Positions 1 to 64,000 of a stretch of 64,000 nt of DNA are shown here, piece by piece. The notes under the pieces were generated by a model. That model did no database searches, was not told the origin of the DNA, and was given only the letters and a program-made list of their open reading frames with translations. The translations under genes and the position numbers were made by a program. The DNA is taken from positions 1,116,001 through 1,180,000 of the forward strand of contig NZ_FNRQ01000001.1 in NCBI RefSeq assembly GCF_900107685.1, read 5' to 3'. This DNA comes from Paraburkholderia sartisoli (GTDB lineage: Bacteria > Pseudomonadota > Gammaproteobacteria > Burkholderiales > Burkholderiaceae). Numbering within the stretch: the first letter of the stretch is position 1; every line of letters starts with the position of its first letter.

Positions 1-345
1 GACCAGTTGCGCAACGCGTTGCGCGAACGCGGCCTCTACCGCGTCGCGGACAACGCGCCCGCCGCCGCGATGATCGCGTCGTTGCAGTCCATGCAGGACC
101 TCAACGCGTGCAACGGCTGCGAGCGCGAAGTGGGGCGCCGGCTGAACGCCGGGCGCGTCGGCCTGTGCTGGGTGCAGAAGATCAGCAACCTGATCCTCAA
201 CATCAACCTGCGTATCGAAGACGTGGCGACCGGCGCGACGGTCTTCCAGCGCTCCGTCGACATTCGCGGCAATACCGACCTGTCGTGGCGGCGCGGCGTG
301 GACGCGCTGGTCGATCTGGTGGCGCAGGAACAGAAACAGAAATAA
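1..345 (+). CDS. DUF2380-like protein, 5' end outside window
   Basis: The reading frame is open at the first base, so the amino terminus is missing; 114 residues are visible. The visible part ends in an alternating hydrophobic stretch (QKISNLILNINLRIEDVATG) and a CNGC motif near residue 38. It resembles the small DUF2380/DUF3280-type periplasmic proteins that sit beside PQQ-dehydrogenase accessory genes; this is recalled family knowledge and not verified. The downstream YVTN propeller gene supports that setting. No function is known to me. An upstream signal peptide would be expected but lies outside the window. Confidence 0.5.
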   Translation, partial: DQLRNALRERGLYRVADNAPAAAMIASLQSMQDLNACNGCEREVGRRLNAGRVGLCWVQKISNLILNINLRIEDVATGATVFQRSVDIRGNTDLSWRRGVDALVDLVAQEQKQK

Positions 346-539
346 CGGCCCATGCCCGGGAGCGTGTCATCTGGCTTCGCCAGCGTCGCGGCCGCGCGGA
401 ATTCGGGAAATTCTCCCGCCCCGTCGCATTGCCAGACAAAGGGCGGATGGGCTAACTTGAGGATCGGGCTTCAAATCAGACAAACCCCGGGGACCGCACG
501 TCCCGAGGACCGCATGTCAACAGAATGCCGGAGACAATC

Positions 540-1658
540 ATGCATTTCAAAAAAACAGCGGCACATCTCGCGTTTTTATCCGCGTTTGGGGTGATCGCAT
601 CGGGCGCGGGCATCGCGCGGGCGGCGACCCCTCTCGCGTACGTGACGAGCGAGACCGCTGGCGTCGGTGTCATCGATCTCGACCAGATGACGCTCTCGAA
701 CACCATCTCGCTCGGCGACGACGGTCCACGCGGGCTCAGCCTGACCGCGGACGGCAAACATCTGCTGGTCGCGAACAAGAAGACGGACGATCTCGTGGAG
801 ATCGACACCGCGACCGGCAAGGTCGAGCGGCGCGCGAAGATCGGCAAGAACCCGGAGTTCGTGCGCGTGCATCGCGGCTTCGCGTATGTGACGTATGAGC
901 CGGGCGAAAGCGGACCGCCGCCAGGCGTGCCGGGTGCCGCGGGAGCATCGGGTGCAGCGGGTGCATCGGGCGGAGGCGAGCAGCACGCACAGGGCGGCAA
1001 GGACGACGACGATGCGAACTCGCCGCCCGCCGAAATCGCGATCGTCGACCTGAAGACGATGAAAGTGGTGCACTCGGTGAAGAGCGGTCATGAAACGGAA
1101 GGCGTCGAGTTTTCGCGGGACGGCAAGCTGCTGCTCGTCACAAACGAAGGTGACGACACCGTTTCGGTGTATCGCGTCGGCAGCGGTACGCCGGTGCGGA
1201 CCGTGAAGATGCCCAAAGGCTCGCGGCCGCGCGGCATCCGCGCTTCGCCGGATGGGAAGCAGTATGTCGTCACGCTCGAGAACACCAACAAGTTCGTCGT
1301 GCTCGACGGCGCCAGCATGAAGACCGTGAAGACCGTCGATACGAAACTCGGCCCTTACGGCGTCGGCTTCGATCCGTCGGGAAAACATCTGCTGGTGGCG
1401 GCTTCGCGCGACAAGACGCTGCAGGTGTTCGATGCGAAGACGTACGAGCACGTCAGCGACGCGCCCGTGGGCCAACGTTGCTGGCACTTCAGCTTCACGC
1501 CCGATGGCTCGAAGGTGCTGCTCGCGTGTGGGCGTTCGAACGCGGTGTACGTGCTGGACGCTTCGACCTATCAGACGGTCAAGCAGATTCCCGACCTGCC
1601 GCTCGCGTGGGGCATCGTCACGTATCCGGCGAGTCCGGGTTCGATCGAATCGCGTTGA
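540..1658 (+). CDS. secreted YVTN-type beta-propeller protein, PQQ-dehydrogenase associated
   Basis: A 372-residue protein with a signal peptide (MHFKKTAAHLAFLSAFG, cleavage near ARAA) followed by repeated YVTN/NHL-like blades such as GVIDLDQ, PRGLSLTADGKHLLVANK and PYGVGFDPSGKHLLVAAS. It matches the PQQ-dependent catabolism-associated beta-propeller family (about 320-340 residues), so it should be a periplasmic repeat protein accompanying quinoprotein oxidation; its exact role is unsettled. The ATG at 540 is preferred over the one at 525 because GGAGA lies five bases before it. Unusually, residues around 125-165 hold a collagen-like Gly/Ala/Pro and Asp-rich insertion (PGVPGAAGASGAAG, then KDDDD) that interrupts a blade. 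Confidence 0.8.
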   Translation: MHFKKTAAHLAFLSAFGVIASGAGIARAATPLAYVTSETAGVGVIDLDQMTLSNTISLGDDGPRGLSLTADGKHLLVANKKTDDLVEIDTATGKVERRAKIGKNPEFVRVHRGFAYVTYEPGESGPPPGVPGAAGASGAAGASGGGEQHAQGGKDDDDANSPPAEIAIVDLKTMKVVHSVKSGHETEGVEFSRDGKLLLVTNEGDDTVSVYRVGSGTPVRTVKMPKGSRPRGIRASPDGKQYVVTLENTNKFVVLDGASMKTVKTVDTKLGPYGVGFDPSGKHLLVAASRDKTLQVFDAKTYEHVSDAPVGQRCWHFSFTPDGSKVLLACGRSNAVYVLDASTYQTVKQIPDLPLAWGIVTYPASPGSIESR

Positions 1659-1700
1659 GCGTCCGGCGAAATCGGTACGTCCGATGAACCCTGCAATATG

Positions 1701-1727
1701 AAAGGCCGCGATATCCTCGCGGCCTTT
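1701..1727 (+). terminator. intrinsic terminator after the beta-propeller gene
   Basis: A perfect 11-bp inverted repeat, AAAGGCCGCGA / TCGCGGCCTTT, with a five-base loop ends in a short T run, 43 bases after the stop codon. It should end the transcript entering from the left and separate this gene from the regulator gene that follows. Confidence 0.85.
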
Positions 1728-1981
1728 CGTATTGGGAATTAAGGTGCAGTGGAACGGAAAACCGGGTTAAGCGTGAATGCTTGCCGTGTGAGGCGGGAAT
1801 TCCGGTAGCCTGGACAGGGTTCGCGCGGCGAGCCAGGCCAGGCGTCCCTGCAGACTGGGCGTTCCCGCCGCTGGCGGAAAGCGCCCGTCCGCCGGTCAAA
1901 AAATGACGCAACGCCAAGGGCAGATATGATGGCGGGGTTTCCAGCAAACTCACTGGATCATGGCCCGCCAGATGCCCACTT

Positions 1982-2992
1982 ATGCCAACGAACCCTATCA
2001 AGCCCGAAGACCGGAGACCGGACGGACTGCACGATCTGCGTGTTACCAGATACGGGTTTCTGCTGCTCGATAACTTCTCGCTGATTGCGCTGGCGGCTGC
2101 TGTCGATCCGCTGCGGATCGCGAACATGATCGTCGGGCGGCGCGTCTATGACTATCAACTGGTTTCGACCGGTGCTGATTACGCCCAGTCGAGCGATGGC
2201 ATCCGTGTGCTGCCCGATGCGACGATGGCCGATAGCGGTTCGTTCGATGTGGTGTTCGTCGTGGGACCCAATCCGATTCCGCGCAAGGGCATCGGGGCGG
2301 TACTCGACTGGCTGCGACTGCATGCCCGCAACGGAACGGCACTCGCAGGGCTCGACACCGGCAGCTACTTTCTCGCGCGCGCCGGTCTGCTGAACGGTTA
2401 CCGATGCACGATTCACTGGGAAGATCGGGACGTGCTGATGGAGCAGTTTCCCCAGTTGACAGTGTCGAATCGCCTGTATGAGGTGGATCGTGACCGCTAC
2501 ACCTGTAGTGGTGGCGTTGCACCGCTGGACCTGATGGTTCATCTGCTCGGCATGCCGCCGGGCAGCCGGTCGCTTGCGGCGCGCGTGCTCGAATTGCTCG
2601 TCGCGGAACGACGCAGTCACGAGCAGCGTCAGCGCACGTCGCTACGCCAGTACATGGGCGCGGAACACGCGAAACTCGACGAAGCGCTACAGATCATGGA
2701 AAGCAACGTCGAGGAAACGCTCGCGATCGCGGAGATCGCATCGTATCTTCACGTATCGCAGCGACAACTCGAACGCTGGTTTCATGAGCGGCTAAGCAAG
2801 ACGCCCGCGCAGGCGTATCTGGAGATCCGCCTGTTGCGCGCGCGTCAGTTGCTGTACCGCACGTCCCTGCCACTGGAAGAGGTGTGCGCGCGAACCGGCT
2901 TCACGTCGATGACGCACTTTGCCACGCGCTACAAGGCACAGTTCCAGATCTCGCCGCTCGCCGATCGTCGGCGTTACCAGAACGCGCTTTAG
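1982..2992 (+). CDS. GlxA/GbdR-like AraC-family transcriptional activator
   Basis: A 336-residue two-domain regulator. Residues about 20-190 form a DJ-1/PfpI-like domain in which the nucleophile elbow reads GLDTGSYFLARAG, so the peptidase cysteine is absent, as in other amidase-like AraC regulators. Residues about 230-330 are an AraC DNA-binding domain (EIASYLHVSQRQLERWFHER and RTGFTSMTHFATRYK). Close relatives such as GbdR of Pseudomonas activate glycine betaine, dimethylglycine and sarcosine catabolism. Here the gene lies directly upstream of the creatinase-sarcosine oxidase cluster on the same strand, so it is probably its activator. The effector could be betaine, dimethylglycine, creatine or sarcosine; the sequence does not decide. 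Confidence 0.85.
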   Translation: MPTNPIKPEDRRPDGLHDLRVTRYGFLLLDNFSLIALAAAVDPLRIANMIVGRRVYDYQLVSTGADYAQSSDGIRVLPDATMADSGSFDVVFVVGPNPIPRKGIGAVLDWLRLHARNGTALAGLDTGSYFLARAGLLNGYRCTIHWEDRDVLMEQFPQLTVSNRLYEVDRDRYTCSGGVAPLDLMVHLLGMPPGSRSLAARVLELLVAERRSHEQRQRTSLRQYMGAEHAKLDEALQIMESNVEETLAIAEIASYLHVSQRQLERWFHERLSKTPAQAYLEIRLLRARQLLYRTSLPLEEVCARTGFTSMTHFATRYKAQFQISPLADRRRYQNAL

Positions 2993-3082
2993 AACCCGCC
3001 AGACAGGCCCGGTTCGCTGGAAGCGCTTTGTCCACGGGCCGCGAACACCTCGCCACCCGCTATTCGAGAGCGCATTCACCGA

Positions 3083-3187
3083 CGCCGCGCGCCGGTGAAT
3101 GCGCTCGCCGGTGTATACCCTCGATGTCTAAATCAGAAAGTGTTACGTCGGATCGGGAAATTTTAGAAATCGCCAAACTCCTACCAT
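3083..3187 (+). promoter_or_regulatory. creatinase promoter/operator, copied upstream of the second MFS gene
   Basis: Two CGCCGGT direct repeats start at 3090 and 3106. They are followed by GTGTATACCC (3111), AGAAAGTGTT, and a sigma-70 style -10 (TACCAT, 3182-3187) without a recognisable -35, as expected for an activator-dependent promoter. The same ordered elements occur at 15618-15720, with an identical 71-base distance from GTGTATACCC to the -10. I infer that the GbdR-like activator binds the repeated block. The creatinase start codon lies 42 bases after the -10, preceded by AAGGAG. Confidence 0.65.
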
Positions 3188-3229
3188 TCGCTCACACCCA
3201 CCCGAACTTTTTCATCAAGGAGCGAGCGC

Positions 3230-4441
3230 ATGAAACTGGAGAACCTGATCCGGATCGAAAACGGCGAAAAGGTGAAGCACACCTTCTCGGACGCCGAGTA
3301 CGCCAACCGCCAGGGCAAGCTGCGTGAACTGATGGCGCGCGAGAACATCGACGCCGTGCTGTTCACGTCGTATCACAACATCAACTACTACGCGGACTTC
3401 CTGTACTGCTCGTTTGGCCGCAAGTACGGGTTCGTGGTCACGCAGAAAAAGGCCGTGTCGATCTCGGCGAACATCGACGGTGGCCAGCCGTGGCGCCGCA
3501 CGGTCGGCGACTACAACGTGGTCTATACCGACTGGCAGCGCGACAACTTCTTCCGTGGCGTGCAGCAGGAAATCGACAACAAGGGGCGTGTCGGCATCGA
3601 GTTCGATCATGTCCCCGTGGATGTGCTGGAGAAGCTCAAGGCAGCGCTGCCGTCGGTGGAATTCGTCGACATCAGCGCGCAGACAATGCGCATGCGCATG
3701 ATCAAGTCGGCCGAGGAAATCGCTGTCATCACGCACGGCGCGAATGTCTGCGACGTCGGCGGTGCGGCGCTCGCTGCAGCCGTTCATGAGGGGGTGCCCG
3801 AACACGAGGTCGCGCTCGCGTCGACCCAGGCGATGGTGCGCGAGATCGCGCGGCGCTTTCCGGATTCTGAGCTGATGGACACGTGGACGTGGTTCCAGTC
3901 AGGCATCAACACAGACGGCGCCCACAATCCGGTGACGACGCGCAAGGTGCAGAAGGGCGACATCCTGAGTCTGAACTGCTTCTCGATGATCGCGGGCTAC
4001 TACACGGCGCTCGAGCGCACGATGTTCTTCGATCACTGCTCCGACGAACACCTGCGTCTCTGGAAGGTCAACGTCGAAGTGCATGAGGCGGGTCTGAAGC
4101 TGATCAAGCCGGGCGCACGCTGCAGCGACATTGCCCATGAGCTCAACAAGATCTATGCGGAGTATGACCTGCTGCAGTACCGCACGTTCGGTTACGGCCA
4201 TTCGTTCGGCGTGCTGTCGCACTACTACGGCCGCGAAGCGGGGCTGGAACTGCGCGAAGACATCGACACCGTGCTCGAGCCGAACATGGTGATTTCGATG
4301 GAACCGATGATCATGTTGCCGGAAGGCATGCCTGGCGCGGGCGGCTACCGCGAGCATGACATCCTGGTGATTGGCGAGAAGGATGCGACCAACATCACCG
4401 GCTTCGCGTATGGTCCGGAACACAACATCATCAAGGCCTGA
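3230..4441 (+). CDS. creatinase (creatine amidinohydrolase)
   Basis: This 403-residue M24-fold protein hydrolyses creatine to sarcosine and urea (EC 3.5.3.3). It follows the known Pseudomonas putida enzyme nearly along its whole length, including [49 protein letters not shown] and [20 protein letters not shown]. The histidine in DGAHNPV falls at residue 232, the same number as the catalytic histidine of the Pseudomonas enzyme. Metal-binding residues of true M24 aminopeptidases are replaced, which supports a creatinase. It is the first gene after the regulator and feeds sarcosine to the sarcosine oxidase encoded downstream. A relative acting on another guanidino or N-methyl amino acid is possible but less likely. 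Confidence 0.88.
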
Positions 4442-4512
4442 CCGGTCTCACTAGAACGACCCTGCGGCCACGATGGCCGCGGGGACCCCGAGATGTTGCA
4501 GGAGACGTTTCA

Positions 4513-5772
4513 ATGTTTTCCAGAGAACAGACCATTGCCGGGTTCGATCCGGAGCTGTCCGACGCGATGCGCCTTGAACGCCAGCGCCAGGAAGATCACA
4601 TCGAACTGATCGCATCGGAAAACTACACCAGTCCGCGGGTGCTCGAAGCACAGGGTTCGGTGCTCACCAACAAATACGCGGAAGGCTATCCAGGCAAGCG
4701 CTACTACGGTGGCTGCGAACATGTCGACGTGGTCGAGTCACTGGCCATTGCGCGTGCGAAGCAGCTCTTCGGTGCCGACTATGCGAACGTGCAGCCGCAC
4801 AGCGGCTCACAGGCGAACGCCGCGGTCTATCTGGCGCTGCTTACCCCCGGCGACACGATTCTCGGTATGAGTCTCGCGCACGGTGGCCACCTCACGCACG
4901 GTGCGAAGGTGTCGTTTTCCGGCAAGCTGTACAACGCGGTTCAATATGGTGTCGATACGCGGACCGGCTTGATCGATTACGAGGAAGTCGAGCGCCTTGC
5001 CGTCGAACACAAACCCAAAATGATCGTGGCGGGTTTCTCGGCTTACTCGCGGGTGCTCGATTTCTCCCGCTTCCGCCAGATCGCGGACCGCGTCGGCGCA
5101 TACCTGTTCGTCGATATGGCGCACGTCGCCGGACTCGTCGCAGCGGGGGTTTATCCGAACCCGGTGCCGTTTGCGGACATTGTCACGACAACCACCCATA
5201 AGACCCTGCGTGGCCCACGTGGTGGTCTGATTCTGGCCAGGACCAACGCCGGGATCGAAAAAAAACTCAATTCGATGGTCTTTCCGGGTACTCAGGGCGG
5301 CCCGCTGATGCACGTCATTGCGGCGAAGGCGGTCGCATTCAAGGAAGCGCTCGGTCCCGACTTTGTTGAGTACCAGAAGCAGACACTCGCGAACGCGCGG
5401 GCAATGGTCACGGTGTTCGTCGAACGCGGCTACGACGTTGTGTCCGGTGGCACGGACGATCACCTGTTTCTCGTCGACCTGGTCGCGAAGGGCATGACTG
5501 GCAAGGACGCGGATGCGGCGTTGGGCCGTGCGCGCATCACGGTCAACAAGAACGCGGTGCCAAACGATCCGCAATCGCCGTTCGTGACGAGCGGTATCCG
5601 TATTGGTACCCCTGCCATCACGACGCGCGGTTTCAGCGAGTCCGATGCGGCGCTGACTGCCGCGCTCATTTGCGATGTGCTGGACAGCCTGGGCGACGCA
5701 CAAGTCGAGGAACGGGTCCGCAAACAGGTCGCGGGGTTGTGCGCGCGCTTGCCGGTATACGCCGGACTCTAA
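4513..5772 (+). CDS. glyA: serine hydroxymethyltransferase
   Basis: A 419-residue PLP enzyme of normal family length that interconverts glycine plus 5,10-methylene-H4F and serine. The PLP lysine sits in [14 protein letters not shown] at residue 230; other hallmarks are [28 protein letters not shown] and [12 protein letters not shown]. It lies between creatinase and serine dehydratase, 71 bases after creatinase and 10 bases before sdaA. In this setting it should consume the glycine and methylene-H4F released by sarcosine oxidase, so it is probably a catabolic paralogue and not the housekeeping copy. Confidence 0.95.
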
Positions 5773-5782
5773 AGAGAACGCC

Positions 5783-7159
5783 ATGAACGTCAGCACTTTC
5801 GACCTCTTCAAGATCGGCATTGGGCCATCGAGCTCGCACACTGTCGGGCCGATGATCGCGGCTTGCCGGTTCGCGACCCGCATGCGCGACGCCGGGACGC
5901 TTGGCGGGGTTAGCGCGATCCGGGCGGACCTGTATGGTTCACTCGGAGCCACGGGCAAGGGACACGGTACCGACAAGGCCGTGTTGCTCGGCCTAGAGGG
6001 AAACCTGCCGGACGCGATCGATCCCGACTACGTGGAAACCCGGCTGGCTCATATTCGCGCAACGAAAACAATCGAAGTCGCCAGGGTCCACCGGATTGCC
6101 TTCGAGGAAAAGTCGCAGATTGTGTTTCTGCGCCGCGAGGTGCTGCCGCTTCACTCCAATGGCATGCGGTTCACCGCGTTTGATGAAGACGGCAAGGTGC
6201 TCGACGAGCAGGCGTATTACTCCGTTGGAGGTGGCTTTGTCGTTGACGATGCAGGGGAACGCCTCAACGGTCAGGAAGGTGCCAGGCAAGTTCCCTATCC
6301 GTTCAAGACGGGCGTGGACCTGTTGCGCATGTGCGGCGAGAGCGGCCTGTCCATCGCGGAACTCATGCTGGGCAACGAGACAACCTGGCGTACGCCTGAG
6401 GCGGTGCGGCAAGGGTTGTTGAAGATCAGGGACGTGATGTCGGCAGCGATCGCACGCGGCTGCGCGAGGGAAGGCCATTTGCCCGGGCCGATGAAGGTCA
6501 GGCGTCGTGCGGCCGAACTCTTTCAGCAGTTGAAAGCCCAGTCGGAAGAAAGCCTGCGCGACCCGCTGTCGATGATCGACTGGATCAATCTGTATGCGAT
6601 GGCGGTGAACGAGGAAAACGCCGCGGGTGGCCGCATCGTTACGGCGCCCACCAACGGCGCGGCCGGGATCATCCCGGCAGTGCTGCAGTACTACGTGAAG
6701 TTCGTGTCTGGTTCGAGCGACGACGGCGTGGTCACGTTCCTGCTTACCGCCGCTGCGATCGGCCTGCTGTACAAGGAAAACGCCTCCATCTCGGGTGCCG
6801 AGGTCGGGTGCCAGGGGGAAGTGGGCGTCGCCTGTTCAATGGCTGCGGCGGCTTTGGCGGCCGTGATGGGCGGCTCTCCGGAGCAGGTCGAGAACGCCGC
6901 CGAGATCGGCATGGAGCACAACCTGGGCATGACCTGCGATCCCGTGGGCGGCCTCGTGCAGATTCCCTGCATCGAGCGCAACGCGATGGGCGCAGTGAAG
7001 GCCGTCAATGCCGCCCGCATGGCGCTGCGCGGCAACGGCAAGCACTACGTGTCGCTCGACAAGGTCATCAAGACGATGCGCGAGACGGGTGCCGATATGA
7101 AGACCAAGTACAAGGAAACATCACGCGGTGGCCTTGCGGTCAACGTGATCGAGTGTTGA
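5783..7159 (+). CDS. sdaA: L-serine ammonia-lyase (iron-sulfur type)
   Basis: A 458-residue single-chain L-serine dehydratase converting serine to pyruvate and ammonia in the cytoplasm. The N-terminal beta domain begins [19 protein letters not shown]. The C-terminal alpha domain has [15 protein letters not shown] and the cysteine set of the 4Fe-4S cluster ([11 protein letters not shown], then [18 protein letters not shown]). The ATG at 5783 follows AAAGAGAACGCC, ten bases after the glyA stop. Together with glyA it drains creatine and sarcosine carbon to pyruvate, ending with soxBDAG immediately downstream in the same operon. Confidence 0.94.
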
Positions 7160-7170
7160 GGAGAAGGACC

Positions 7171-8415
7171 ATGAGCCGGTATTCGATATTCAGTTTGTTG
7201 CGCAACGGGTTGTCGTATCACGAGAACTGGGAGCGCGCATGGAAGAGCCCCGAGCCGAAGAAGGAATACGACGTGGTGATCGTCGGTGGCGGCGGGCATG
7301 GTCTTGCGACCGCGTACTACCTCGCGAAAGAGCTCGGCGTGCGTAACATCGCAGTGCTGGAAAAAGGCTGGATTGGCGGCGGCAATACCGCGCGCAATAC
7401 CACCATCGTCCGCTCGAACTATCTGTGGGACGAGTCGGCCGCGCTGTATGAGAAAGCCCTGAAGCTGTGGGAAGGCCTGTCGCAGGACATCAACTACAAC
7501 GTGATGTTCAGCCAGCGCGGCGTGATGAATCTCGCACACACGCTGCAGGATGTGCGCGACACCGAACGTCGCGTGAACGCGAACCGGCTCAACGGTGTCG
7601 ATGCGGAATTCCTGACGCCCGCGCAGATCAAGGAGATCGTGCCGGTTATCAACCTGCACAGCCGTTATCCGGTGCTGGGCGCGTCGTTCCAGCGCCGCGC
7701 GGGTGTTGCCCGGCACGATGCAGTGGCCTGGGGGTATGCGCGCGGTGCCGACCAGCACGGTGTCGACATTCTGCAGAACTGTGGCGTGACCGGCATCCGC
7801 CGCGCCAATGGCGCAGTGGTGGGCGTCGATACCGTCAAAGGATTCATCAAGGCGAAGAAAGTCGCGGTGGTCGCAGCAGGTAACAGCAGTGTGCTCGCGG
7901 AGATGGCCGGTATCCGCCTGCCGCTCGAAAGCCATCCGCTGCAGGCGCTGGTGTCCGAACCGATCAAGCCGGTCGTCAACACGGTGATCATGTCGAACGC
8001 AGTGCATGCCTACATCAGCCAGTCCGACAAGGGCGATCTGGTGATCGGCGCGGGTGTCGATCAATACACGGGTTACGGCCAGCGCGGCAGCTTCCATACC
8101 ATCGAAGGCACGTTGCAGGCCATCGTCGAGATGTTCCCGGTGTTCAGCCGCGTGCGGATGAACCGGCAGTGGGGTGGCATCGTCGACGTGTCGCCGGATG
8201 CATGCCCGATTGTCAGCAAGACCGACGTGAAGGGCCTGTATTTCAACTGCGGCTGGGGCACGGGCGGCTTCAAGGCGACGCCCGGTTCGGGCTGGGCTTT
8301 TGCACACACGATCGCCAACGATGCCCCACATCGGCTGAATGCCCCGTTTTCGCTGGATCGTTTTTATACCGGCCATCTGATCGATGAACACGGCGCGGCA
8401 GCGGTCGCGCACTAA
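7171..8415 (+). CDS. soxB: sarcosine oxidase subunit beta
   Basis: The 414-residue flavoprotein subunit of heterotetrameric sarcosine oxidase; it holds the sarcosine site and covalent FMN. It has an N-terminal dinucleotide fold ([20 protein letters not shown], about residues 33-52) and [14 protein letters not shown]. The histidine in [13 protein letters not shown] at residue 182 corresponds, by alignment from memory, to the covalent FMN ligand. AGGAGAAGGACC precedes the ATG 11 bases after the sdaA stop. The order B-D-A-G is standard for this operon. Confidence 0.95.
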
Positions 8416-8429
8416 CCAGGGAGATATCC

Positions 8430-8711
8430 ATGCTGCTCATTCAATGCCCCTGGTGCGGACCGCGCGCCGAATCCGAATTTTCGTACGGCGGCGAAGCCGG
8501 GATCGTGCGGCCGCTCGACACCGAAAAACTCACCGACAAGGAATGGGGAGAGTATCTCTTCATGCGCAAGAACACGCGTGGCCTGCACCGTGAACAATGG
8601 AATCACGCGCAGGGCTGCCGCCGCTGGTTCAATGCCGAGCGCGACACGGTGACTTACGCATTCAAATCAGTCAGCAAGATCGGCGGTCCGAAAGAAGGAG
8701 ACGCAGCATGA
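8430..8711 (+). CDS. soxD: sarcosine oxidase subunit delta
   Basis: A 93-residue zinc-binding subunit of heterotetrameric sarcosine oxidase. The N-terminal CPWCG motif (residues 6-10) and later cysteine/histidine (HREQWNHAQGCRRWFNAERD) form the expected zinc site and family signature. The start follows GGGAGATATCC. Its TGA stop overlaps the soxA ATG in ATGA, so the two are translationally coupled. Confidence 0.95.
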   Translation: MLLIQCPWCGPRAESEFSYGGEAGIVRPLDTEKLTDKEWGEYLFMRKNTRGLHREQWNHAQGCRRWFNAERDTVTYAFKSVSKIGGPKEGDAA

Positions 8712-11704
8712 CCCAGCAGAACCGTTTGCCTTCGGGCGGCCGCATCAATCGCGCGATCCCGCTGACGTTTACCTTCAACGGCCGGACCTGGCAGGGCTTT
8801 CAGGGCGACACCCTGGCGTCCGCGCTGCTGGCCAACGACGTACATTTCGTCGCGCGCAGTTTCAAGTATCACCGGCCGCGCGGCATCGTGACCGCAGGCG
8901 TCGAGGAACCCAATGCGCTGGTCCAGCTGGAGCGCGGCGCCCACACCATTCCGAATGCGCGCGCTACCGAGGTTGAGCTCTATCAGGGGCTCGACGCAAC
9001 CAGCGTGAACGCTGAACCGAGTCTCGAACACGATCGCATGGCGATCAACCAGAAGTTCGCCCGGTTCATGCCGGCGGGCTTCTATTACAAGACCTTCATG
9101 TGGCCGCGCAGCTTCTGGCCGAAGTACGAGGAACGCATTCGCCATGCCGCGGGTCTGGGCAAGTCGCCGGAGGTGAACGATCCGAGCCGCTATGACAAGC
9201 GTTTTGCCCATTGTGACGTGCTGATCGTTGGTGCGGGCCCCGCCGGACTGGCTGCCGCGCGAACGGCCGGCGCGAGTGGCGCACGGGTCATTCTTGTTGA
9301 CGATCAGCCCGAACTGGGTGGAAGCCTGCTGTCGGGCGCGGAAATGATCGACGGCAAGCCGGCCGCCGACTGGGTGCGCGGTATCGAGATCGAGCTTGCG
9401 CACCTGCCGGAGGTCACCGTCCTGACGCGCAGCACGGCATTCGGTTACCAGGATCACAACCTCGTCACGGTCACGCAACGGCTGACCGACCACCTGCCCG
9501 TATCGACCCGCGGCGGCACGCGCGAACGCTTGTGGAAGATCCGCGCGAAGAAGGTGATTCTCGCGACCGGCGCGCACGAGCGTCCGGTCGTGTTCGGCAA
9601 CAACGACCTGCCTGGCATCATGCTGGCATCGGCGATCTCGACGTACATCAATCGCTATGGTGTCTTGCCGGGACGGCGTGCGGTGATTTTCACCAACAAC
9701 GACGAAGGCTATCGCGCCGCGCTCGCTCTCAAGACACACGGAGCAGACGTGACGGTTGTCGATCCTCGCGACGCTAGCGCGGGCATGCTGCCGCAACAGG
9801 CAGCGCGCAGCGGGATCGCCATCGTCAACAACGCCGTTGTGATCGACGCAGGCGGCAAGGAGCGCGTGCGTAACGTCGCCGTTGCCCGCTATTCACAGGG
9901 ACGCGTGGGTCAACGCGTCGCGACGCTCGGCTGTGACCTGGTGGGCATGTCGGGCGGCTGGAATCCCGTGCTGCACCTCTTTGCGCAGTCGGGCGGCAAG
10001 GCACTCTGGAACGACGACAAGGCGTGCTTCATTCCGGGCGCGGGTGTCCAGGAAGAATGCAGCATCGGTGCCGCGCGCGGTGCGTTTCAACTGCCGGAGG
10101 CGCTCGATGATGGCATCAACGCTGGCCGACGCGCTGCCGGGTTCGCGGGTCTGAAGAGTGCTGCTGAACCGCAGTGGAAGGCCGGAGTTTCGAATGAGCA
10201 ACCGCTGCTGCCGCTGTGGCTGGTTGCGAACTTCGATGAAGCGTCGCGCGGCCCCAAGCGGTTCGTCGACTTCCAGAATGACGTGTCGGCGGCCGACATC
10301 CTGCTTGCCGCGCGCGAGGGCTACCATTCGGTCGAGCACGTCAAGCGTTATACGGCGATGGGTTTCGGCACCGATCAGGGCAAGCTCGGCAACATCAACG
10401 GCATGGCAATTCTCGCCGGTGCGCTCGGCAAGACGATCCCGGAGACCGGCACCACGACGTTCCGGCCGAACTACACGCCGGTGACGTTCGGTGCGATCGC
10501 TGGGCGTGAACTTGGCGACTTTTTCGATCCGATCCGCAAGACCTGCATTCACCCGTGGCACGAGGCGCACGGCGCGGAATTCGAGGACGTCGGCAACTGG
10601 AAGCGTCCATGGTTCTACCCGAAGAGCGGCGAGGACATGCACGCGGCCGTGGCGCGTGAATGCCTCGCGGTGCGAAACAGCGTCGGCATCCTGGACGCAT
10701 CGACGCTCGGCAAGATCGACATTCAGGGGCCGGACGCTGCGACGCTGCTGAACTGGATATACACGAACCCGTGGAGCAAGCTGGAAGTCGGCAAATGCCG
10801 CTACGGCCTGATGCTGGACGAAAACGGCATGATCTTCGACGACGGGGTGACGGTACGCCTGGGCGAACAGCACTACATGATGACCACGACGACGGGCGGT
10901 GCGGCGCGCGTGCTGAACTGGATGGAGCGCTGGCTGCAGACGGAATGGCCGGACCTGAACGTCCATCTGACATCCGTGACCGATCACTGGGCGACTTTCG
11001 CGGTGGTCGGGCCGAACAGTCGTAAGGTGTTGCAGAAGGTGTGTAAGGACATCGACTTCGCGAACGCGGCATTCCCGTTCATGACGTATCGCAACGGGAC
11101 GGTATCCGGCGTGGCATCACGTGTCATGCGCATCAGCTTCTCCGGTGAACTGGCGTACGAAGTCAACGTGCCGGCGAACTGTGGGCGTGGCGTCTGGGAG
11201 GAACTGATGAGCGCCGGTCGTGAGTTCGACATCACACCCTACGGCACCGAAACGATGCACGTGCTGCGCGCGGAGAAGGGCTACATCATCGTCGGCCAGG
11301 ACACCGACGGATCGGTCACGCCGTTCGATCTCGGCATGGGCGGGATGGTCGCGAAGAAGGACTTCCTCGGCAAGCGCTCGCTGTCGCGTTCGGATACGCA
11401 ACGTGAAGGGCGCAAGCAGCTTGTCGGCCTGAAAACTGTCGATCCGCGCGTCAGTCTGAACGAAGGCGCACAGATCGTGGCGACGCAGGTCACGCAAGAC
11501 CTGACGCCGATGCTCGGTCATGTGACGTCGAGCTACATGAGTCCGATCCTGAAGCGGTCGATCGCACTCGCGGTAGTCAAAGGTGGTCTCGACAGGATCG
11601 GTCAGCGGGTCTTTGTGTCGATGTCCGCTACGCGCTGTGTCGAGGCCGAGGTGTGCAGTCCTGTTTTCCATGATCCGGAAGGGGTACGTCAGCATGTTGA
11701 ATGA
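8708..11704 (+). CDS. soxA: sarcosine oxidase subunit alpha
   Basis: A 998-residue subunit carrying NAD+ and the H4F-binding half of sarcosine oxidase. Residues about 15-100 hold a 2Fe-2S-like domain (FNGRTWQGFQGDTLASALLA). A Rossmann fold follows (DVLIVGAGPAGLAAARTAGA, about residue 180) with EVTVLTRSTAFGY and ATGAHERPVVFGNNDLPGI. The last 400 residues are a GcvT-like folate domain (GILDASTLGKIDIQGPDA, VAKKDFLGKR). The start is fixed by the ATGA overlap with soxD; its end overlaps soxG by 11 bases. It oxidises sarcosine to glycine plus methylene-H4F and peroxide. Confidence 0.95.
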   Translation: MTQQNRLPSGGRINRAIPLTFTFNGRTWQGFQGDTLASALLANDVHFVARSFKYHRPRGIVTAGVEEPNALVQLERGAHTIPNARATEVELYQGLDATSVNAEPSLEHDRMAINQKFARFMPAGFYYKTFMWPRSFWPKYEERIRHAAGLGKSPEVNDPSRYDKRFAHCDVLIVGAGPAGLAAARTAGASGARVILVDDQPELGGSLLSGAEMIDGKPAADWVRGIEIELAHLPEVTVLTRSTAFGYQDHNLVTVTQRLTDHLPVSTRGGTRERLWKIRAKKVILATGAHERPVVFGNNDLPGIMLASAISTYINRYGVLPGRRAVIFTNNDEGYRAALALKTHGADVTVVDPRDASAGMLPQQAARSGIAIVNNAVVIDAGGKERVRNVAVARYSQGRVGQRVATLGCDLVGMSGGWNPVLHLFAQSGGKALWNDDKACFIPGAGVQEECSIGAARGAFQLPEALDDGINAGRRAAGFAGLKSAAEPQWKAGVSNEQPLLPLWLVANFDEASRGPKRFVDFQNDVSAADILLAAREGYHSVEHVKRYTAMGFGTDQGKLGNINGMAILAGALGKTIPETGTTTFRPNYTPVTFGAIAGRELGDFFDPIRKTCIHPWHEAHGAEFEDVGNWKRPWFYPKSGEDMHAAVARECLAVRNSVGILDASTLGKIDIQGPDAATLLNWIYTNPWSKLEVGKCRYGLMLDENGMIFDDGVTVRLGEQHYMMTTTTGGAARVLNWMERWLQTEWPDLNVHLTSVTDHWATFAVVGPNSRKVLQKVCKDIDFANAAFPFMTYRNGTVSGVASRVMRISFSGELAYEVNVPANCGRGVWEELMSAGREFDITPYGTETMHVLRAEKGYIIVGQDTDGSVTPFDLGMGGMVAKKDFLGKRSLSRSDTQREGRKQLVGLKTVDPRVSLNEGAQIVATQVTQDLTPMLGHVTSSYMSPILKRSIALAVVKGGLDRIGQRVFVSMSATRCVEAEVCSPVFHDPEGVRQHVE

Positions 11705-12281
11705 TCTGGTTCAGGAGTCGCCGCTCATCGGTATCGAGGCACGGATTGCCGCTGCATCGGGCGGCGTGTCGCGGCGCTTTCAGTTCACCGGGCGGCCGTT
11801 CATGACGCTCCTCACGTTGCGCGGCAATGGCGCGGCGTTTGATGCCGCCGTGCAGCGCGTGCTGGGCATCGCATTGCCGAAACAAGCCGGCGGTCGCGCG
11901 GCCGCGGGTGAACGGGCAGTGTGGTGGATGGGGCCGGACGAGTGGCTGATCCAGTCCACCCAGGATATGGCGGTCGACCTCGAGCGCGCGCTGCGCGAAG
12001 CACTCACGGGTCAGCACCATGCGGTCGTCGACGTGAGCAGCGGTTACACGATGATCGATATTGCCGGCACACATGTGCGCGAGGTGCTGGCGAGCGGCTG
12101 CCCGCTCGATCTGCATCCCCGCGTGTTCGCGGACGGGCAATGTGCGCAGACGCACTTCTTCAAGGCCGGTGTCATGGTGTGCCGCGACGGTGGCGACCGG
12201 TTTCAGGTCATCGTGCGGCGAAGCTTCGCCGAATACTTCTGCCTGATGTTGCTCGATGCGGCGCAGCCGTATCTTGCATAG
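11694..12281 (+). CDS. soxG: sarcosine oxidase subunit gamma
   Basis: The 195-residue gamma subunit, normal in length for the family. The motifs WWMGPDEWLI and VVDVSSGYTMIDIAG, with CPLDLHPRVF, are typical of SoxG and related to folate-binding YgfZ/GcvT folds. The ATG at 11694 lies inside the soxA end (11-base overlap), preceded by AAGGGGTACGTC. It completes the four-subunit enzyme. Confidence 0.93.
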   Translation: MLNDLVQESPLIGIEARIAAASGGVSRRFQFTGRPFMTLLTLRGNGAAFDAAVQRVLGIALPKQAGGRAAAGERAVWWMGPDEWLIQSTQDMAVDLERALREALTGQHHAVVDVSSGYTMIDIAGTHVREVLASGCPLDLHPRVFADGQCAQTHFFKAGVMVCRDGGDRFQVIVRRSFAEYFCLMLLDAAQPYLA

Positions 12282-12324
12282 CACGCGCGCCGGCTGCTGT
12301 GCGTCATACAGAGGAGATCATTCG

Positions 12325-12765
12325 ATGAAACATCCGGAAGCAGGACCGACAGTCGAATGGGATGTCGTGATCGACCAGTTGCGGGCGCAGACGAGAGTCG
12401 GAATCCATGGTCATGAACGCGCATCACAGCCGGTGGTGATCGATGCGGTATTGCATTGCCGAAGTCAGGCATTGCCGGAGCATATCGACGATTGCCTCGA
12501 CTACGACGCGTTCTGCCAGATGCTGTGCGCTTACCTCGACGAACAGGTACACACGGACCTGGTCGAGCGGCTCGCGGCGGATCTGCTGGCGTTGGCGTTC
12601 GACCGCTTCACGATACTCGAAAGCGCTGTGCTCACGCTCTACAAACCGCACGCCGTGCGGTCGGCGGCGCAGGTCGGTGTGCGCCTGCGCTGGAGTCGTC
12701 AAGACTATCTGCGCTGGCGTGCCGGCACGGCGGCGGCACGCGTCGCCGAAGCCAGGCACGCCTGA
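12325..12765 (+). CDS. folB: dihydroneopterin aldolase family protein (first FolB copy)
   Basis: A 146-residue FolB/FolX-fold protein. WDVVIDQLRAQTRVGIHGHE holds the pterin-anchoring glutamate, and VLTLYKPHAVRSA has the conserved KP lysine. It follows soxG by 43 bases with GAGGAGATCATTCG before the ATG, and purU follows after 23 bases. The placement suggests support of the folate pool needed by sarcosine oxidase and PurU. A divergent FolB paralogue at 47118 probably serves H4MPT synthesis. Aldolase against epimerase activity cannot be told from sequence. Confidence 0.85.
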   Translation: MKHPEAGPTVEWDVVIDQLRAQTRVGIHGHERASQPVVIDAVLHCRSQALPEHIDDCLDYDAFCQMLCAYLDEQVHTDLVERLAADLLALAFDRFTILESAVLTLYKPHAVRSAAQVGVRLRWSRQDYLRWRAGTAAARVAEARHA

Positions 12766-12788
12766 CACATCCCACATACGGAGTCGTC

Positions 12789-13676
12789 ATGACCGAAACC
12801 ATTACGAAGCGCACGGATCGGGCACCACAGTTCGCGCTGACTGTCATCTGTCCCAGCGCTCCCGGACAGGTGGCAGCGCTGGTTCGATTTCTCGACGAGC
12901 GGGGATGCTATATCGACGAATTCGATGTATTCGACGACGAATTCACCACACGTTTTTTTGTGCGCTGCATTTTCCACGCTGCATCCGCGCACAACCTGGA
13001 CGTTGCGTCGTTGCGCGACGAGTTCGCGGCCGTCGCGACACGCTTCGACATGGTCTGGTCGATCCACGACATGTCGGTGAAACCCAGGGTACTGATCATG
13101 GTGTCGAAGTTCGATCATTGCCTGGCCGACCTGCTGTTCCGCTGGCGCATGGACGAACTGAAGATGGACATCGTCGGGATTGCGTCGAATCATCCGGATC
13201 TAGCGCCACTGGGTGCCGCGAATGGCATCGCGTTCCATCATTTGCCGTTGACTGCCGACACCAGGCCCCAGCAGGAAGCGCAGGTGCTTGATCTGATCAG
13301 GCGAAGCGGAGCCGAACTGGTCGTCCTGGCGCGCTACATGCAAGTGCTGTCCGCCGGGCTCAGTGCATCCCTCGCGGGTCGCGCAATCAATATTCACCAC
13401 TCGTTCCTGCCTGGCTTCAAGGGCGCGAAACCGTATCACCAGGCGCATGCCCGTGGCGTGAAGCTGATCGGCGCAACCGCGCATTTCGTCACCGACGATC
13501 TCGACGAAGGACCGATCATCGAGCAGGTCGTCGAACGGGTGACGCACGCATACGGCCCCGACCGGCTGCTCGCGACCGGACGTGATGTTGAGTGCCTCGC
13601 CCTTGCGCGCGCGGTCAAGCTTTTTATCGAGCATCGAATTTTCATCAACGGTAACCGGACCGTCGTGCTTCAGTAG
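12789..13676 (+). CDS. purU: formyltetrahydrofolate deformylase
   Basis: A 295-residue protein with an N-terminal ACT domain (FALTVICPSAPGQVAALVRF, DEFDVFDDEFTTRFFVR) and a C-terminal formyltransferase-fold hydrolase domain with INIHHSFLPGFKGAKPYHQA, IGATAHFVTDDLDEGPII. It releases formate and free H4F from 10-formyl-H4F. As the last gene of the run it should regenerate H4F when creatine or sarcosine floods the one-carbon pool. The ATG at 12789 is preceded by CGGAGTCGTC. Confidence 0.93.
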   Translation: MTETITKRTDRAPQFALTVICPSAPGQVAALVRFLDERGCYIDEFDVFDDEFTTRFFVRCIFHAASAHNLDVASLRDEFAAVATRFDMVWSIHDMSVKPRVLIMVSKFDHCLADLLFRWRMDELKMDIVGIASNHPDLAPLGAANGIAFHHLPLTADTRPQQEAQVLDLIRRSGAELVVLARYMQVLSAGLSASLAGRAINIHHSFLPGFKGAKPYHQAHARGVKLIGATAHFVTDDLDEGPIIEQVVERVTHAYGPDRLLATGRDVECLALARAVKLFIEHRIFINGNRTVVLQ

Positions 13677-14065
13677 GGCGGGCTGCTTCATAGTGTCCTG
13701 GGCATGTCGCGGATGTTGAAAACGCGAAGCAATGTGGCGCATGTAGAATCTGCCCGGTCTGTCTGGGCACCAGGATGGCCCGCGCGGGTTTTTCCAGTCA
13801 ACGAACAGAAAAGCGACTGGGGCGCGAGCTTGCAATGTTCGTGATCCCAGCGAGCTGGCCAGAACGTGGCAGGGTGCAATTGCTGATCGATGGTTTGCGA
13901 CCGCTGCCGGACGGAGAACCAATAAAGGGTGAAATGGGCACGAGCTTTACACGACGTGCGGGCGCCTGGACGGGTGCGTACCTGAGTCGTTTCGTCGAGG
14001 GATGCAGGTGCGATCCGCAGCGTGAACCGGCGTCGCCGTCAGCGGACGCTGAACCGCCGGACCGG
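13677..14065 (+). other. 389-base gap between purU and the first MFS gene, no clear element
   Basis: The reading frame of the MFS gene stays open upstream to 13775, but that upstream peptide is Arg/Gly rich, lacks membrane character and has no convincing ribosome site. The gap holds a small CCCGCGCGGG palindrome before TTTTT near 13777, too tight to form a normal hairpin loop. I see no copy of the creatinase promoter block here and no RNA gene. Confidence 0.4.
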
Positions 14066-15247
14066 ATGCACACGCTGCTGCTGGCGGTGGGGCTTTCGCT
14101 GGGGAGCGCGATTGCGTTGGGGCTCGCGCGATTCTCGTATGCGTTGTTGCTTCCCGCGATGAAGAGCGATCTGGGCTGGAGTTTCGCGCAAGCCGGCGCA
14201 ATGAACACGGCCAATGCATTGGGTTATCTTCTCGGCGCGCTGGCTTTTCCGCGCCTGTCGCGGCGCTGGCCACCCGGTGCGCTGTTCGTCGCGGGCTGTG
14301 TGGCGACGGCGTTGCTGATGGCGGTGAGCGGTGTGCTGTCCGATATGCATACGCTGTTTGCCCAGCGCGTCATAACCGGCGCGAGCAGCGCGTTCATTTT
14401 CGTCAGCGGCGGCGTGCTGGCGGCGCATCTCGCGTCGACCCGGCCGCGCGACGCGGGCCTCGTGCTCGGCCTGTACTACGGCGGCACGGGCTGGGGTATC
14501 GTGGTCTCCGCGCTGCTCGTGCCGCTGACGATTCTCAAATCCCCGCACGGCTGGCAGTTCGCGTGGTTCGCGCTGGCGGCGGCGTGCGTGGCGTTCTCGC
14601 TGATCGCGATCGGCGCGGCACGCAGGATCGCAGCGGGCCACGCAGTGGCTTCGCCGGCAGTGGGTTCGCGCGTCGCGGAGGGGCACGCGCCGAACTGGCC
14701 GCGCTTCAGTCTGGCGCTGGCCGGCTACGGACTTTTTGGCGTCGGCTATATCGGCTACATGACGTTTATCGTTGCGCTGCTGCGCAATGCCGGAATGAGC
14801 GCAGCCGTCGTGACCGCCTTCTACATCCTGCTCGGTGCGGCGACGGTCGTGTCGGCGCGGCTCTGGTCCGGGTTGCTCGACCGCATGCGCGGCGGCCTGG
14901 CGCTCGCGGTGCTCAACGGCCTGCTCGGGCTTGCGACGTTGCTGCCCGCGTTGCTCACGCATCCGCTGATTGCGTTTGCTTCAGGGGTGCTGTTCGGCGC
15001 CACCTTCCTGTCCGCCGTGGCGTCGACCACGGCCTTTGTCCGGCACAACCTGCCTGCCAGTCACTGGGCCAGGGGGATTAGCGCATTCACGATTGTCTTC
15101 GCGTTCGGACAGATCGTCGGGCCGCTCGTGATCGGCTGGGTATCCGATGGGGCGGGACTTTCGCGCGGTCTGGTCTACTCCGCGATGCTACTGGGGGCAG
15201 GCGCGCTGCTGGCGGCATTTCAGAGGCCATTGCGCGCGCAGGCGTGA
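14066..15247 (+). CDS. MFS transporter, YbfB/YjiJ type
   Basis: A 393-residue inner-membrane carrier with about twelve hydrophobic segments, starting TLLLAVGLSLGSAIALGLAR. The LARFSYALLLPAM and GYLLGALAFPRLSRRWPPG motifs fit the YbfB/YjiJ branch of the major facilitator superfamily. The start is uncertain: the frame is open upstream, but the first membrane helix begins right after this ATG. The substrate is not known. It lies downstream of the sarcosine genes on the same strand, yet has a 389-base gap, so membership of the same operon is doubtful. Confidence 0.8.
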   Translation: MHTLLLAVGLSLGSAIALGLARFSYALLLPAMKSDLGWSFAQAGAMNTANALGYLLGALAFPRLSRRWPPGALFVAGCVATALLMAVSGVLSDMHTLFAQRVITGASSAFIFVSGGVLAAHLASTRPRDAGLVLGLYYGGTGWGIVVSALLVPLTILKSPHGWQFAWFALAAACVAFSLIAIGAARRIAAGHAVASPAVGSRVAEGHAPNWPRFSLALAGYGLFGVGYIGYMTFIVALLRNAGMSAAVVTAFYILLGAATVVSARLWSGLLDRMRGGLALAVLNGLLGLATLLPALLTHPLIAFASGVLFGATFLSAVASTTAFVRHNLPASHWARGISAFTIVFAFGQIVGPLVIGWVSDGAGLSRGLVYSAMLLGAGALLAAFQRPLRAQA

Positions 15248-15348
15248 TCGCCCCTTGCGGCATCGGAATGAACGAAAGCAACCATGGCTGCTTCAACGCA
15301 GTGAGGACGTGGCAACACGGGTAGCCGCAGGCTCGCGTCACCTCCTGT

Positions 15349-15616
15349 GTGCGCCAGCTGCTGCATCGCCCCACCCAGCTGCTGGATGACGCCCGTTCTC
15401 GCCTGGGCTTCACATCGACGATGCACTTCGCGGCACGCTACAGGGTAGATGTCTGAAATCTTGCCCAGCAAAGGCCGCAAGCGATACCAGAACGCACTTC
15501 AGGCAGCGCTGCCTGGGCTTCTCGATCACGCATCGGATATGGCGCCCCTCGGCAGCGTTCTGAGCCCACCACCCGACGATGATTCCTCACCCGATATCCG
15601 AAAGACCTTCCGCTAG
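15349..15616 (+). pseudogene. decayed 3' fragment of a GbdR-like regulator
   Basis: Translation from 15349 gives VRQLLHRP, then LGFTSTMHFAARYRVD, followed by a TGA. Another frame then continues SEILPSKGRKRYQNALQAAL. The intact regulator at 1982-2992 reads ARQLLYRT, TGFTSMTHFATRYK and ISPLADRRRYQNAL at the corresponding places. The fragment covers only about the last 50 residues and has at least one stop and one frame change, so it is not functional. It lies just before a copy of the creatinase promoter, the same order as around 2850-3190. Confidence 0.75.
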
Positions 15617-15617
15617 C

Positions 15618-15720
15618 GCCGCGCGCCGGTTGTTCGTTCGCCGGTGTATACCCGCGATGTCGAAACGAGAAAGTGTTCCGTCGTAGCTGGAAATTTTTCG
15701 ATTGGTCGAGCGTCTACTAT
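15618..15720 (+). promoter_or_regulatory. second copy of the creatinase-type promoter/operator
   Basis: The elements are CGCCGGT repeats at 15624 and 15639, GTGTATACCC at 15644, GATGTC, AGAAAGTGTT, GGAAATTTTT and a -10 TACTAT at 15715-15720. Order and spacing match 3083-3187, differing by a single base between the two CGCCGGT repeats, while the flanking sequence differs. I infer that the same AraC-family activator controls both this transporter and the creatinase operon. Confidence 0.65.
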
Positions 15721-15830
15721 TCGCTCAAACGGGCCCGGCATATCGCCAGGGAACGGACGCATCGGACAGGCGCCCGCAAGAGCCGCCACCGGAACACAGC
15801 AATCTCACGATTCATGTCTGGAGACGACAA

Positions 15831-17210
15831 ATGAGTGACAGGAAAGCGGTTTCAGGTCGATCGGCGTCAGCCGGCATCATCTCAAGGCCCGGCATACCAT
15901 CCCCATTCGCGTCGGGCGATGGTCAGGCCACTCCGGTGGCAGACGGGCGCCTGCTCAAGCGCGCTGCGATGGCCAGTTTCATCGGCAATTTTGTCGAGTG
16001 GTTCGATTACGCATCGTACGGCTATCTTGCGACCATCATCGCGGTCGTCTTTTTCCCGAAGACCGACGCTGCGACGGGACTCCTCGCCGCCTACGCCGTA
16101 TTTGCGATCTCGTTCATCGTCCGCCCGATCGGCGGCATCATCTGGGGGCACTTCGGCGACAAGATCGGGCGCAGGACGGCGCTCTCACTGTCGATCCTGA
16201 TCATGTCGGCTTCGACCTTCGCGATTGCGTTTCTGCCGACCTATGCGCAGGTCGGCGTCATGGCACCGATCCTTCTTCTGCTAGTTCGACTTATTCAAGG
16301 ATTCTCGGCGTCCGGTGAGTACGCGGGCGCGTCCGCTTTCCTCGCCGAATATGCGCCGGAGGGCAAGCGGGGCGTGTATACGAGTATCGTTCCGGCCAGC
16401 ACGGCGGCTGGCCTGCTGTTCGGTTCGATATTCGTCGCGGTCCTGCACGCGGTGCTGAGCACCGAACAGATCCAGTCTTTCGGCTGGCGCCTGCCGTTTT
16501 TGCTCGCCGCACCGTTCGGGCTGATTGGCCGCTACATTCGGGTTCGCCTCGAAGATACCCCCAGGTTCAAGGCGCTGGAGATGTCCCATCATGTCGCACG
16601 CGCACCGGTCAGGGAACTGCTGAGCGTCCATCGCGGCAAGATGCTGATCGCGTTTGGCGTCACGTGTCTTAACGCGGTGGCGTTCTATCTGGTGCTGAGC
16701 TATATGCCAACCTATCTGTCGACCGAGATGGGGATGGGCGAAACGCAGTCCTTTATTGCGGCCACGATCTCTCTTGCCGCCTATATCGGCTTTATCTTCA
16801 TCATGGGGGCACTGTCGGACCGCGTCGGTCGCAAAACGATGCTGATCGGTGCTTCGATCCTGTTTGCCATACTCACGGTACCGCTGTTCAAGGGGCTCGT
16901 CGGTGCCAGCTTCATGACGATCGTGTTGATCCAGATCGCGTTCGGTGCGCTCCTGACGATGAACGACGGCACGCTGCCGTGCTTTCTGTCAGAGATCTTT
17001 CCGACGCGCGTGCGCTACAGCGGTTTCGCCTTCTGTTTCAACGCAGCAAACGCTTTGTTCGGCGGTACGGCGCCGTTCGTTGCGACCTGGTTGATTCATG
17101 CGACCGGCAACAAGCTGGCCCCGGCGTGGTACATGGTAGGGGCGGCAGGGGTAGCCTTGATAGCCATGCTCGCGAGTCGGGAGACATCGCGCGGGCCGCT
17201 CGCCGACTGA
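15831..17210 (+). CDS. MHS-family MFS transporter, likely creatine/sarcosine/betaine uptake
   Basis: A 459-residue ProP-like metabolite:H+ symporter. After a 45-residue hydrophilic N-terminus comes AAMASFIGNFVEWFDYASYG, the signature of the MHS family, and later WGHFGDKIGRRTALSLSIL and LSDRVGRKTMLIG, the two inter-helix MFS motifs. The ATG at 15831 follows GGAGACGACAA. The promoter in front duplicates the creatinase promoter, so the transported compound is probably creatine, sarcosine or a related methylated amine. The C-terminal coiled coil typical of osmosensing ProP is absent. Confidence 0.88.
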   Translation: MSDRKAVSGRSASAGIISRPGIPSPFASGDGQATPVADGRLLKRAAMASFIGNFVEWFDYASYGYLATIIAVVFFPKTDAATGLLAAYAVFAISFIVRPIGGIIWGHFGDKIGRRTALSLSILIMSASTFAIAFLPTYAQVGVMAPILLLLVRLIQGFSASGEYAGASAFLAEYAPEGKRGVYTSIVPASTAAGLLFGSIFVAVLHAVLSTEQIQSFGWRLPFLLAAPFGLIGRYIRVRLEDTPRFKALEMSHHVARAPVRELLSVHRGKMLIAFGVTCLNAVAFYLVLSYMPTYLSTEMGMGETQSFIAATISLAAYIGFIFIMGALSDRVGRKTMLIGASILFAILTVPLFKGLVGASFMTIVLIQIAFGALLTMNDGTLPCFLSEIFPTRVRYSGFAFCFNAANALFGGTAPFVATWLIHATGNKLAPAWYMVGAAGVALIAMLASRETSRGPLAD

Positions 17211-17241
17211 GCGTCACTGGGCTGCAGTGGGCCAGGTCCTG

Positions 17242-17278
17242 CTCGCCTCGACCGGTTCAGGCCGGATCGAAAGGCGAG
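17242..17278 (+). terminator. hairpin between converging MFS and receptor genes
   Basis: CTCGCCT (17242-17248) pairs with AGGCGAG (17272-17278), and an inner CCGG/CCGG pair extends the stem. It lies 31 bases after the MFS stop in the 223-base gap before the oppositely oriented receptor gene. There is no long T run, so this is only a candidate. Confidence 0.4.
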
Positions 17279-17433
17279 CGGGGCCGATTCTTTTCACGGC
17301 GACGCCCATGACCCTTGACGAGAGTGAGCCCCGGCCCTTACGTGATCCGGTAGACAGTGACTCATGGAAATACTCGACCCGGTTTTCCGTTCTACTGTGC
17401 CTCAAACCCCCATCTTCACCATCACCGCCCGCG

Positions 17434-19779
17434 TCAATTCCACGCGTACCGCATGCCGACCCAGAATCCGCGTGGCGCGCCGAGACCCAGAAACTGCTCG
17501 TTGACCGGGTTCGCGCCGTCGAACGTGTGATTCGGCCCGTTGAAGAAATTCTCGCCGACGATACCAAACGTCGAATACTTCTTGTTGAGCAGGTTCTTGA
17601 TGCTGCCGAAAATCTGCAGTTGCTTCGTGACGTTGTACGTCGTGTCGAGGTCGATCAGGAAATAGCCGGGGATCTTGCCGTTCACATCCTGGTTGTCCTC
17701 GTCGCCGCGCGCGAAGATGCTGCCGCGATACGACAGGTTCGTGCCGATGTTCCACTTCGCAAACGGCGAATAGTCGACGCGCAGCTTGACGGTGTTCGCG
17801 GGAATGCCGGGAATCCTGTCGCCGGATTTGACGGTGATGTTGCCTTCGGCGTCCGCGCTGGAGTTGCTCGCGCTGTTCTCCGTCCACGACGAGCGATAGG
17901 TTGCGTCGACGTAGCTGTAGCTCGCGCTAAAGCCAACGGGACCGTATTGCGTGCGGCCCGCGAGTTCGAGCCCCTGCCTGCGCGTCTTGCCGACGTTCTG
18001 AAAAAAGCCCAGCGAGCTCGCCGCGCCGTTGCTGCTGACGAACTGGATGTCGTTGTCGAGCGTCGTGCTGTAGATCGCCGCGCTCCACGACGTCGCGCTG
18101 CCGATGCGTCCGCGCGCGCCGATCTCGAATGTCTTCGAGACGACCGGCTTGAGGTCCGGGTCCGCGATGAAGTCGTTGGGCAGCGAGCAGGGCGAAGCCG
18201 GATCGGCGCAGGCCAGCTCGATCGCGGTCGGCGAGCGCATGCCTTCGTTATATGTTGCGTACGCCGTGAAATACGACGTGGGGTTCCAGTTGATGCCCAC
18301 CGCCGGGTTGAAGCGCGAGAACGTATGGTTGCCGTCGAGCAGCGGCTGGATGCCGCTGTCGTCGCTGATCACGGCTTTCGACCAGTTGTAGCGTCCGGCG
18401 AGCGTCATCGACCACTGCTCGTTGAACGCCAGCGTGTTCTCGAAGTAGACGCCGAACGTCTGGTTGCGCGTCTTCGCGTCGGTCTGCGGCTCGAAACCGC
18501 CGATGCCGATGGTCGCGCGCGTGTCGGTGAAAAACGCGTTCTGCGACTGCTGCGTGAAATGCGAGTTCGCGAAATCGGCGGCGGCGCCCAGCACGAGCTG
18601 GTTGTCCATGCCCGCCAGCCGGTTCAGCAACGTGAGTTGCAGGCTCGCGCCGTAGCTGTCGGTGACGATCACCGACTGGTCGTTGGTCGCCTGGATCGTG
18701 TCGACGTCGCCGTCGTCCCCGATGCTGCCGAAGTCGTCGTTGACGTTGCTGCTGGTGTTCCTGTTGCGATAGTGCCGGTAGTAGACGTTGCCGCTCAGCT
18801 CGACGTTCGGCGTGAAATAGTGCTCGCCGGAAAGCGTCAGGTAGCCGACGCTGTTCTCGTTGGTGTCCGGATACGTGTACGCCTGGCTGCGGTTGTCGAG
18901 GAACGACTTCGGAATGGTCTGCGAGCCGTTGAGCGTGTTGTCGGCGCCGCCCATCGAGAGCGAAATCGTGTTGTCGGCATCGTGGTAACGCAGCTTGCCG
19001 AACGCCTGGCGCAACTGGCTCGAATTGTGATCGGCCCAGCCGTTGTCGTTCGTGACGTTGGCCGTGAAGTAGTAGTCGAGGTTCGAGCCGATCGCGCCGC
19101 CCTGTTCGATCTGCGCGATCTTGCGGCCAAACGAGCCGAAGCTGACTTCGGCGTTGCCGCCAGGGTTCGTGTTGCCGTTCTTCGTCGTGACGGCGATGGC
19201 GCCGCCGAGCGTGTTCAGCCCGAAGCTCGGGTTCGAGCCGGGAATCAGCTGGATCGTGCTGATCGCGGCCTGCGGGATCAGGTCCCAGTTCACCACGTCG
19301 CCGAACGGTTCGTTGATGCGCACGCCGTCGAGAAACACCGACAGCCCCTGCGGCGTCCCGAGTAGCGGCGACGCGGTAAACCCGCGATAGTTGATGTCGG
19401 CCTGCGACGGGTTGCCCTGCGCGTCGGAGATATCGACGCCGGGCAGGTTCGCGGAGAAGTAGTCGGAGAGCGTGACCGGGTGCTGCCTGTCGATATCGCG
19501 TCCACGTATGGTCTGCACGTTCGCCGGTACCCGTTCGAGCGGCGTGCCGACACCGACGAGCGGCGTGGTGCCGATCACGATGATCGGCGGCAGCTCCTGC
19601 ACGGCGGCCTGCGTCGCGGAAGCCGCGATCGCGGTCGCGGGCGCGGCCGGCACGGACGAGGCGTCCTGCGCCGCGGCGACGACGCTCACGCCCGCCAGCG
19701 CGCCACCGAAGCACAGGCGCAGCGCGGCACGGGGTTTGAACGGATGCGCTCGGGGCACGTTGTGCGGCATGCTCTTCAT
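17434..19779 (-). CDS. TonB-dependent outer-membrane receptor
   Basis: A 781-residue protein with a signal peptide (to about residue 38, AAAQDASS). A plug domain follows (VPANVQTIRGRDI, YRGFTASPLLGTPQGLSVFL, NTLGGAIAVTTKNG), then a 22-strand-type barrel ending in the aromatic RGFWVGMRYAWN. The start at 19779 is preceded by AGGGACAACG. No siderophore genes are nearby. Instead it faces the PQQ operon, a two-component system and, further on, xoxF, so uptake of PQQ or of a lanthanide complex is a reasonable inference. Iron or vitamin uptake cannot be excluded. Confidence 0.9.
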   Translation of the reverse strand: MKSMPHNVPRAHPFKPRAALRLCFGGALAGVSVVAAAQDASSVPAAPATAIAASATQAAVQELPPIIVIGTTPLVGVGTPLERVPANVQTIRGRDIDRQHPVTLSDYFSANLPGVDISDAQGNPSQADINYRGFTASPLLGTPQGLSVFLDGVRINEPFGDVVNWDLIPQAAISTIQLIPGSNPSFGLNTLGGAIAVTTKNGNTNPGGNAEVSFGSFGRKIAQIEQGGAIGSNLDYYFTANVTNDNGWADHNSSQLRQAFGKLRYHDADNTISLSMGGADNTLNGSQTIPKSFLDNRSQAYTYPDTNENSVGYLTLSGEHYFTPNVELSGNVYYRHYRNRNTSSNVNDDFGSIGDDGDVDTIQATNDQSVIVTDSYGASLQLTLLNRLAGMDNQLVLGAAADFANSHFTQQSQNAFFTDTRATIGIGGFEPQTDAKTRNQTFGVYFENTLAFNEQWSMTLAGRYNWSKAVISDDSGIQPLLDGNHTFSRFNPAVGINWNPTSYFTAYATYNEGMRSPTAIELACADPASPCSLPNDFIADPDLKPVVSKTFEIGARGRIGSATSWSAAIYSTTLDNDIQFVSSNGAASSLGFFQNVGKTRRQGLELAGRTQYGPVGFSASYSYVDATYRSSWTENSASNSSADAEGNITVKSGDRIPGIPANTVKLRVDYSPFAKWNIGTNLSYRGSIFARGDEDNQDVNGKIPGYFLIDLDTTYNVTKQLQIFGSIKNLLNKKYSTFGIVGENFFNGPNHTFDGANPVNEQFLGLGAPRGFWVGMRYAWN

Positions 19780-20015
19780 CGTTGTCCCTGTTGGTACGCT
19801 GGTTGTCGTTGTCGGAGTGATGCTTCGCGTGCCGCCGTTCGCATGGATGTCGAGGCGTACGCGCAGGACCGGTTCGGTACCTTACAGATAGCGTCGCACA
19901 AGGCGGTCCCGCATGGCCCGGGAAGTTCTCCCGATCGTGCGGGGAAGCGTTCCTGATGGCCGTTTTCGTTGCGCGCGCATGCAATTGCAGCGGATTCGCT
20001 GCGTAGAATAGGTTC
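19780..20015 (+). other. divergent promoter region, receptor and kinase
   Basis: 236 bases between two divergent genes. On the plus side a -10-like TAGAAT (20004-20009) lies only seven bases before the GTG of the kinase, so its mRNA may be nearly leaderless. On the minus side TATCTGTAAGG is the only -10-like string seen. No sigma-54 element was found for either gene. Confidence 0.35.
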
Positions 20016-21056
20016 GTGATGCCACCCGATTCCTCACCTTCTTCCGCTGCAGGCAAGCGCGCCTCACCGCACTCGACGGTGCGGCGCGACCTGGCGTGCG
20101 TGGCGGCGATCGGCGTGATCGCGGCGGTGCTGTGCGCGACGCTCGATTTCGGCGAACGGTTCTATCGCTGGACGCGCGGTGCCGAGCGCTTCCAGGTCGA
20201 CGAATTGCCGCCCACGCTGTTCGTGCTGGCCAGCGGCCTTGCGTGGTTCGCGTGGCGCCGCTATCGCGAGGCGCAGCGCGAACTGACCCGGCGCCGCGAA
20301 CTGGAGGCAGAAGCCGAACGGCTGCTCGCCGACAATCGCCGGCTCGCGAGCCAGGGCATCGATGCGCAGGAAAACGAGCGGCGTCACCTCGCCCGTGAAC
20401 TGCACGATGAACTCGGCCAGTATCTGAACGCGATTTCACTCGACGCCGCGCGTATCCGCGATCTGGCGGCTCCGCGCGAGCCCGAGATCCACCGGATTGC
20501 CCTCGCGCTGATGCAAAGCGCGCATCACGTGTACCGCGAGATTGGCGGCATGATCCGTCGGTTGCGCCCGACCGGGCTCGACGAATTCGGCCTGCCGGGC
20601 GCGCTGGAACATTGCGTCGACGGCTGGCGCGAGCGGCTGCCGGGCGTTTCTTTCACGCTGACGGTGGAAGGCGATTTCTCCACGCTTGGCGACGCGCGGA
20701 ACATCACGCTCTACCGGCTTGTGCAGGAAGGGCTCACGAACATATCGAAGTTCGCGCGCAACGCCCGCGTGGAGATTTATCTGGTGCGCACGGCGGGCGA
20801 GGGCGGCGAGATCGTCGTCACGATGGCCGACGACGGGCCCGGCGTCGATCTGTCGATACCGCGCAAGGGGCTTGGGCTCATCGGCATGCGCGAGCGTGTC
20901 GAGGCGCTCGGCGGCGAGTTTCACGTCGCGAGCGAGCCGGGCAGCGGGTTTCTCTTTTGCGCGCGCGTGCCCGTGCCGGTGCCAACTCAGGCAAGCCCGG
21001 TGGCGCCGAACGCAGCCGGTGAACCGGCGGGCGCCGCGGCGAATTCCGAAAAATGA
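20016..21056 (+). CDS. membrane sensor histidine kinase, NarX/UhpB-type (HisKA_3)
   Basis: A 346-residue kinase with two membrane segments (about residues 24-42 and 66-83) enclosing only some 20 residues, so no separate periplasmic sensor domain. A coiled linker follows, then the HisKA_3 phospho-acceptor ENERRHLARELHDELGQYL (His about residue 132) and an HATPase domain with ADDGPGVDL and KGLGLIGMRERVEALGGEF. It starts at GTG 20016 or ATG 20019. Its 3' end overlaps the converging response-regulator gene by 70 bases. The partner is very probably that regulator, and the context suggests control of quinoprotein or PQQ functions. Confidence 0.88.
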   Translation: MMPPDSSPSSAAGKRASPHSTVRRDLACVAAIGVIAAVLCATLDFGERFYRWTRGAERFQVDELPPTLFVLASGLAWFAWRRYREAQRELTRRRELEAEAERLLADNRRLASQGIDAQENERRHLARELHDELGQYLNAISLDAARIRDLAAPREPEIHRIALALMQSAHHVYREIGGMIRRLRPTGLDEFGLPGALEHCVDGWRERLPGVSFTLTVEGDFSTLGDARNITLYRLVQEGLTNISKFARNARVEIYLVRTAGEGGEIVVTMADDGPGVDLSIPRKGLGLIGMRERVEALGGEFHVASEPGSGFLFCARVPVPVPTQASPVAPNAAGEPAGAAANSEK

Positions 21057-21688
21057 AGGCCGAGGCGGTTTGCCATCTGCGCGAGTTGCACGCCGTTGTC
21101 CGCGCCGAACTTCTGCCGGATCACGGATTGATGATTGGCCACCGTCTTCTGGCTCAGGCCGAGACGCTCGGCGATGCTCGGCAGCGTGTAACCCTGCACG
21201 AGCAGGCGCAGCACCTCGAATTCACGCGCCGATAGCTGCCGCCCTGGCGGCCCTTCCTGAAACGACGCGCGCAGCGCGAGCGCCTGCGAGACATCCGCGC
21301 TCAGATAGCACACGCGCCGGGCGACCGAGCGCACCGCTTCCACGAGCACATCCGGCGCGCTCGCCTTCGTCACGTAGCCGCGCGCGCCGGCATCGAGCGC
21401 GCGCCGCACGAACAGCGTTTCCTCATGCACGCTGAAGATCAGCACGTGGGCGTCGGGTTCGCGCGCGAGCATGCGCCGCATCGCCTCGATGCCGCTCGCC
21501 CCCGGCAACGCGAGGTCCATCACGACGACGTCAGGCTGCAACGCGCAAAAGCGCTGATAGGCTTGCGCGGCGTCGCCCGCTTCGCCCGCGACCCGCACGT
21601 CGGGGCTCAGTTCGAGGAGCCGCCGGTAGCCCTCGCGGACCACCGCGTGATCGTCCACCAGCAGGACGGAGACGGGGGCGGTTGTCAT
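20987..21688 (-). CDS. NarL/FixJ-family response regulator, last gene of the pqq run
   Basis: A 233-residue regulator with a receiver domain (VSVLLVDDHAVVREGYRRLL; phospho-aspartate in VVMDLALPG) and a LuxR HTH (LSAREFEVLRLLVQGYTLPS, LGLSQKTVANHQSVIR). Its ATG overlaps the pqqE stop in ATGA, so it is translated as part of the PQQ operon. Its C-terminal codons overlap the kinase gene on the other strand. A poorly conserved tail (residues 213-233, Ala/Gly/Pro rich) lies in the overlap. Homologous regulators control PQQ-linked alcohol oxidation in other bacteria (family knowledge); the targets here are unknown. Confidence 0.9.
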   Translation of the reverse strand: MTTAPVSVLLVDDHAVVREGYRRLLELSPDVRVAGEAGDAAQAYQRFCALQPDVVVMDLALPGASGIEAMRRMLAREPDAHVLIFSVHEETLFVRRALDAGARGYVTKASAPDVLVEAVRSVARRVCYLSADVSQALALRASFQEGPPGRQLSAREFEVLRLLVQGYTLPSIAERLGLSQKTVANHQSVIRQKFGADNGVQLAQMANRLGLHFSEFAAAPAGSPAAFGATGLA

Positions 21689-22920
21689 GTGCGATCTCCT
21701 CGACTGACCGGGTGATCCGGTGGGTGGCCATCGGGTGCCGAAGCGAGCCGTCGTGAATTGGCGTCGTTGCGAAACAGCACCGGTTGCTCTTTCACGAGCG
21801 GCTGCTCCGGCGCGCGGTTGGCGGCCGCGCGCACGACCTGCACGACGCGCTCATGTTCCGGCGACTTGTCGCAGACCGGGTCGGCGTTCGCCGGGTCGCC
21901 CGTCAACAGATACGCCTGGCACCGGCAGCCGCCCAGGTCGCGCTCCTTTTCATCGCAACTGCGGCACGGCTCCTTCATCCAGCCGAAACCGCGGAAGCGG
22001 TTGAACGCGTCGCTCTCGTACCAGATCTCGCGCAGCGGCGTTTCGGTGACGTTCGGAAACATGAGACCTGGCAGCGAGCGCGCGGTGTGACACGGCAACG
22101 CCGCGCCGTCCGGCGCGATGCCGAGGAACACCGCGCCCCAGCCGTTCATGCAGCGCTTCGGGCGCGTTTCGAAGTAATCGGGCACGACGAAGAAGATCTT
22201 GCAGCGCTCGCCGGTTTCCTTGCGGTAGCGGTTGACGACGGCTTCCGCTTCCTGCAGCTGTTCGGCGGTCGGCATCAGCTGCGCGCGATTCGTGTGCGCC
22301 CAGCCGTAGTACTGCGTGTTCGCGAGTTCCAGGTATTCGGCGCCCATCGCGAGCGCCATGTCGATGATCTTGTCGACGTGCGGCAGGTTGAAGCGATGCA
22401 GCACGCAGTTGAGCACCATCGGAAAATCATGTGCCTTGATCGACGCGGCCACGCGCTTCTTGAGATCGAACGTGCGCGTGCTGCTCAGGAAGTCGTTGAG
22501 CTCCTGCGTCGAATCCTGAAACGACAGCTGGATATGATCGAGGCCCGCCGCTTTCAGCGCGTCGAGGCGCGCATCGGTCAGGCCGATGCCCGACGTGATC
22601 AGGTTCGTATAGAACCCGAGCTGCCGCGCCTCGCCGACCAGCACTTCGAGATCGTCGCGCAGCAGCGGCTCGCCGCCGGAAAAGCCGAGTTGCGCCGCGC
22701 CCAGCGCGCGCGCCTCGCGCAGCACGTCGATCCACTGCGCGGTGGAGAGCTCGCGCGAATGGTCGGTGTAGTTCGTCGGGTTGTAGCAGAACACGCAGTG
22801 CAGCGGGCAGCGATACGTCAATTCCGCGAGCAGCCAGAGCGGCGGCGCGATGGCTTCCGGTTTCGCTTCGGACAGCGCGGCGGTCCGCGGAATCGTGTCG
22901 GGACGGGAAAGGTCGGTCAT
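21685..22920 (-). CDS. pqqE: PQQ biosynthesis radical SAM enzyme PqqE
   Basis: A 411-residue radical SAM protein that cross-links the glutamate and tyrosine of the PqqA peptide. The SAM cluster motif CPLHCVFC lies near residue 38. The SPASM cysteines appear in HTARSLPG, KEPCRSCDEKERDLGGCRC and DPVCDKSPEH. The start at 22920 lies five bases after the pqqD stop. About 35 residues after the last cysteine are Arg/Pro rich and longer than usual. It needs PqqD as peptide chaperone, encoded immediately upstream; its PqqA substrate is encoded more than 12 kb away at 35371. Confidence 0.95.
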   Translation of the reverse strand: MTDLSRPDTIPRTAALSEAKPEAIAPPLWLLAELTYRCPLHCVFCYNPTNYTDHSRELSTAQWIDVLREARALGAAQLGFSGGEPLLRDDLEVLVGEARQLGFYTNLITSGIGLTDARLDALKAAGLDHIQLSFQDSTQELNDFLSSTRTFDLKKRVAASIKAHDFPMVLNCVLHRFNLPHVDKIIDMALAMGAEYLELANTQYYGWAHTNRAQLMPTAEQLQEAEAVVNRYRKETGERCKIFFVVPDYFETRPKRCMNGWGAVFLGIAPDGAALPCHTARSLPGLMFPNVTETPLREIWYESDAFNRFRGFGWMKEPCRSCDEKERDLGGCRCQAYLLTGDPANADPVCDKSPEHERVVQVVRAAANRAPEQPLVKEQPVLFRNDANSRRLASAPDGHPPDHPVSRGDRT

Positions 22921-22925
22921 GCTGT

Positions 22926-23225
22926 TTATTCCAGCCAGCCGCGCGTCTGGGCGTGGTCGACGAAAGTCTGCACCTCGGGCGCGAGGCCCGTTGTGCTGAA
23001 CGCCTGTTCGAGGTCGGCGACGAGCGCGGGCAGATCGCGCGTGCCGTCGCAGCGCAGCAGGATCTGCGCGGCGCTCGGGTTCAGTTTCACCATGCCCTCG
23101 GGGTAGAGCAGCACGTGTGCGTCCTGCGCCGGCTCCCACTGCAGGCGAAACAGTTTCTTCAGCCGTGGGCGCCACGCGCCACCGGCAGCCTGCGTGCCGT
23201 TTTCCGGGGAAGGGGTGTCGTTCAT
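22926..23225 (-). CDS. pqqD: PqqA-binding chaperone PqqD
   Basis: A 99-residue protein that presents PqqA to PqqE. The family pattern [38 protein letters not shown] and a C-terminal helix is clear. It carries an extra 15-residue polar N-terminus. Its ATG overlaps the pqqC stop in ATGA and its stop lies five bases before pqqE. Confidence 0.95.
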
Positions 23226-23995
23226 GTCGGGAAGGCCTTTTCGATGGCATCCAGCATGGTCCACAGGATGTCGAGCTTGAACTGCAGAATGTCCAGCGCA
23301 CGTTCCTGCTGCTCGCGCGTCCTGAAGTAGCCGAGCGTGACGGCGAGGCCGTGCTCCACGTCGCGCTGCGCGAGCGAGATGCGCGAGCGGAAATACGTGA
23401 GCCCGGCAGGCTCGATCCACGGATAGTGTGCGGGCCACGTCGCGAGCCGGTCGCGATGAATCTGCGGCGCGAAGATTTCCGTGAGCGAGGAGCACACCGC
23501 TTCCTGCCACGGCGCGCGGCGCGCGAAGTTCACGTATGCGTCCACCGCGAAGCGCACGCCGGGAGCGACATGTTCGAGCGACCAGAGTTCGTCGCGCGTG
23601 AGGCCGACCGCATCACCCAGACGCGCCCACGTTTCGATGCCGCCTTCGTCGTCGCCGTAGCCGTCGTGATCGAGCACGCGCAGCACCCAGCGGCGCCGCG
23701 TCTCGCGATCCGGGCAGTTCGACAGCACCGCGGCGTCTTTCAGCGGAATGTTGATCTGGTAGTAAAAGCGGTTCGCGACCCAGCCGCGAATCTGTTCGTG
23801 CGAACAGCCGCCGCCGTTCATCTTGACGTTGAACGGATGATGAATGTGATAACCCGCGCCTTTGGCGCGCAACTGTGCCTCGAATTCCTCGCGCGACCAG
23901 GCGGGCTTCGAGTCGCCGGCGCGCGCGGGTTCGACGTTGCTGCGGGGCGGGAAGGGCAATGTGTTCACCTGCGGGTCTCCATCGGTCGGGTTCAT
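23222..23995 (-). CDS. pqqC: pyrroloquinoline-quinone synthase PqqC
   Basis: A 257-residue cofactorless oxidase catalysing the last ring closure and eight-electron oxidation of PQQ. Typical segments are [53 protein letters not shown] and [19 protein letters not shown]. It starts at ATG 23995, 11 bases after the pqqB stop, with about 25 additional polar residues before the conserved core. Confidence 0.96.
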
Positions 23996-24006
23996 GTCAA
24001 CGTGCG

Positions 24007-24927
24007 TCAGAGTTCGAAGGCCATGCCGTCGCGGGCGACCTCGATACCGTGTTCGGCGAGCACGCGGCGCTCGGGGCCGTCCTCGACAAGAATCGGGTTC
24101 GTGTTGTTGATGTGGATCAGCACCTTGCGCACGCCCGGACGGTCGATCGAATCGAGCACCTCGATCATGCCGCCCGCGCCGGTTTGCGCGAGATGCCCCA
24201 TGTCGGCGGCAGTTTTTCCCGACAGGCCGAGCTGGATCATTTCGTCGTTGGTCCAGCAGGTGCCGTCGACAAGCAGCAGATCCGCCTGGCGCATCGCCGC
24301 CATCACATGCGGCTCGATCGCGCCGAGGCCGGGCGCGTAGAACGCCCGCTTGCCCGAGTGCGTGTCGACGAACGACAGGCCGATGTTGTCGCCCGGCTGC
24401 GGCGCCTCGCGATGCGGCGAATACGGCGGCGCCTTGCTCGACAGCGCAAGCGCTTCGATGCGCACACCGGCGAGCGCCGGGATCGTCAACGCCTCGCCGT
24501 CGAACGGCACGCGATGCCGCTCCACGCCGCAGTAATGCGACAGGATCGACGTGACGGGAAAGCCGCTGCTCAGGTCCTGCCACACGACATCGGTCGTGTA
24601 GAGCGGCAGCGGCGTGTCGCGCTCGCGCAGCATCAGGAGGCCGGTGACGTGATCGATCTGCGCGTCCATGGTCAGCACGGCGGCGATGCCGCTGTCGCGC
24701 GCGCGGCGCGCCGGCTGCAGTTCAGGATGCGCGGCGATCTGCGCGAGGATGTCCGGCGACGCGTTCACGAGCAGCCAGTCCTCGCCGTTCGCGCCGACGA
24801 CGATCGACGACTGCGTGCGTGGCGTCGCCTTCAACGTGCCGCGCCGCACGCCGTCGCAGTTGCGGCAGTTGCAGTTCCACTGCGGAAACCCGCCGCCTGC
24901 CGAGGAACCGAGTACGCGGATTTTCAT
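24007..24927 (-). CDS. pqqB: PQQ biosynthesis metallo-beta-lactamase-fold protein PqqB
   Basis: A 306-residue MBL-fold protein starting [20 protein letters not shown], with the CNCRNC zinc-binding cysteines near residue 20 and [17 protein letters not shown]. PqqB is reported to hydroxylate the tyrosine of the processed PqqA dipeptide. The ATG overlaps the stop of the preceding micro-ORF in ATGA. The canonical neighbour pqqA is not present here. Confidence 0.95.
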
Positions 24928-24989
24928 CGGGCGCCTCCGCGAAGGGCCGGCGCGAATGGTCGAAGAAGATACCTGGCCGGTGTGTTCAT
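24924..24989 (-). CDS. 21-residue micro-ORF in the pqqA position, not PqqA
   Basis: A short frame starting MNTPARYLLRPF and ending LRGGAR. Its ATG overlaps the cytochrome b561 stop (ATGA) and its TGA overlaps the pqqB ATG (ATGA). Such coupling at both ends is how real genes in this operon are joined, so it is probably translated. It occupies the usual pqqA place and has a usual pqqA length but contains no glutamate and no E-x-x-x-Y motif, so it cannot be a PQQ precursor. It may be a relay that keeps ribosomes moving into pqqB, or a decayed or reassigned pqqA. Confidence 0.55.
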   Translation of the reverse strand: MNTPARYLLRPFAPALRGGAR

Positions 24990-25552
24990 GGCAGCATCCT
25001 CGCGAGCAGGCCGTCGCGGTCGACCAGCTGATGCTTGAGCGCACCGGCGATGTGCAGTGCGATCAGCGCGATCATGATCCATGCACAGATCGTATGAACG
25101 CCGAAGAAGACGCTCCGCAATTCTTTGTCGTCCCAGCCCCATTTGGGCAGCAGAATGCCCCAGAAACGTGTGCCATATGAATTGAACGACGAGCCGAGAT
25201 AGCCGGCGAGCGGCATCACGATCATCACCACGTATAAAAGAACCTGCGTAATGCGCGCGGCGGCGCGTTGCCACGCTTGCATAGGCGGCATGGCCGGTCG
25301 TCCGACAGCCATGCGCACCACAATGCGGATCAGCACCAGCAGGAAAACGGTCATTCCCAGCGACTTGTGGAAGTTGATCAGGGTCGCCTTGAACGGCAGG
25401 CCTTTCGGCAGGCCGACCATGTACAGGCCGATGCCCAGCATCGCGATGATGATGAGCCCGATCAGCCAGTGCAGCACGATCAGCGACGGCGCATAGCGCG
25501 GTCCGTGTGCCCCGGGGTTCCGGGTCGCATCGGGCGATTGCGCGGTGTTCAT
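24986..25552 (-). CDS. cytochrome b561-family membrane protein
   Basis: A 188-residue inner-membrane cytochrome with four helices and the expected haem histidines (LIVLHWLIGLI, LINFHKSLGM, FFGVHTICAWIM, LIALHIAGALKHQ). It probably moves electrons between the quinone pool and periplasmic partners. The start at 25552 (MNTAQSPD) or 25564 (MEAGMNTA) gives similar proteins; the frame runs on to 25639. It follows fhcC by 125 bases and is coupled to the micro-ORF and pqqB, suggesting a link to quinoprotein electron flow. Confidence 0.88.
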   Translation of the reverse strand: MNTAQSPDATRNPGAHGPRYAPSLIVLHWLIGLIIIAMLGIGLYMVGLPKGLPFKATLINFHKSLGMTVFLLVLIRIVVRMAVGRPAMPPMQAWQRAAARITQVLLYVVMIVMPLAGYLGSSFNSYGTRFWGILLPKWGWDDKELRSVFFGVHTICAWIMIALIALHIAGALKHQLVDRDGLLARMLP

Positions 25553-25677
25553 GCCTGCCTCCATGTTCTTGCGCGGGCGCCGCCTTGATGTTGCACGTCG
25601 CCCGCTTTCTGTTTGTTCCTCTCGCGTGCCGCGGGCCATCCGGTTTTACCCAGGGTCCACCCGGCAATCCGTTGCCG

Positions 25678-26496
25678 CTAACGGACGATCAGCAGTTCGC
25701 CACGGCCGTCCACCGCCAGATCGCCCGCGTATCGCCGCGGCAACGCCGCGCCGCGTAACGCCGAAAACGGCGCGATTTCCTGCGCGAACGAACGCACCAG
25801 CAGCGACCAGAACACGTCGAAGCCGCGTCCGCCCGTGGTGAAGGTGGGCGGAATCCGCGCGGGCGCCTGCAACAGCAGCAACGTGCCGCGCCGCATGCCA
25901 TAACCGTAGTGCGCGCCGACGCGTCCCGCAATGCCGACCGTGCCCGCCACCATCCGCGAGGCCGCGCATTCGCCCGCGTCGCCGCCCACCAGCACGAGGC
26001 CGCGGCGCATCCGGTCCGCGAGGCGCGCGCCGGCGTGGCCGTGGATGGTGAGCGTGCCACCCGTCATGCCTTCCATGTCGCCTGGCAGCGCGCCGGCCGC
26101 GAACGCGCCGCTGTTGCCCGTCACCGTCAGGCGTCCGCCGCGCATTTCACAGCCGGTGAAGCGGCCCGCGTCGCCTTCGATCACGAGCGTGCCGCCGTTC
26201 ATCCGCAACCCGGCGTAATCGCCGCACGAACCCCGCACGGTGAGGCTGCCCGCGTCGAGCTGCGCGCCGACGTGGTCGAGCCAGCTCACGTCGCCTTCGA
26301 TCACGAGCGCGGTGTGTTCGCTATCCGCGCGCGCGATGTCGAACAGGTCGGCCGCCACGCAGGTTTCGTTGCCGGCGGGCAACGCGATGCGCGCCACGTC
26401 CGCGACCGGCAACGCAGCGAGCGCGGCGGGGAGCAGGCGCGCGGCGTCCACGCGAAAGCCCGGCGCGTGCCTGACGCGCAGCGTGGTCGTGCTCAT
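25678..26496 (-). CDS. fhcC: formyltransferase/hydrolase complex subunit FhcC
   Basis: A 272-residue subunit related to formylmethanofuran dehydrogenase subunit C. It has a right-handed repeat fold with many GG/GD turns (GSLTVRGSCGDYAGLRMNGG, FTGCEMRGGRLTVTGNSG, RMRRGLVLVGGDAGECAAS). In bacteria it belongs to the complex moving formyl from H4MPT to a methanofuran-like cofactor and releasing formate. The ATG overlaps the fhcD stop in ATGA. Confidence 0.93.
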   Translation of the reverse strand: MSTTTLRVRHAPGFRVDAARLLPAALAALPVADVARIALPAGNETCVAADLFDIARADSEHTALVIEGDVSWLDHVGAQLDAGSLTVRGSCGDYAGLRMNGGTLVIEGDAGRFTGCEMRGGRLTVTGNSGAFAAGALPGDMEGMTGGTLTIHGHAGARLADRMRRGLVLVGGDAGECAASRMVAGTVGIAGRVGAHYGYGMRRGTLLLLQAPARIPPTFTTGGRGFDVFWSLLVRSFAQEIAPFSALRGAALPRRYAGDLAVDGRGELLIVR

Positions 26497-27455
26497 GCGG
26501 GCCTCCGCCCGGCAGCGGCCGCCATTTCATGCAAATGGAAGTGATACGGGCCGAGCTTGCCGCCGTAATTGCCCGCTGAAATCCGCAGCACGCCGGCGGC
26601 GCGTCCGCGCGCGGTAGCCGCGGCGATGCCGGCCGTCATCGCCGCGCCGACGTCGGCATCGGTCAGGCCGTCGATCACGATTTCCATCACGCAGCCCACT
26701 TCGGCGGTCAGTTCGCTTTTTTTCGCGAGGCCGGTGAGCGTGGGGCAGAACGCGTCGTTCGTCGACGCCGTCGCGCCCGCATATTTCGAGCCGATTTTCG
26801 AGCCGGAGCGCACGACGCCGCCCGGGAACGGCATGATCACGTTCGGCAGCGCGCGCATCGCGTCGGCGGCCGCTTCGGCGGCGGCGAGCGCGGCGTCGAT
26901 GTCGGTGCCGAGCAATAGCAGGTTGCCGCCGCCGACGCCCTTGACCGTGACCGCGGTTTCCTCGCAGACGAATTCGCCGTCCATCACCGGCACGCGCCAG
27001 TAGCGCGTGTTGCCGATCATCTTCGAAATCTGCCAGCCGTCGCCGAAGAAACGCAGGTTCTTGCCGAGCGCGGCGTCGTCCGAGCGCGGCGCCTGGCTCG
27101 TCGCGGGGTCGATGCCGCTGTAGATCGCGGTCGTCGGACATGTCAGCACGCACTGGCCGACGCGTCGCTCGATCTGCTTCGCCAGTTCCTTCGACGACAC
27201 CGCGAAGAGCAGCACCGCGACGCCAGGCCGTCCGTCCGGCGTTTCGTCGCCGCCGAGATCGCGCTCGATGCCCGCTTCGCAGCCGCAGCCGATCACCGAG
27301 GTGGCGAATCCGGTCAGCGACTGCGCGGCGTGCCTCGCCCAGACGGAAGTGTGCGCGGTGATGACGAGCCGCGTGGCCTTCATCGGGAACGCTTCCGCGA
27401 AGGTGTCGTCGATGAGTGTGCCGTTGATTTCCATCGGCGTGGCGGCGTGGGTCAT
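26493..27455 (-). CDS. fhcD: formylmethanofuran:H4MPT formyltransferase subunit FhcD
   Basis: A 320-residue formyltransferase of the bacterial Fhc complex, homologous to archaeal Ftr. Family segments include INGTLIDDTFAEAFPMKATR, GFATSVIGCGCEAGIER, KMIGNTRYWRVPVMDGEF and GSKIGSKYAGATASTNDAFC. The start at 27455 follows from the ATGA overlap with fhcA; the end overlaps fhcC in ATGA. Confidence 0.95.
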   Translation of the reverse strand: MTHAATPMEINGTLIDDTFAEAFPMKATRLVITAHTSVWARHAAQSLTGFATSVIGCGCEAGIERDLGGDETPDGRPGVAVLLFAVSSKELAKQIERRVGQCVLTCPTTAIYSGIDPATSQAPRSDDAALGKNLRFFGDGWQISKMIGNTRYWRVPVMDGEFVCEETAVTVKGVGGGNLLLLGTDIDAALAAAEAAADAMRALPNVIMPFPGGVVRSGSKIGSKYAGATASTNDAFCPTLTGLAKKSELTAEVGCVMEIVIDGLTDADVGAAMTAGIAAATARGRAAGVLRISAGNYGGKLGPYHFHLHEMAAAAGRRPA

Positions 27456-29161
27456 GGGCGTACCGCCGTGAAACAGGCGACGGGCAGCAGCCGGCCGCCG
27501 CGGCAGCACGCGCAGATTTCGTCGTCGCTGATCGCCGCGTGCGCGAAGTTGCCGACGAGGTTCGCGTCGCTGTACGCGCGCAGCGTTTTCTCGATGCCGC
27601 GGTCGAAGTCGGGCGACACGAAGTGGATGCCGCCTGTCGGCGTGGCGACGAGCGTGCCGTCGCGCGCGACGAGCTGGCCGTCCTTGAACACATACGCGGG
27701 CGACGAGAACATGCGCTCGCGATCCGCGTCGTCGCGATAGACGGCGATATCCGCCGCCGCGCCCTCGCCGAGCTGGCCGCGATCCTTGAGGCCGAGCAGG
27801 CGTGCCGGCCCGGCGCGCGTGACGATCGCGATCTCGTAGAGCGACAGTTCGCGGGTGAGTTCGGGCAGCGCGCTCGCGACCTGCGCCTCGGGATGCAGCT
27901 TCGCGATCTGTTCGTCGCGAAAGCTTTTGTCCATCAGGAGGCGGATCAGGTGCGGATAGCTCGTGAACGGGCCGCCGTTCGGATGGTCGGTGGTCATCGA
28001 CACGCGCCACGGGTCGTCGATCAGCAGGAAGATCTCGAGGCCGATGATCCATTGCAGCGCGTTCACATAGCTTTGCTCGCGGTAGCGGAACGGCACGATG
28101 CCGCAGCCCGCGTCGCATTCGATGTCGCCCACGATCCACTTGCGCGGCGAGGCGAGCGGCGCATTCTTGAACTGCATCATCGTGTCGCCGGACGCGGTGA
28201 CGGTCTGGCCGAAAATGATCTGGCCGACGTCGATCGAGACGTTCGGCCGCGCGTTGACGGCTTCGGCGATCGCGCGCGCGCCCGAGGAAAATTTGCGCGG
28301 GCCTTCCGTGCCGTAGCTGTGGAACTGGATGTGCGTCAGGTGGATCGGCAGGCCGTCGGCGGCGTCCATCGTCGCGATCGTCGAGGCGACGTTGCCCGGC
28401 ACGCCGAGATTGCTCGCGTGGACGTGCAGCGGATGCGGCACGCGCAGCTCCGTCAACGCGCGCGAGAGCGTGCGCAGCACGTCGCGCGGCGTGACGCCGT
28501 AATGCACGTGCGCCTCGTCGACGTCGAGCGAGCGCTGGTTGAACTTGAACGCCGAGATGCCGCCCGGGTTCACCACCTTCACGCCGAGCGCCTTGCTCGC
28601 ATGCAGCGTCCAGCCGACGTAGTCGCGCAGCCGCTCGAAGCCGTCGCGGGCGGCGAGCATCTGCAGCAGCAGTTCGTCGTTGCCGAGCATCACGTAGGCG
28701 CCGTGATCGATGATCGGCGTGTCGCCCATTTCCAGGTGCGTGTGGCGCGCGTTGGACGGCATCATCGCCGGCTCGAACGCGGCCGTGTAGCCCATTTCCG
28801 CGTAGCGATAGCCGGTGGCGAGCGTGCCCGGCGCGCAGACGCCGCACGACGGCATGCGCAGATAGCGGCCCTCGGCATCCGATACCGATTCGTAACTGGA
28901 GTCGCGCGGCGCGTCGTTGCGATGGTCTTCCGGCAGCAGCAGGCGCGACAGGTTCGTCTTGCCGCCGCCGATGTGCGAATGCAGGTCGATGCCGCCCGCC
29001 ATCACGATCATGCCAGTGGCGTCGTAATCGTGATCGATATGTGTGCCGGCCGGCGGCGCCGCGACGATGCGGCCGTCGCGGATATACAGGTCGCGGCGTT
29101 CGCCGTCGACGTTGTTCGCCGGATCGTAGACGAGGCCGCCGGTTAGCCGCGCGAGGCTCAT
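27452..29161 (-). CDS. fhcA: formyltransferase/hydrolase complex subunit FhcA (amidohydrolase)
   Basis: A 569-residue subunit homologous to formylmethanofuran dehydrogenase subunit A, an amidohydrolase-fold protein. Metal ligands are in GGIDLHSHIGGGKTNLSR (about residue 58) and PLHVHASNLGVPGN; ECDAGCGIVPFRY and TTDHPNGGPFTSYPHL carry further conserved residues. In methylotrophs this complex hydrolyses the formylated cofactor to formate. ATGA overlaps link it to fhcB and fhcD. Confidence 0.95.
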   Translation of the reverse strand: MSLARLTGGLVYDPANNVDGERRDLYIRDGRIVAAPPAGTHIDHDYDATGMIVMAGGIDLHSHIGGGKTNLSRLLLPEDHRNDAPRDSSYESVSDAEGRYLRMPSCGVCAPGTLATGYRYAEMGYTAAFEPAMMPSNARHTHLEMGDTPIIDHGAYVMLGNDELLLQMLAARDGFERLRDYVGWTLHASKALGVKVVNPGGISAFKFNQRSLDVDEAHVHYGVTPRDVLRTLSRALTELRVPHPLHVHASNLGVPGNVASTIATMDAADGLPIHLTHIQFHSYGTEGPRKFSSGARAIAEAVNARPNVSIDVGQIIFGQTVTASGDTMMQFKNAPLASPRKWIVGDIECDAGCGIVPFRYREQSYVNALQWIIGLEIFLLIDDPWRVSMTTDHPNGGPFTSYPHLIRLLMDKSFRDEQIAKLHPEAQVASALPELTRELSLYEIAIVTRAGPARLLGLKDRGQLGEGAAADIAVYRDDADRERMFSSPAYVFKDGQLVARDGTLVATPTGGIHFVSPDFDRGIEKTLRAYSDANLVGNFAHAAISDDEICACCRGGRLLPVACFTAVRP

Positions 29162-30585
29162 GGCGCGCTCCGTGTGGTACCCGCGACGCCGCTTGCGGGC
29201 GTGTCTGCGTGGCGGCTTTTTTCGACGCTGTCGGCGAGGCGCGCGGCGATCGCGTCGACGCCAGGCAGACCGGCATGGCGGGCCGCGGAAAGCGGCGCGA
29301 CGACCGTGCCGTCGATGCGGAACAGGTGGCCGCCGATGTCGATGCCCGGCGTCGCGACAGGAATGAAGACCGTCGGCCCGCGACGCGCGGCGGCCGCGCT
29401 CGCTGTCGCCGCCGCCATCGCGGCATGGCCGAGCACGATCGCCGGCACATCGGGATCGAGCGTATCCGGCAGCGGCTGCGGTCCGAAGCTCGACACCCAC
29501 AGCAGCGCGTCGACCTCATGGCGGGCGAGCAGCGTGTCGGTGCGATAACGCGTGGGATCATGGTCGAGCGGGGCTTCGGCGAGACGTCCCGGCATGGCGA
29601 TGCGCGTGCGCAGCGGAAAACCCGATAGCCACGTGAACGTCTGGCTGGCGCTGAGCGCGCCGTCGGCGCCGCCGAGCGGCAGGCCGCCGGCGCGCGTGGT
29701 CCGGTTCACGGCCTTGATGAGCCGGTTCAGCGCTTCGATCAGCAACGCCGCGTGCGGCCCGGGCAACGCTTCGGGCTCGTAGACGAACACCGTGTAGCGC
29801 GCGGCGTGTATCTCGTCGATCAGGCCCGCCAGCGCGCGTGCCGTGCCGCTCGCATCGTCCAGCGCTTCGACGCCGCGGCCCTCCAGCAGCGCGGACCACA
29901 CCGCGAGGAGGTCGAACAGGTCGCCTCCCGCGAGGAGCGAGGCGGCGCCTGCGTGCCTGAGCGCGTCGACGGCCGGATCGGCTTCGCAGCCGACGAACCT
30001 GAATGTGCGCGTGAATGGAGCCGTGCCGGTCGCGCGCGCGTAGAAACGCGGATGGCGCGCTGACGGCTGGCACGCGAACACCACGACGAGATCGGCGCGC
30101 GCGCGGACTTCGGAGAGCGTCGTGAAGAACGCGCCGCGATCCTGCAGCGCGAGCGTCGATGCCGTCAGCGCGTCGCCATGCAGATGATCGACGATCGCGC
30201 CGCAATGCGCGGCCAGCGCATACAGCGAGCGGGCACCGGCGATATCGGTCGCCATGCCGCCGAACAGCGGCCTGCGTGCCTGCGCCAGGATGTCGGCGGC
30301 ACGCGCGAGGGCGGTGTCGAGGTCGGCTTGCTGGCTGTCGACCGATGCCTTGCAATGCGCATCGGCGGCGCCGTATAGCGCAAGCGCCCGGCCAAGCCGG
30401 GGGCAATCGGTGGCGGGCGCGCTCAGGCTGTCGTCGCTGTGTACGCCTGCCGCGATGTCGTCGCAGAGCAGCGGACAGAAAGGACAGGTCCAGTCGGACG
30501 TGATGGACGCGGACACGCCCGTCGGGCCGGCACTCGACGGATGGTTGGACGAACGGTGCATGGTCGCGTTTTCAGCAAGGACCAT
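29158..30585 (-). CDS. fhcB: formyltransferase/hydrolase complex subunit FhcB
   Basis: A 475-residue subunit resembling the molybdopterin-type subunit B of formylmethanofuran dehydrogenase. An N-terminal CPFCPLLCDDI motif near residue 34 is followed by RPLFGGMATDIAGARSLYAL and TPGIDIGGHLFRIDG. Bacterial FhcB is known to lack a working redox centre, in keeping with hydrolase function. The start at 30585 (GTG or ATG alternatives close by) has no strong ribosome site; ATG 30561 is also possible. First gene of the long minus-strand run down to 20987. Confidence 0.9.
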   Translation of the reverse strand: MVLAENATMHRSSNHPSSAGPTGVSASITSDWTCPFCPLLCDDIAAGVHSDDSLSAPATDCPRLGRALALYGAADAHCKASVDSQQADLDTALARAADILAQARRPLFGGMATDIAGARSLYALAAHCGAIVDHLHGDALTASTLALQDRGAFFTTLSEVRARADLVVVFACQPSARHPRFYARATGTAPFTRTFRFVGCEADPAVDALRHAGAASLLAGGDLFDLLAVWSALLEGRGVEALDDASGTARALAGLIDEIHAARYTVFVYEPEALPGPHAALLIEALNRLIKAVNRTTRAGGLPLGGADGALSASQTFTWLSGFPLRTRIAMPGRLAEAPLDHDPTRYRTDTLLARHEVDALLWVSSFGPQPLPDTLDPDVPAIVLGHAAMAAATASAAAARRGPTVFIPVATPGIDIGGHLFRIDGTVVAPLSAARHAGLPGVDAIAARLADSVEKSRHADTPASGVAGTTRSAP

Positions 30586-30664
30586 GCCGGGAGCGGGTTA
30601 TCGGCGCGTGGTTTCGCTGGCGCGTGAGTGTCTGAGCGCGTGCGTGACGAACCCGCACGCCATA

Positions 30665-30688
30665 CGGACCACACAGCGGACCACACAG
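30665..30688 (+). repeat. 12-bp tandem repeat, two copies
   Basis: CGGACCACACAG occurs twice head to tail at 30665 and 30677, in the fhcB upstream region. It could hold a pair of operator half-sites one helical turn apart, but no further copy was noticed elsewhere in the window. Confidence 0.5.
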
Positions 30689-30773
30689 CGTTCATTTTCA
30701 GACCGCGTCGCCCGTCTCAGGAAATGGGCGCGCGTGAAGCCCATGAAACCCGATGGAAGCCCCGCGCCCGCGC

Positions 30774-30810
30774 AGCACAGTATGTGCTTCGTTCTGAAAC
30801 ACTGTGTCAC
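30774..30810 (+). promoter_or_regulatory. two palindromes, candidate activator-binding sites upstream of mfnD
   Basis: GCACA-GTA-TGTGC at 30774-30786 and TGAAACACTGTGTCAC ending at 30810 are two inverted repeats built on TGTG(T)C half-sites. The core CACAGTATGTG is identical to that upstream of xoxF (56175-56185). Its centre is about 99 bp before the -24 GG of the sigma-54 element at 30878, nearly the same distance as at xoxF (96). It lies between the divergent fhcB and mfnD genes and might serve both. Confidence 0.55.
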
Positions 30811-30877
30811 GTGATCGCTCCGCGCTGCAACACCCCGCCTTGCCAATGCATTACAGCCCGCTCGCCCGCGGCGCGCG

Positions 30878-30892
30878 TGGCACGGATATTGT
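30878..30892 (+). promoter_or_regulatory. sigma-54 promoter candidate for mfnD operon
   Basis: TGGCACG-GATA-TTGT matches the -24 box perfectly and the -12 box except that GC is GT. It lies 88 bases before the GTG of mfnD, downstream of two palindromic elements. Confidence 0.55.
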
Positions 30893-30979
30893 GTTGTGCA
30901 AGGGCGCTGGCCCAGGAGCGGCGTGGCGCGCGGTCCCTCGCGACACAGGCCTCTTTCTCACCTGCAAGGATGACCTCCC

Positions 30980-32056
30980 GTGACCAAGCTGTTTGTATAC
31001 GAATATCTGACTGGCGGCGGCATCGATCCCGATCTCGCGGGCGAAGGCAGTCTCGCCGATCTGAGTGCGCTGATCGTCGAAGGCCGCGCGATGCGCGATG
31101 CGCTCGTCGCCGACCTGCGTGCCCTCGACGGCGTGCAGGTGACGTTCGCCAGCTCGCGATTCGAGCACGTCGACGCTTCGCTGGCGCATTGCCGCGCGAT
31201 GCCGGGCGAACCCATGAGCGACTTCGTTGCGCGTGCGGCGCGCGAGCACGACTACGCGTGGGTGATCGCGCCGGAATGCGACGGCCTGCTACGCCAGCTG
31301 CACGACGCCGTCGGCGCCGCGCGCTGGCTCGGTTGCACGCCGCAGGCCATCGATATTGCGTCGGGCAAGCGCGCGACGGCCGAACGTCTCGCGGCGCACG
31401 GCATCGCCGTGACACCCGCGCTGTCGCCCGAACAGGGAAACGAACCCGGCCACGCCGAAGCAGCGATGGCGTCACGCCGCTGGGTCGTCAAGCCGGACGA
31501 CGGCGCGGGTGGGCTCGACACGTTTCTCTTCGACCGCTTCGACGACGCCAGCGCGGAATATCGCGCGCGGCTCGCGGCCGGGCGCAATCCGGTGCTCCAG
31601 GCGTGGGTTGACGGCGAACCGCTGAGCCTCTCGCTGGTCTGCGGCGCAGCGCGTGCGGAACTCATCAGCATCAACCGGCAGCAGATCGGCGTGCCGGATC
31701 ATGCCGCGCCGGGCCACGCGGAACGGGTCGTCGAGTTCAGCGGCGTGCAGGTCGACCAGATCGCCCTGCAGAGCGAGGAGGGGCGCGTGCTCGAAGCGCT
31801 CGCGCAACGTGTGGTCGCCGCGTTGCCGGGCCTGCGCGGGTTTGCCGGCATCGACCTCGTGTGGCATCCGCAACGCGGCCCGGTCGTGATCGAGGTGAAC
31901 CCCCGTCTCACGGCGGCCTATGCCGGTCTGTCCGCGCGGCTCGGGCGCAATCTCGCCCGCGTGCTGCTGGAATCGCATGGCGTGACGGTGAACGCTTCGG
32001 CAACGCCAGCCGCGCAATGCCATGCCGGAGCGCAAGCATGCGGGGCCGCGTCATGA
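30980..32056 (+). CDS. mfnD: ATP-grasp ligase, MfnD-like (methanofuran tyramine-glutamate ligase family)
   Basis: A 358-residue ATP-grasp protein with MTKLFVYEYLTGGGI at the start, ATP-binding residues in RRWVVKPDDGAGGLDTFLF and metal ligands in GFAGIDLVWHPQ and VVIEVNPRLTAAY. Archaeal MfnD joins glutamate to tyramine in methanofuran. It starts at GTG 30980 with AAGGA nine bases before. Its stop overlaps mfnF in ATGA, and mfnE and mfnB follow, which together argues for methanofuran-type cofactor synthesis. Substrate assignment is by context. Confidence 0.75.
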   Translation: MTKLFVYEYLTGGGIDPDLAGEGSLADLSALIVEGRAMRDALVADLRALDGVQVTFASSRFEHVDASLAHCRAMPGEPMSDFVARAAREHDYAWVIAPECDGLLRQLHDAVGAARWLGCTPQAIDIASGKRATAERLAAHGIAVTPALSPEQGNEPGHAEAAMASRRWVVKPDDGAGGLDTFLFDRFDDASAEYRARLAAGRNPVLQAWVDGEPLSLSLVCGAARAELISINRQQIGVPDHAAPGHAERVVEFSGVQVDQIALQSEEGRVLEALAQRVVAALPGLRGFAGIDLVWHPQRGPVVIEVNPRLTAAYAGLSARLGRNLARVLLESHGVTVNASATPAAQCHAGAQACGAAS

Positions 32057-33168
32057 CGGCCGCGCACGCCGCCTCCATGGTCGGTGCGCCCGTGTTCGGC
32101 TGGGACGTCGGCGGCGCGCACGTGAAGGTGTCCGTGGCGGATGCATCCGGCGTGCCGTGCGACGTCGCGCAATGGGCGTGTCCGTTGTGGCAGGGGCTCG
32201 ACCATCTGGAGCGGGCCATCGACCATGTTTTCGAACGCTGGCCCGAAGCGCGTGCTGCTGCGGCGCAACACGTCATCACGATGACGGGCGAAATGGTCGA
32301 CCTGTTCCCGGACCGCGCGGCAGGCGTGCGTGGGCTCTCAGGTGTCCTCGCGGCGCGCCTCGGCCCGCGGACGCGGTTTTTCGCAGGCGCGGACGGCTGG
32401 CTCGACGCCGCCGCGTGCGCCGAAAAATGGCGCGCGGTTGCGTCGGCGAACTGGCTCGCGACGGCGCAATGGCTCGCGACGCGCGTGCCTGATGCGCTGC
32501 TGGTCGACATCGGCAGCACGACGACGGATATCATTCCGGTCGTCGGCGGCAGGGTGGTCGCGCAGGGCACCAACGACGCCGCGCGCCTCGTGAGCGGCGA
32601 GCTCGTCTATCAGGGCGTGGTGCGCACACCGTTGTGCGGCGTCGCGCATCAGATCGTGTTTCGCGACCAGACGACGAACGTCATGAACGAATGGTTCGCG
32701 ACGAGCGCCGACGTCTACCGGCTGACGGGCGAACTGTGGCCTGCGCACGACCAGCATCCGGCCGCGGACAACGGCCCGAAGACCGAAGCCGCGAGCCGCG
32801 TGCGTCTCGCGCGGATGATCGGCTTCGACGCGGCCGACGCCACCGAAACCGAATGGCGGCGATTCGCGCAGCGCTGGCGTCACGAGCAGCTCGCGATACT
32901 CGCGACGAACCTGTCGCGCGTGCGGGTCGCGCATCCCGCGCTCGCCGGTGCGCCGATCGTCGGCGCCGGATGTGGGCGTTTTCTGGCGGCGGCGCTCGCC
33001 GGGCACGACGGGCGCGATTACATCGATTTCGCCGTGCTGGCGGGTGTGACGCCTGCCGGCGCGCAACAGGCGGACCTCGCGGAATGGGTCGCGACGTGCG
33101 CGCCGGGCGTGGCGGTGGCGCTGCTCGCCGGCACAGGCATCCATCTCGAGGTTGCCCAGACTGCATGA
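32053..33168 (+). CDS. mfnF: H4MPT-linked C1 pathway protein, MfnF-like (hydantoinase/ASKHA fold)
   Basis: A 371-residue protein with an ASKHA-type nucleotide or phosphate fold: FGWDVGGAHVKVSVADASG, LLVDIGSTTTDIIPVVGG and IVGAGCGRFLAAAL. It belongs to the family noted as H4MPT-linked C1 transfer protein; an archaeal member, MfnF, couples aminomethylfuran diphosphate to tyramine. The ATG at 32053 overlaps the preceding stop and is favoured over ATG 32038. mfnE follows after 89 bases. Confidence 0.78.
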   Translation: MTAAHAASMVGAPVFGWDVGGAHVKVSVADASGVPCDVAQWACPLWQGLDHLERAIDHVFERWPEARAAAAQHVITMTGEMVDLFPDRAAGVRGLSGVLAARLGPRTRFFAGADGWLDAAACAEKWRAVASANWLATAQWLATRVPDALLVDIGSTTTDIIPVVGGRVVAQGTNDAARLVSGELVYQGVVRTPLCGVAHQIVFRDQTTNVMNEWFATSADVYRLTGELWPAHDQHPAADNGPKTEAASRVRLARMIGFDAADATETEWRRFAQRWRHEQLAILATNLSRVRVAHPALAGAPIVGAGCGRFLAAALAGHDGRDYIDFAVLAGVTPAGAQQADLAEWVATCAPGVAVALLAGTGIHLEVAQTA

Positions 33169-33257
33169 GGCGGCATGCAGCAGACGATACGAAGCGGGTC
33201 GGCCGGATGTGGAAAACGGGCCGTCGATGGCGTCAACCTGGAGCGAGGGCATCGGTC

Positions 33258-33848
33258 ATGTGGGTGGTAAAAATCGGCGGAAGCCTCAGCCATGACCCGC
33301 TGCTGCGCGAGTGGCTGACGCAGCTCTGGGAACTCGGCGGCGGTCGCGTGGTGATCGTGCCGGGTGGCGGCGACTTCGCCGACAAGGTCCGCCAGTACCA
33401 GACCGAATGGCGTTTCGACGACCTCGCCGCCCACAACATGTGCCTGCTCGCGATGACGCAGTACGCGATCCTGATGCAGGGCGTGCGGCCCGAACTCGTG
33501 CTGGCCGCGAACGAGGAGCGCATCCGCCGCGCGCTGCGTGACGGACACGTCGCCGTGTGGGTGCCCACCGGCCTCATGCGCGACAGCCCCGACGACATGA
33601 CCAACTGGGACACCACCTCGGACAGCCTCGCCGCATGGCTTTCGAAGACGCTCAACGCGGAGCGCCTGATCGTCGTGAAATCATGCGAGGTGGACGTGGG
33701 TGCGCCGCTCGCGGCGTTGACGCTGGATGGCGTGCTGGATGCGCGCTTCGCCGATCACGTGAGCGACGCGAATTACGTGGTCGAACTGCTGAACCGGCGC
33801 GACGTGGCATTGATGCGCGACCGTCTGCTGCACGTGCCGGCCGCTTGA
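33258..33848 (+). CDS. mfnE: amino-acid-kinase-fold protein, MfnE-like
   Basis: A 196-residue small kinase with MWVVKIGGSLSHDPLLREWL and GGRVVIVPGGGDFADKVR, the phosphate-binding elements of the aspartokinase/uridylate kinase fold, and LIVVKSCEVD near the end. Archaeal MfnE phosphorylates aminomethylfuranylmethyl phosphate in methanofuran synthesis. Placement beside mfnF and convergent mfnB supports the call. It is shorter than general aspartokinases, as expected for this subgroup. Confidence 0.78.
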   Translation: MWVVKIGGSLSHDPLLREWLTQLWELGGGRVVIVPGGGDFADKVRQYQTEWRFDDLAAHNMCLLAMTQYAILMQGVRPELVLAANEERIRRALRDGHVAVWVPTGLMRDSPDDMTNWDTTSDSLAAWLSKTLNAERLIVVKSCEVDVGAPLAALTLDGVLDARFADHVSDANYVVELLNRRDVALMRDRLLHVPAA

Positions 33849-33850
33849 TC

Positions 33851-33890
33851 CGATGCACGCCGACGCATGCCGACGCATGCCGACGCACGC
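33851..33890 (+). repeat. four tandem 10-bp repeats between converging mfnE and mfnB
   Basis: CGATGCACGC, CGACGCATGC, CGACGCATGC and CGACGCACGC lie head to tail, each unit differing by at most two bases. They fill most of the 70-base gap between the two stop codons. The GCATGC units are self-complementary, so the transcript from either side can fold. They may act as a bidirectional terminator or be a replication-slippage product. Confidence 0.7.
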
Positions 33891-33918
33891 CGGCACGGCA
33901 TGCGGCACAACAGCAGCG

Positions 33919-34620
33919 TCAAATCGCGTGCGCATCCTGCGGCGCGTGATGCAGCGCTTCGGCCCACCGCGCGACATGCCCCGGATCGAGCCGCGTCGAA
34001 CGCCCCTGGGTGCAGAGCGCCGTGCGAAACCCGGCGATATCCGGCTTGAGCGCGTGGATCTGCGCGAGCTGTGCCCAGCCGAGCGATCCCGCCACCGCCG
34101 TCATCGCGCCGCGCGCGCGGATCGTGGCGAGACAGCGCGCCAGCGTGTCCATGTCGACGCAATCGAACAGCGTGCGGCCGTTCTTGGTGGCCGTGTCGAA
34201 CACGATGCCGGCAAAGCCGAGCCCGGCGGCGTAGTCGGACAGCGCCGCGTCGATGCCCGCGTCGCACAGCAGCACCGGCACCACGGCGGCGGGCAGGCTC
34301 GCGAGATGCGCGAGGCACGCCCGCGCCGATGGTCCCGGCGTCACGCCCACCTTCACGTAGTCGACGCCCGCCTCGCCCACGCCGATCACGCGCGCGGCGA
34401 TCTCGTCGTGCGCTTCGTTCGGCACGTCGCCGATCGTCGCGCTGATCGGCTTGACCGGGAAGCGCGCGCGCAAGGCCTGCACGATGCGCGCGATTTCGTC
34501 GACAGGTACGCCGCCCAGCGCGCCCTCGCGGGGCTCTTTCAGGTCGATGAGCTCGGCGCCTGCCTCTGCGGCGTCGCAGGCTTCGTCATACGAGCGGACG
34601 CTCGCGAGCAGTGCGGTCAT
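33919..34620 (-). CDS. mfnB: (5-formylfuran-3-yl)methyl phosphate synthase (DUF556)
   Basis: A 233-residue TIM-barrel protein making the furan ring of methanofuran from two glyceraldehyde-3-phosphates. Conserved parts are ELIDLKEPREGALGGVP with the lysine expected to form a Schiff base, KPISATIGDVPN, GVDYVKVGVT and GIVFDTATKNGRTLFD. GGAGACTTCC lies just before the ATG at 34620. It converges on mfnE; DUF447 is upstream on the same strand. Confidence 0.9.
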   Translation of the reverse strand: MTALLASVRSYDEACDAAEAGAELIDLKEPREGALGGVPVDEIARIVQALRARFPVKPISATIGDVPNEAHDEIAARVIGVGEAGVDYVKVGVTPGPSARACLAHLASLPAAVVPVLLCDAGIDAALSDYAAGLGFAGIVFDTATKNGRTLFDCVDMDTLARCLATIRARGAMTAVAGSLGWAQLAQIHALKPDIAGFRTALCTQGRSTRLDPGHVARWAEALHHAPQDAHAI

Positions 34621-34654
34621 GGAAGTCTCCAGAAAGCGGCTTTGCTGCAACGCA

Positions 34655-35257
34655 TCACGCGACGTGCGAGGTATCCGGTGATGTGTCCGGCGTTTTGTCC
34701 CCCTGCGCGCGATACCGTGCGATCGCATCCATGATCCATCCCCACGCGACACGTTCCGTGTCGCCCGCGGTTTTGTCGATGGCGATCTTCAGATACGCCA
34801 CTTCATTGTCGACCTTCTCGGCGGGCAGCATGAACAGCCGGCTGACCAGAATCGCGCCTTCGACGACGGCCGCCTGCGCGCGGTTGAAACCGGGAAACGG
34901 CGCGTGCGTTTCCTGATGCACGCTGCGCATGTAGAGCGTCGGGCGCTGGGTGTCGTCGTGGACTTCGTCGAGTTCCAGCTCGGTGTGCGCAAGCGCGCCG
35001 TCGAGCCGCACGCTTGCCACGCGCGTGGCGGGCGAGGTCGGCCAGTCGAACGCGTAGCCGGTCACGCAGCCCGCGAAAACGCGCACGTCGTTCGTGAAGT
35101 TGATCACGGCGGCGCGGGTGGCGAGGATGTTGTCGAGCGTGACAGAGGGTCTGAACGGCGCGAGGATCGTGCGTCCGTTTTCGAAGCGCACGCCCATCGG
35201 TGCAATGTGGGGCCGGCCGTCGCGCGCCGCAGTCGTAATGATCGTTTCGAAAATCAT
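34655..35257 (-). CDS. DUF447-family protein
   Basis: A 200-residue split-barrel (flavin-reductase-like) protein, starting MIFETIITTAARDGRPHIAP, with APFRPSVTLDNIL and VINFTNDVRVFAG. DUF447 occurs next to methanofuran or H4MPT genes in methanogens and bacterial methylotrophs; its function is unknown to me. It lies 34 bases upstream of mfnB on the same strand, so the two form a small operon. A flavin- or pterin-dependent reduction in cofactor synthesis is a guess. Confidence 0.85.
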   Translation of the reverse strand: MIFETIITTAARDGRPHIAPMGVRFENGRTILAPFRPSVTLDNILATRAAVINFTNDVRVFAGCVTGYAFDWPTSPATRVASVRLDGALAHTELELDEVHDDTQRPTLYMRSVHQETHAPFPGFNRAQAAVVEGAILVSRLFMLPAEKVDNEVAYLKIAIDKTAGDTERVAWGWIMDAIARYRAQGDKTPDTSPDTSHVA

Positions 35258-35370
35258 GGCGGAGAACGCTGGACGTTGCGGCGAACTACGCGCCGGCGGT
35301 TTGCAAACTGACAGCTGGTCGAGTGAGTGCGATGCCGCACGGCAGCCGCGCAAAGGCGGCTCGTGCGGGA

Positions 35371-35445
35371 TTAACGGATTGCGATATACATCGTGATTTC
35401 AAAACCAAAACGCATATCGGTGTAACTCGGTGTCGTCCACTGCAT
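35371..35445 (-). CDS. pqqA: PQQ precursor peptide PqqA
   Basis: A 24-residue peptide starting [10 protein letters not shown] and ending [12 protein letters not shown]. It has the invariant E-x-x-x-Y (EITMY), whose glutamate and tyrosine become PQQ, with the usual W, P and R-x-G-F-E context. The start at 35445 is chosen because GGAGG lies six bases before it; an in-frame ATG at 35451 abuts GGAGG and is unlikely. It stands alone, more than 10 kb from pqqBCDE, between DUF447 and the cbb operon, and has its own promoter, a perfect sigma-54 element at 35525-35539. Confidence 0.93.
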
Positions 35446-35524
35446 AGTCATCCTCCAGGGTTGGTTGGGGCTTTCGCCGCCGACACATGAAGCAGCGCCG
35501 GAACGGATCAGCACCAGAAATCAC

Positions 35525-35539
35525 GCAAGCGCCGTGCCA
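35525..35539 (-). promoter_or_regulatory. sigma-54 promoter of pqqA, perfect -24/-12 match
   Basis: On the minus strand, TGGCACG-GCGC-TTGC matches the sigma-54 consensus at every fixed position. It lies about 80 bases before the pqqA start. A TGTTTCA half-site at 35614-35620, 75 bases further upstream, resembles the half-sites before mfnD. Confidence 0.75.
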
Positions 35540-35697
35540 GAAGCAGCACAGTGAAGCGGACACTGGGCACCGTGCTGGCTTACGCGGCTTACTGTCGCGA
35601 AAACGCAGCAAAGTGTTTCACCATCATACGAGTTTCTGGCTGCGGCGGAGGGATCGATTCGCACCATGAGCCAAAGAATTGCTTAGGGATGGAGAAG

Positions 35698-35711
35698 AAA
35701 TTCGTGAATTC
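35698..35711 (+). promoter_or_regulatory. AATTC-GT-GAATT palindrome, possible CbbR operator
   Basis: The palindrome AATTC-GT-GAATT lies 115 bases upstream of cbbL in the 379-base gap shared with pqqA. LysR proteins often bind such A/T-rich inverted repeats (T-N11-A). The rest of the gap shows no clear -35/-10 for cbbL. Confidence 0.3.
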
Positions 35712-35767
35712 CCTTCGATGAGGCGCACGCCTACATTGCAGACATGGACGCGGGGTGACGAGATTGA

Positions 35768-37324
<1,557 letters not shown>

Positions 37325-37352
37325 ACGTCACCTGACCTGAAGAGACCACGCC

Positions 37353-37781
37353 ATGCGAATCACTCAAGGTACCTTTTCGTTTCTGCCGGAACTCACCGAC
37401 GCGGAAATCAGCTTGCAGATCGACTACGCGTTGCGCGAAGGCTGGTCGTGTTCGGTGGAGTTCACCGACGACCCCCATCCGCGCAATACGTACTGGGAAA
37501 TGTGGGGGCTGCCGATGTTCGACCTGCGCGACGCGGCGGGCGTGCTGCAGGAGGTGAACGCATGCCGCAAGGTGTATCCGCAGCATTACATCAAGATCAA
37601 CGCGTTCGATTCCGTGCGCGGCTTCGAGACGATGCGCATGTCGTTCATCGTCAACCGGCCGGCGGTCGAGCCGGGGTTCCGCCTTGAGCGCACGGAAGCG
37701 CAGGGACGCGTGCAGCGTTACAGCATGAAGAGCTACGCGTCGGATCGTCCGGCGGGCGAGCGCTACCCCGCATCGCAGTGA
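37353..37781 (+). CDS. cbbS: ribulose-1,5-bisphosphate carboxylase small subunit
   Basis: A 142-residue small subunit with the long C-terminal tail of form IC enzymes. Core motifs are [38 protein letters not shown] and [20 protein letters not shown]. It starts 28 bases after cbbL, preceded by GAAGAGACCACGCC. Confidence 0.97.
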
Positions 37782-37837
37782 GCGTCATCACGGCCGCGGC
37801 CCCTAACGTCACCGTCACCGTCACCGGAGAATCCCAC

Positions 37838-38803
37838 ATGACCGTCGAAGCTGAACTCGATCTGCCCATGTCAGTGGCGTGCGCGCGCACGCCGGCCGCG
37901 CATGCGACGGTCGACCTCGTCGGTCTCTTTCGCGACTCGGGCATCGGCGAGGTGCTGGCCGAACTCGACCGCGACCTGGTTGGCCTCGCGCCCGTGAAAA
38001 CCCGCCTGCGCGAGATCGCCGCGCATCTGATCGTCGAGCGCGCACGCGAAACGCTCGACATCGCCAGCGGGGCGCCGACGCTGCACATGTGTTTTTCCGG
38101 CAATCCGGGTACAGGCAAGACGACGGTGGCGCTGCGCATGGCCGAAGTGCTGCACCGTCTCGGCTATATCCGCCGCAACCATCTGGTGTCGGTGACCCGC
38201 GACGACCTTGTGGGGCAGTACATCGGCCACACCGCGCCGAAAACGCGCGACGTGCTCAAGCGCGCGATGGGCGGCGTGCTGTTCATCGACGAAGCGTATT
38301 ACCTGTACCGCCCCGAGAACGAACGCGACTACGGGCAGGAAGCAATCGAGATCCTGCTGCAGACGATGGAAAACCAGCGCGGCGACCTGGTGGTGATACT
38401 CGCCGGCTATGAAGAACGAATGGAGACGTTCTTTCAGAGCAATCCCGGTTTCCGTTCGAGGATCGCGCATCACATCACGTTTCCCGACTACGCCGCCGCG
38501 GAACTGCTCGACATCGCCGAACGCATGCTGGCGAAGATGCACTACCGGCTCGATGGCGAATCGCGCGCCGCGTTTGGTGAATACCTGGATCGCCGCATCC
38601 GTCAGCCGAACTTCGCGAACGCGCGCTCGGTGCGCAACGCGCTGGACCGCTCGCGCCTGCGCCAGGCAAACCGTCTCTTTGCCGACGCGCTGAAAGGCGG
38701 CGCGCCCGCGGATGCGGCCGCGCTGACGCTGCTCGGCGCAGCGGATATCCGCGCGAGCCGCGTGTTTGCCGACACAGCCGCGCCACCGCCCACACCGGTT
38801 TGA
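37838..38803 (+). CDS. cbbX: RuBisCO activase CbbX (AAA+)
   Basis: A 321-residue AAA+ ATPase that frees red-type RuBisCO from inhibitory sugar phosphates. Walker A is [14 protein letters not shown] (about residue 89), Walker [13 protein letters not shown], with pore residues in [15 protein letters not shown] choose ATG 37838 because GGAGA precedes it; a GTG at 37778 overlapping the cbbS stop is also open. The 5' spacer contains a GTCACC triplet repeat. Confidence 0.95.
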
Positions 38804-38825
38804 ATCGTTTCATGAGGAGATTGCC

Positions 38826-39923
38826 ATGCAGGACGGACGCACCACGCTTTCGAAGTTTCTCATCGACACGCTCGACCGCAATCCCGCATCCGGACCGGCG
38901 CCGGGACTGTCCGCGCTCCTGATCGACGTGGCGGCATCGATCAAGACAATTTCCGCCGCGCTGACGAAAGGCGCGCTGGGCGGCAATCACGGCACGGCGC
39001 AGTCGGTCAACACGCACGGCGAGGAGCAGCAGAAACTCGATCTCATGACCAACGACATCTTCCTGCAGCACTGCGAGTGGGATGGCCTGCTGGCGGGCAT
39101 GGTGTCGGAGGAAATGGACGAGGTCTACGCGATCCCGCAGGCGTATCCGCGCGGCGACTACCTGCTCGCGTTCGACCCGCTCGACGGCTCGTCGAACATC
39201 GACATCAACGGCGTGGTGGGTTCGATTTTCTCCGTGATGCGCGTGCGGGACGAAGCGCGCGACACGCCGCTCACGGAAGGCGCATTCCTGCGGCCCGGCA
39301 ACGAACAGGTCGCGGCCGGCTACGCGATCTACGGGCCCTCGACGATGCTCGTGCTGTCCGTCGGCACCGGCACGCACGGCTTCACGCTGGAGCGCGACGT
39401 GGGCAATTTCGTGTTGACGCATTCCGACATCCGCATTCCGGAGGACACCAGCGAATTCGCGATCAACGCCTCGAACGAGCGCTTCTGGGAGCCGCCGGTG
39501 CGCCGCTACGTGCAGGAATGCAAGGCGGGCCGCAGCGGCTGCCGCGCGCGCGACTTCAACACGCGATGGATTGCTTCGATGGTGGCCGAGGTGCATCGCA
39601 TCCTGATGCGCGGTGGCGTCTTCATGTATCCGCGCGACTTCAAGACGCCCGCGATGGAAGGGCGCCTGCGTCTGCTGTACGAGGCGAGCCCGATGAGCTT
39701 TCTGGTCGAGCAGGCGGGCGGACAGTCGATCACCGGGCGTGAGCGGATTCTCGATGTCGTGCCGGAGAAACTGCATCAGCGTGTTCCGGTCATTCTCGGC
39801 TCGCGCAACGAAGTGGCGCGCATCGGCCGCTATCACGACGAATACGATCGCGGCGAGGACAAGCCGTTTACCTCGCCGCTCTTCAACGAACGCTCGCTGT
39901 TTCTGCCGGAAACACCCATGTAG
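38826..39923 (+). CDS. cbbF: class I fructose-1,6-bisphosphatase
   Basis: A 365-residue phosphatase of the Calvin cycle. Metal and substrate motifs are [31 protein letters not shown] and [20 protein letters not shown]. It starts 22 bases after cbbX with GAGGAGATTGCC before the ATG. A second housekeeping FBPase is likely elsewhere in the genome. Confidence 0.95.
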
Positions 39924-39984
39924 GGATCCGGCGGGAACGCACCTTCAAATCGTATGGGCAGATTACAGACTCAGGGAGACGCGC

Positions 39985-40857
39985 ATGTCAGTCAGACATC
40001 CGATCATCTCGGTGACCGGTTCGAGCGGCGCCGGTACGACCACCGTCATGAAGAGCTTCACGCATATTTTCCGGCGCGAGCGCATCAACGCGCAGATCGT
40101 CGAGGGTGACGCGTTTCATCGTTACGACCGCAAGGGCATGCGTGAGGCGCTCAAACAGAGCGAGCGCGACGGCGCGCTGAATTTCAGTCACTTCGGGCCT
40201 GAGGCGAACCTGCTCGAGGAACTGGAACAGCTGTTCGCGACTTACGGCGAGACGGGCGGCGGCAAGCTTCGCCGCTACGTACACGACGATGCGGAAGCCG
40301 CGGCCTGCAACCAGGACGCCGGCACGTTCACGCCGTGGGTGGACGTGCCCGGGAAAACCGACCTGATGTTTTACGAGGGCCTGCACGGCGCGGCGGTCAC
40401 GGACAAAGTGGACGTCGCGCGGCATGCGGATCTGCTGGTCGGCGTCGTGCCGATCATCAATCTCGAGTGGATCCAGAAGCTGCACCGCGACCAGACGATG
40501 CGCGGCTATTCGCATGAAGCGGTGGTCGACACGATCCTGCGCCGCATGCCCGACTACGCGAACTACATCTGCCCGCAGTTCTCGCGCACGCACGTGAATT
40601 TCCAGCGCGTGCCGACCGTGGACACGTCGAACCCGTTTACCGCGCGCGAGATTCCCAACGCCGATGAAAGCTTCGTCGTGATCCGCTTCGCGCGGCCCAA
40701 AGGCATCGACTTTCCGTATCTGCTGACGATGTTGCACGACTCGTTCATGTCGCGCCCGAATGTGATCGTGGTGCCCGGCGGCAAGATGGGGCTCGCGATG
40801 CAGCTGATTTTCACGCCGATGATCCTGCAACTGGTCGACCGTCGCGCGCGTGCCTGA
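39985..40857 (+). CDS. cbbP: phosphoribulokinase
   Basis: A 290-residue class I kinase making ribulose-1,5-bisphosphate. The P-loop is [18 protein letters not shown]; other hallmarks are [30 protein letters not shown], and [26 protein letters not shown] precedes the ATG. With cbbLS it is diagnostic of a complete Calvin cycle. Confidence 0.97.
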
Positions 40858-40892
40858 GGAACAGATTTCCGGTTAACTTCAAGGAGAGTGGC

Positions 40893-41930
40893 ATGGCTTT
40901 CATCGCATTGCGTCAGTTGCTGGATCACGCGGCGGAACACAGCTATGGTGTGCCGGCGTTCAACGTCAACAACATGGAGCAGATTCAGGCGATCATGCAG
41001 GCCGCCGATGCCACCCGCAGCCCGGTGATCCTGCAGGCCTCGGCGGGCGCGCGCAAATACGCGGGCGAGGCGTATCTGCGTCACCTCGTGCTGGCCGCGA
41101 TCGAGGCGCATCCCGATCTGCCGGTGGTGCTGCACCAGGATCACGCCGCGAGCCCGTCGGTGTGCCAGCAGGCGATCCGTTCCGGTTTCACGTCGGTGAT
41201 GATGGACGGCTCGCTGCTGGCCGACCAGAAAACGCCGGCAACCTATGACTACAATGTCGACGTGAGCCGGCGCGTGGTCGAGGCGGCGCATGCGGTGGGC
41301 GTGTCCGTCGAAGGCGAACTCGGCTGTCTGGGCTCGCTCGAAACCGGCGAGGCAGGGGAGGAAGACGGTGTCGGCGCACAGGGCAAGCTCACGCGCGACG
41401 ACCTGCTGACCGATCCGGAACAGGCGAGCGCGTTCGTGGAGGCCACGGGCGTCGATGCGCTCGCCATCGCGATCGGCACGTCGCACGGCGCATACAAGTT
41501 CAGCCGCCAGCCGACCGGCGACATTCTGGCGATCGATCGCATCGTGGAGATTCACAAGCGCTTGCCGGATACGCATCTCGTGATGCACGGGTCGTCCTCA
41601 GTGCCGCAGGAATGGCTCGCGACGATCCGCGAATTCGGCGGCGAGATTCCCGCGACGTGGGGCGTGCCGGTCGAGGAAATCCAGCGTGGTATCGCGAACG
41701 GCGTGCGCAAGGTGAACATCGACACCGATATCCGCCTCGCGATGACGGGCGCGATGCGTCAGGCGATGGCGTCGGCGCGCGCGGAATTCGATCCGCGGCA
41801 CGCGCTGAAGGCCGCGACGGCCGCGGCGCGCGATCTGTGCATGGAACGCTTTCAGGCGTTCGGCTGCGCGGGGCAGGCCGATCGCATCAAGCCGCTTGCG
41901 CTCGATGCGATGGCGCGGCGCTATCACTGA
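40893..41930 (+). CDS. cbbA: class II fructose-bisphosphate aldolase, Calvin-cycle type
   Basis: A 345-residue zinc aldolase with [20 protein letters not shown], the zinc histidine in [30 protein letters not shown] and [11 protein letters not shown]. It belongs to the Calvin-cycle subtype acting on fructose- and sedoheptulose-bisphosphate. AAGGAGAGTGGC precedes the ATG, 35 bases after prk. Last recognisable cbb gene here; transketolase, pgk and gap are absent from the window. Confidence 0.95.
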
Positions 41931-42061
41931 GCGGGTCGAACCTGCCGGGGCGAAAGCGGCCATCGTGCGCGACGGCAGGTGGGCATGCGCCAGCCTGAAG
42001 GAACCGATGAATGTGCGTATTCTGGCGGTTCAGGATATCGCCGGCTTGGCAGGAGTACACG

Positions 42062-42622
42062 ATGGCAACCGAATCTCCCGCAGGTGAACCGGGCGCGCCC
42101 GCGCCCGCTTTTTCACTGCCCGCCACGGACGGGCGCACGCTGACACTCGCCGGTGTGCGCGGCGAGCGCGGCCTGGTCGTCGTGTTCATGTGCAACCATT
42201 GCCCGTATGTGCGAGGCGCGCTGCCGCATCTGATCCGCGACGCGCTGGAACTGGCGGCGTCCGGTGTCAACGTCGTCGGCATCAGTTCGAACGATGCGGC
42301 GGCGTACCCGGACGACGCGTTTGAACGGATGGTGGCGTTCGCCGCGCAGTGGACGCTGCCGTTTCCCTACCTGCACGACGAATCGCAGCAGGTCGCGCGC
42401 GCTTACGGCGCGGTGTGTACGCCGGAGTGCTTCGGCTACGACGCAGCATTGAAGCTGCGCTATCGCGGACGGGTCGACGCATCGCGCCATGCGCCGCTTC
42501 CCGGTGCGAGGCGCGATCTCTTCGAGGCGATGCGTGAAATCGCCAGCGAGGGTGTCGCGCAAGGGCCGCAGTATCCCGCACTGGGCTGCTCGATCAAATG
42601 GAAAGGCAACGCGGGCCGGTAA
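42062..42622 (+). CDS. thioredoxin-like redoxin domain protein
   Basis: A 186-residue AhpC/TSA-like protein with the CNHCPYV active-site motif near residue 45 (a C-x-x-C). It has no signal peptide, so it should be cytoplasmic. The family often appears near Calvin-cycle or C1 genes as a putative peroxiredoxin or thiol oxidoreductase. The ATG at 42062 follows AGGAGTACACG. It converges with the DHPS-like gene, leaving only three bases between stop codons. Confidence 0.85.
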   Translation: MATESPAGEPGAPAPAFSLPATDGRTLTLAGVRGERGLVVVFMCNHCPYVRGALPHLIRDALELAASGVNVVGISSNDAAAYPDDAFERMVAFAAQWTLPFPYLHDESQQVARAYGAVCTPECFGYDAALKLRYRGRVDASRHAPLPGARRDLFEAMREIASEGVAQGPQYPALGCSIKWKGNAGR

Positions 42623-42625
42623 GCG

Positions 42626-44008
42626 TCAGTGCTTCCTGCGGGTCGTGCCGGGCGCGTGCCATGCGCTCAGGTCTTCCTCGGGGCGATCGACTTCGCAGCC
42701 CCAGTCGAGCGCCTTGTCCTGATTGAAGCGTTTGCCGAGCTGCCACGCGATTTCGGCGCGCGCCAGCTGCACGCCCATATAGAACGCGTGGCCACCGTCG
42801 GCTTCGAGCTTGAGGCCCGGATACAGCGCAAACGGATCGCCGGCGGTTTGATGGCCGTCGCGGTTGTAGACATGAATGCCGTCGGCTGCGACCTGCACGC
42901 GAAAATTCGGATCGCGGATGGCGCTCGCCACTTCGGCGATTTCCTTTGCGTCGTAGGGGAACGGGCGCCTTGCGTGCAGCGCGGAAAGCTCGCTGGAAAT
43001 GCCCTTGGGCAGCACCTGCGCCTCACGGGCCGCGTACATCACGCGTCGTGCCACATCCGCCTCGCGTATCGCCCTGCGCGCGTGCAGGCTGACGGAGGTC
43101 GTCAGGACCGCGCCCACGTGGAGTTCCGCCGCGATGCCGAACAGCACCGCGTTGATCCCGCTCGTGTCGGCCTCGGTCAATTCCGTGACGTTGCCGATAC
43201 CCATCATGATGCCGATATGCGGATAGCGCTCGCGCAGCCCGACATAGCGTGCAATCGAAGCGGCGAGACCAAACGGAACCGGATCGAGAACCGGATCGGC
43301 GAGAAACGCGCGGCCGCGCCGGCTCAACACCTCGATGGCCGTATCGAGCGAGGCCGGGTCGCGCGGCTCGCGGGCGACCAGAATGGGCGTCGCGGGGACT
43401 TCGTCGGCGACCCACAACGTGTCCAGGTTCAGGCTCAGCAGATAATCGGCGCCCGCGCGGCCGCCGCGCACGAGTTCGTCGGTCTGCATCGAATCGACGC
43501 TCACGCGATAGCCCTGTTCCTTCAGCATGCGCACGGCGTCTTCGAGATGCGGGAACGGCGTCTCGGGCAGGCAGCCGATGTCGATCACGTCCGCGCCTTG
43601 TGCAGCGTAATGTTTCGCGCGCGCCGCGATGCCGTCGAGATCGAGCCTCGGCGCATCGACGATCTCCGCGAAAATCGCGGTGTCGTGGCGGCTCAGGTCG
43701 AAGTGCCGGCCTTCGCGGCCGAAGAACTGCGGCAGGTCCTTGACCTCTTCAGGGCCGCGTTCGACGGGGACGTCATAGTGCGCGGACAACGCGTCGAGGT
43801 CGCCGCGACAGCGGCCCGGCACGATCATCCGGTTCGCGCCGAGCGGCTTCGGCACGCGCCGCAGGATCATGTCGGCGGTCATCAGGCCGGCAACCTGCAG
43901 CCCGATTTCGCGGATTTCCCATGTGAACGGTGTGGGCGCCATGCCTTCCAGCACCTGCTTCAGGCTTTTCTCGGCCAGTCTGCCAGTCAGGAAGACGATG
44001 TGGTCCAT
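42626..44008 (-). CDS. dihydropteroate-synthase-like protein (DUF6513), H4MPT gene cluster
   Basis: A 460-residue protein with a unique N-terminal domain (MDHIVFLTGRLAEKSLKQVL) and a central TIM-barrel like DHPS (GADVIDIGCLPETPFPHLED, GYRVSVDSMQTDELVRGGRA, GIMMGIGNVTELTEADTSG). Members accompany bacterial and archaeal H4MPT genes. A role in coupling the pterin to the arylamine of H4MPT, or a related C1-pterin step, is plausible but unproven. Its start overlaps the dmrB end by 22 bases, so it lies in an operon with dmrB and the sigma-54 regulator. Confidence 0.82.
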   Translation of the reverse strand: MDHIVFLTGRLAEKSLKQVLEGMAPTPFTWEIREIGLQVAGLMTADMILRRVPKPLGANRMIVPGRCRGDLDALSAHYDVPVERGPEEVKDLPQFFGREGRHFDLSRHDTAIFAEIVDAPRLDLDGIAARAKHYAAQGADVIDIGCLPETPFPHLEDAVRMLKEQGYRVSVDSMQTDELVRGGRAGADYLLSLNLDTLWVADEVPATPILVAREPRDPASLDTAIEVLSRRGRAFLADPVLDPVPFGLAASIARYVGLRERYPHIGIMMGIGNVTELTEADTSGINAVLFGIAAELHVGAVLTTSVSLHARRAIREADVARRVMYAAREAQVLPKGISSELSALHARRPFPYDAKEIAEVASAIRDPNFRVQVAADGIHVYNRDGHQTAGDPFALYPGLKLEADGGHAFYMGVQLARAEIAWQLGKRFNQDKALDWGCEVDRPEEDLSAWHAPGTTRRKH

Positions 44009-44586
44009 GCAAGCTTGAGGTGGGTCAGTCGTTGTTCGAGCGCCGCCCTGAGTTCATCGAGCGAGCGCGCCACCGTCGTGTACTCGATGCGCGCGAGCCG
44101 CTCGACGTTCTCCAGTTCGATCGCCCGCGGCCGCACTTCGACCCATTCGTGCGGGGTCTGCGTGATGACACTCGGTGCCGTATCGCATGCGAAAACAATG
44201 CCAGGTACACATTGCTTGCCGGCCTGCGCGAAGAGATTGGTCGGCAACGTGTCCGAGATGCCGAACGCGCACTTGGCGACGGTGTTGCTGGTCGCGGGCG
44301 CGATGATGACGGTGTGATATTCGCCGTTGTAGATCATGCCGACGGGCACGCTGCTCGCGCTGTTGTCGCGCACCACGCGAAAATGCTCGCGCAGTTTCGC
44401 GATCGTCCAGCCGTAGAGCGGCAAGACCTCTTCGCCCGCGGCCGACAGGAACAGGTCGACGCCCGGCAGCTGGCGCGCGAGGTCGATCGATTCCTCGAGC
44501 ATGTGACCCGAGCCGGTCACGCACCACGCGAACCGCGCGTCGGGCTTGAACTCGTCGAGCCGGCGAGCGGGCGTGGGTGCGTTCAT
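43987..44586 (-). CDS. dmrB: dihydromethanopterin reductase, DmrB flavoprotein
   Basis: A 199-residue FMN-binding flavoprotein with ARFAWCVTGSGHMLEESIDL, YHTVIIAPATSNTVAKCAFG and TPHEWVEVRPR. The archaeal-type DmrB family, characterised in a Burkholderia species among others, reduces dihydromethanopterin to H4MPT. Its ATG overlaps the stop of the sigma-54 regulator in ATGA, so its translation is coupled to that regulator, and it overlaps the next gene by 22 bases. Confidence 0.85.
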   Translation of the reverse strand: MNAPTPARRLDEFKPDARFAWCVTGSGHMLEESIDLARQLPGVDLFLSAAGEEVLPLYGWTIAKLREHFRVVRDNSASSVPVGMIYNGEYHTVIIAPATSNTVAKCAFGISDTLPTNLFAQAGKQCVPGIVFACDTAPSVITQTPHEWVEVRPRAIELENVERLARIEYTTVARSLDELRAALEQRLTHLKLAWTTSSS

Positions 44587-46694
44587 GCGTCGGAAGGCGA
44601 AGACCCGTCGTGGGAGAGCCGGATCTGCAGCCGGTGCATCTTCCGGTACAGCGTGTTGCGGCTGATGCCGAGCCCCTTCGCGACGTTGCTGACGTTCCAG
44701 CGATGTTCGTCGAGCAGCGCCAGCACCGTCTCACGCTCTTTCAGCTGGATTGCGTTGAGCGTCGAAGTGTCGGCGTCGTCGGCCGCGCGTGGGGGCGTGG
44801 CGGCGCCGGGCAGGCCCGTGGACCGCGCAAGGCCCGGCGCGTCGTACGCGCTCGCGGCGCTTGCCGCACCGGCGGCGGCAGCGCCGGAAGCGCCGCGGCA
44901 GATATCCGCGGGGAGATGCGAGCAGCGGATTTCGTCGCCGTCGCAGAGCGCCATCGCCATCTGCAGCACGTGACGCAACTGGCGGATGTTGCCGGGCCAC
45001 GCATAACCGAGCAGCGCGCGCTGGGCTTCCGTGCTGAGCGTGGGCGGATCGTCCGTTTCGCTTTCGAGGATGTGATGGATCAACGCGAGCGCATCGGCAC
45101 GGTCGCGTAGCGCGGGGAGATTGATTTCGATGCCGTTCAGCCGGTAATACAGGTCTTCGCGGAACTGGCCGTTCTGCACGAGCTCCATCAGGTTGCGGTG
45201 GCTCGCGCTGATCAGCTGGAAATCCACCTTGACGGTGACTTCCGCGCCGAGCGGCGTGACTTCCTGCTCTTCGAGCACGCGCAGCAGGCGCGCCTGGAGC
45301 GCCATCGGCATGTCGCCGATTTCGTCGAGAAAGAGCGTCCCGCTGTTCGCCTGCACGATCTTGCCGCGCCGTCCTTCGCGCTGCGCGCCCGTGAACGCGC
45401 CCGCACGATAGCCGAACAGTTCGCTTTCGATCAGGTTCTCCGGCAGCGAGGCGCAGTTCACCGCGACAAACGCGCCCGCGCTGTTCGGGCTGATGCTGTG
45501 CAGCGCGTTCGCAAACACTTCCTTGCCGGTGCCGGTCTGCCCGCGCAGGATGATCGGAATCTTGCGCTGGATCACGCGCGCCGCGAGCTGGATCTGCGAA
45601 GCCATGCCGGGGTCGCCGAATTCCAGATGCGAGAGCTTGTCGAGCCGGTTGGCCTGCCCGCGCGCTTCCCGGCTATCGCGCGGCCTGACGCTCCGGCTGC
45701 GTGCGGCGGACGGGTATTCGCGCGCGGCCGGATCGGTCATCAGGATGCGCGTCGCGGTGTCGGTGGCGTCGCGCGGCGTCTGCGCGATCAGGAAAAAGCG
45801 GTTGTTGGCGTTCGCGCTGTACACGGTCACCGGATGGAACGAGCCCCGGATGCTGCGCGCGAGCATGTCTTCGAGCGACGAGTTGAACGCCTCCTCGATG
45901 CGCTTGCCGACCAGTTCCGCGTGCGAGCGGTAATCGAGCTGGAAGAGGGCGCTGCGGCTCGCGGCCAGCACGACGCCTTCGTCGCTGACGGCGAGCTTGC
46001 CCGCATGCAGCGTACCGACGAACTCGGGGCGGCTATGAAAGTGGATCATGTGCGCGCGGCGGTAACGCGCGTCGATCAGGCGGTTTTCGATCATCTGCCG
46101 CGACATGCCGACGAGCACCAGCGAATGCTGCTGCAACAGCTTCGAGCGGCTCGTCACGTCGAGCACGCCGGCAACCGCGCCGCGATCGTCGAAGATCGGC
46201 GCGGCCGAGCAGGTCAGCGACGTGTAACGCGGATAGAAGTGCTCGTGCTGGTACACCGCGATACATTCGCGTTCGGCAAGACAGGTGCCCATGCCGTTTG
46301 TGCCCGCTTCGCGCTCGCTCCAAAGCGCGCCGACACGCAGGCCGTCGGCGGCCACGGCTTCGCCGAACGGCACCGACGACACCTGATGCACGATCACGCC
46401 TTCCGCGTCCACCAGCACGACGGCCAGTTCGGGATCGGCGAGCTGCTGGTACAGCGTGGTCATCTCGAGCTTCGAACAGGCGATCAGGTCGCTCGCGGCT
46501 TCGCGCCGCGCGGCCAGCTCCTGCTGCGTGAGAATGGGCGGCATCACGAAATGCGCGGGATCGAGCCTGAATTCGTTCAGGCAGCGCGTCCATGACTGCG
46601 CCACCGAGGCACTGGTGGGCCGTGTCGCCACCTGGTTGTGGACGGTACTGAGTACTTCCCGGACATGCGTGTTGATGTCTGCAAGCGACGACAT
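44583..46694 (-). CDS. sigma-54-dependent activator (AcoR-like, GAF-PAS-AAA-Fis)
   Basis: A 703-residue enhancer-binding protein. Residues about 60-210 form a GAF-like sensor (REAGTNGMGTCLAERECIAV); a PAS-like region covers about 240-330. The AAA+ domain has Walker A RGQTGTGKEVFANAL, the sigma-54 contact loop GAFTGA and LFLDEIGDMP. A Fis-type helix-turn-helix closes it (WNVSNVAKGLGISRNTLYRK). It starts at 46694 (GGAGA upstream) and is coupled to dmrB by ATGA. It is the only sigma-54 activator in the window and lies among six candidate -24/-12 promoters. The inducer may be an alcohol, aldehyde or C1 intermediate. Confidence 0.92.
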   Translation of the reverse strand: MSSLADINTHVREVLSTVHNQVATRPTSASVAQSWTRCLNEFRLDPAHFVMPPILTQQELAARREAASDLIACSKLEMTTLYQQLADPELAVVLVDAEGVIVHQVSSVPFGEAVAADGLRVGALWSEREAGTNGMGTCLAERECIAVYQHEHFYPRYTSLTCSAAPIFDDRGAVAGVLDVTSRSKLLQQHSLVLVGMSRQMIENRLIDARYRRAHMIHFHSRPEFVGTLHAGKLAVSDEGVVLAASRSALFQLDYRSHAELVGKRIEEAFNSSLEDMLARSIRGSFHPVTVYSANANNRFFLIAQTPRDATDTATRILMTDPAAREYPSAARSRSVRPRDSREARGQANRLDKLSHLEFGDPGMASQIQLAARVIQRKIPIILRGQTGTGKEVFANALHSISPNSAGAFVAVNCASLPENLIESELFGYRAGAFTGAQREGRRGKIVQANSGTLFLDEIGDMPMALQARLLRVLEEQEVTPLGAEVTVKVDFQLISASHRNLMELVQNGQFREDLYYRLNGIEINLPALRDRADALALIHHILESETDDPPTLSTEAQRALLGYAWPGNIRQLRHVLQMAMALCDGDEIRCSHLPADICRGASGAAAAGAASAASAYDAPGLARSTGLPGAATPPRAADDADTSTLNAIQLKERETVLALLDEHRWNVSNVAKGLGISRNTLYRKMHRLQIRLSHDGSSPSDA

Positions 46695-46707
46695 GGGGCC
46701 TTGTCTC

Positions 46708-46732
46708 CGTGGCGTCCGGCGCAGACGCCACG
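46708..46732 (-). promoter_or_regulatory. 9-bp hairpin touching the ribosome site of the sigma-54 activator
   Basis: In the mRNA, CGTGGCGTC pairs perfectly with GACGCCACG around a seven-base loop. Its 3' arm ends inside the GGAGA ribosome site, 14 bases before the start codon at 46694. It could limit translation of the activator; no T run follows, so it is not a normal terminator. Confidence 0.4.
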
Positions 46733-47117
46733 CACGCTGCGTGACGCCTCCCCGGCGCGTATCTATGTAGGTTTCCCCTCGCGCTGCTGTGTCTCGAGGC
46801 ACGCATGCGCGTCAACCAGCCCAATCCTGTTCCGCAACCGCGGTACACGTGAGTATGGCAGCGCTAGCCTTTAAGCGCAGGCTTCACTCATTCAAACTCT
46901 ACAACCGATAGCGACAGGGTTCAATCATTAGTCGCAGCAATATGCGTGTGTGCGCCCGAAATTTGCTTTGCTGTGCAAAAGCCTTCCGGAAGTCGAACGA
47001 TCCGGCATCGTGCATCCGTTTGTGCGTCATAAACGGCGCATTGTGTCCGGCGTGCGCGCGAAGGCCACCTGATCCGCCGGAAAGCGCGGATTTTCACACC
47101 CAGAGGACACACACACC
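46733..47117 (+). other. divergent gap, activator and second folB
   Basis: 385 bases. A TGTGTC half-site occurs near 46788, and an imperfect inverted repeat GCTTTGCTGTGCAAAAGC near 46967. I found no convincing -24/-12 element for the plus-strand folB copy. The sequence is slightly richer in A/T around 46860-46930, where promoters for both directions may lie. Confidence 0.35.
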
Positions 47118-47642
47118 ATGGACCGTTTCGACGCGATTCGCCATAGCGGTTTTTCCGCTGTTTCCCGGATGTCCGGCGTGGTGCAGCATGCGCCCACCGG
47201 ATTTTCCATGACGGATGAGGTCGCGGCGCCAATGGACATCGTCTATATCGAAGGATTCACGGGCCAGACGGTGATCGGCATCGACACGTCGGAGCTGCAC
47301 GCGCCCCAGCCGGTGCGCATGAGCCTCGCGATCGGCGTGCCGTCGATCCGCGCGTGCGTGACGGACCGCATCGACGACACGATCAACTATGCCGCAGTGC
47401 GCGAGGCGCTGCACGCCCTGCTCGAAACGCACGGCGTGCAACTGCTCGAAGCGCTCGCGGAACAGGTCGCGCAACTGCTGATCGCGGATTTCGGCGCGCA
47501 CTGGGTGCGGGTTTCACTCGCGAAGCCGGCCAAATTCGACGACGTCGAATCGGTCGGCGTGCTGATCGAGCGCCGGCGCGACGCACGCGGCACGGCGCGT
47601 GCGACGTGGGCTTCGCTCGGCGAAGGCCTGATTCCCGACTGA
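47118..47642 (+). CDS. dihydroneopterin aldolase family protein (second FolB copy)
   Basis: A 174-residue FolB-fold protein with an extra 35-residue N-terminus, then IVYIEGFTGQTVIGIDTSEL, CVTDRIDDTINYAAVREALH and the KP motif in VRVSLAKPAKFDD. Pterin-anchoring glutamate and lysine are retained. It lies between the H4MPT regulator/dmrB genes and fae, so it probably supplies the pterin of H4MPT, in parallel with the folate-linked copy at 12325. The two copies share little beyond core motifs. AGAGGACACACACACC precedes the ATG. Confidence 0.83.
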   Translation: MDRFDAIRHSGFSAVSRMSGVVQHAPTGFSMTDEVAAPMDIVYIEGFTGQTVIGIDTSELHAPQPVRMSLAIGVPSIRACVTDRIDDTINYAAVREALHALLETHGVQLLEALAEQVAQLLIADFGAHWVRVSLAKPAKFDDVESVGVLIERRRDARGTARATWASLGEGLIPD

Positions 47643-47690
47643 ACGCGGATACGTCATATCGCGTCATGAAACGGCGCGCCATGACGTGAA

Positions 47691-47714
47691 ACGGCGTGGC
47701 ATGTGTCACGCCGT
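47691..47714 (+). terminator. bidirectional hairpin between converging genes
   Basis: ACGGCGTG pairs perfectly with CACGCCGT around the eight-base loop GCATGTGT, in the 104-base gap between two converging genes. A second small inverted repeat (GTCATG/CATGAC) lies just before it. T runs are short on both sides. Confidence 0.5.
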
Positions 47715-47746
47715 CAAACCACATACGCGCGCACACACGTTTTGCG

Positions 47747-48178
47747 CTATTTGTTCGCCGATGCGGCTGGCGTCGCGACTGCCGCGGTCTTGTGGACGCC
47801 ACAGGCGCGATAGGCCTCGGCCTGCAGGGTGAGGAATTTCTTCGACTGCGCGCGGGCCAGGTCGACGCGGAATTCTCCGCCGCCCTCGCCGCCAAGCGTC
47901 GCGTACTTCGCGAACGTCGACTGTTCGACGTAATCGTCATAGGGCAGCGCGGCCGCGATATGGTCGATGGCGCACGAGCATTTGTAGACGTTGGCGAAAT
48001 CGTGGCCGTTGTCGTCCATGCAGCCGAGCACGTATTCGACCCGTCCCTGGGTGGGATAGTTGTAACCTTGTGCCGCGTTCGCGCCACTCGTCGCCGCATC
48101 CTGCGCGGACGAAACCGCCGGCGCCACAGTCAATGCGCAGCATGCAAGCATCAGCAGCACGCGACAGGGTGAAGTCAT
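47747..48178 (-). CDS. small secreted cysteine-containing protein, unknown
   Basis: A 143-residue protein with a signal peptide (MTSPCRVLLMLACCALTVAP, cleavage near SSAQ). The mature part has VLGCMDDNG, VYKCSCAIDHIA and YRACGVHK, i.e. four cysteines that could bind metal or form disulfides. I do not recognise a named family with certainty; similar small periplasmic proteins occur beside fae and xox genes of proteobacteria. It follows fae by 149 bases on the same strand. A role in periplasmic alcohol oxidation is only inferred from signal and location. Confidence 0.7.
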   Translation of the reverse strand: MTSPCRVLLMLACCALTVAPAVSSAQDAATSGANAAQGYNYPTQGRVEYVLGCMDDNGHDFANVYKCSCAIDHIAAALPYDDYVEQSTFAKYATLGGEGGGEFRVDLARAQSKKFLTLQAEAYRACGVHKTAAVATPAASANK

Positions 48179-48216
48179 GCCGGAACCTCGTTGTCAATGC
48201 ATCGATCTGCGTTCGC

Positions 48217-48247
48217 CGCGGCGAGGCTCGATGCGGGTCTCGCCGCG
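48217..48247 (-). terminator. 9-bp hairpin downstream of fae
   Basis: CGCGGCGAG (48217-48225) pairs perfectly with CTCGCCGCG (48239-48247) around a 13-base loop, 80-110 bases after the fae stop and before the small secreted-protein gene. No T run, so it may be an mRNA-stabilising element instead of a terminator. Confidence 0.35.
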
Positions 48248-48327
48248 ACTCTGGCGTGCCGCTGCCAGGCTGGCCGCGCAGCGGGCCAGTGAGCCGGCCA
48301 GCTGCGCGGGTCAACCTGATGGGCCGT

Positions 48328-48837
48328 TCAGTTGGGCGCGAACGGATGCGCGGCGGTTGCCTTCTTCGCGACCACCTCCGCCGCGCTGGGCTCGCCCGCT
48401 ACCGCGCGCTGGATCGCTTCGCGCGTCGCCTTGTAGTTGTACTCCTGGATCTTCTTGTCGTCGTCGGCCTGCCAGTGGATGAAGACGCCGACGCACACGA
48501 ACAGGTCATCGGCCTCGTCCTTCGGGATCGTGCCGTCCTCGACGCTGTCGGCCACCGCGAGCGCCACCGCGTGCTGCGCCGGGCCGAACATCTGCACGGC
48601 CTGTTTCGCACCCTTGATCGTCACCTTGTTGAACATCACGGTGTTCGGCTTGGTGAGCAGATTCGGCGCGATCACTGCCAGCAACGACGTAAAGCCGTCC
48701 TTGTTGTTCGTTAGCGCGTGGCAGAACGCCGTTTCGGCAGCAGAACCTCGCGGTCCGATCAGCAGGTCGATGTGCGCGACCTCGTTGCCGTCACCGACCA
48801 GTGACTCTCCTACCATGACGCGGTTGATTTTGGCCAT
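48328..48837 (-). CDS. fae: formaldehyde-activating enzyme
   Basis: A 169-residue enzyme joining formaldehyde and H4MPT to methylene-H4MPT. It begins [20 protein letters not shown] with the catalytic histidine at AHIDLLIG (residue 22), followed by [18 protein letters not shown] and [29 protein letters not shown] precedes the ATG. It is preceded by its own sigma-54-like promoter and stands at the end of the mtdB-mch run, linking XoxF-derived formaldehyde to the H4MPT pathway. Confidence 0.97.
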
Positions 48838-48950
48838 GCTGTTCCTCCAGTGATTGTGTACAGGATGTGTCGGACTGCGTTCAACTCGCGACGCCGCAAC
48901 AACGGCCGCGCAAGACGTGGATGAGCGCCACGCTAAGCCAGGTGTTCCTA

Positions 48951-48965
48951 ACATGTTCCGTGCCA
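48951..48965 (-). promoter_or_regulatory. sigma-54 promoter candidate of fae
   Basis: On the minus strand, TGGCACG-GAAC-ATGT has a perfect -24 and a weaker -12 (GT instead of GC), 114 bases before fae. TGTGTA (48855) and TGTGTCGG (48866) lie downstream of it in the leader, an unusual place for activator sites. Confidence 0.5.
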
Positions 48966-49022
48966 ATCCCGACCCGCACGCGTGGCGCACTGCATCATGA
49001 GGTCGTACCGGCGACGCATCTT

Positions 49023-49925
49023 TCATGCGCCAGCGACGGGCCCGACGTCGTCGAGAACGCCGGCGACAAAGAGCGTGGCGACCGTCAGATCGGCGCTCGT
49101 GCCCGGATTGATGCCGCGCGCCTTCAGTTCGGCGTCCCAGCGCGCGAGTGCGTTCGCGGCGATTCCGTCTTCCGCGCCGCGCGTTTTGTCGCGTGCGATG
49201 CGCCATTGCGCGTGCTGGCGCTGTGCTTCGCGCGTGACACTTTGCGCCACCGTCTCACCGTGTTTGCGCACAATGTGCGAATCGGGCCAGCGGCTCAGGT
49301 ACGTGAGATACACGTCGAGCGTGACGACGCCTGGTCGCGTTTCGCGCGGCCATTCGTGCGCGGCGGCGTCGTGGATTTCGAATACGTCGCGAAAGCCTTC
49401 CGCGTATTGCCGCGCGATGCTGTCGCGCGCGGCGGCGAGCGCCATGGCCTCGCGCAGCGACACCGTCGGCTCGGCGTGGACGGTCTGCTCGGGCGCGTCG
49501 CCGAGGCCGCCCGGGTTCGCAAGCGCGATCGCGCGATAGGCGGCGCGGGCGTCGTCGATATCCAGCGCGGCGAGGGCCGCTTCCGTGGCGCGCTGCCACG
49601 CGGCGGCGTCGCGCGGCGCGGGGGTCGATTCGAGCGCGGCGGCGAGCGGCGCGACCAGCAGCACGATGCCGAGATTCGTGTTGCACGCGACGCGCGCGCG
49701 CGTGAGCGTGACCGCGTCGAGAATGCGCGGGCCGATTGCTGCGCCGCGGCTAAACAGCGCGTCCGCCGCAACGGTCGCGCTTTCGATGAACTGGGCCGAC
49801 GTCATGCCGTGTCCCGCGCTTTCGACGCTGACGTTGCCGGGCTTCGCCGTCTCCACGTCGAGCCGGCAGGCGCGCAGGAACGCCGCGCGCGCGTGTGCCG
49901 GTGTGATGCCGTCAGCGGCCCGCAT
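49023..49925 (-). CDS. CitG-like (triphosphoribosyl-dephospho-CoA synthase family) protein of the H4MPT cluster
   Basis: A 300-residue all-helical CitG/MdcB-family protein: [37 protein letters not shown] and [20 protein letters not shown]. It has no citrate-lyase neighbours; instead it lies between mch and fae, where methylotrophs carry an unassigned gene (orf7-like, from memory). A nucleotide- or phosphoribosyl-transfer step in H4MPT synthesis is an inference. Its start overlaps the previous ligase gene by 14 bases. Confidence 0.83.
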
Positions 49926-50973
49926 GGGCGCCGCCTGCGAGCGGCAGGACGTTGGCCGGTGCGTCGCGCGAAGCGGCGAGCTTGCGATCCAGCAGATCGT
50001 CGACGAGCAGGGCGGCGATATCGCGCGACGTCACCGATTGCAGGCCGCGCCATGCCGCGACGCCGTTGACCTCCAGCACGAGCGGGCGCGATGCGTTGCC
50101 GGGATCCGGGATCAGGTCCACGCCGGCATAGTCGAGCCCGAGCGCCACGGTGGCGCGCACGGCGATATCGGCGAGCGCGTCGTCGAGCGCGGCGGGCTCG
50201 CACGTGGCGCCCTGCGCGAAGTTGTGAATCCAGCCCTTGCCGCCCGTTCGCCGCATCGCCGCGACGGCGCGACCGCCGACCACGAGCACGCGCCAGTCGA
50301 AGCCATCCGGTCCGCCATCGACATAGCGCTGCAGATACGCCACGTGCCGGTACGCGCCGAGCGACGGCAGCGGTGTGAGCGTTCGGCTGGCCCGGGTGTG
50401 CGCCCCACCCTGGACGCTGGCGCCGAGCCGCCGCAGGCCTTTGCCCTGCGAGCCGAACAGCGGCTTGAGCACGACCTGACGGCCCGCGGCGGCCTCGCGC
50501 ATCAGCACGCGCTGGGCATGCACGGTCGATTCGGCGGCCCATGTCGGTGGCGTCGGCACGCCGTGACGGTTGAGCAGGAAACTCGTCATCGATTTGTCGA
50601 CGCTGCGTTCGATCGCGCGCGCATCGTTGTAGACGGGCACGCCGCATTCGCGCAGCGCGTGCAGGATGCCAAGACGCAGCGTCACCTGTTCGAACGTGCC
50701 GCCCGCGATGCCGCGCACGAACACCGCGTCGGGCAGCGCATGGCCGAAGCCGGGTAGCGCGAGCCCGTACGGCGCCCACGTCGTATCGATGCGGCAACCG
50801 GCGAGGTCGATGCAGCGGGCTTCGACGCCGCGCGCGCGAAACGCGCGCTTCAGGCGCGTGGTGTGCCAGCCGGTCTCGTCGGTCATGATCGCGACGCGCA
50901 GGCCGGTTGACACGACGACGTCGGGCGTACCGGGTGTATCGGACGTCCCGGGCGTGGCAGGCGTCCCGCTCAT
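49912..50973 (-). CDS. RimK-like ATP-grasp ligase of the H4MPT cluster
   Basis: A 353-residue ATP-grasp ligase: SVDKSMTSFLLNRHGVPTPP, VVLKPLFGSQGKGLRRLG, and LDYAGVDLIPDPGN with LVLEVNGVAAWRG. It resembles RimK/MptN ligases that add glutamate to coenzyme F420 or H4MPT, and sits in the position of orf5 of methylotroph clusters (from memory). The ATG at 50973 overlaps the mch stop in ATGA. Its N-terminus carries a short low-complexity repeat (TPATPGTSDTPGTPD). Confidence 0.83.
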   Translation of the reverse strand: MSGTPATPGTSDTPGTPDVVVSTGLRVAIMTDETGWHTTRLKRAFRARGVEARCIDLAGCRIDTTWAPYGLALPGFGHALPDAVFVRGIAGGTFEQVTLRLGILHALRECGVPVYNDARAIERSVDKSMTSFLLNRHGVPTPPTWAAESTVHAQRVLMREAAAGRQVVLKPLFGSQGKGLRRLGASVQGGAHTRASRTLTPLPSLGAYRHVAYLQRYVDGGPDGFDWRVLVVGGRAVAAMRRTGGKGWIHNFAQGATCEPAALDDALADIAVRATVALGLDYAGVDLIPDPGNASRPLVLEVNGVAAWRGLQSVTSRDIAALLVDDLLDRKLAASRDAPANVLPLAGGAHAGR

Positions 50974-51998
50974 GGCGCGGGCCTCGCGCCCCATTGCGCC
51001 TGCAGCAAGGCCGCGTTGACGCTTCCGCCGTGATACGTCGCGCCGCTTTCGAGGCTGCTGATCCACACTTCGGCGGGCGCGAAGAGCGCCGCGTCGATCT
51101 GGTAGAAGTCGTAGTTGAACGACGCGAAGATTTCCGCGAACGGGCGCCCGTAGTCACGCGCGTTCGAGGACGGCAACTCCATCGCCAGCCGCCTTGCGAC
51201 CGCGTCCTGTCTGACGGTGAGATGCACACGTCCGCCATACAGGATCGCGTCGTTGGTGCGGCCCATCGCCTGAATGCCGTCGGGCGCGGGCGGCGGCAGC
51301 GGCGCCGCGCCGCTCGCCTCGACGATCTCGTGCAGATCGACGCCGAGCACGTGCGTCTTGTGCAGCGCAACTTCGACGACCCGCGCGACGACCTGTACCG
51401 TCCCCGCCACAGCGTGTGTCGGCGTGACGATCAGTGTCAGCCGGTCCGGCGCGAGGCCGCAGTCGCGCACGACCTTGTCGATGATGACGGGCGGCGGCGG
51501 CCGATCCACTTCGAGCACCAGCGCGCCACGGTCGTGCCGGTCGCGATAGCCGAGCCCGGCGAACAGCTCTTCCTTGCCCGCCAGCGCGCGCGCCGGCCCC
51601 GAGCCGAGCGAGAAAAACTTCTTGCCGCCGGTCTGTTCCTTCGTCGCCGAGAGGCTCCAGCCGGCGTACTGGCTGGCGAGACAGGCCAGCACCGGTGACG
51701 ACGTCCGCACGTCGATCGTGACGGGCCAGAACGGCTCGGCTTCCGTGTTCATGTGCGTCGTGACGTGCCCGAGGCCGCCCATGCAGATGCGCGCGATCAG
51801 CAGGCCCGCGTCGATGCTGCCTGGCGCCTCGATGCCGGCATCGACGATGACGGTGCCCGCGTCGGTGCGCGACGTGGCGACGCGCAGTTGCGCGGCTTCG
51901 TCGATGAGTTGCGCGACGAGCGGCGCGCTGAGTGCGTTCACGCTCAGCGCGGCGACGGGCGGCGTGCCGGAAGGATGATCAGCCGGGGATGACGTCAT
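50970..51998 (-). CDS. mch: methenyl-H4MPT cyclohydrolase
   Basis: A 342-residue cyclohydrolase converting methenyl-H4MPT to N5-formyl-H4MPT. Family landmarks are SVNALSAPLVAQLIDEA, ARICMGGLGHVTTH, ASQYAGWSLSATKEQTGGKK, FFSLGSGPARALAGKEELF and GRTNDAILYGGRVHLT. The ATG at 51998 lies 20 bases inside the end of the preceding ATP-grasp gene. Provides the substrate of FhcABCD. Confidence 0.96.
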   Translation of the reverse strand: MTSSPADHPSGTPPVAALSVNALSAPLVAQLIDEAAQLRVATSRTDAGTVIVDAGIEAPGSIDAGLLIARICMGGLGHVTTHMNTEAEPFWPVTIDVRTSSPVLACLASQYAGWSLSATKEQTGGKKFFSLGSGPARALAGKEELFAGLGYRDRHDRGALVLEVDRPPPPVIIDKVVRDCGLAPDRLTLIVTPTHAVAGTVQVVARVVEVALHKTHVLGVDLHEIVEASGAAPLPPPAPDGIQAMGRTNDAILYGGRVHLTVRQDAVARRLAMELPSSNARDYGRPFAEIFASFNYDFYQIDAALFAPAEVWISSLESGATYHGGSVNAALLQAQWGARPAP

Positions 51999-53238
51999 GG
52001 GCGGGCTCGTGACAGGTTGCGATGCGTTGCAGGAGGCGCGCGCGTTCGCGTTCCAGCGCGTGCGGGACGTCGTCGGCGCAGGGCGCGGTGACGAACAGCG
52101 TGCAGACCGGCTGGCCCGCCTCGATGCGCGTGCCCGGCTGCGGGACGTCATGACAGACCGGATCGTCGAGGCAGGCGTCGCTGAACGCCTGTGTGACGGT
52201 GAAGCCGTGCGGCGCGAACAGCACGCGCTGGCCGGCGCGCCCGCTGGTGCATGATCCAGTGCGTGGTCCGGCACGATCAGACGGCGCGGCGTCGGGGAGC
52301 CTGCCATGCAGGCACGCGTCGATGTGACAGGCGAGGAGGCCGCGCGGCCATTGCCCGGGCCAGACGGCTTCGTAGAGCGCCATCGTCGACGAAGGCCGCG
52401 CGTTGATTTCGAGCACCTGAAGCGATTCGCCGTCGAGCATGAAGTCGATGCTGTTCAGGCCCGTCAGCCCGGCGCGCGCGACGATCGCGCGGATCGTCGC
52501 GTCGAGCGTTCTGGCGACGTTGCGAGGCAGCTCGACAGGTCCGGTCGAGCCCGCATGCACGAAGGGCAGGGTGCCCGCCTTCACGACGAGTTGCCGTGCG
52601 TAGCCGATGACAACCGCTTCGCGACGCGCCGCGACGAAAAGCGCCGACATCGGCTGCCCGGGAACGAGCCGCTGGAAATAGGACCCGGGCGCGGCTTCAT
52701 CTGGCGTACACGTGTCGAGCGGTTCGATATGCGTGCCGCCGCAACCATGCGCCTGCTTGACGAGCCAGCCGGTCTCATCGTGGGCGGGCCGCGCGAACGA
52801 CACCGCCGGGTGCGCGATATCGAGCGCATCCAGCAGCGCGAAAAAGCGCTGCGGGTCGCGCACGGCGGCGTGCGCATCGTGGCTGTTGCCGAGACAATGC
52901 GGCATGTGCGGCGCGCGATGCAGGCTGTCGACAAGCGGCTCGATGCCGCTACCCGCGACGTACCCCAGCAGGTGCGGGATGCGCGCCACGCGCGCGAGCG
53001 CGTCGAGAAGCCGTTCGCGATCGATCCGCAACGCGCCGCTGCCGTCGCCGATATTGAACCAGGCACCGGCGTGCTGCTGCGTGTCGCGGTCACCGAAGAT
53101 ATCGAGCGCGATGACGTTCAGTCCGGCGCGTGCCGCCGATTGCGCCAGCATCCGCGCCGACAGCCCCACGACCGCGACGCACGGCGCGCGCGCGGGCGCT
53201 GGCTTCATGGCGCGCGGCGACGACTCCGTCGATGACAT
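51979..53238 (-). CDS. ATP-grasp protein between mtdB and mch
   Basis: A 419-residue protein: APCVAVVGLSARMLAQSAAR, DIFGDRDTQQHAGAW, a central ATP-grasp core (ETGWLVKQAHGCGGTHIEPL) and metal ligands in LNSIDFMLDGE and VLEINARPSSTMALYE. A similar gene (orfY-like, from memory) lies between mtdB and mch of methylotrophs. It should form an amide or peptide bond in H4MPT or methanofuran synthesis, substrate unknown. Starts are 53238 or ATG 53208; it begins 13 bases after mtdB. Confidence 0.82.
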   Translation of the reverse strand: MSSTESSPRAMKPAPARAPCVAVVGLSARMLAQSAARAGLNVIALDIFGDRDTQQHAGAWFNIGDGSGALRIDRERLLDALARVARIPHLLGYVAGSGIEPLVDSLHRAPHMPHCLGNSHDAHAAVRDPQRFFALLDALDIAHPAVSFARPAHDETGWLVKQAHGCGGTHIEPLDTCTPDEAAPGSYFQRLVPGQPMSALFVAARREAVVIGYARQLVVKAGTLPFVHAGSTGPVELPRNVARTLDATIRAIVARAGLTGLNSIDFMLDGESLQVLEINARPSSTMALYEAVWPGQWPRGLLACHIDACLHGRLPDAAPSDRAGPRTGSCTSGRAGQRVLFAPHGFTVTQAFSDACLDDPVCHDVPQPGTRIEAGQPVCTLFVTAPCADDVPHALERERARLLQRIATCHEPAHDVIPG

Positions 53239-53251
53239 GAACGCGGTCCGC

Positions 53252-54178
53252 TCAGGTGCTGCCGGACGCGATCGCGCGGGCTTCGTCGAACGCTTCGGGA
53301 AAGCCGAGATAGACCGGCTTGCCGCCCGTGCGCATTCGCACGAACAACCGGTGCTCGACCTGATACTTGACGTTGCCGATCGCGAGCGCGCCGATGCCGA
53401 TGGCTTCGTGACGCGCGGCGCCGGCGAGCGGCTTGCCGTCGTCCATGACGTGGACGCCCGCGATGCCCTCGGGCGGTACCGCGTTGACGTCGGCGGCGAT
53501 CAGCAGATGTCTGGCGTGCGCGAGATCGGCGGCGGTCATCAGCTGCACGCCCGCGGTGGCCGTCGCGAACACGATTTCCGCGCGGGCGAGCGCGGCGTGC
53601 AGCTCGGCAGGCGAACTGCACGCTACGCCCGTGGTCGCGATGTCGAAGCGGCGGTTGATTTCGTCGCTGACCTGCGTGGCGCGCGCGCGGCTCGTGTGGC
53701 TCGCGATCACGACGTCCGCGCCGAGCGAGGCCGCCATCGCCGCCGACACGCGTCCCACCGCGCCCGTGCCGCCCAGGATCAGCACGCGCTTGCCGCCGGG
53801 TTCGGTCTTGTGCTCCTTCTTCAGATGACGCTCGACCAGCGCGACCAGCGCGGCCGCCGTCGTGTACGCGCCGCTCGGGTCCGCGAATACCGACACCTCG
53901 AACGGCGGCACCATTGCCTGCCGCGCGAGATCGAGCATGTCGGCGGCCAGCATCACGTCGCGCCCGCCGATAAAGATGCCGGTGCGCGACACCCCCTTCG
54001 GGCCGCGCGAGAAGATGGCGTCCTGCGTGAGCTGCACGACGCTCTCCTCGCCGACGTTGCAGTACGGCACGACGATCTGGTAGCCGGCGTCGGCGGCCAT
54101 GTTGACGTCGAACGGGCTCATCTGCGGCGTGGCCGTGAACATGTGCAGGATATAAGGCCTTTCAGTGGGTTCGGGCAT
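53252..54178 (-). CDS. mtdB: NAD(P)-dependent methylene-H4MPT dehydrogenase
   Basis: A 308-residue dehydrogenase oxidising methylene-H4MPT to methenyl-H4MPT. It begins YILHMFTATPQMSPFDVNMA and has GGRDVMLAADMLDLARQAM, the dinucleotide fold RVLILGGTGAVGRVSAAMAA and IAADVNAVPPEGIAGV. First gene of the mtdB-ATP-grasp-mch-RimK-CitG run; mptG precedes it after a 120-base gap. Confidence 0.95.
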   Translation of the reverse strand: MPEPTERPYILHMFTATPQMSPFDVNMAADAGYQIVVPYCNVGEESVVQLTQDAIFSRGPKGVSRTGIFIGGRDVMLAADMLDLARQAMVPPFEVSVFADPSGAYTTAAALVALVERHLKKEHKTEPGGKRVLILGGTGAVGRVSAAMAASLGADVVIASHTSRARATQVSDEINRRFDIATTGVACSSPAELHAALARAEIVFATATAGVQLMTAADLAHARHLLIAADVNAVPPEGIAGVHVMDDGKPLAGAARHEAIGIGALAIGNVKYQVEHRLFVRMRTGGKPVYLGFPEAFDEARAIASGST

Positions 54179-54298
54179 GGGCGTAGGCTCGTTTCAGGTG
54201 GGCGTCACGCGCGTGGCGGGACGACGGAACAGGGCGGGCGCAACGTGCGCGGGCCGCGAGGGGCGGCCATGAAACCAGGACGCGGGACGCGGGACGTG

Positions 54299-55342
54299 TC
54301 ATGACGCGCCGATCCCGCACTGCTGCAGGTCGACGGCGCGCAGCGTCGCGCCGCGATTGCGGCCGGCGACAATCGAACAGGCGATGCCGGGCTTGCCGCG
54401 CGTCGCTTCCTGGGCGACGGCGAGCGCACGCGCGGCCTCTTCCGCGCCGCGCACGAATGCAAAACCGGTCGGCCCCCACGAGGTCTGACCGATGCCGGCT
54501 GTCTGGCGCGCCGCGACCGCTTCGAGCGCGGCGGCGACGACAGGGCTCGAAAACACGCCACCTTGCACCGGCGCGAAATATTCGCCGATCGTCTGCTGCA
54601 TTTCGGTGATGCCGTCGGCAAACGCGTCGAAGTCGCTTTCCGCGATGCCGGGCAGGATGCGCAGCAGCACGAGATGGCACAGATGGGCGGCAAGCGCCTG
54701 CGGGAACGGCGCGAGCGAGGCGAGGCCGTGTTTTTCGGCGTCGCCATGCAGGCCCTCGCGCGTGGTGTCGTCGACGAGCAGGATGCGCCATGCGTCGGGA
54801 AACGGCTGGCGGAACAGCAGCGGCGGCGCTTCGGCATGAACGTGGCCCGCCGGATCGTGCGCGTGCGCGGGTCCGCCGTCGACCAGAAAGCCGCCATGAT
54901 CGAAGCCGAGCGTGCCGATGCCCGAGCGCGCGCCGCGCCCCAGCAGGTGTGCGATTTCCGCGCTGCCCGGCGACCGGCCGGTGAGGCGCGCGTAGGCCGT
55001 GCCGATCGCGAGGGCGAGCTGCGTGCCGGAACCGAGGCCGGTGTGCGCGCGCGGCGCGCGCTGCACGTCGATGGAGACAGCCGGTCCGCCCCACGCGGCG
55101 CGCAGCGTCTCGATGTAGCGTTCGGCGCGTGCGCGCGCCGCGTCGCCGCGGCTGGATTCGACGCGCATCGTGTCGGCGAGCCGCATCGTCACGCGTGTGC
55201 CGCGTTCGTCGATGGTGAGGCCGACGCTGCCGAACGCGCGGCCGAGCGAGCCGTTCGGATCGAGAAAGCCGAGATGCAGGCGCGCGGGCGCGTCGACCGT
55301 CACGGCCGATAGCGGGGCAAGGCCTCCAGATTGACTCTGCAT
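54299..55342 (-). CDS. mptG: beta-ribofuranosylaminobenzene 5'-phosphate synthase
   Basis: A 347-residue GHMP-kinase-fold enzyme (beta-RFAP synthase), the first committed step of H4MPT synthesis, joining p-hydroxybenzoate or pABA to PRPP. Landmarks are VDAPARLHLGFLDPNGSLGR, HTGLGSGTQLALAIG, GRGARSGIGTLGFDHGGFLV and TSWGPTGFAFVRGAE. It begins at 55342; a sigma-54 element is at 55462-55476. The 120-base gap to mtdB has a GACGCGG duplication but no terminator. Confidence 0.93.
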   Translation of the reverse strand: MQSQSGGLAPLSAVTVDAPARLHLGFLDPNGSLGRAFGSVGLTIDERGTRVTMRLADTMRVESSRGDAARARAERYIETLRAAWGGPAVSIDVQRAPRAHTGLGSGTQLALAIGTAYARLTGRSPGSAEIAHLLGRGARSGIGTLGFDHGGFLVDGGPAHAHDPAGHVHAEAPPLLFRQPFPDAWRILLVDDTTREGLHGDAEKHGLASLAPFPQALAAHLCHLVLLRILPGIAESDFDAFADGITEMQQTIGEYFAPVQGGVFSSPVVAAALEAVAARQTAGIGQTSWGPTGFAFVRGAEEAARALAVAQEATRGKPGIACSIVAGRNRGATLRAVDLQQCGIGAS

Positions 55343-55461
55343 CGTGAGCGTTCCTCGTTGGCAAGGGGTGCGGGCGGCGTCCGGGCCGGCGAAAACCCGC
55401 GCCACGCGCGGGTCGTCTCGCATCTCGCGTGTCACGCGGACAGCACGCTGGACACTCCAAG

Positions 55462-55476
55462 GCAAGAGCCGTACCA
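55462..55476 (-). promoter_or_regulatory. sigma-54 promoter candidate of mptG-mtdB-mch run
   Basis: Minus strand TGGTACG-GCTC-TTGC: complete -12 match and one change in the -24 (T for C). It lies 120 bases before mptG in a 193-base gap. A GACAGTGC string is just upstream; no full TGTGTC palindrome was seen here. Confidence 0.55.
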
Positions 55477-55535
55477 GAGCCGTGGACAGTGCGTTCGCGG
55501 GCGGGCGAGGGTGTCGCCGTATCGCCGTATCGCGC

Positions 55536-55922
55536 TCAGGCCTTCGGCGCGTCGTACTTGATGTAGCGAAAGCGCTGGTCGTCCGCGGGCGTGCCTTCGA
55601 GCGGACCGCCTTCGCGGCCGGGTTGCCACTGGATCACTTCCTCGATTTTCGTGGCCAGCGCGAAGTCCTTGTCGGTGATGCCTTTCGCCGAATGCGTCTT
55701 CAGCTTCACGATGACAAACGCATACGAAACGGTCAGGTCCGGGTGATGCCACGCCGCTTCGGCCAGGTGGCCCACGGTGTTCACCACCATCAGCGTGCCT
55801 TTCCAGCTTTCCGTCTTGAACTTGCGGCGCAGCCAGCCCTCATCGAGGTACCAGTGCTGCAACGGACCCTGCAGGCGTTGCTGGATCTCCTCGTCGGAAT
55901 ACACGTGTTCAGCCTGGGTCAT
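55536..55922 (-). CDS. pterin-4a-carbinolamine dehydratase-like protein
   Basis: A 128-residue PCD/DCoH-like protein: EIQQRLQGPLQHWYLDEG, ESWKGTLMVVNTVGHLAEAA, HHPDLTVSYAFVIVKLKTH. The HHP...H motif of PCD is present. Such proteins recycle hydroxylated pterins, or help H4MPT metabolism where they occur beside mptG. The start at 55922 is chosen for its GGAGA and because a -24/-12 element lies just upstream; the frame itself is open to 55970. Confidence 0.85.
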   Translation of the reverse strand: MTQAEHVYSDEEIQQRLQGPLQHWYLDEGWLRRKFKTESWKGTLMVVNTVGHLAEAAWHHPDLTVSYAFVIVKLKTHSAKGITDKDFALATKIEEVIQWQPGREGGPLEGTPADDQRFRYIKYDAPKA

Positions 55923-55966
55923 GATGTGGGTCTCCGTCGTGTCTGCACGTTGAATCTCAAAGCGCT

Positions 55967-55981
55967 GCAAGCAGCGCGCCA
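55967..55981 (-). promoter_or_regulatory. sigma-54 promoter candidate of the pterin dehydratase gene
   Basis: Minus strand TGGCGCG-CTGC-TTGC, one change from consensus in the -24 (G for A), 45 bases before the ATG at 55922. It shares the 507-base intergenic region with the divergent xoxF; the TGTGTC array about 200 bp upstream could activate both. Confidence 0.5.
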
Positions 55982-56173
55982 GTCATGTGGCCGCGGGCGT
56001 CGCCGGCAGCCACGTTTTCCCCGACTCCGGCCGACGCGTGAAACGCGCCGCTGCGCGGGCCTCGCGTGAGGCTGCACAAGGGGCGAGGCGTGTGAAGGCG
56101 TCCTGTCATGTTGCGCCGCCGCATGACAGCGTGTGCTTGCGGGCGAGCGGCACGCGTGACAAATCGCGTATTT

Positions 56174-56234
56174 GACACAGTATGTGTCGCAATCCGAATG
56201 ATCGTGTGTCGCAAGCGGCGGGCGGCTGTGTCAC
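56174..56234 (+). promoter_or_regulatory. TGTGTC array upstream of xoxF
   Basis: GACACA (56174) with spacer GTA faces TGTGTCGC (56183). Two more direct copies follow, TGTGTCGC (56205) and TGTGTCAC (56227), each exactly 22 bp apart, i.e. about two helical turns. The first pair forms the GACACA-GTA-TGTGTC palindrome whose core recurs upstream of mfnD. The whole set lies 43-103 bp before the sigma-54 -24 element, in keeping with an upstream activator site. Confidence 0.7.
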
Positions 56235-56275
56235 TGCGCGGCGAAACGCAGGTGTGAGGCGCGTAAACCAGGTTC

Positions 56276-56291
56276 CGGCACGGAATGTGCA
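56276..56291 (+). promoter_or_regulatory. sigma-54 promoter of xoxF
   Basis: CGGCACG-GAAT-GTGC-A has the required GG-N10-GC spacing (GG at 56277, GC at 56289) and two changes from consensus. The xoxF ATG is 139 bases further on. No good -35/-10 pair was noticed in the region. Confidence 0.6.
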
Positions 56292-56429
56292 AACGGTCTG
56301 CGGAAGCAAGAACCTGGCGATGAATCAGGCGAAGCACGGTCGTTACCCGTATCCGAGCGAGGCGCACTCGGTGCGACACGGTAGCGCGGTCATTGACGAA
56401 TCGGACGGTTTCAACAATCTGGAGGAGAC

Positions 56430-58250
56430 ATGAACGTACGCACCCTGGTTCTCGGACTGGCGGTGGTAGCGGCGACGGCCCTGAATTCATTCGTTGCACA
56501 GGCTGATTCGCAGCTCGACACGCTGATCAAGAACCCCTCGAACTGGGCGGCACAGGCGGGCGATTACTCGAATCACCGCTACAGCCCACTCAAGCAGATC
56601 AACGAAAGCAATGTGAGCAAGCTGCAGGTTGCCTGGACGATGTCCACCGGCGTCCTGCGCGGCCATGAAGGCTCACCGCTCGTCATCGGCGACACGATGT
56701 ATATCCACTCTCCGTTTCCGAACAACGTTATCGCGATCAACCTGAAGGACCAGACGTTCATCTGGCAATACGAGCCGAAGCAGGACACGCAGGTGATTTC
56801 GGTGATGTGCTGCGACACGGTCAATCGCGGTCTCGCGTATGGCGACGGCAAGATCTTTCTCCAGCAGGCCGACACGAAACTCGTCGCGCTGAACGCGAAG
56901 ACGGGCGACGTGGTCTGGACCGCGCAGAACGGCGATCCGAAAGCGGGTGAAACGAACACCAACGCGCCGCACGTATTCGGCGACAAGGTGATCACCGGCA
57001 TCTCGGGTGGCGAGTTCGGCGTGCGCGGCCGTCTGATCGCGTACGACATCAAGACCGGCAAGGAAGCCTGGAAAGCCTACAGCACCGGCCCCGACGCCGA
57101 CATGCTGATGGACCCCGACAAGACGATGACGTGGTCGGACGGCAAGATGGTGCCGGTCGGCGCGGATTCGTCGCTGAAGAGCTGGAAGGGCGACCAGTGG
57201 AAGCTGGGCGGCGGCACCACGTGGGGCTGGTACGCATGGGATCCCAAGCTTAACCTTGTCTACTACGGCACCGGCAATCCGGGTACATGGAACCCGACGC
57301 AACGTCCCGGTGACAACAAGTGGTCGATGTCGATCTTCGCGCGCGACCTGAACACCGGCATGGCGAAGTGGGTCTACCAGATGACCCCGCACGACGAATG
57401 GGACTATGACGGCGTCAACGAAATGATCCTCGTCGACCTGCCGATCGGCGGCAAGACGACACCGGCGATCGTCCACTTCGACCGTAACGGCTTTGGTTAC
57501 ACATTGAATCGCGTGACCGGGCAGCTGCTGGTTGCCAACAAGTTCGACCCGGCGGTGAACTGGGCCGATAGCGTCGACCTGAAGTCGGGCCTGCCGGTGC
57601 GCAACGCCGCTTACTCGACGCAAAAAGCCGGTCCGGATCACAACGTCAAGGGCATCTGCCCGGCCGCGCTCGGTTCGAAAGACCAGCAGCCGGCGGCCTT
57701 CGACCCCGGGTCGAAGCTGTTCCTCGTGCCGACCAACCACGTCTGCATGGATTACGAGCCGTTCGACGTCGACTATGTTTCGGGCCAGCCGTTCGTGGGC
57801 GCGACGCTGTCGATGTATCCGGGTCCGAAGGAAAACGGCGCGATGGGCAATTTCATCGCGTGGGACGCGGCGAAGGGCAAGATCGTCTGGTCGAAGCCGG
57901 AACGGTTCTCGGTGTGGTCGGGCGCGCTCGCGACGGCTGGCGGCATCGCGTTCTACGGCACGCTTGAAGGCTATATCAAGGCCGTGCGCATCAAGGATGG
58001 CAAGGAACTGTGGAAGTTCAAGACGCCGTCCGGGATCATCGGCAACGTGTTTACGTACGAATACCAGGGCAAGCAGTTCGTCGGCGTCTATTCGGGCATC
58101 GGCGGCTGGGCAGGTATCGGCATGGCCGCGGGCCTCCAGAAGTCGACGGAAGGTCTCGGCGCGGTCGGTGGCTATCGTGAACTGGCGAAGTACACGGCAC
58201 TCGGCGGCACGCTCTTCGTGTTCGCCATTCCTGGCAGCACGGGTGGCTGA
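56430..58250 (+). CDS. xoxF: lanthanide-dependent PQQ methanol dehydrogenase XoxF
   Basis: A 606-residue periplasmic quinoprotein with a signal peptide ([20 protein letters not shown], cleavage near AQAD). The adjacent cysteines of the disulfide ring lie at 127-128 (VMCCDTVN). The active site WDYDGVNEM has aspartate at 325 and the extra aspartate at 327 that marks lanthanide-using enzymes; calcium MxaF has alanine there. W-motif blades such as [12 protein letters not shown] recur. It matches the XoxF5 clade in length. CTGGAGGAGACATG gives a strong start. xoxG and xoxJ follow. No mxaF is present. Confidence 0.97.
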
Positions 58251-58283
58251 CCGTCTGCCTGGATGAAGCGGAAAACGGCGCCC

Positions 58284-58311
58284 GCCGCGCAACGGTTCAG
58301 GGTTGCGCGGC
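58284..58311 (+). terminator. 10-bp hairpin between xoxF and xoxG
   Basis: GCCGCGCAAC pairs with GTTGCGCGGC around the loop GGTTCAGG, 34 bases after the xoxF stop. Without a T run it may act as an mRNA 3' stabiliser or partial terminator that keeps xoxF message above xoxG message. Confidence 0.55.
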
Positions 58312-58424
58312 AGGGTGTCGGCAGTGGCGGCACGACAGTGGCTGCCGGCAAGGTAATTTCGTTTCGCGACGCGTGCCAGATAGAGGCATGCGCGCGAAAC
58401 CCATGAACTGATGGAGACGAACGC

Positions 58425-58838
58425 ATGAAAGGCCGATTTTTCCTGCCGCTCGCGATGATCCTCGTCGTGACGCCCGCATCCTTTGCCCAGACCAGCGGCG
58501 GGGAGATGAAACCGGTAACCTACAAGGTCGTCGACGGCAGCAAGGTCGACGCCAATACCTTGCAGGGATGGAGGACGTGGCGCGCGCTCGCGTGCGAACG
58601 GTGTCACGGCGCGAAGCAGGAAGGCCTCGTCGGCCCCTCGCTGATCGACGCATTCAAGACGCTCGACAAGACCGAATTCCATCGCACCGTATTTGGCGGG
58701 CGCGTGGACAAAGGCATGCCGGATTTCAGCACCAGCACGATGATGCAGAAGAACTGGGAAAACCTGTATGCGTATCTGAAAGGCCGCTCCGACGGCAAGA
58801 TCAACCCTGGCGATCTGCAGGCCATCGATGCCAAATGA
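58425..58838 (+). CDS. xoxG: cytochrome c XoxG, electron acceptor of XoxF
   Basis: A 137-residue periplasmic c-type cytochrome with signal peptide (MKGRFFLPLAMILVVTPASF) and a single haem site CERCH at residues 57-61. The axial methionine is probably in KGMPDFST. Position after xoxF and size fit XoxG. ATGGAGACGAACGC precedes the ATG. A weak -24/-12-like string (CGGCACGACAGTGGC) lies in the 174-base gap upstream. Confidence 0.93.
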   Translation: MKGRFFLPLAMILVVTPASFAQTSGGEMKPVTYKVVDGSKVDANTLQGWRTWRALACERCHGAKQEGLVGPSLIDAFKTLDKTEFHRTVFGGRVDKGMPDFSTSTMMQKNWENLYAYLKGRSDGKINPGDLQAIDAK

Positions 58839-58939
58839 AGCAGCACGTGAAGTGTCACGCGATATAACAGGCGATACAACGGATGTGGATGTTGTGTCGT
58901 GCCTCGTGAGCCGCTCGTCCCGTTCTCCCGGAGGTATCG

Positions 58940-59830
58940 ATGTCTGATCGCAAGCTGGGCCCGCTCGCGCTTGTGCGCGTCGCCACGTTGTGCTGTGCAG
59001 GGCTGGCGGCGCACGCCGCGTACGCCGATCCGCCGTTGCCGAACAACGACGGCAACGACGGCGTGCTGCGCGTCTGCGCGGACCCCAACAACATGCCGCT
59101 GTCGAACAGCAAGGGTGAAGGCTACGAAAACCAGATCGCCGCGCAGATGGCGAGCGATTTCGGCTACAAGCTCGAATACACGTATTTTCCGCAGCGCATG
59201 GGCTTTGTGCGGCACACGCTGCGCGAAAAGGTGCCCAACACGGAGAGCTTCAAGTGCGACCTCGTCATCGGCGTGCCGAAAGGGTACGACATGACGGCGA
59301 CGACGCGTCCGTATCTGCATTCCACGTACGCGATGGTGTTCTCGAATCGCCCGGAACTGTCGGGTATCAACACGCCCGCCGATCTGCTGAAGCTGCCGCC
59401 CGAGACCCTGCGCAAGCTGCGCCTCGGCATTTTCTCGCAGACGCCGGCCGTCGACTGGCTGCTTGGCCACAACCTGCTTGAACAGGCTGTGTCGTATCAG
59501 GCACAAAGTGCTGATCCCGCCGCGTTTCCGGGCGAGATGATCGAACACGACCTGGTTGCGGGCAACGTCGACGTGGTGTTCCTGTGGGGGCCGATCGCGG
59601 GCTACTTCGCGAAGCGCGAGGGCGACAAGGTGAAGCTCGTGCCGTTTCCGCCGACGCCTGGCATCCGTTTCGACTACGAGATCTCGATGGGCACGCGTCA
59701 CGGCGAGAAAACGTGGAATACCAAGGTCGATCAGTGGATCGGTGCGAACCAGAACAAGATCGACCGGATTCTCACGAGCTACCAGGTGCCGATACTGCCG
59801 GTCGCGAGCGCGCCGACCGCTTCGCAATGA
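58940..59830 (+). CDS. xoxJ: periplasmic binding protein XoxJ
   Basis: A 296-residue solute-binding-fold protein with signal peptide (cleavage near AYAD), then LRVCADPNNMPLSNSKGEGY, CDLVIGVPKGYDMTATTRPY and AGNVDVVFLWGPIAGYFAKR. XoxJ/MoxJ proteins help mature or activate methanol dehydrogenase. CCCGGAGGTATCG precedes the ATG. Its stop overlaps the next gene in ATGA. Confidence 0.92.
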   Translation: MSDRKLGPLALVRVATLCCAGLAAHAAYADPPLPNNDGNDGVLRVCADPNNMPLSNSKGEGYENQIAAQMASDFGYKLEYTYFPQRMGFVRHTLREKVPNTESFKCDLVIGVPKGYDMTATTRPYLHSTYAMVFSNRPELSGINTPADLLKLPPETLRKLRLGIFSQTPAVDWLLGHNLLEQAVSYQAQSADPAAFPGEMIEHDLVAGNVDVVFLWGPIAGYFAKREGDKVKLVPFPPTPGIRFDYEISMGTRHGEKTWNTKVDQWIGANQNKIDRILTSYQVPILPVASAPTASQ

Positions 59831-60636
59831 GGTGCCGGACCGGGTATGCGACACGCGGTGCGGGTCGCCGCGCGTTCGGGTTCGGGTTCGCGACAGCCGT
59901 CGCCGCTGTTTTCGCGTTGATGCTGCCAGGCGGCGCGGCGTTCGCCGCGGGTACGACAGCCGGCGGCGACATCACCCCCGCGGAGAAACTGCTCTTCATG
60001 ACGACGCATATGAGCGGCGTCGAAGCGCAGACGGAACTCGACTACGCGTTCAGTCTTTCCGGTCCGCCGGAGAAAATCAGCGACACCGTCCGCGTGCTGG
60101 TGACGAGCGCCGCCAACGCGAAGAGCGATGCGCACATCACGGATCGCAGCGGCGCCGTCGACGTGTCCTCCGAGGGGCTGCCGTGCAATCCCGTGATCCT
60201 CTATTTTCTCGAGCACGATATTGCCGAGATGGAGCGGCTCACCGGTGGCCAGCGCCGTTATTTCCAGCGCCGCGTGCGTCTCGCGCTCGCGGCCGGACCG
60301 CCCGTCACGCCCGTGGTGGTGGACGTGGGCGGCAAGCCCGTGAAGGCGCGCAAGATCGTGATCCAGCCGTTTCTCGACGATCCCAACGCTTCGCGCTTCG
60401 CGCAATACACCGCCAAGCGCTATACGTTCATCATCGCCGACGACACCGTGCCAGGGCGCGTGATGTCGATCCATACGGAGGTGCCGGGCGCGAACAACGA
60501 TTTCGCGCATCCGTTCCAGGCCGACACGCTGAATTTCTCGGGCGCGCTGCGCAGCCTCGCGCCGCCGCCGGCCAGACCCGGCCAGCCGGCGCCGGCGCCG
60601 GTCAAGACACCACAGGCGCCAAGTGCGAGTCGCTGA
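59827..60636 (+). CDS. secreted protein of the xox cluster, unknown
   Basis: A 269-residue protein whose ATG overlaps the xoxJ stop. It has a signal peptide (RAFGFGFATAVAAVFALMLP, cleavage near AFAA) and then ITPAEKLLFMTTHMSGVEAQ, LPCNPVILYFLEHDIAEMER and IIADDTVPGRVMSIHTEVPG. It ends in a Pro/Ala-rich tail. I do not recognise a named family; similar genes occur with xoxFGJ in proteobacteria. Being coupled to xoxJ, it is likely a periplasmic accessory of methanol oxidation. Confidence 0.78.
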   Translation: MRCRTGYATRGAGRRAFGFGFATAVAAVFALMLPGGAAFAAGTTAGGDITPAEKLLFMTTHMSGVEAQTELDYAFSLSGPPEKISDTVRVLVTSAANAKSDAHITDRSGAVDVSSEGLPCNPVILYFLEHDIAEMERLTGGQRRYFQRRVRLALAAGPPVTPVVVDVGGKPVKARKIVIQPFLDDPNASRFAQYTAKRYTFIIADDTVPGRVMSIHTEVPGANNDFAHPFQADTLNFSGALRSLAPPPARPGQPAPAPVKTPQAPSASR

Positions 60637-60638
60637 AC

Positions 60639-61643
60639 GTGAACTTCATCCGCTCACTGACGCTGCGGCAGTTGCAGATTTTCGTGGTGGCGAGCCGCTA
60701 CCCGAGCTTCGCGCGCGCGGCCGAGGAACTGCACCTGACGCAACCCGCGGTGTCGATGCAGATCCGCCAGCTCGAAGACGCGGTGGGCCTGCCGCTCTTC
60801 GAGCGCGTCGCGCGCAAGCTCGCGTTGACGGAGGCGGGTGAGCGTTTCTCGCATCACGCGAGCCGCATCATTGGCGAGATCAAGGACGCGGAAGACGCGA
60901 TGACCTCGCTCACGCAGGCCGACAGCGGCTCGATCGCGGTGAGCATCGTGAGCTCGGCGACCTATTTCGCGCCCAAGCTGCTCGCGCTCTATTCGCAGCA
61001 GTATCCGAAAGTGGACGTGCGATTTTCGGTGGGAAACCGGGAAACGCTGCTGCGCCTGTTGCAGGACAACGCAACCGATCTCGCGATCATGGGCCGCCCG
61101 CCGCCTGAACTCGGCACGACCGCCGAGCCGATGGCGTATCACCCGCACGTGATCGCCGCGCCGCTCTCGCATCCGCTGCGCGACGCGCGGAGTTTCGATC
61201 TGCAGGAACTGGCGGGTGACACGTTCCTGCTGCGCGAGCCGGGTTCGGGCACGCGCGCCGTCGTGGAGCACACGTTTCGTCAGCATCTGTTCCAGCCCGC
61301 GCGTACCGTCACGCTCGGCAGCAACGAGACGATCAAGCAGGCCGTGATGGCGGGAATGGGCGTGAGCCTGATTTCGCTGCACACGCTTGGCCTCGAGCTG
61401 CGCACGGGCGAGATCGCGCTGCTCGACGTGAACGGCACGCCGATCGAGCGGACGTGGCAGCTCGTGCATTCGCGCTCGAAGCAGTTGTCGCCGACGTGCG
61501 TCACGTTCCGCCGGTTCCTGCTCGAGCACGCCGAGCCGTTTCTCGAGAACGAATACGCGCAGTTCGCGTTCCGGCCGCCGAAGCGGGTTGCCGCGCGGAT
61601 CCTCGAAGGCGCGGCGCCCGCCGATCCGGGCCGGACAAAATGA
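60639..61643 (+). CDS. cbbR: LysR-family regulator, CbbR-like
   Basis: A 334-residue LysR regulator with N-terminal HTH (SLTLRQLQIFVVASRYPSFA, AAEELHLTQPAVSMQIRQLE) and an effector domain (LRLLQDNATDLAIMGRPP, LREPGSGTRAVVEHTFRQHL, GMGVSLISLHTLGLELRTGE). These sequences are close to CbbR, the Calvin-cycle regulator. It starts at GTG 60639, just after the previous stop, and its stop overlaps the MBL gene in ATGA. It is some 19 kb from the cbb operon, inside the xox operon. Confidence 0.85.
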   Translation: MNFIRSLTLRQLQIFVVASRYPSFARAAEELHLTQPAVSMQIRQLEDAVGLPLFERVARKLALTEAGERFSHHASRIIGEIKDAEDAMTSLTQADSGSIAVSIVSSATYFAPKLLALYSQQYPKVDVRFSVGNRETLLRLLQDNATDLAIMGRPPPELGTTAEPMAYHPHVIAAPLSHPLRDARSFDLQELAGDTFLLREPGSGTRAVVEHTFRQHLFQPARTVTLGSNETIKQAVMAGMGVSLISLHTLGLELRTGEIALLDVNGTPIERTWQLVHSRSKQLSPTCVTFRRFLLEHAEPFLENEYAQFAFRPPKRVAARILEGAAPADPGRTK

Positions 61644-62581
61644 ACACCGCGCTGCGGCGTGTGGTGCTCGTGGTGCTGACAGGCTTCGCGTTGATGTTGA
61701 TGATGTCCGCGGCGCAGTCGGTGAGCGCGCTGAAAGTGCAGGAAATCGCGCCGGGTCTTTACGTGCATCGTGGGCAGGACGACGTCGCCACGCGGGCGAA
61801 CAGGGGCGACATCGCGAATATCGGCTTTATTATCGGAACGCGTTGCGTGGCGGTCATCGATACCGGCGGAACCGCGCAGGAAGGCCGCGCGTTGCGCGCC
61901 GCGATCCGTGCGGTCACGCCGCTGCCGGTCTGCTACGTGATCAACACGCACATGCACCCGGATCATATTTTCGGCAATGCCGCGTTCGAGCATGATCATC
62001 CGCAGTTTGTCGGCAGCGCGACGCTCGGCGAGGCGGAAATGTCACACGCGGAAAGCTATCTGCGCGTGCTGCACCGCGAGCTGGGCGCGCTCGCCGAAGG
62101 CAGCACGATCGTGCCGCCGGCGTTGCCGTTCAGCGGCGAGCTGACGCTCGATCTCGGCAATCGCGTGCTGAAGCTGCGCACATGGAAAACAGCCCATACG
62201 AACAACGACGTGACGGTCTACGATGAAAGGAGCGGCACGCTGTGGCTCGCCGACCTGCTGTTTGTGCAGTGCATTCCGGTGATCGACGGCAGCGTGCTGG
62301 GCTGGCTTGACGATATCGCGACGATCCGTCGGATGAATCCGCGTCGCGTGGTGCCGGGCCACGGCCCGGTCGACACGCCCTGGCGCCCCGCGCTCGACGC
62401 GCAAGAGGCCTATCTCGCCGGGCTGGTCCGGGATGTGCGTGCGGCGATCAGGCAAGGCGTGACGATGCAGCAGGCGATCGAGACCATCGGGCTCGACCAG
62501 CGTGACAGGTGGCGGCTTTTCGACATCTATCACCAGCGCAACGTGAGCGCCGCATACGCCGAACTGGAGTGGGAGCAGTAA
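61640..62581 (+). CDS. quinoprotein relay system metallo-beta-lactamase-fold hydrolase
   Basis: A 313-residue periplasmic MBL-fold protein with an N-terminal signal or anchor (VVLVVLTGFALMLMMSAA). The zinc site THMHPDHIFGNAAF is intact, with LADLLFVQCIPVIDGS and VVPGHGPVDTPW supplying later ligands. It fits the quinoprotein relay system zinc metallohydrolases found with SoxYZ-like carriers and PQQ dehydrogenases. Its ATG overlaps the cbbR stop; the SoxYZ-like gene follows after 18 bases. The substrate is unknown. Confidence 0.88.
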   Translation: MNTALRRVVLVVLTGFALMLMMSAAQSVSALKVQEIAPGLYVHRGQDDVATRANRGDIANIGFIIGTRCVAVIDTGGTAQEGRALRAAIRAVTPLPVCYVINTHMHPDHIFGNAAFEHDHPQFVGSATLGEAEMSHAESYLRVLHRELGALAEGSTIVPPALPFSGELTLDLGNRVLKLRTWKTAHTNNDVTVYDERSGTLWLADLLFVQCIPVIDGSVLGWLDDIATIRRMNPRRVVPGHGPVDTPWRPALDAQEAYLAGLVRDVRAAIRQGVTMQQAIETIGLDQRDRWRLFDIYHQRNVSAAYAELEWEQ

Positions 62582-62599
62582 GCAAGGAAGGGGAACATC

Positions 62600-63481
62600 A
62601 TGAGTACGACGACGCGAACCGCGCTACACGGTTTGCTGATGGCGCTGGCCGGATTGACGACGCTGGTGGCGCTTGCCGGTCATCCGTCGTTCGCCGCGCA
62701 ACCCGGCGACGATCCCGACAAGAGCGCGCGCTGGCTCGATTTCAGGGAAGGCACGTTCAAGGATCGCCCGATCGATGCGCACGGCGACAGCGTGATCCGC
62801 TTCGATGCCCCCGCGCGCGCGGCCGATGCGGCAGTCGTGCCGGTCTCGATCACCGCGCAGTTTCCGCAGACGCCTTCGCGCTACATCAAGAAGCTGTACA
62901 TGTTCATCGACGAAAATCCGGAGCCCTATGTCGGCTGGTTCGAATTCACGCCGGAGTCGGGGCTCGCGAGTCTGGAAACGCGGGTCCGTGTCGAGGATTA
63001 CACGTATATGCGCGTGATCGCCGAGACGAACGACGGCCACCTGTACAGCGCGGTGCGCTTCATCAAGGCCTCGGGCGGATGCTCGGCGCCGGCCGGCAAG
63101 GACGACGCCGCCGCCGAAGCGGGCGCGGGCCAGGTGCGCCTGCAGCGGCAAGGACCGTCGACGCCCGGCAAGCCGCAACTCGTGCAGCTGATGGTGCGCC
63201 ATCCGAACCGGACCGGCATGGCGATGAACCAGGTGACGCGCCTGTATTCGTCGGCGTATTTCGTGCGCAAGGTGGTGGTGACGTACGCGGACAAACCCGT
63301 GATGACCGCGAACGTGAATTTCTCGATCAGCGAGAATCCGAACTTCCGCTTCTACTTCGTGCCGCATGATGGCGGCACGCTGAAAGCCCACATCGAGGAC
63401 ACGAAGAACAGGCAGTTCGACAGTCAGGTCGTGATCGGCCCGCATCCGGCGGTGCAGCAAACCTCGTCGGCCGCACCTTGA
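62600..63481 (+). CDS. quinoprotein-associated SoxYZ-like carrier protein
   Basis: A 293-residue fused SoxY/SoxZ-like secreted protein (signal to about residue 33, SFAA). The SoxY half has VSITAQFPQTPSRYIKKLYM and ends in KASGGCSAPAGK, whose cysteine is the presumed carrier thiol, though here it is internal. The SoxZ half has QLMVRHPNRTGMAMNQVT and ISENPNFRFYFVPHDGGTLK. It belongs to the group accompanying PQQ dehydrogenases. GGAAGGGGAACATC precedes the ATG. Confidence 0.9.
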   Translation: MSTTTRTALHGLLMALAGLTTLVALAGHPSFAAQPGDDPDKSARWLDFREGTFKDRPIDAHGDSVIRFDAPARAADAAVVPVSITAQFPQTPSRYIKKLYMFIDENPEPYVGWFEFTPESGLASLETRVRVEDYTYMRVIAETNDGHLYSAVRFIKASGGCSAPAGKDDAAAEAGAGQVRLQRQGPSTPGKPQLVQLMVRHPNRTGMAMNQVTRLYSSAYFVRKVVVTYADKPVMTANVNFSISENPNFRFYFVPHDGGTLKAHIEDTKNRQFDSQVVIGPHPAVQQTSSAAP

Positions 63482-64000
63482 AAAGGGCGGGCCTGTTTTG
63501 GCATCGTGTGTGGATGGCCGCTTTCGTCGCTTGCCTCGCCGCACCGGTTGCGCCCGCCGGCGCAGCCGGTGCGGCGCCTGTACAGCCACAGCAGCCACCG
63601 TATCCGTTGACCGTGCCGGCGCCGGTTCAGCTCGCGCCGGGCGTCTACGTGATGCGCGGCAACGGTGAAGCGGTCGCGCCCGCGAATCGCGGTGTCGTCG
63701 CGAACAACGGCTTTATCGTCGGCGAGCGCGGCGTGACGGTGATCGACACCGGTTCGTCGTACCGCTATGGGCGCGCGATGATCGAGGCGATCCGCGCGAT
63801 CACGCCGTTGCCGATTGTGCGCGTGATCATCACGCATCAGGCGCCGGAATTCGTGTTTGGCGCCGCGGCGTTTCGCGACCGCGACATCCCGATCCTCGCG
63901 CACCGGCGCGCGGCCGAACTGATTCGCGAGCGGTGCTGGATCTGTCTGAAGAACCTGCGGCGCACGCTCGGCGAAGATGAAATGGCGGGCTCGCGCGTGA
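63478..64000 (+). CDS. second quinoprotein relay MBL-fold protein, 3' end outside window
   Basis: At least 174 residues, open at the window end. It starts at TTG 63478 overlapping the SoxYZ-like stop, or at ATG 63514. A signal peptide (MAAFVACLAAPVAPAGAA) is followed by LAPGVYVMRGNGEAV, NNGFIVGERGVTVIDTGSSY. Where the family's first zinc motif HxHxDH should be, it reads THQAPEFVFGAAAF, so two or three zinc ligands are missing. RCWICLKNL adds a C-x-x-C soon after. It is likely a paralogue of the gene at 61640, perhaps non-catalytic. Confidence 0.8.
   Translation, partial: MKRAGLFWHRVWMAAFVACLAAPVAPAGAAGAAPVQPQQPPYPLTVPAPVQLAPGVYVMRGNGEAVAPANRGVVANNGFIVGERGVTVIDTGSSYRYGRAMIEAIRAITPLPIVRVIITHQAPEFVFGAAAFRDRDIPILAHRRAAELIRERCWICLKNLRRTLGEDEMAGSRV

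Follow-up and report, generated by a model that had tools for sequence, protein, structure and literature searches.

Conserved −24/−12 elements and a palindromic site point to a probable sigma-54 regulon for XoxF-dependent methanol oxidation in a Paraburkholderia island

The window, a 64,000-nucleotide stretch of the Paraburkholderia sartisoli genome, carries an island with genes for a lanthanide-type methanol dehydrogenase (XoxF), its PQQ cofactor, methanofuran and the H4MPT pathway. Within it, the 11-base sequence CACAGTATGTG occurs exactly at 30776-30786, near mfnD, and at 56176-56186, near xoxF, each time 5' of a −24/−12 (sigma-54) element. The features considered here are as follows.

29158-30585, minus strand: fhcB open reading frame (TIGR03129, E 4e-50, under the curated cut-off)
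30575-30589, minus strand: divergent −24/−12 element CGGCATGGTCCTTGC of the predicted fhcB-fhcAD-fhcC-pqqBCE operon (25/25 genomes; TGGCACATCGCTTGCG or a near form in 6 outgroup loci)
30774-30788, no strand assigned: upstream site 1, AGCACAGTATGTGCT, containing the 11-mer; cut down to ACA-N3-TGTG in relatives
30795-30811, plus strand: upstream site 2, TGAAACACTGTGTCACG, of the two the putative operator with the stronger conservation (25/25 in the genus; exact match to TGNNACANNNTGYNNCR)
30878-30892, plus strand: mfnD −24/−12 element TGGCACGGATATTGT (25/25 orthologous loci; weaker outgroup form TGGCACGAATCGTGA in 7/7)
30980-32056, plus strand: mfnD-like ATP-grasp gene (NF040722, E 4e-18, under the curated cut-off)
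35371-35445, minus strand: pqqA, 24-aa PQQ precursor peptide (TIGR02107, E 4e-12; PF08042, E 1.5e-11)
35525-35539, minus strand: pqqA −24/−12 element TGGCACGGCGCTTGC (about 10 of 13 relatives, those having pqqA here)
35604-35620, minus strand: pqqA upstream site TGAAACACTTTGCTGCG, centred 74 bp from its −24 (kept among relatives having pqqA here)
44583-46694, minus strand: sigma-54 activator, AcoR-like, with GAF (PF01590), AAA+ with GAFTGA (PF00158) and Fis-type HTH (PF02954) domains
46896-46924, minus strand: sigma-70-like promoter of the activator gene itself, TTGAAC-N17-TAGAGT (a block conserved across 13 genomes)
48951-48965, minus strand: fae −24/−12 element TGGCACGGAACATGT (18 genomes aligned; outgroup form in 7/7)
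55967-55981, minus strand: probable −24/−12 element TGGCGCGCTGCTTGC for the divergently read operon of the pterin dehydratase (PCD); a weaker case, as about 8-9 of 13 relatives have a similar element
56173-56189, plus strand: xoxF upstream site TGACACAGTATGTGTCG (26/26 xoxF genomes, once per genome; 0/32 others)
56276-56290, plus strand: xoxF −24/−12 element CGGCACGGAATGTGC (CGGCAYGGAATRTGC or a near form in 26/26)
56341-56386, plus strand: hairpin CGTTACC...GGTAGCG, conserved in the leader of the xoxF mRNA (pairing in 98.8% of cells, with compensatory changes; 0/500 shuffles)
56430-58250, plus strand: xoxF, with the EWDYDG motif

The original prediction had noted the repeated 11-mer; the identity is exact at both places, with coordinates one base higher than those first given. 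With up to one mismatch allowed, 0.27 matches to CACAGTATGTG are expected per window, and two were reached in 1 of 100 shuffles. A third genomic copy of TGACACAGTRT was set aside as chance, as it lies inside an Hsp70-like gene. The distance from the palindrome centre to the GG of the −24 is 98 bp near mfnD (30781 to 30879) and 96 bp at xoxF (56181 to 56277), within one base of the earlier estimates of about 99 and 96 bp. The suggestion that this matched distance is a sign of function did not hold, however: the spacing ranges from 73 to 201 bp across the 26 xoxF orthologues, as expected of an enhancer, and the near-equality of 96 and 98 bp is therefore a coincidence.

We sampled 58 genomes of the genus, of which 26 have a close xoxF and 32 have none. 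Upstream alignment showed that the −24/−12 element CGGCAYGGAATRTGC is kept in essentially all 26, at 151-160 bp 5' of the xoxF ATG. The site TGACACAG[TA]ATGT is invariant in all 26. This 17-base form occurs exactly once in each genome with xoxF and in none of the 32 without it; a reversed control pattern gave 0. The closer group of sites, at about 73/74, 83/84 and 94/96 bp from the GG, falls near whole helical turns; in the farther group such phasing is not clear. XoxF is marked by an extra Asp (WDYDG) where MxaF has WDYAG. All 26 XoxF proteins have EWDYDG, and the best solved-structure matches are 6dam and 6oc5, while the MxaF-type 4tqo reads EWDYAG. A suspected loss of the lanthanide Asp in Paraburkholderia XoxF (RDLNTG) was discarded, since the solved-structure alignment identified the relevant motif as EWDYDG, which is present.

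Turning to the interval between fhcB and mfnD, all 25 genomes with an mfnD orthologue have the same arrangement: CGGCAYGG..CTTGCT toward fhcB, a twin palindrome, and TGGCAYGG....TTGT (or a near form) toward mfnD. Alignment of orthologous promoters, which the original prediction had proposed as a check, thus came out in its favour, with both the −24/−12 element and the operator retained at xoxF (26/26) and the mfnD-side −24/−12 element retained in 25/25. Conservation of the 11-mer itself was borne out at xoxF, in an extended form, and just partly at mfnD, where ACA-N3-TGTG is what generally remains. The second palindrome reported between the 11-mer and the promoter was located at 30795-30809 (TGAAACACTGTGTCA); across the genus it retains CA..GTGTCAC. 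The centre of upstream site 2 lies 76 bp from the mfnD-side −24. Outgroups have TGAAACACTGTGTSGCG or TGCCACACAGTGTGGCG at the place of the palindromes, which is the type of the second palindrome, and six of seven outgroup loci carry a 17-mer of the site 2 type, TG..ACAC.GTGT..CG. From these alignments, the second palindrome, and not the 11-mer, is the better-conserved half at mfnD, with the 11-mer as the weaker site there. No site of the strict xoxF type stands at mfnD, which has a looser version instead (per-region P 0.005-0.13 in the genus); the full xoxF dyad did worse in the mfnD regions than the looser one and was mostly not significant, and a PWM built from the xoxF sites alone did not recover the mfnD sites.

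The fhcB −24/−12 element, missed originally, overlaps the first ATG of the fhcB reading frame; if it is used, the true fhcB start must lie 3' of that ATG. The idea that one site serves both arms gains support from this element, as fhcB owns a divergent −24/−12 in 25/25 genomes. The fhc operon also includes pqqB, pqqC and pqqE. We noted that the fhcA-like gene and fhcD (FTR) form one 1022-aa open frame (26493-29561), with the FTR domains at residues 710-1013; this may be a fusion or a boundary between two genes.

In 23 of the 25 genomes the mfnD-side element lies 780-940 bp from mfnD (typically ~790 bp). The gene in between, in twelve islands of that kind examined and in outgroups, is HisA-like and on the minus strand, and within the genus its start codon is about 14 bp from that of mfnD. 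An example of this back-to-back layout, with the gene between mfnD and the apparent sigma-54 promoter, is L037:737-1486 in genome G044, and relatives share it. Membership of this gene in an mfnD operon was ruled out by its opposite strand. At this spot the window genome and G034 lack the gene, as do, separately, the second clusters (described below) of G041 and G020, and there the element sits 51-94 bp before mfnD. This placement, seen in two separate lineages, makes mfnD the likely target of the element. The window genome has a 45% relative elsewhere. Since the gene sits between promoter and mfnD, the mfnD and HisA-like transcripts should overlap in antisense. A transcript that crosses an antisense gene defines a noncontiguous operon, or excludon. 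The layout in most relatives may fit this, as the mfnD transcript would run ~760 nt antisense through the HisA-like gene; the window genome differs in that the gene is missing from this spot.

Conserved −24/−12 elements with GG-N10-GC/GT at fixed spacing precede xoxF, mfnD, fhcB, pqqA and fae. A candidate upstream site for fae lies ~277 bp away, within citG, and no upstream site was settled for the PCD operon other than the one shared with xoxF. The 5.9-Mb genome contains two Sigma54_DBD (rpoN) genes, 31 matches to TGNNACANNNTGYNNCR and 70 to YGGCAYGGNNNNTGY. When paired by hand, a site and a −24/−12 element within 250 bp and in the right order were found in this island only (three sites, four promoters); this is a partly circular consistency check, as the pattern TGNNACANNNTGYNNCR was written after the sites had been seen. 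Members of one subgroup carry a palindrome of the kind CGACACAGAGTGTGTCG ~90 bp 5' of folB; its counterpart in the window genome (46980-47100) is weak.

The activator frame can open at 46802, and its conserved ATG is at 46694. Against curated NCBIfam models (DhaR, PrdR, NtrC, NifA) it missed every cut-off, although its predicted way of working is like theirs. It is the only sigma-54 activator recognised within the island; these genomes have many other such genes. Of the 26 xoxF genomes, 25 have an activator of at least 73% identity. In the remaining one (G007) the activator is broken by stops, mfnD is missing and xoxF contains a stop, which reads as a decaying island. A stop was also reported in a few of the 25 tblastn activator matches, some of them outside the conserved frame. 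Elsewhere in the island, a histidine kinase and a LuxR-type response regulator (20016-21688) stand at the end of the pqq operon and are strongly conserved in all islands; this two-component system is a candidate lanthanide or PQQ regulator. Outside the window, at G000:C19:198288-203309, another activator (45%) adjoins a PQQ alcohol dehydrogenase (37%), and CGGCATGGACATTGC lies between the two; this may be the ancestral arrangement.

Next, we compared 260 genomes across the order. xoxF was found in 32, which include all six genomes with a strict activator match. The best −24/−12 score before xoxF separates activator-bearing genomes from the others (Mann-Whitney P 4e-4, or 1e-4 once three seemingly activator-negative genomes, which hold a 50-51% activator, are reclassified): in activator genomes xoxF has a good −24/−12 element upstream, whereas genomes without the activator mostly lack a good one. 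Clusters in Variovorax, Piscinibacter, Ramlibacter and Rhodocyclaceae have an activator 49-55% identical, −24/−12 elements at the same genes, the same gene order, the site, and the HTH core WNVSNVAK.L..SRNTLYRK. A second, diverged H4MPT cluster (L281-L288, in G041, G046 and G020) has its own activator (58-64%) and its own −24/−12 elements, one of them before a GHMP-kinase gene; between the same divergent elements lies a related site, CAGAYTGTCACG or CAAACTGTCACG. The promoter elements and sites, their conservation and their co-occurrence with the activator can be read directly from these genomes.

Collectively, these comparisons suggest that the repeated palindrome belongs to an on-switch under conservation, that is, a putative activator landing site together with a sigma-54 promoter. 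We infer from co-occurrence and from the protein's family that the sites are bound by the activator encoded at 44583-46694. It is thus probable, with good confidence, that this one activator, sites of the form TGNNACANNNTGYNNCR and −24/−12 promoters would make up a single regulon for XoxF, PQQ, methanofuran and H4MPT functions. The palindromes, each 5' of a −24/−12 element, would be upstream activating sites of the AcoR-like protein, whose GAF domain may respond to a C1 signal. Our guess is methanol or formaldehyde, because GAF-type relatives detect small molecules, the alcohol-responsive BmoR being one of them (PMC8899819). Most likely by the conventional enhancer mechanism, the activator at the dyad would loop to RNA polymerase-sigma-54 and drive the open complex. 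Predicted promoter use and operon extents give at least five promoters opened in this way, those of xoxF, mfnD, fhcB-fhcAD-fhcC-pqqBCE, pqqA-DUF447-mfnB and fae, and probably that of the PCD operon. The fhcB/mfnD site pair could serve both directions, the PCD/xoxF divergent pair would probably share sites too, and the two-component system could add lanthanide control. As one activator is proposed to open their promoters, the lanthanide methanol dehydrogenase, PQQ and the methanofuran/H4MPT formaldehyde pathway would be one sigma-54 regulon. We put forward a bolder version tentatively and at slightly less than even chances: across Burkholderiales, the activator may act as master switch for all of the methanol-to-CO2 module (XoxF, PQQ, methanofuran, H4MPT, Fae, Fhc), with the site common to the divergent promoters and, in most species, the mfnD transcript running antisense through the HisA-like gene, tying both by overlapping RNAs.

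Could the promoters depend on sigma-54 and the palindrome be bound by another protein, such as the LuxR-type response regulator (20987-21688) or another activator, the encoded activator acting elsewhere? Conservation in the island is just as strong for the response regulator and its kinase, and the many further activator genes offer candidates. Nevertheless, we consider this unlikely: the diverged second clusters, with a 58-64% activator, still carry a related site between the same divergent elements, the 44583-46694 gene is the sole sigma-54 activator recognised in the island, and the site is a far-upstream dyad at variable distance, as for sigma-54 activators. It is less probable still that the palindrome serves a repressor or a lanthanide switch as operator and has nothing to do with activation, with the −24/−12 elements used with a different activator site. 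Such an operator would fit the strict form of the site being unique to xoxF, but the site lies 73-201 bp 5' of the promoter without ever overlapping it (26/26), and related sites stand at the island's other sigma-54 promoters. That the 11-base identity is a functionless chance match is scarcely credible; taken alone, the 11-mer has a small yet real chance of recurring (1 of 100 shuffles), and the matched distance is coincidental, but the sites and promoters are conserved in 25-26 genomes and in outgroups, which contradicts it.

That a sigma-54 regulon has its activator encoded nearby is well documented (PMC6615313, PMC8899819), and BmoR itself is an alcohol-sensing activator with an alcohol ligand and a site 193 bp upstream (PMC8899819). 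The present activator shares with BmoR and the AcoR/DhaR-type GAF activators the GAF, AAA+ (GAFTGA) and Fis HTH domains and an inverted-repeat site 5' of −24/−12. It differs in matching no curated NCBIfam model and in its predicted targets, XoxF, PQQ, methanofuran and H4MPT genes in several operons rather than one. In Clostridiales regulons the sites are mostly 100-250 bp upstream and many are TGT-N10-12-ACA (PMC6615313); as here, one activator gene lies near several target operons, each with a site and a −24/−12 element, in another phylum and for other functions, whereas the site here is TG..ACA-N3-TGT..CA. Established regulation of xoxF and of PQQ alcohol dehydrogenases involves the lanthanide switch and the ped cluster regulators (PMC12997753, PMC6028718). 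The enzyme class is the same and a LuxR-type response regulator with a kinase is also found in this island; by contrast, the literature searched yielded no sigma-54 promoter ahead of xoxF or of H4MPT genes. In Methylosinus sporium, sigma-54 sites are reported at nitrogen genes (PMC12403871). Our search of open-access literature returned no report of sigma-54/RpoN control of xoxF, methanol dehydrogenase, PQQ or tetrahydromethanopterin genes, hence the novelty lies in the unexpected target set. Induction of XoxF and the H4MPT pathway outside model methylotrophs is poorly known, and the layout yields a testable regulator, a predicted binding site and a promoter set. It suggests that Paraburkholderia, which are common on plants and in soil, switch on methanol use as a single block, and synthetic methylotrophy might gain a natural C1 sensor from it.

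Lastly, the xoxF leader hairpin matched no Rfam family, nor did anything else in the window. It has an invariant 7-bp stem, CGUUACC/GGUAGCG, with the compensatory changes in the upper stem, and is possibly a translational or cofactor-linked control element.

Follow-up and report, generated by a model that had tools for sequence, protein, structure and literature searches.

NorR and similar enhancer-binding proteins (bEBPs) of the Fis type recognise short dyads with a spacer of three bases, use several such sites and assemble into hexamers. The three-site requirement of NorR-like bEBPs is quoted in PMC8899819, which is also the source for BmoR, the bEBP that serves the butane monooxygenase promoter of Thauera butanivorans from a site 193 bp upstream and has butanol as its signal. 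The known lanthanide switches MxbDM/MxcQE, MxaY/MxaB and PedS2/PedR2 are two-component systems, and the passages on regulation in the papers found likewise assign xoxF and pedH to two-component systems (PMC11845868, PMC5018670, PMC6115532). A GAF-modulated sigma-54 regulator gene is labelled in xox/mxa clusters in the legend of Fig. 1 of a review (PMC11845868).

Here we describe the DNA upstream of a xoxF gene of Paraburkholderia sartisoli. Judging from comparison with related loci, we consider it likely that xoxF has a sigma-54 promoter at 56276-56291 that is activated via a palindrome by DNA looping, the activator being most likely the bEBP encoded at 44583-46694. Coordinates in the table are those of the window, i.e., the whole stretch of 64,000 nucleotides that was analysed. 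The translation of the gene contains WDYD, as expected of an XoxF, which we take to be its Asp-Tyr-Asp metal motif. The first-pass annotation had spoken of xoxF, and for the gene at 56430 this name is backed by the match to TIGR03075, by the closest solved structures (6dam and 6oc5, both Ln-dependent XoxF) and by the cytochrome c and MoxJ-like genes that follow.

Table. Features of the xoxF region and of the candidate activator gene, with the basis of each assignment.
Feature	Position	Strand	Basis
Candidate activator, 703-aa GAF / sigma-54 AAA+ / Fis-HTH enhancer-binding protein	44583..46694	-	Domains, GAFTGA, linkage, orthology, co-occurrence
Possible divergent sigma-54 element TGGCGCGCTGCTTGCA	55966..55981	-	Score 11; some relatives only
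Enhancer palindrome TTTGACACA-GTA-TGTGTCGC (predicted)	56171..56190, core dyad 56174-56188	.	Once per genome; kept in relatives
Second half-site TGTGTCGC	56205..56212	+	22 bp from first; intact only here and in P. gardini
Third half-site TGTGTCAC	56227..56234	+	22 bp past second; intact only here and in P. gardini
Sigma-54 -24/-12 element CGGCACGGAATGTGCA (predicted)	56276..56291	+	10/12 consensus positions; CGGCATGGAATATGC at same place in relatives
Predicted xoxF leader, conserved	56302..56429	+	Possible stem CGTTACC 56341-56347 / GGTAGCG 56380-56386
xoxF, lanthanide-dependent methanol dehydrogenase	56430..58250	+	TIGR03075 717 bits; best solved relatives 6dam, 6oc5
xoxG-like cytochrome c	58425..58838	+	TIGR03874 match below cut-off
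xoxJ-like (MoxJ-like) periplasmic protein	58940..59830	+	TIGR03871 287 bits, above cut-off

We collected 80 xoxF loci and aligned the upstream DNA of 30 loci of the Paraburkholderia/Caballeronia type with the window. Two blocks, TTTGACACAGTATGTGTCGC and CCGGCATGGAATATGCA, are conserved amid upstream DNA that is otherwise unalignable. Both the palindrome and a CGGCAYGGAAT(A/G)TGC element are kept, with slight variation, in 47 of 49 Paraburkholderia/Caballeronia-type upstream regions, a set that includes whole-genome additions and in which the window, and maybe some species, are counted twice. The distance from the centre of the dyad to the -24 GG ranges from 73 to 210 bp and the DNA in between is variable and unalignable; such a pattern, fixed at both ends and free between them, is what an enhancer and its promoter would show. 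Over the short range the distances cluster at 73-74, 84-87, 95-96 and 105-108 bp, about one helical turn apart, with a helical phasing R of 0.79 (p 0.04, for five collapsed distance classes from related species), and no phasing was found at distances beyond 140 bp. Since the species are related, the short-range helical phasing of palindrome and promoter is suggestive only.

The first-pass annotation had read GACACA at 56174 and TGTGTC at 56183, 56205 and 56227, with two spacings of 22 bp, and every one of these positions proved correct when the half-sites were read directly (GACACA occupies 56174-56179). The 8-mers of the three TGTGTC copies are, in order, TGTGTCGC, TGTGTCGC and TGTGTCAC, and two copies of the array are identical over their first ten bases (TGTGTCGCAA). 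On its own the TGTGTCRC 8-mer occurs at chance level (6 in the window vs 7.0 expected). The combination TGTGTCRC-N13..15-TGTGTC is found nowhere in the whole 5.9-Mb genome other than upstream of xoxF, with 0 control matches, and the exact sequence GACACA-N3-TGTGTC has its single genomic copy at the same site. Chance was assessed with 5000 dinucleotide shuffles of the intergenic region: some hexamer occurs three times at equal spacing in 0.7% of them, and a 6-N3-6 palindrome with one half recurring twice at equal spacing occurs in none of the 5000. The arrangement of palindrome and half-sites is not due to chance.

Among the aligned relatives, P. gardini (L021) alone shares with the window an intact TGTGTC at both +22 and +44 from the palindrome. 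P. saeva has a partly decayed array, with TGTATC for the second half-site and TGCGTC for the third, and the remaining relatives lack both. The array was consequently rejected as the conserved core, the relatives keeping only the palindrome. The stress that the annotation had laid on three half-sites at 22 bp is not supported, since palindrome and -24/-12 element persist in relatives whose half-sites have decayed or disappeared. The annotation itself had named missing repeats in close relatives as evidence against its proposal; such loss was found, so that the array is not essential, and the sigma-54 reading survives it. On this comparison the palindrome is the predicted conserved core of the operator, and the 22-bp array, with its half-sites on one face of the DNA, is better regarded as an addition in particular lineages than as the basic design.

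The exact strings GACACAGTATGTGTC and CCGGCAYGGAATATGC have 8 and 14 matches, respectively, in 120 genomes of the family, with at most one match per genome and no control match. Seven genomes other than that of the window itself have the exact palindrome, and in all seven the promoter string follows it on the same strand at 89-147 bp, just ahead of XoxF. Its single copy per genome, with the promoter string and XoxF just downstream, makes the exact palindrome look like a one-target operator. The palindrome was also considered as the mark of a larger regulon, an idea that was rejected because the genome has no second exact copy and sites with at most two mismatches are near the control level (108 vs 82). 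Upstream of the palindrome, at 56103-56129, there is also a 13-bp inverted repeat (CTGTCATGTTGCG/CGCCGCATGACAG, 85%), and several relatives carry a related CATGCTGC...CATG sequence.

In the predicted promoter element, GG at 56277-8 and GC at 56289-90 are separated by ten bases. The 43 bp that the first-pass annotation had counted from the last copy to this element is the distance from the hexamer, and the distance from the end of the 8-mer is 41 bases. Compared with TGGCACG-N4-TTGCW, the element matches at 10 of 12 scored positions and departs at two, and nine sites scoring at least 10 are found in the window, which makes the element weak as a single-sequence signal. What makes it credible is that it is conserved at one place across the relatives. 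The GG-N10-GC stands in a consensus context with the putative activator site upstream at a flexible distance, as a sigma-54 promoter should, and the genome encodes two sigma-54 proteins (C12:228403 and C15:125581). A second possible element, on the opposite strand, lies about 45 bp ahead of the divergent pterin carbinolamine dehydratase gene, and similar elements occur in some relatives. As a sigma-54 promoter for that gene it is patchy among relatives and was set aside as a lead; the palindrome might be an enhancer serving two divergent promoters, those of xoxF and of the pterin dehydratase gene.

A different kind of control could be exerted by the LysR-type protein encoded downstream (60636-61643), the gene for which follows xoxFGJ in most Paraburkholderia/Caballeronia loci. 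Suppose that xoxF is run mainly by this protein, or by some other palindrome binder that does not work with sigma-54, from a sigma-70 promoter that lies, for example, in the leader, the conservation of which would fit. LysR proteins bind a T-N11-A pattern, whereas the dyad has A-N11-T, and a LysR box at the dyad was rejected for this wrong symmetry and because the LysR gene, unlike the bEBP gene, is not similarly linked to xoxF in the other taxa with sigma-54 elements. A simple scan of 55800-56700 gave no sigma-70-like promoter, and control of this kind gives no account of the conserved GG-N10-GC string. We regard it as unlikely.

The leader is strongly conserved across Paraburkholderia/Caballeronia, and a further hairpin is possible upstream of the 7-bp stem given in the table. 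The CGTTACC/GGTAGCG pairing can form in nearly all of 29 leader sequences with few compensatory changes; the covariation is slight and becomes weaker with more divergent sequences. A known riboswitch was rejected, as the Rfam scan of the leader gave no family at the gathering score, covariation is slight and the single sequence folds worse than its shuffles. A structured leader acting as a regulatory RNA is possible.

The proposed activator has the domains of a bEBP, namely PF00158 (214 bits), the Fis-type HTH PF02954 and the GAF domain PF01590, and its GAFTGA motif and nucleotide-binding motifs (GQTGTGKE and FLDEIGD) are intact or present, respectively. It scores below the cut-off of every NCBIfam named bEBP family that it matches (NorR, DhaR, PrdR and others) and is therefore filed under no named regulator. 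Its gene shares a C1 cluster with xoxF, along with genes for a formaldehyde-activating enzyme and for dihydropteroate-synthase-like and formylmethanofuran-dehydrogenase-like proteins. In many of the Paraburkholderia/Caballeronia loci that are long enough, an ortholog is found some 10 kb upstream of xoxF; in Massilia, Noviherbaspirillum, Pollutimonas, Candidimonas, Nevskia, Ramlibacter and one Rhodocyclaceae genome the two genes are at most 10 kb apart. Nearly all xoxF-linked orthologs (the exceptions are L067 and L072) have this protein as their best match among the sixteen strong bEBPs of the genome.

The bEBP also co-occurs with XoxF: among 120 genomes of the family it is present in 20 of the 20 that have XoxF, 99 have neither (p 7e-22) and one, G004, has the bEBP without XoxF, while at the level of the order it is found in 11/14 XoxF genomes vs 24/286 others (p 3e-9), absences in the latter scan being soft as three candidates were scored per genome and all p-values for co-occurrence and linkage being optimistic as the species are related. 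In G004 the gene (64% identity; locus L154, G004:C15:123000-142900) stands in an H4MPT-type cluster beside a tetrahydromethanopterin glutamate ligase gene and a dimethylamine-monooxygenase-like gene, a hint that C1 metabolism, and not XoxF itself, is what the bEBP responds to. That G004 keeps the bEBP in such a cluster, and that there are sixteen strong bEBPs to choose from, would also suit a sigma-54-dependent xoxF promoter activated by another of the sixteen, with the linked bEBP serving other C1 genes. We think this quite improbable, considering that the linked bEBP and xoxF co-occur perfectly within XoxF genomes and are closely linked, and that the genome contains the exact palindrome once.

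The other genera bear on the nature of the GG-N10-GC string. Within 260 bp of the xoxF start, a sigma-54 element scoring at least 10 is found in 14/18 bEBP-linked loci vs 8/31 unlinked ones (p 8e-4). The elements of the linked loci are mostly canonical (TGGCACGATAAGTGCT, TGGCACGCTCTGTGCT, TGGCACGGCTGTTGCT), and four such loci have no clear element. In a second sample, of whole genomes, the mean scores are 8.6 for bEBP-linked loci vs 4.4 for those without (p 5e-4), and scores of at least 10 are reached by 2/9 with the bEBP vs 0/22 without it, a small count. It could be argued that the string is another conserved site and no sigma-54 promoter, in view of the small dyad GCAT-N5-ATGC that it holds in most relatives, its departures from the sigma-54 consensus and the elements of similar score elsewhere in the window. 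The canonical TGGCACG-N4-KTGCW in other genera, however, stands at similar distances upstream of xoxF without the GCAT/ATGC dyad, and presence of the element tracks the gene for the sigma-54 activator, so that we hold this explanation to be very improbable.

In Massilia and other distant taxa, outside the Paraburkholderia group, the palindrome is unrecognisable. Its presence there was rejected, although L054 has two copies of TGTGTCAC 15 bp apart and L055 the related GTGTCAC/GTGACAC. Because of this, the match between the bEBP and the palindrome rests on co-occurrence, for which co-inheritance within a shared cluster could be partly responsible. Some loci of Variovorax, Rhizobacter and Sphaerotilus have GGGCAYG-N4-TTGC near -120 and no bEBP within reach; in L069, L081, L087, L097 and L100 (Variovorax, Rhizobacter and others) a possible sigma-54 element, GGGCATGGATGTTGCG, lies about 110-130 bp upstream of xoxF, and the DNA examined holds no linked bEBP. 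Such loci of Variovorax, Rhizobacter and Sphaerotilus may use an unlinked activator.

What we observe are the sites themselves, their conservation, their occurrence once per genome and an activator gene that is linked to xoxF and co-occurs with it; from these we infer binding, looping, start site and signal as follows. The GAF-AAA+-Fis bEBP would bind TGACACA-GTA-TGTGTC, some 96 bp ahead of the -24 GG, and from this palindrome contact the sigma-54 polymerase at 56276-56291 through looping. The two extra TGTGTC half-sites of P. sartisoli and P. gardini, each two helical turns further on, would probably strengthen loading or assembly of the activator, and the three half-sites may be bound cooperatively on one face, as the first-pass annotation had suggested. 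Transcription would begin near 56302, some 12 nt past 56290, leaving a leader of about 128 nt, and the signal would be a C1 compound or lanthanide status sensed via the GAF region. The sigma-54 enhancer design of the first-pass annotation finds good support in the relatives and in the linked bEBP gene that co-occurs with xoxF, and falls as far as the 22-bp array was to be its basis; for the binding protein, which the annotation had not named, the product of 44583-46694 is a candidate. More tentatively, the bEBP could be a sensor of methanol, formaldehyde or lanthanide. XoxF would then be under an old one-component sigma-54 switch, present in many Beta- and some Gammaproteobacteria and distinct from the two-component systems described for lanthanide, and the conserved leader RNA might add a second checkpoint; this larger picture is conceivable but doubtful.

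Control of lanthanide-dependent methanol dehydrogenase, in the passages that describe it, is exerted by two-component systems and is known from a small number of model organisms. The way in which many soil- and plant-associated Burkholderiales turn on methanol oxidation would find an explanation in a conserved sigma-54 enhancer and an activator inherited along with it. The activator-promoter pair offers a test of what signals to xoxF outside the models, and of whether a one-component regulator senses lanthanide or a C1 compound; it is also a potential part for methanol or lanthanide biosensors.

The two-component switches MxbDM/MxcQE, MxaY/MxaB and PedS2/PedR2, as their papers present them, control genes of PQQ alcohol dehydrogenases, XoxF or PedH among them; the proposed system shares this type of target and differs in that a single GAF-type sigma-54 activator would take the place of sensor kinase and response regulator. 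The regulator in Fig. 1 of PMC11845868 belongs to the same broad type of bEBP and sits in clusters for methanol dehydrogenase, but there it is a gene label, and the regulation passages of that review name two-component systems, give no operator or target promoter for it and do not call it the regulator of xoxF. With NorR-type bEBPs the region upstream of xoxF shares a short dyad and several sites, and assembly into hexamers would be a further common trait, whereas the recognition sequence and signal differ and the candidate protein is below the NorR family cut-off. BmoR resembles the proposed system as an alcohol-pathway bEBP that serves a sigma-54 promoter from a remote inverted repeat, and differs from it in target and operator (PMC8899819); among worked cases of alcohol-linked bEBPs with a far-upstream inverted repeat, it comes nearest. 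The first-pass annotation had expected a sigma-54 enhancer for xoxF to be new, in line with which our search of the open-access literature (subscription papers being outside its scope) gave no paper in which xoxF is controlled through sigma-54. Mechanisms of this kind are already known, and the target, the operator and the pairing with this activator appear to be new within the searchable literature.
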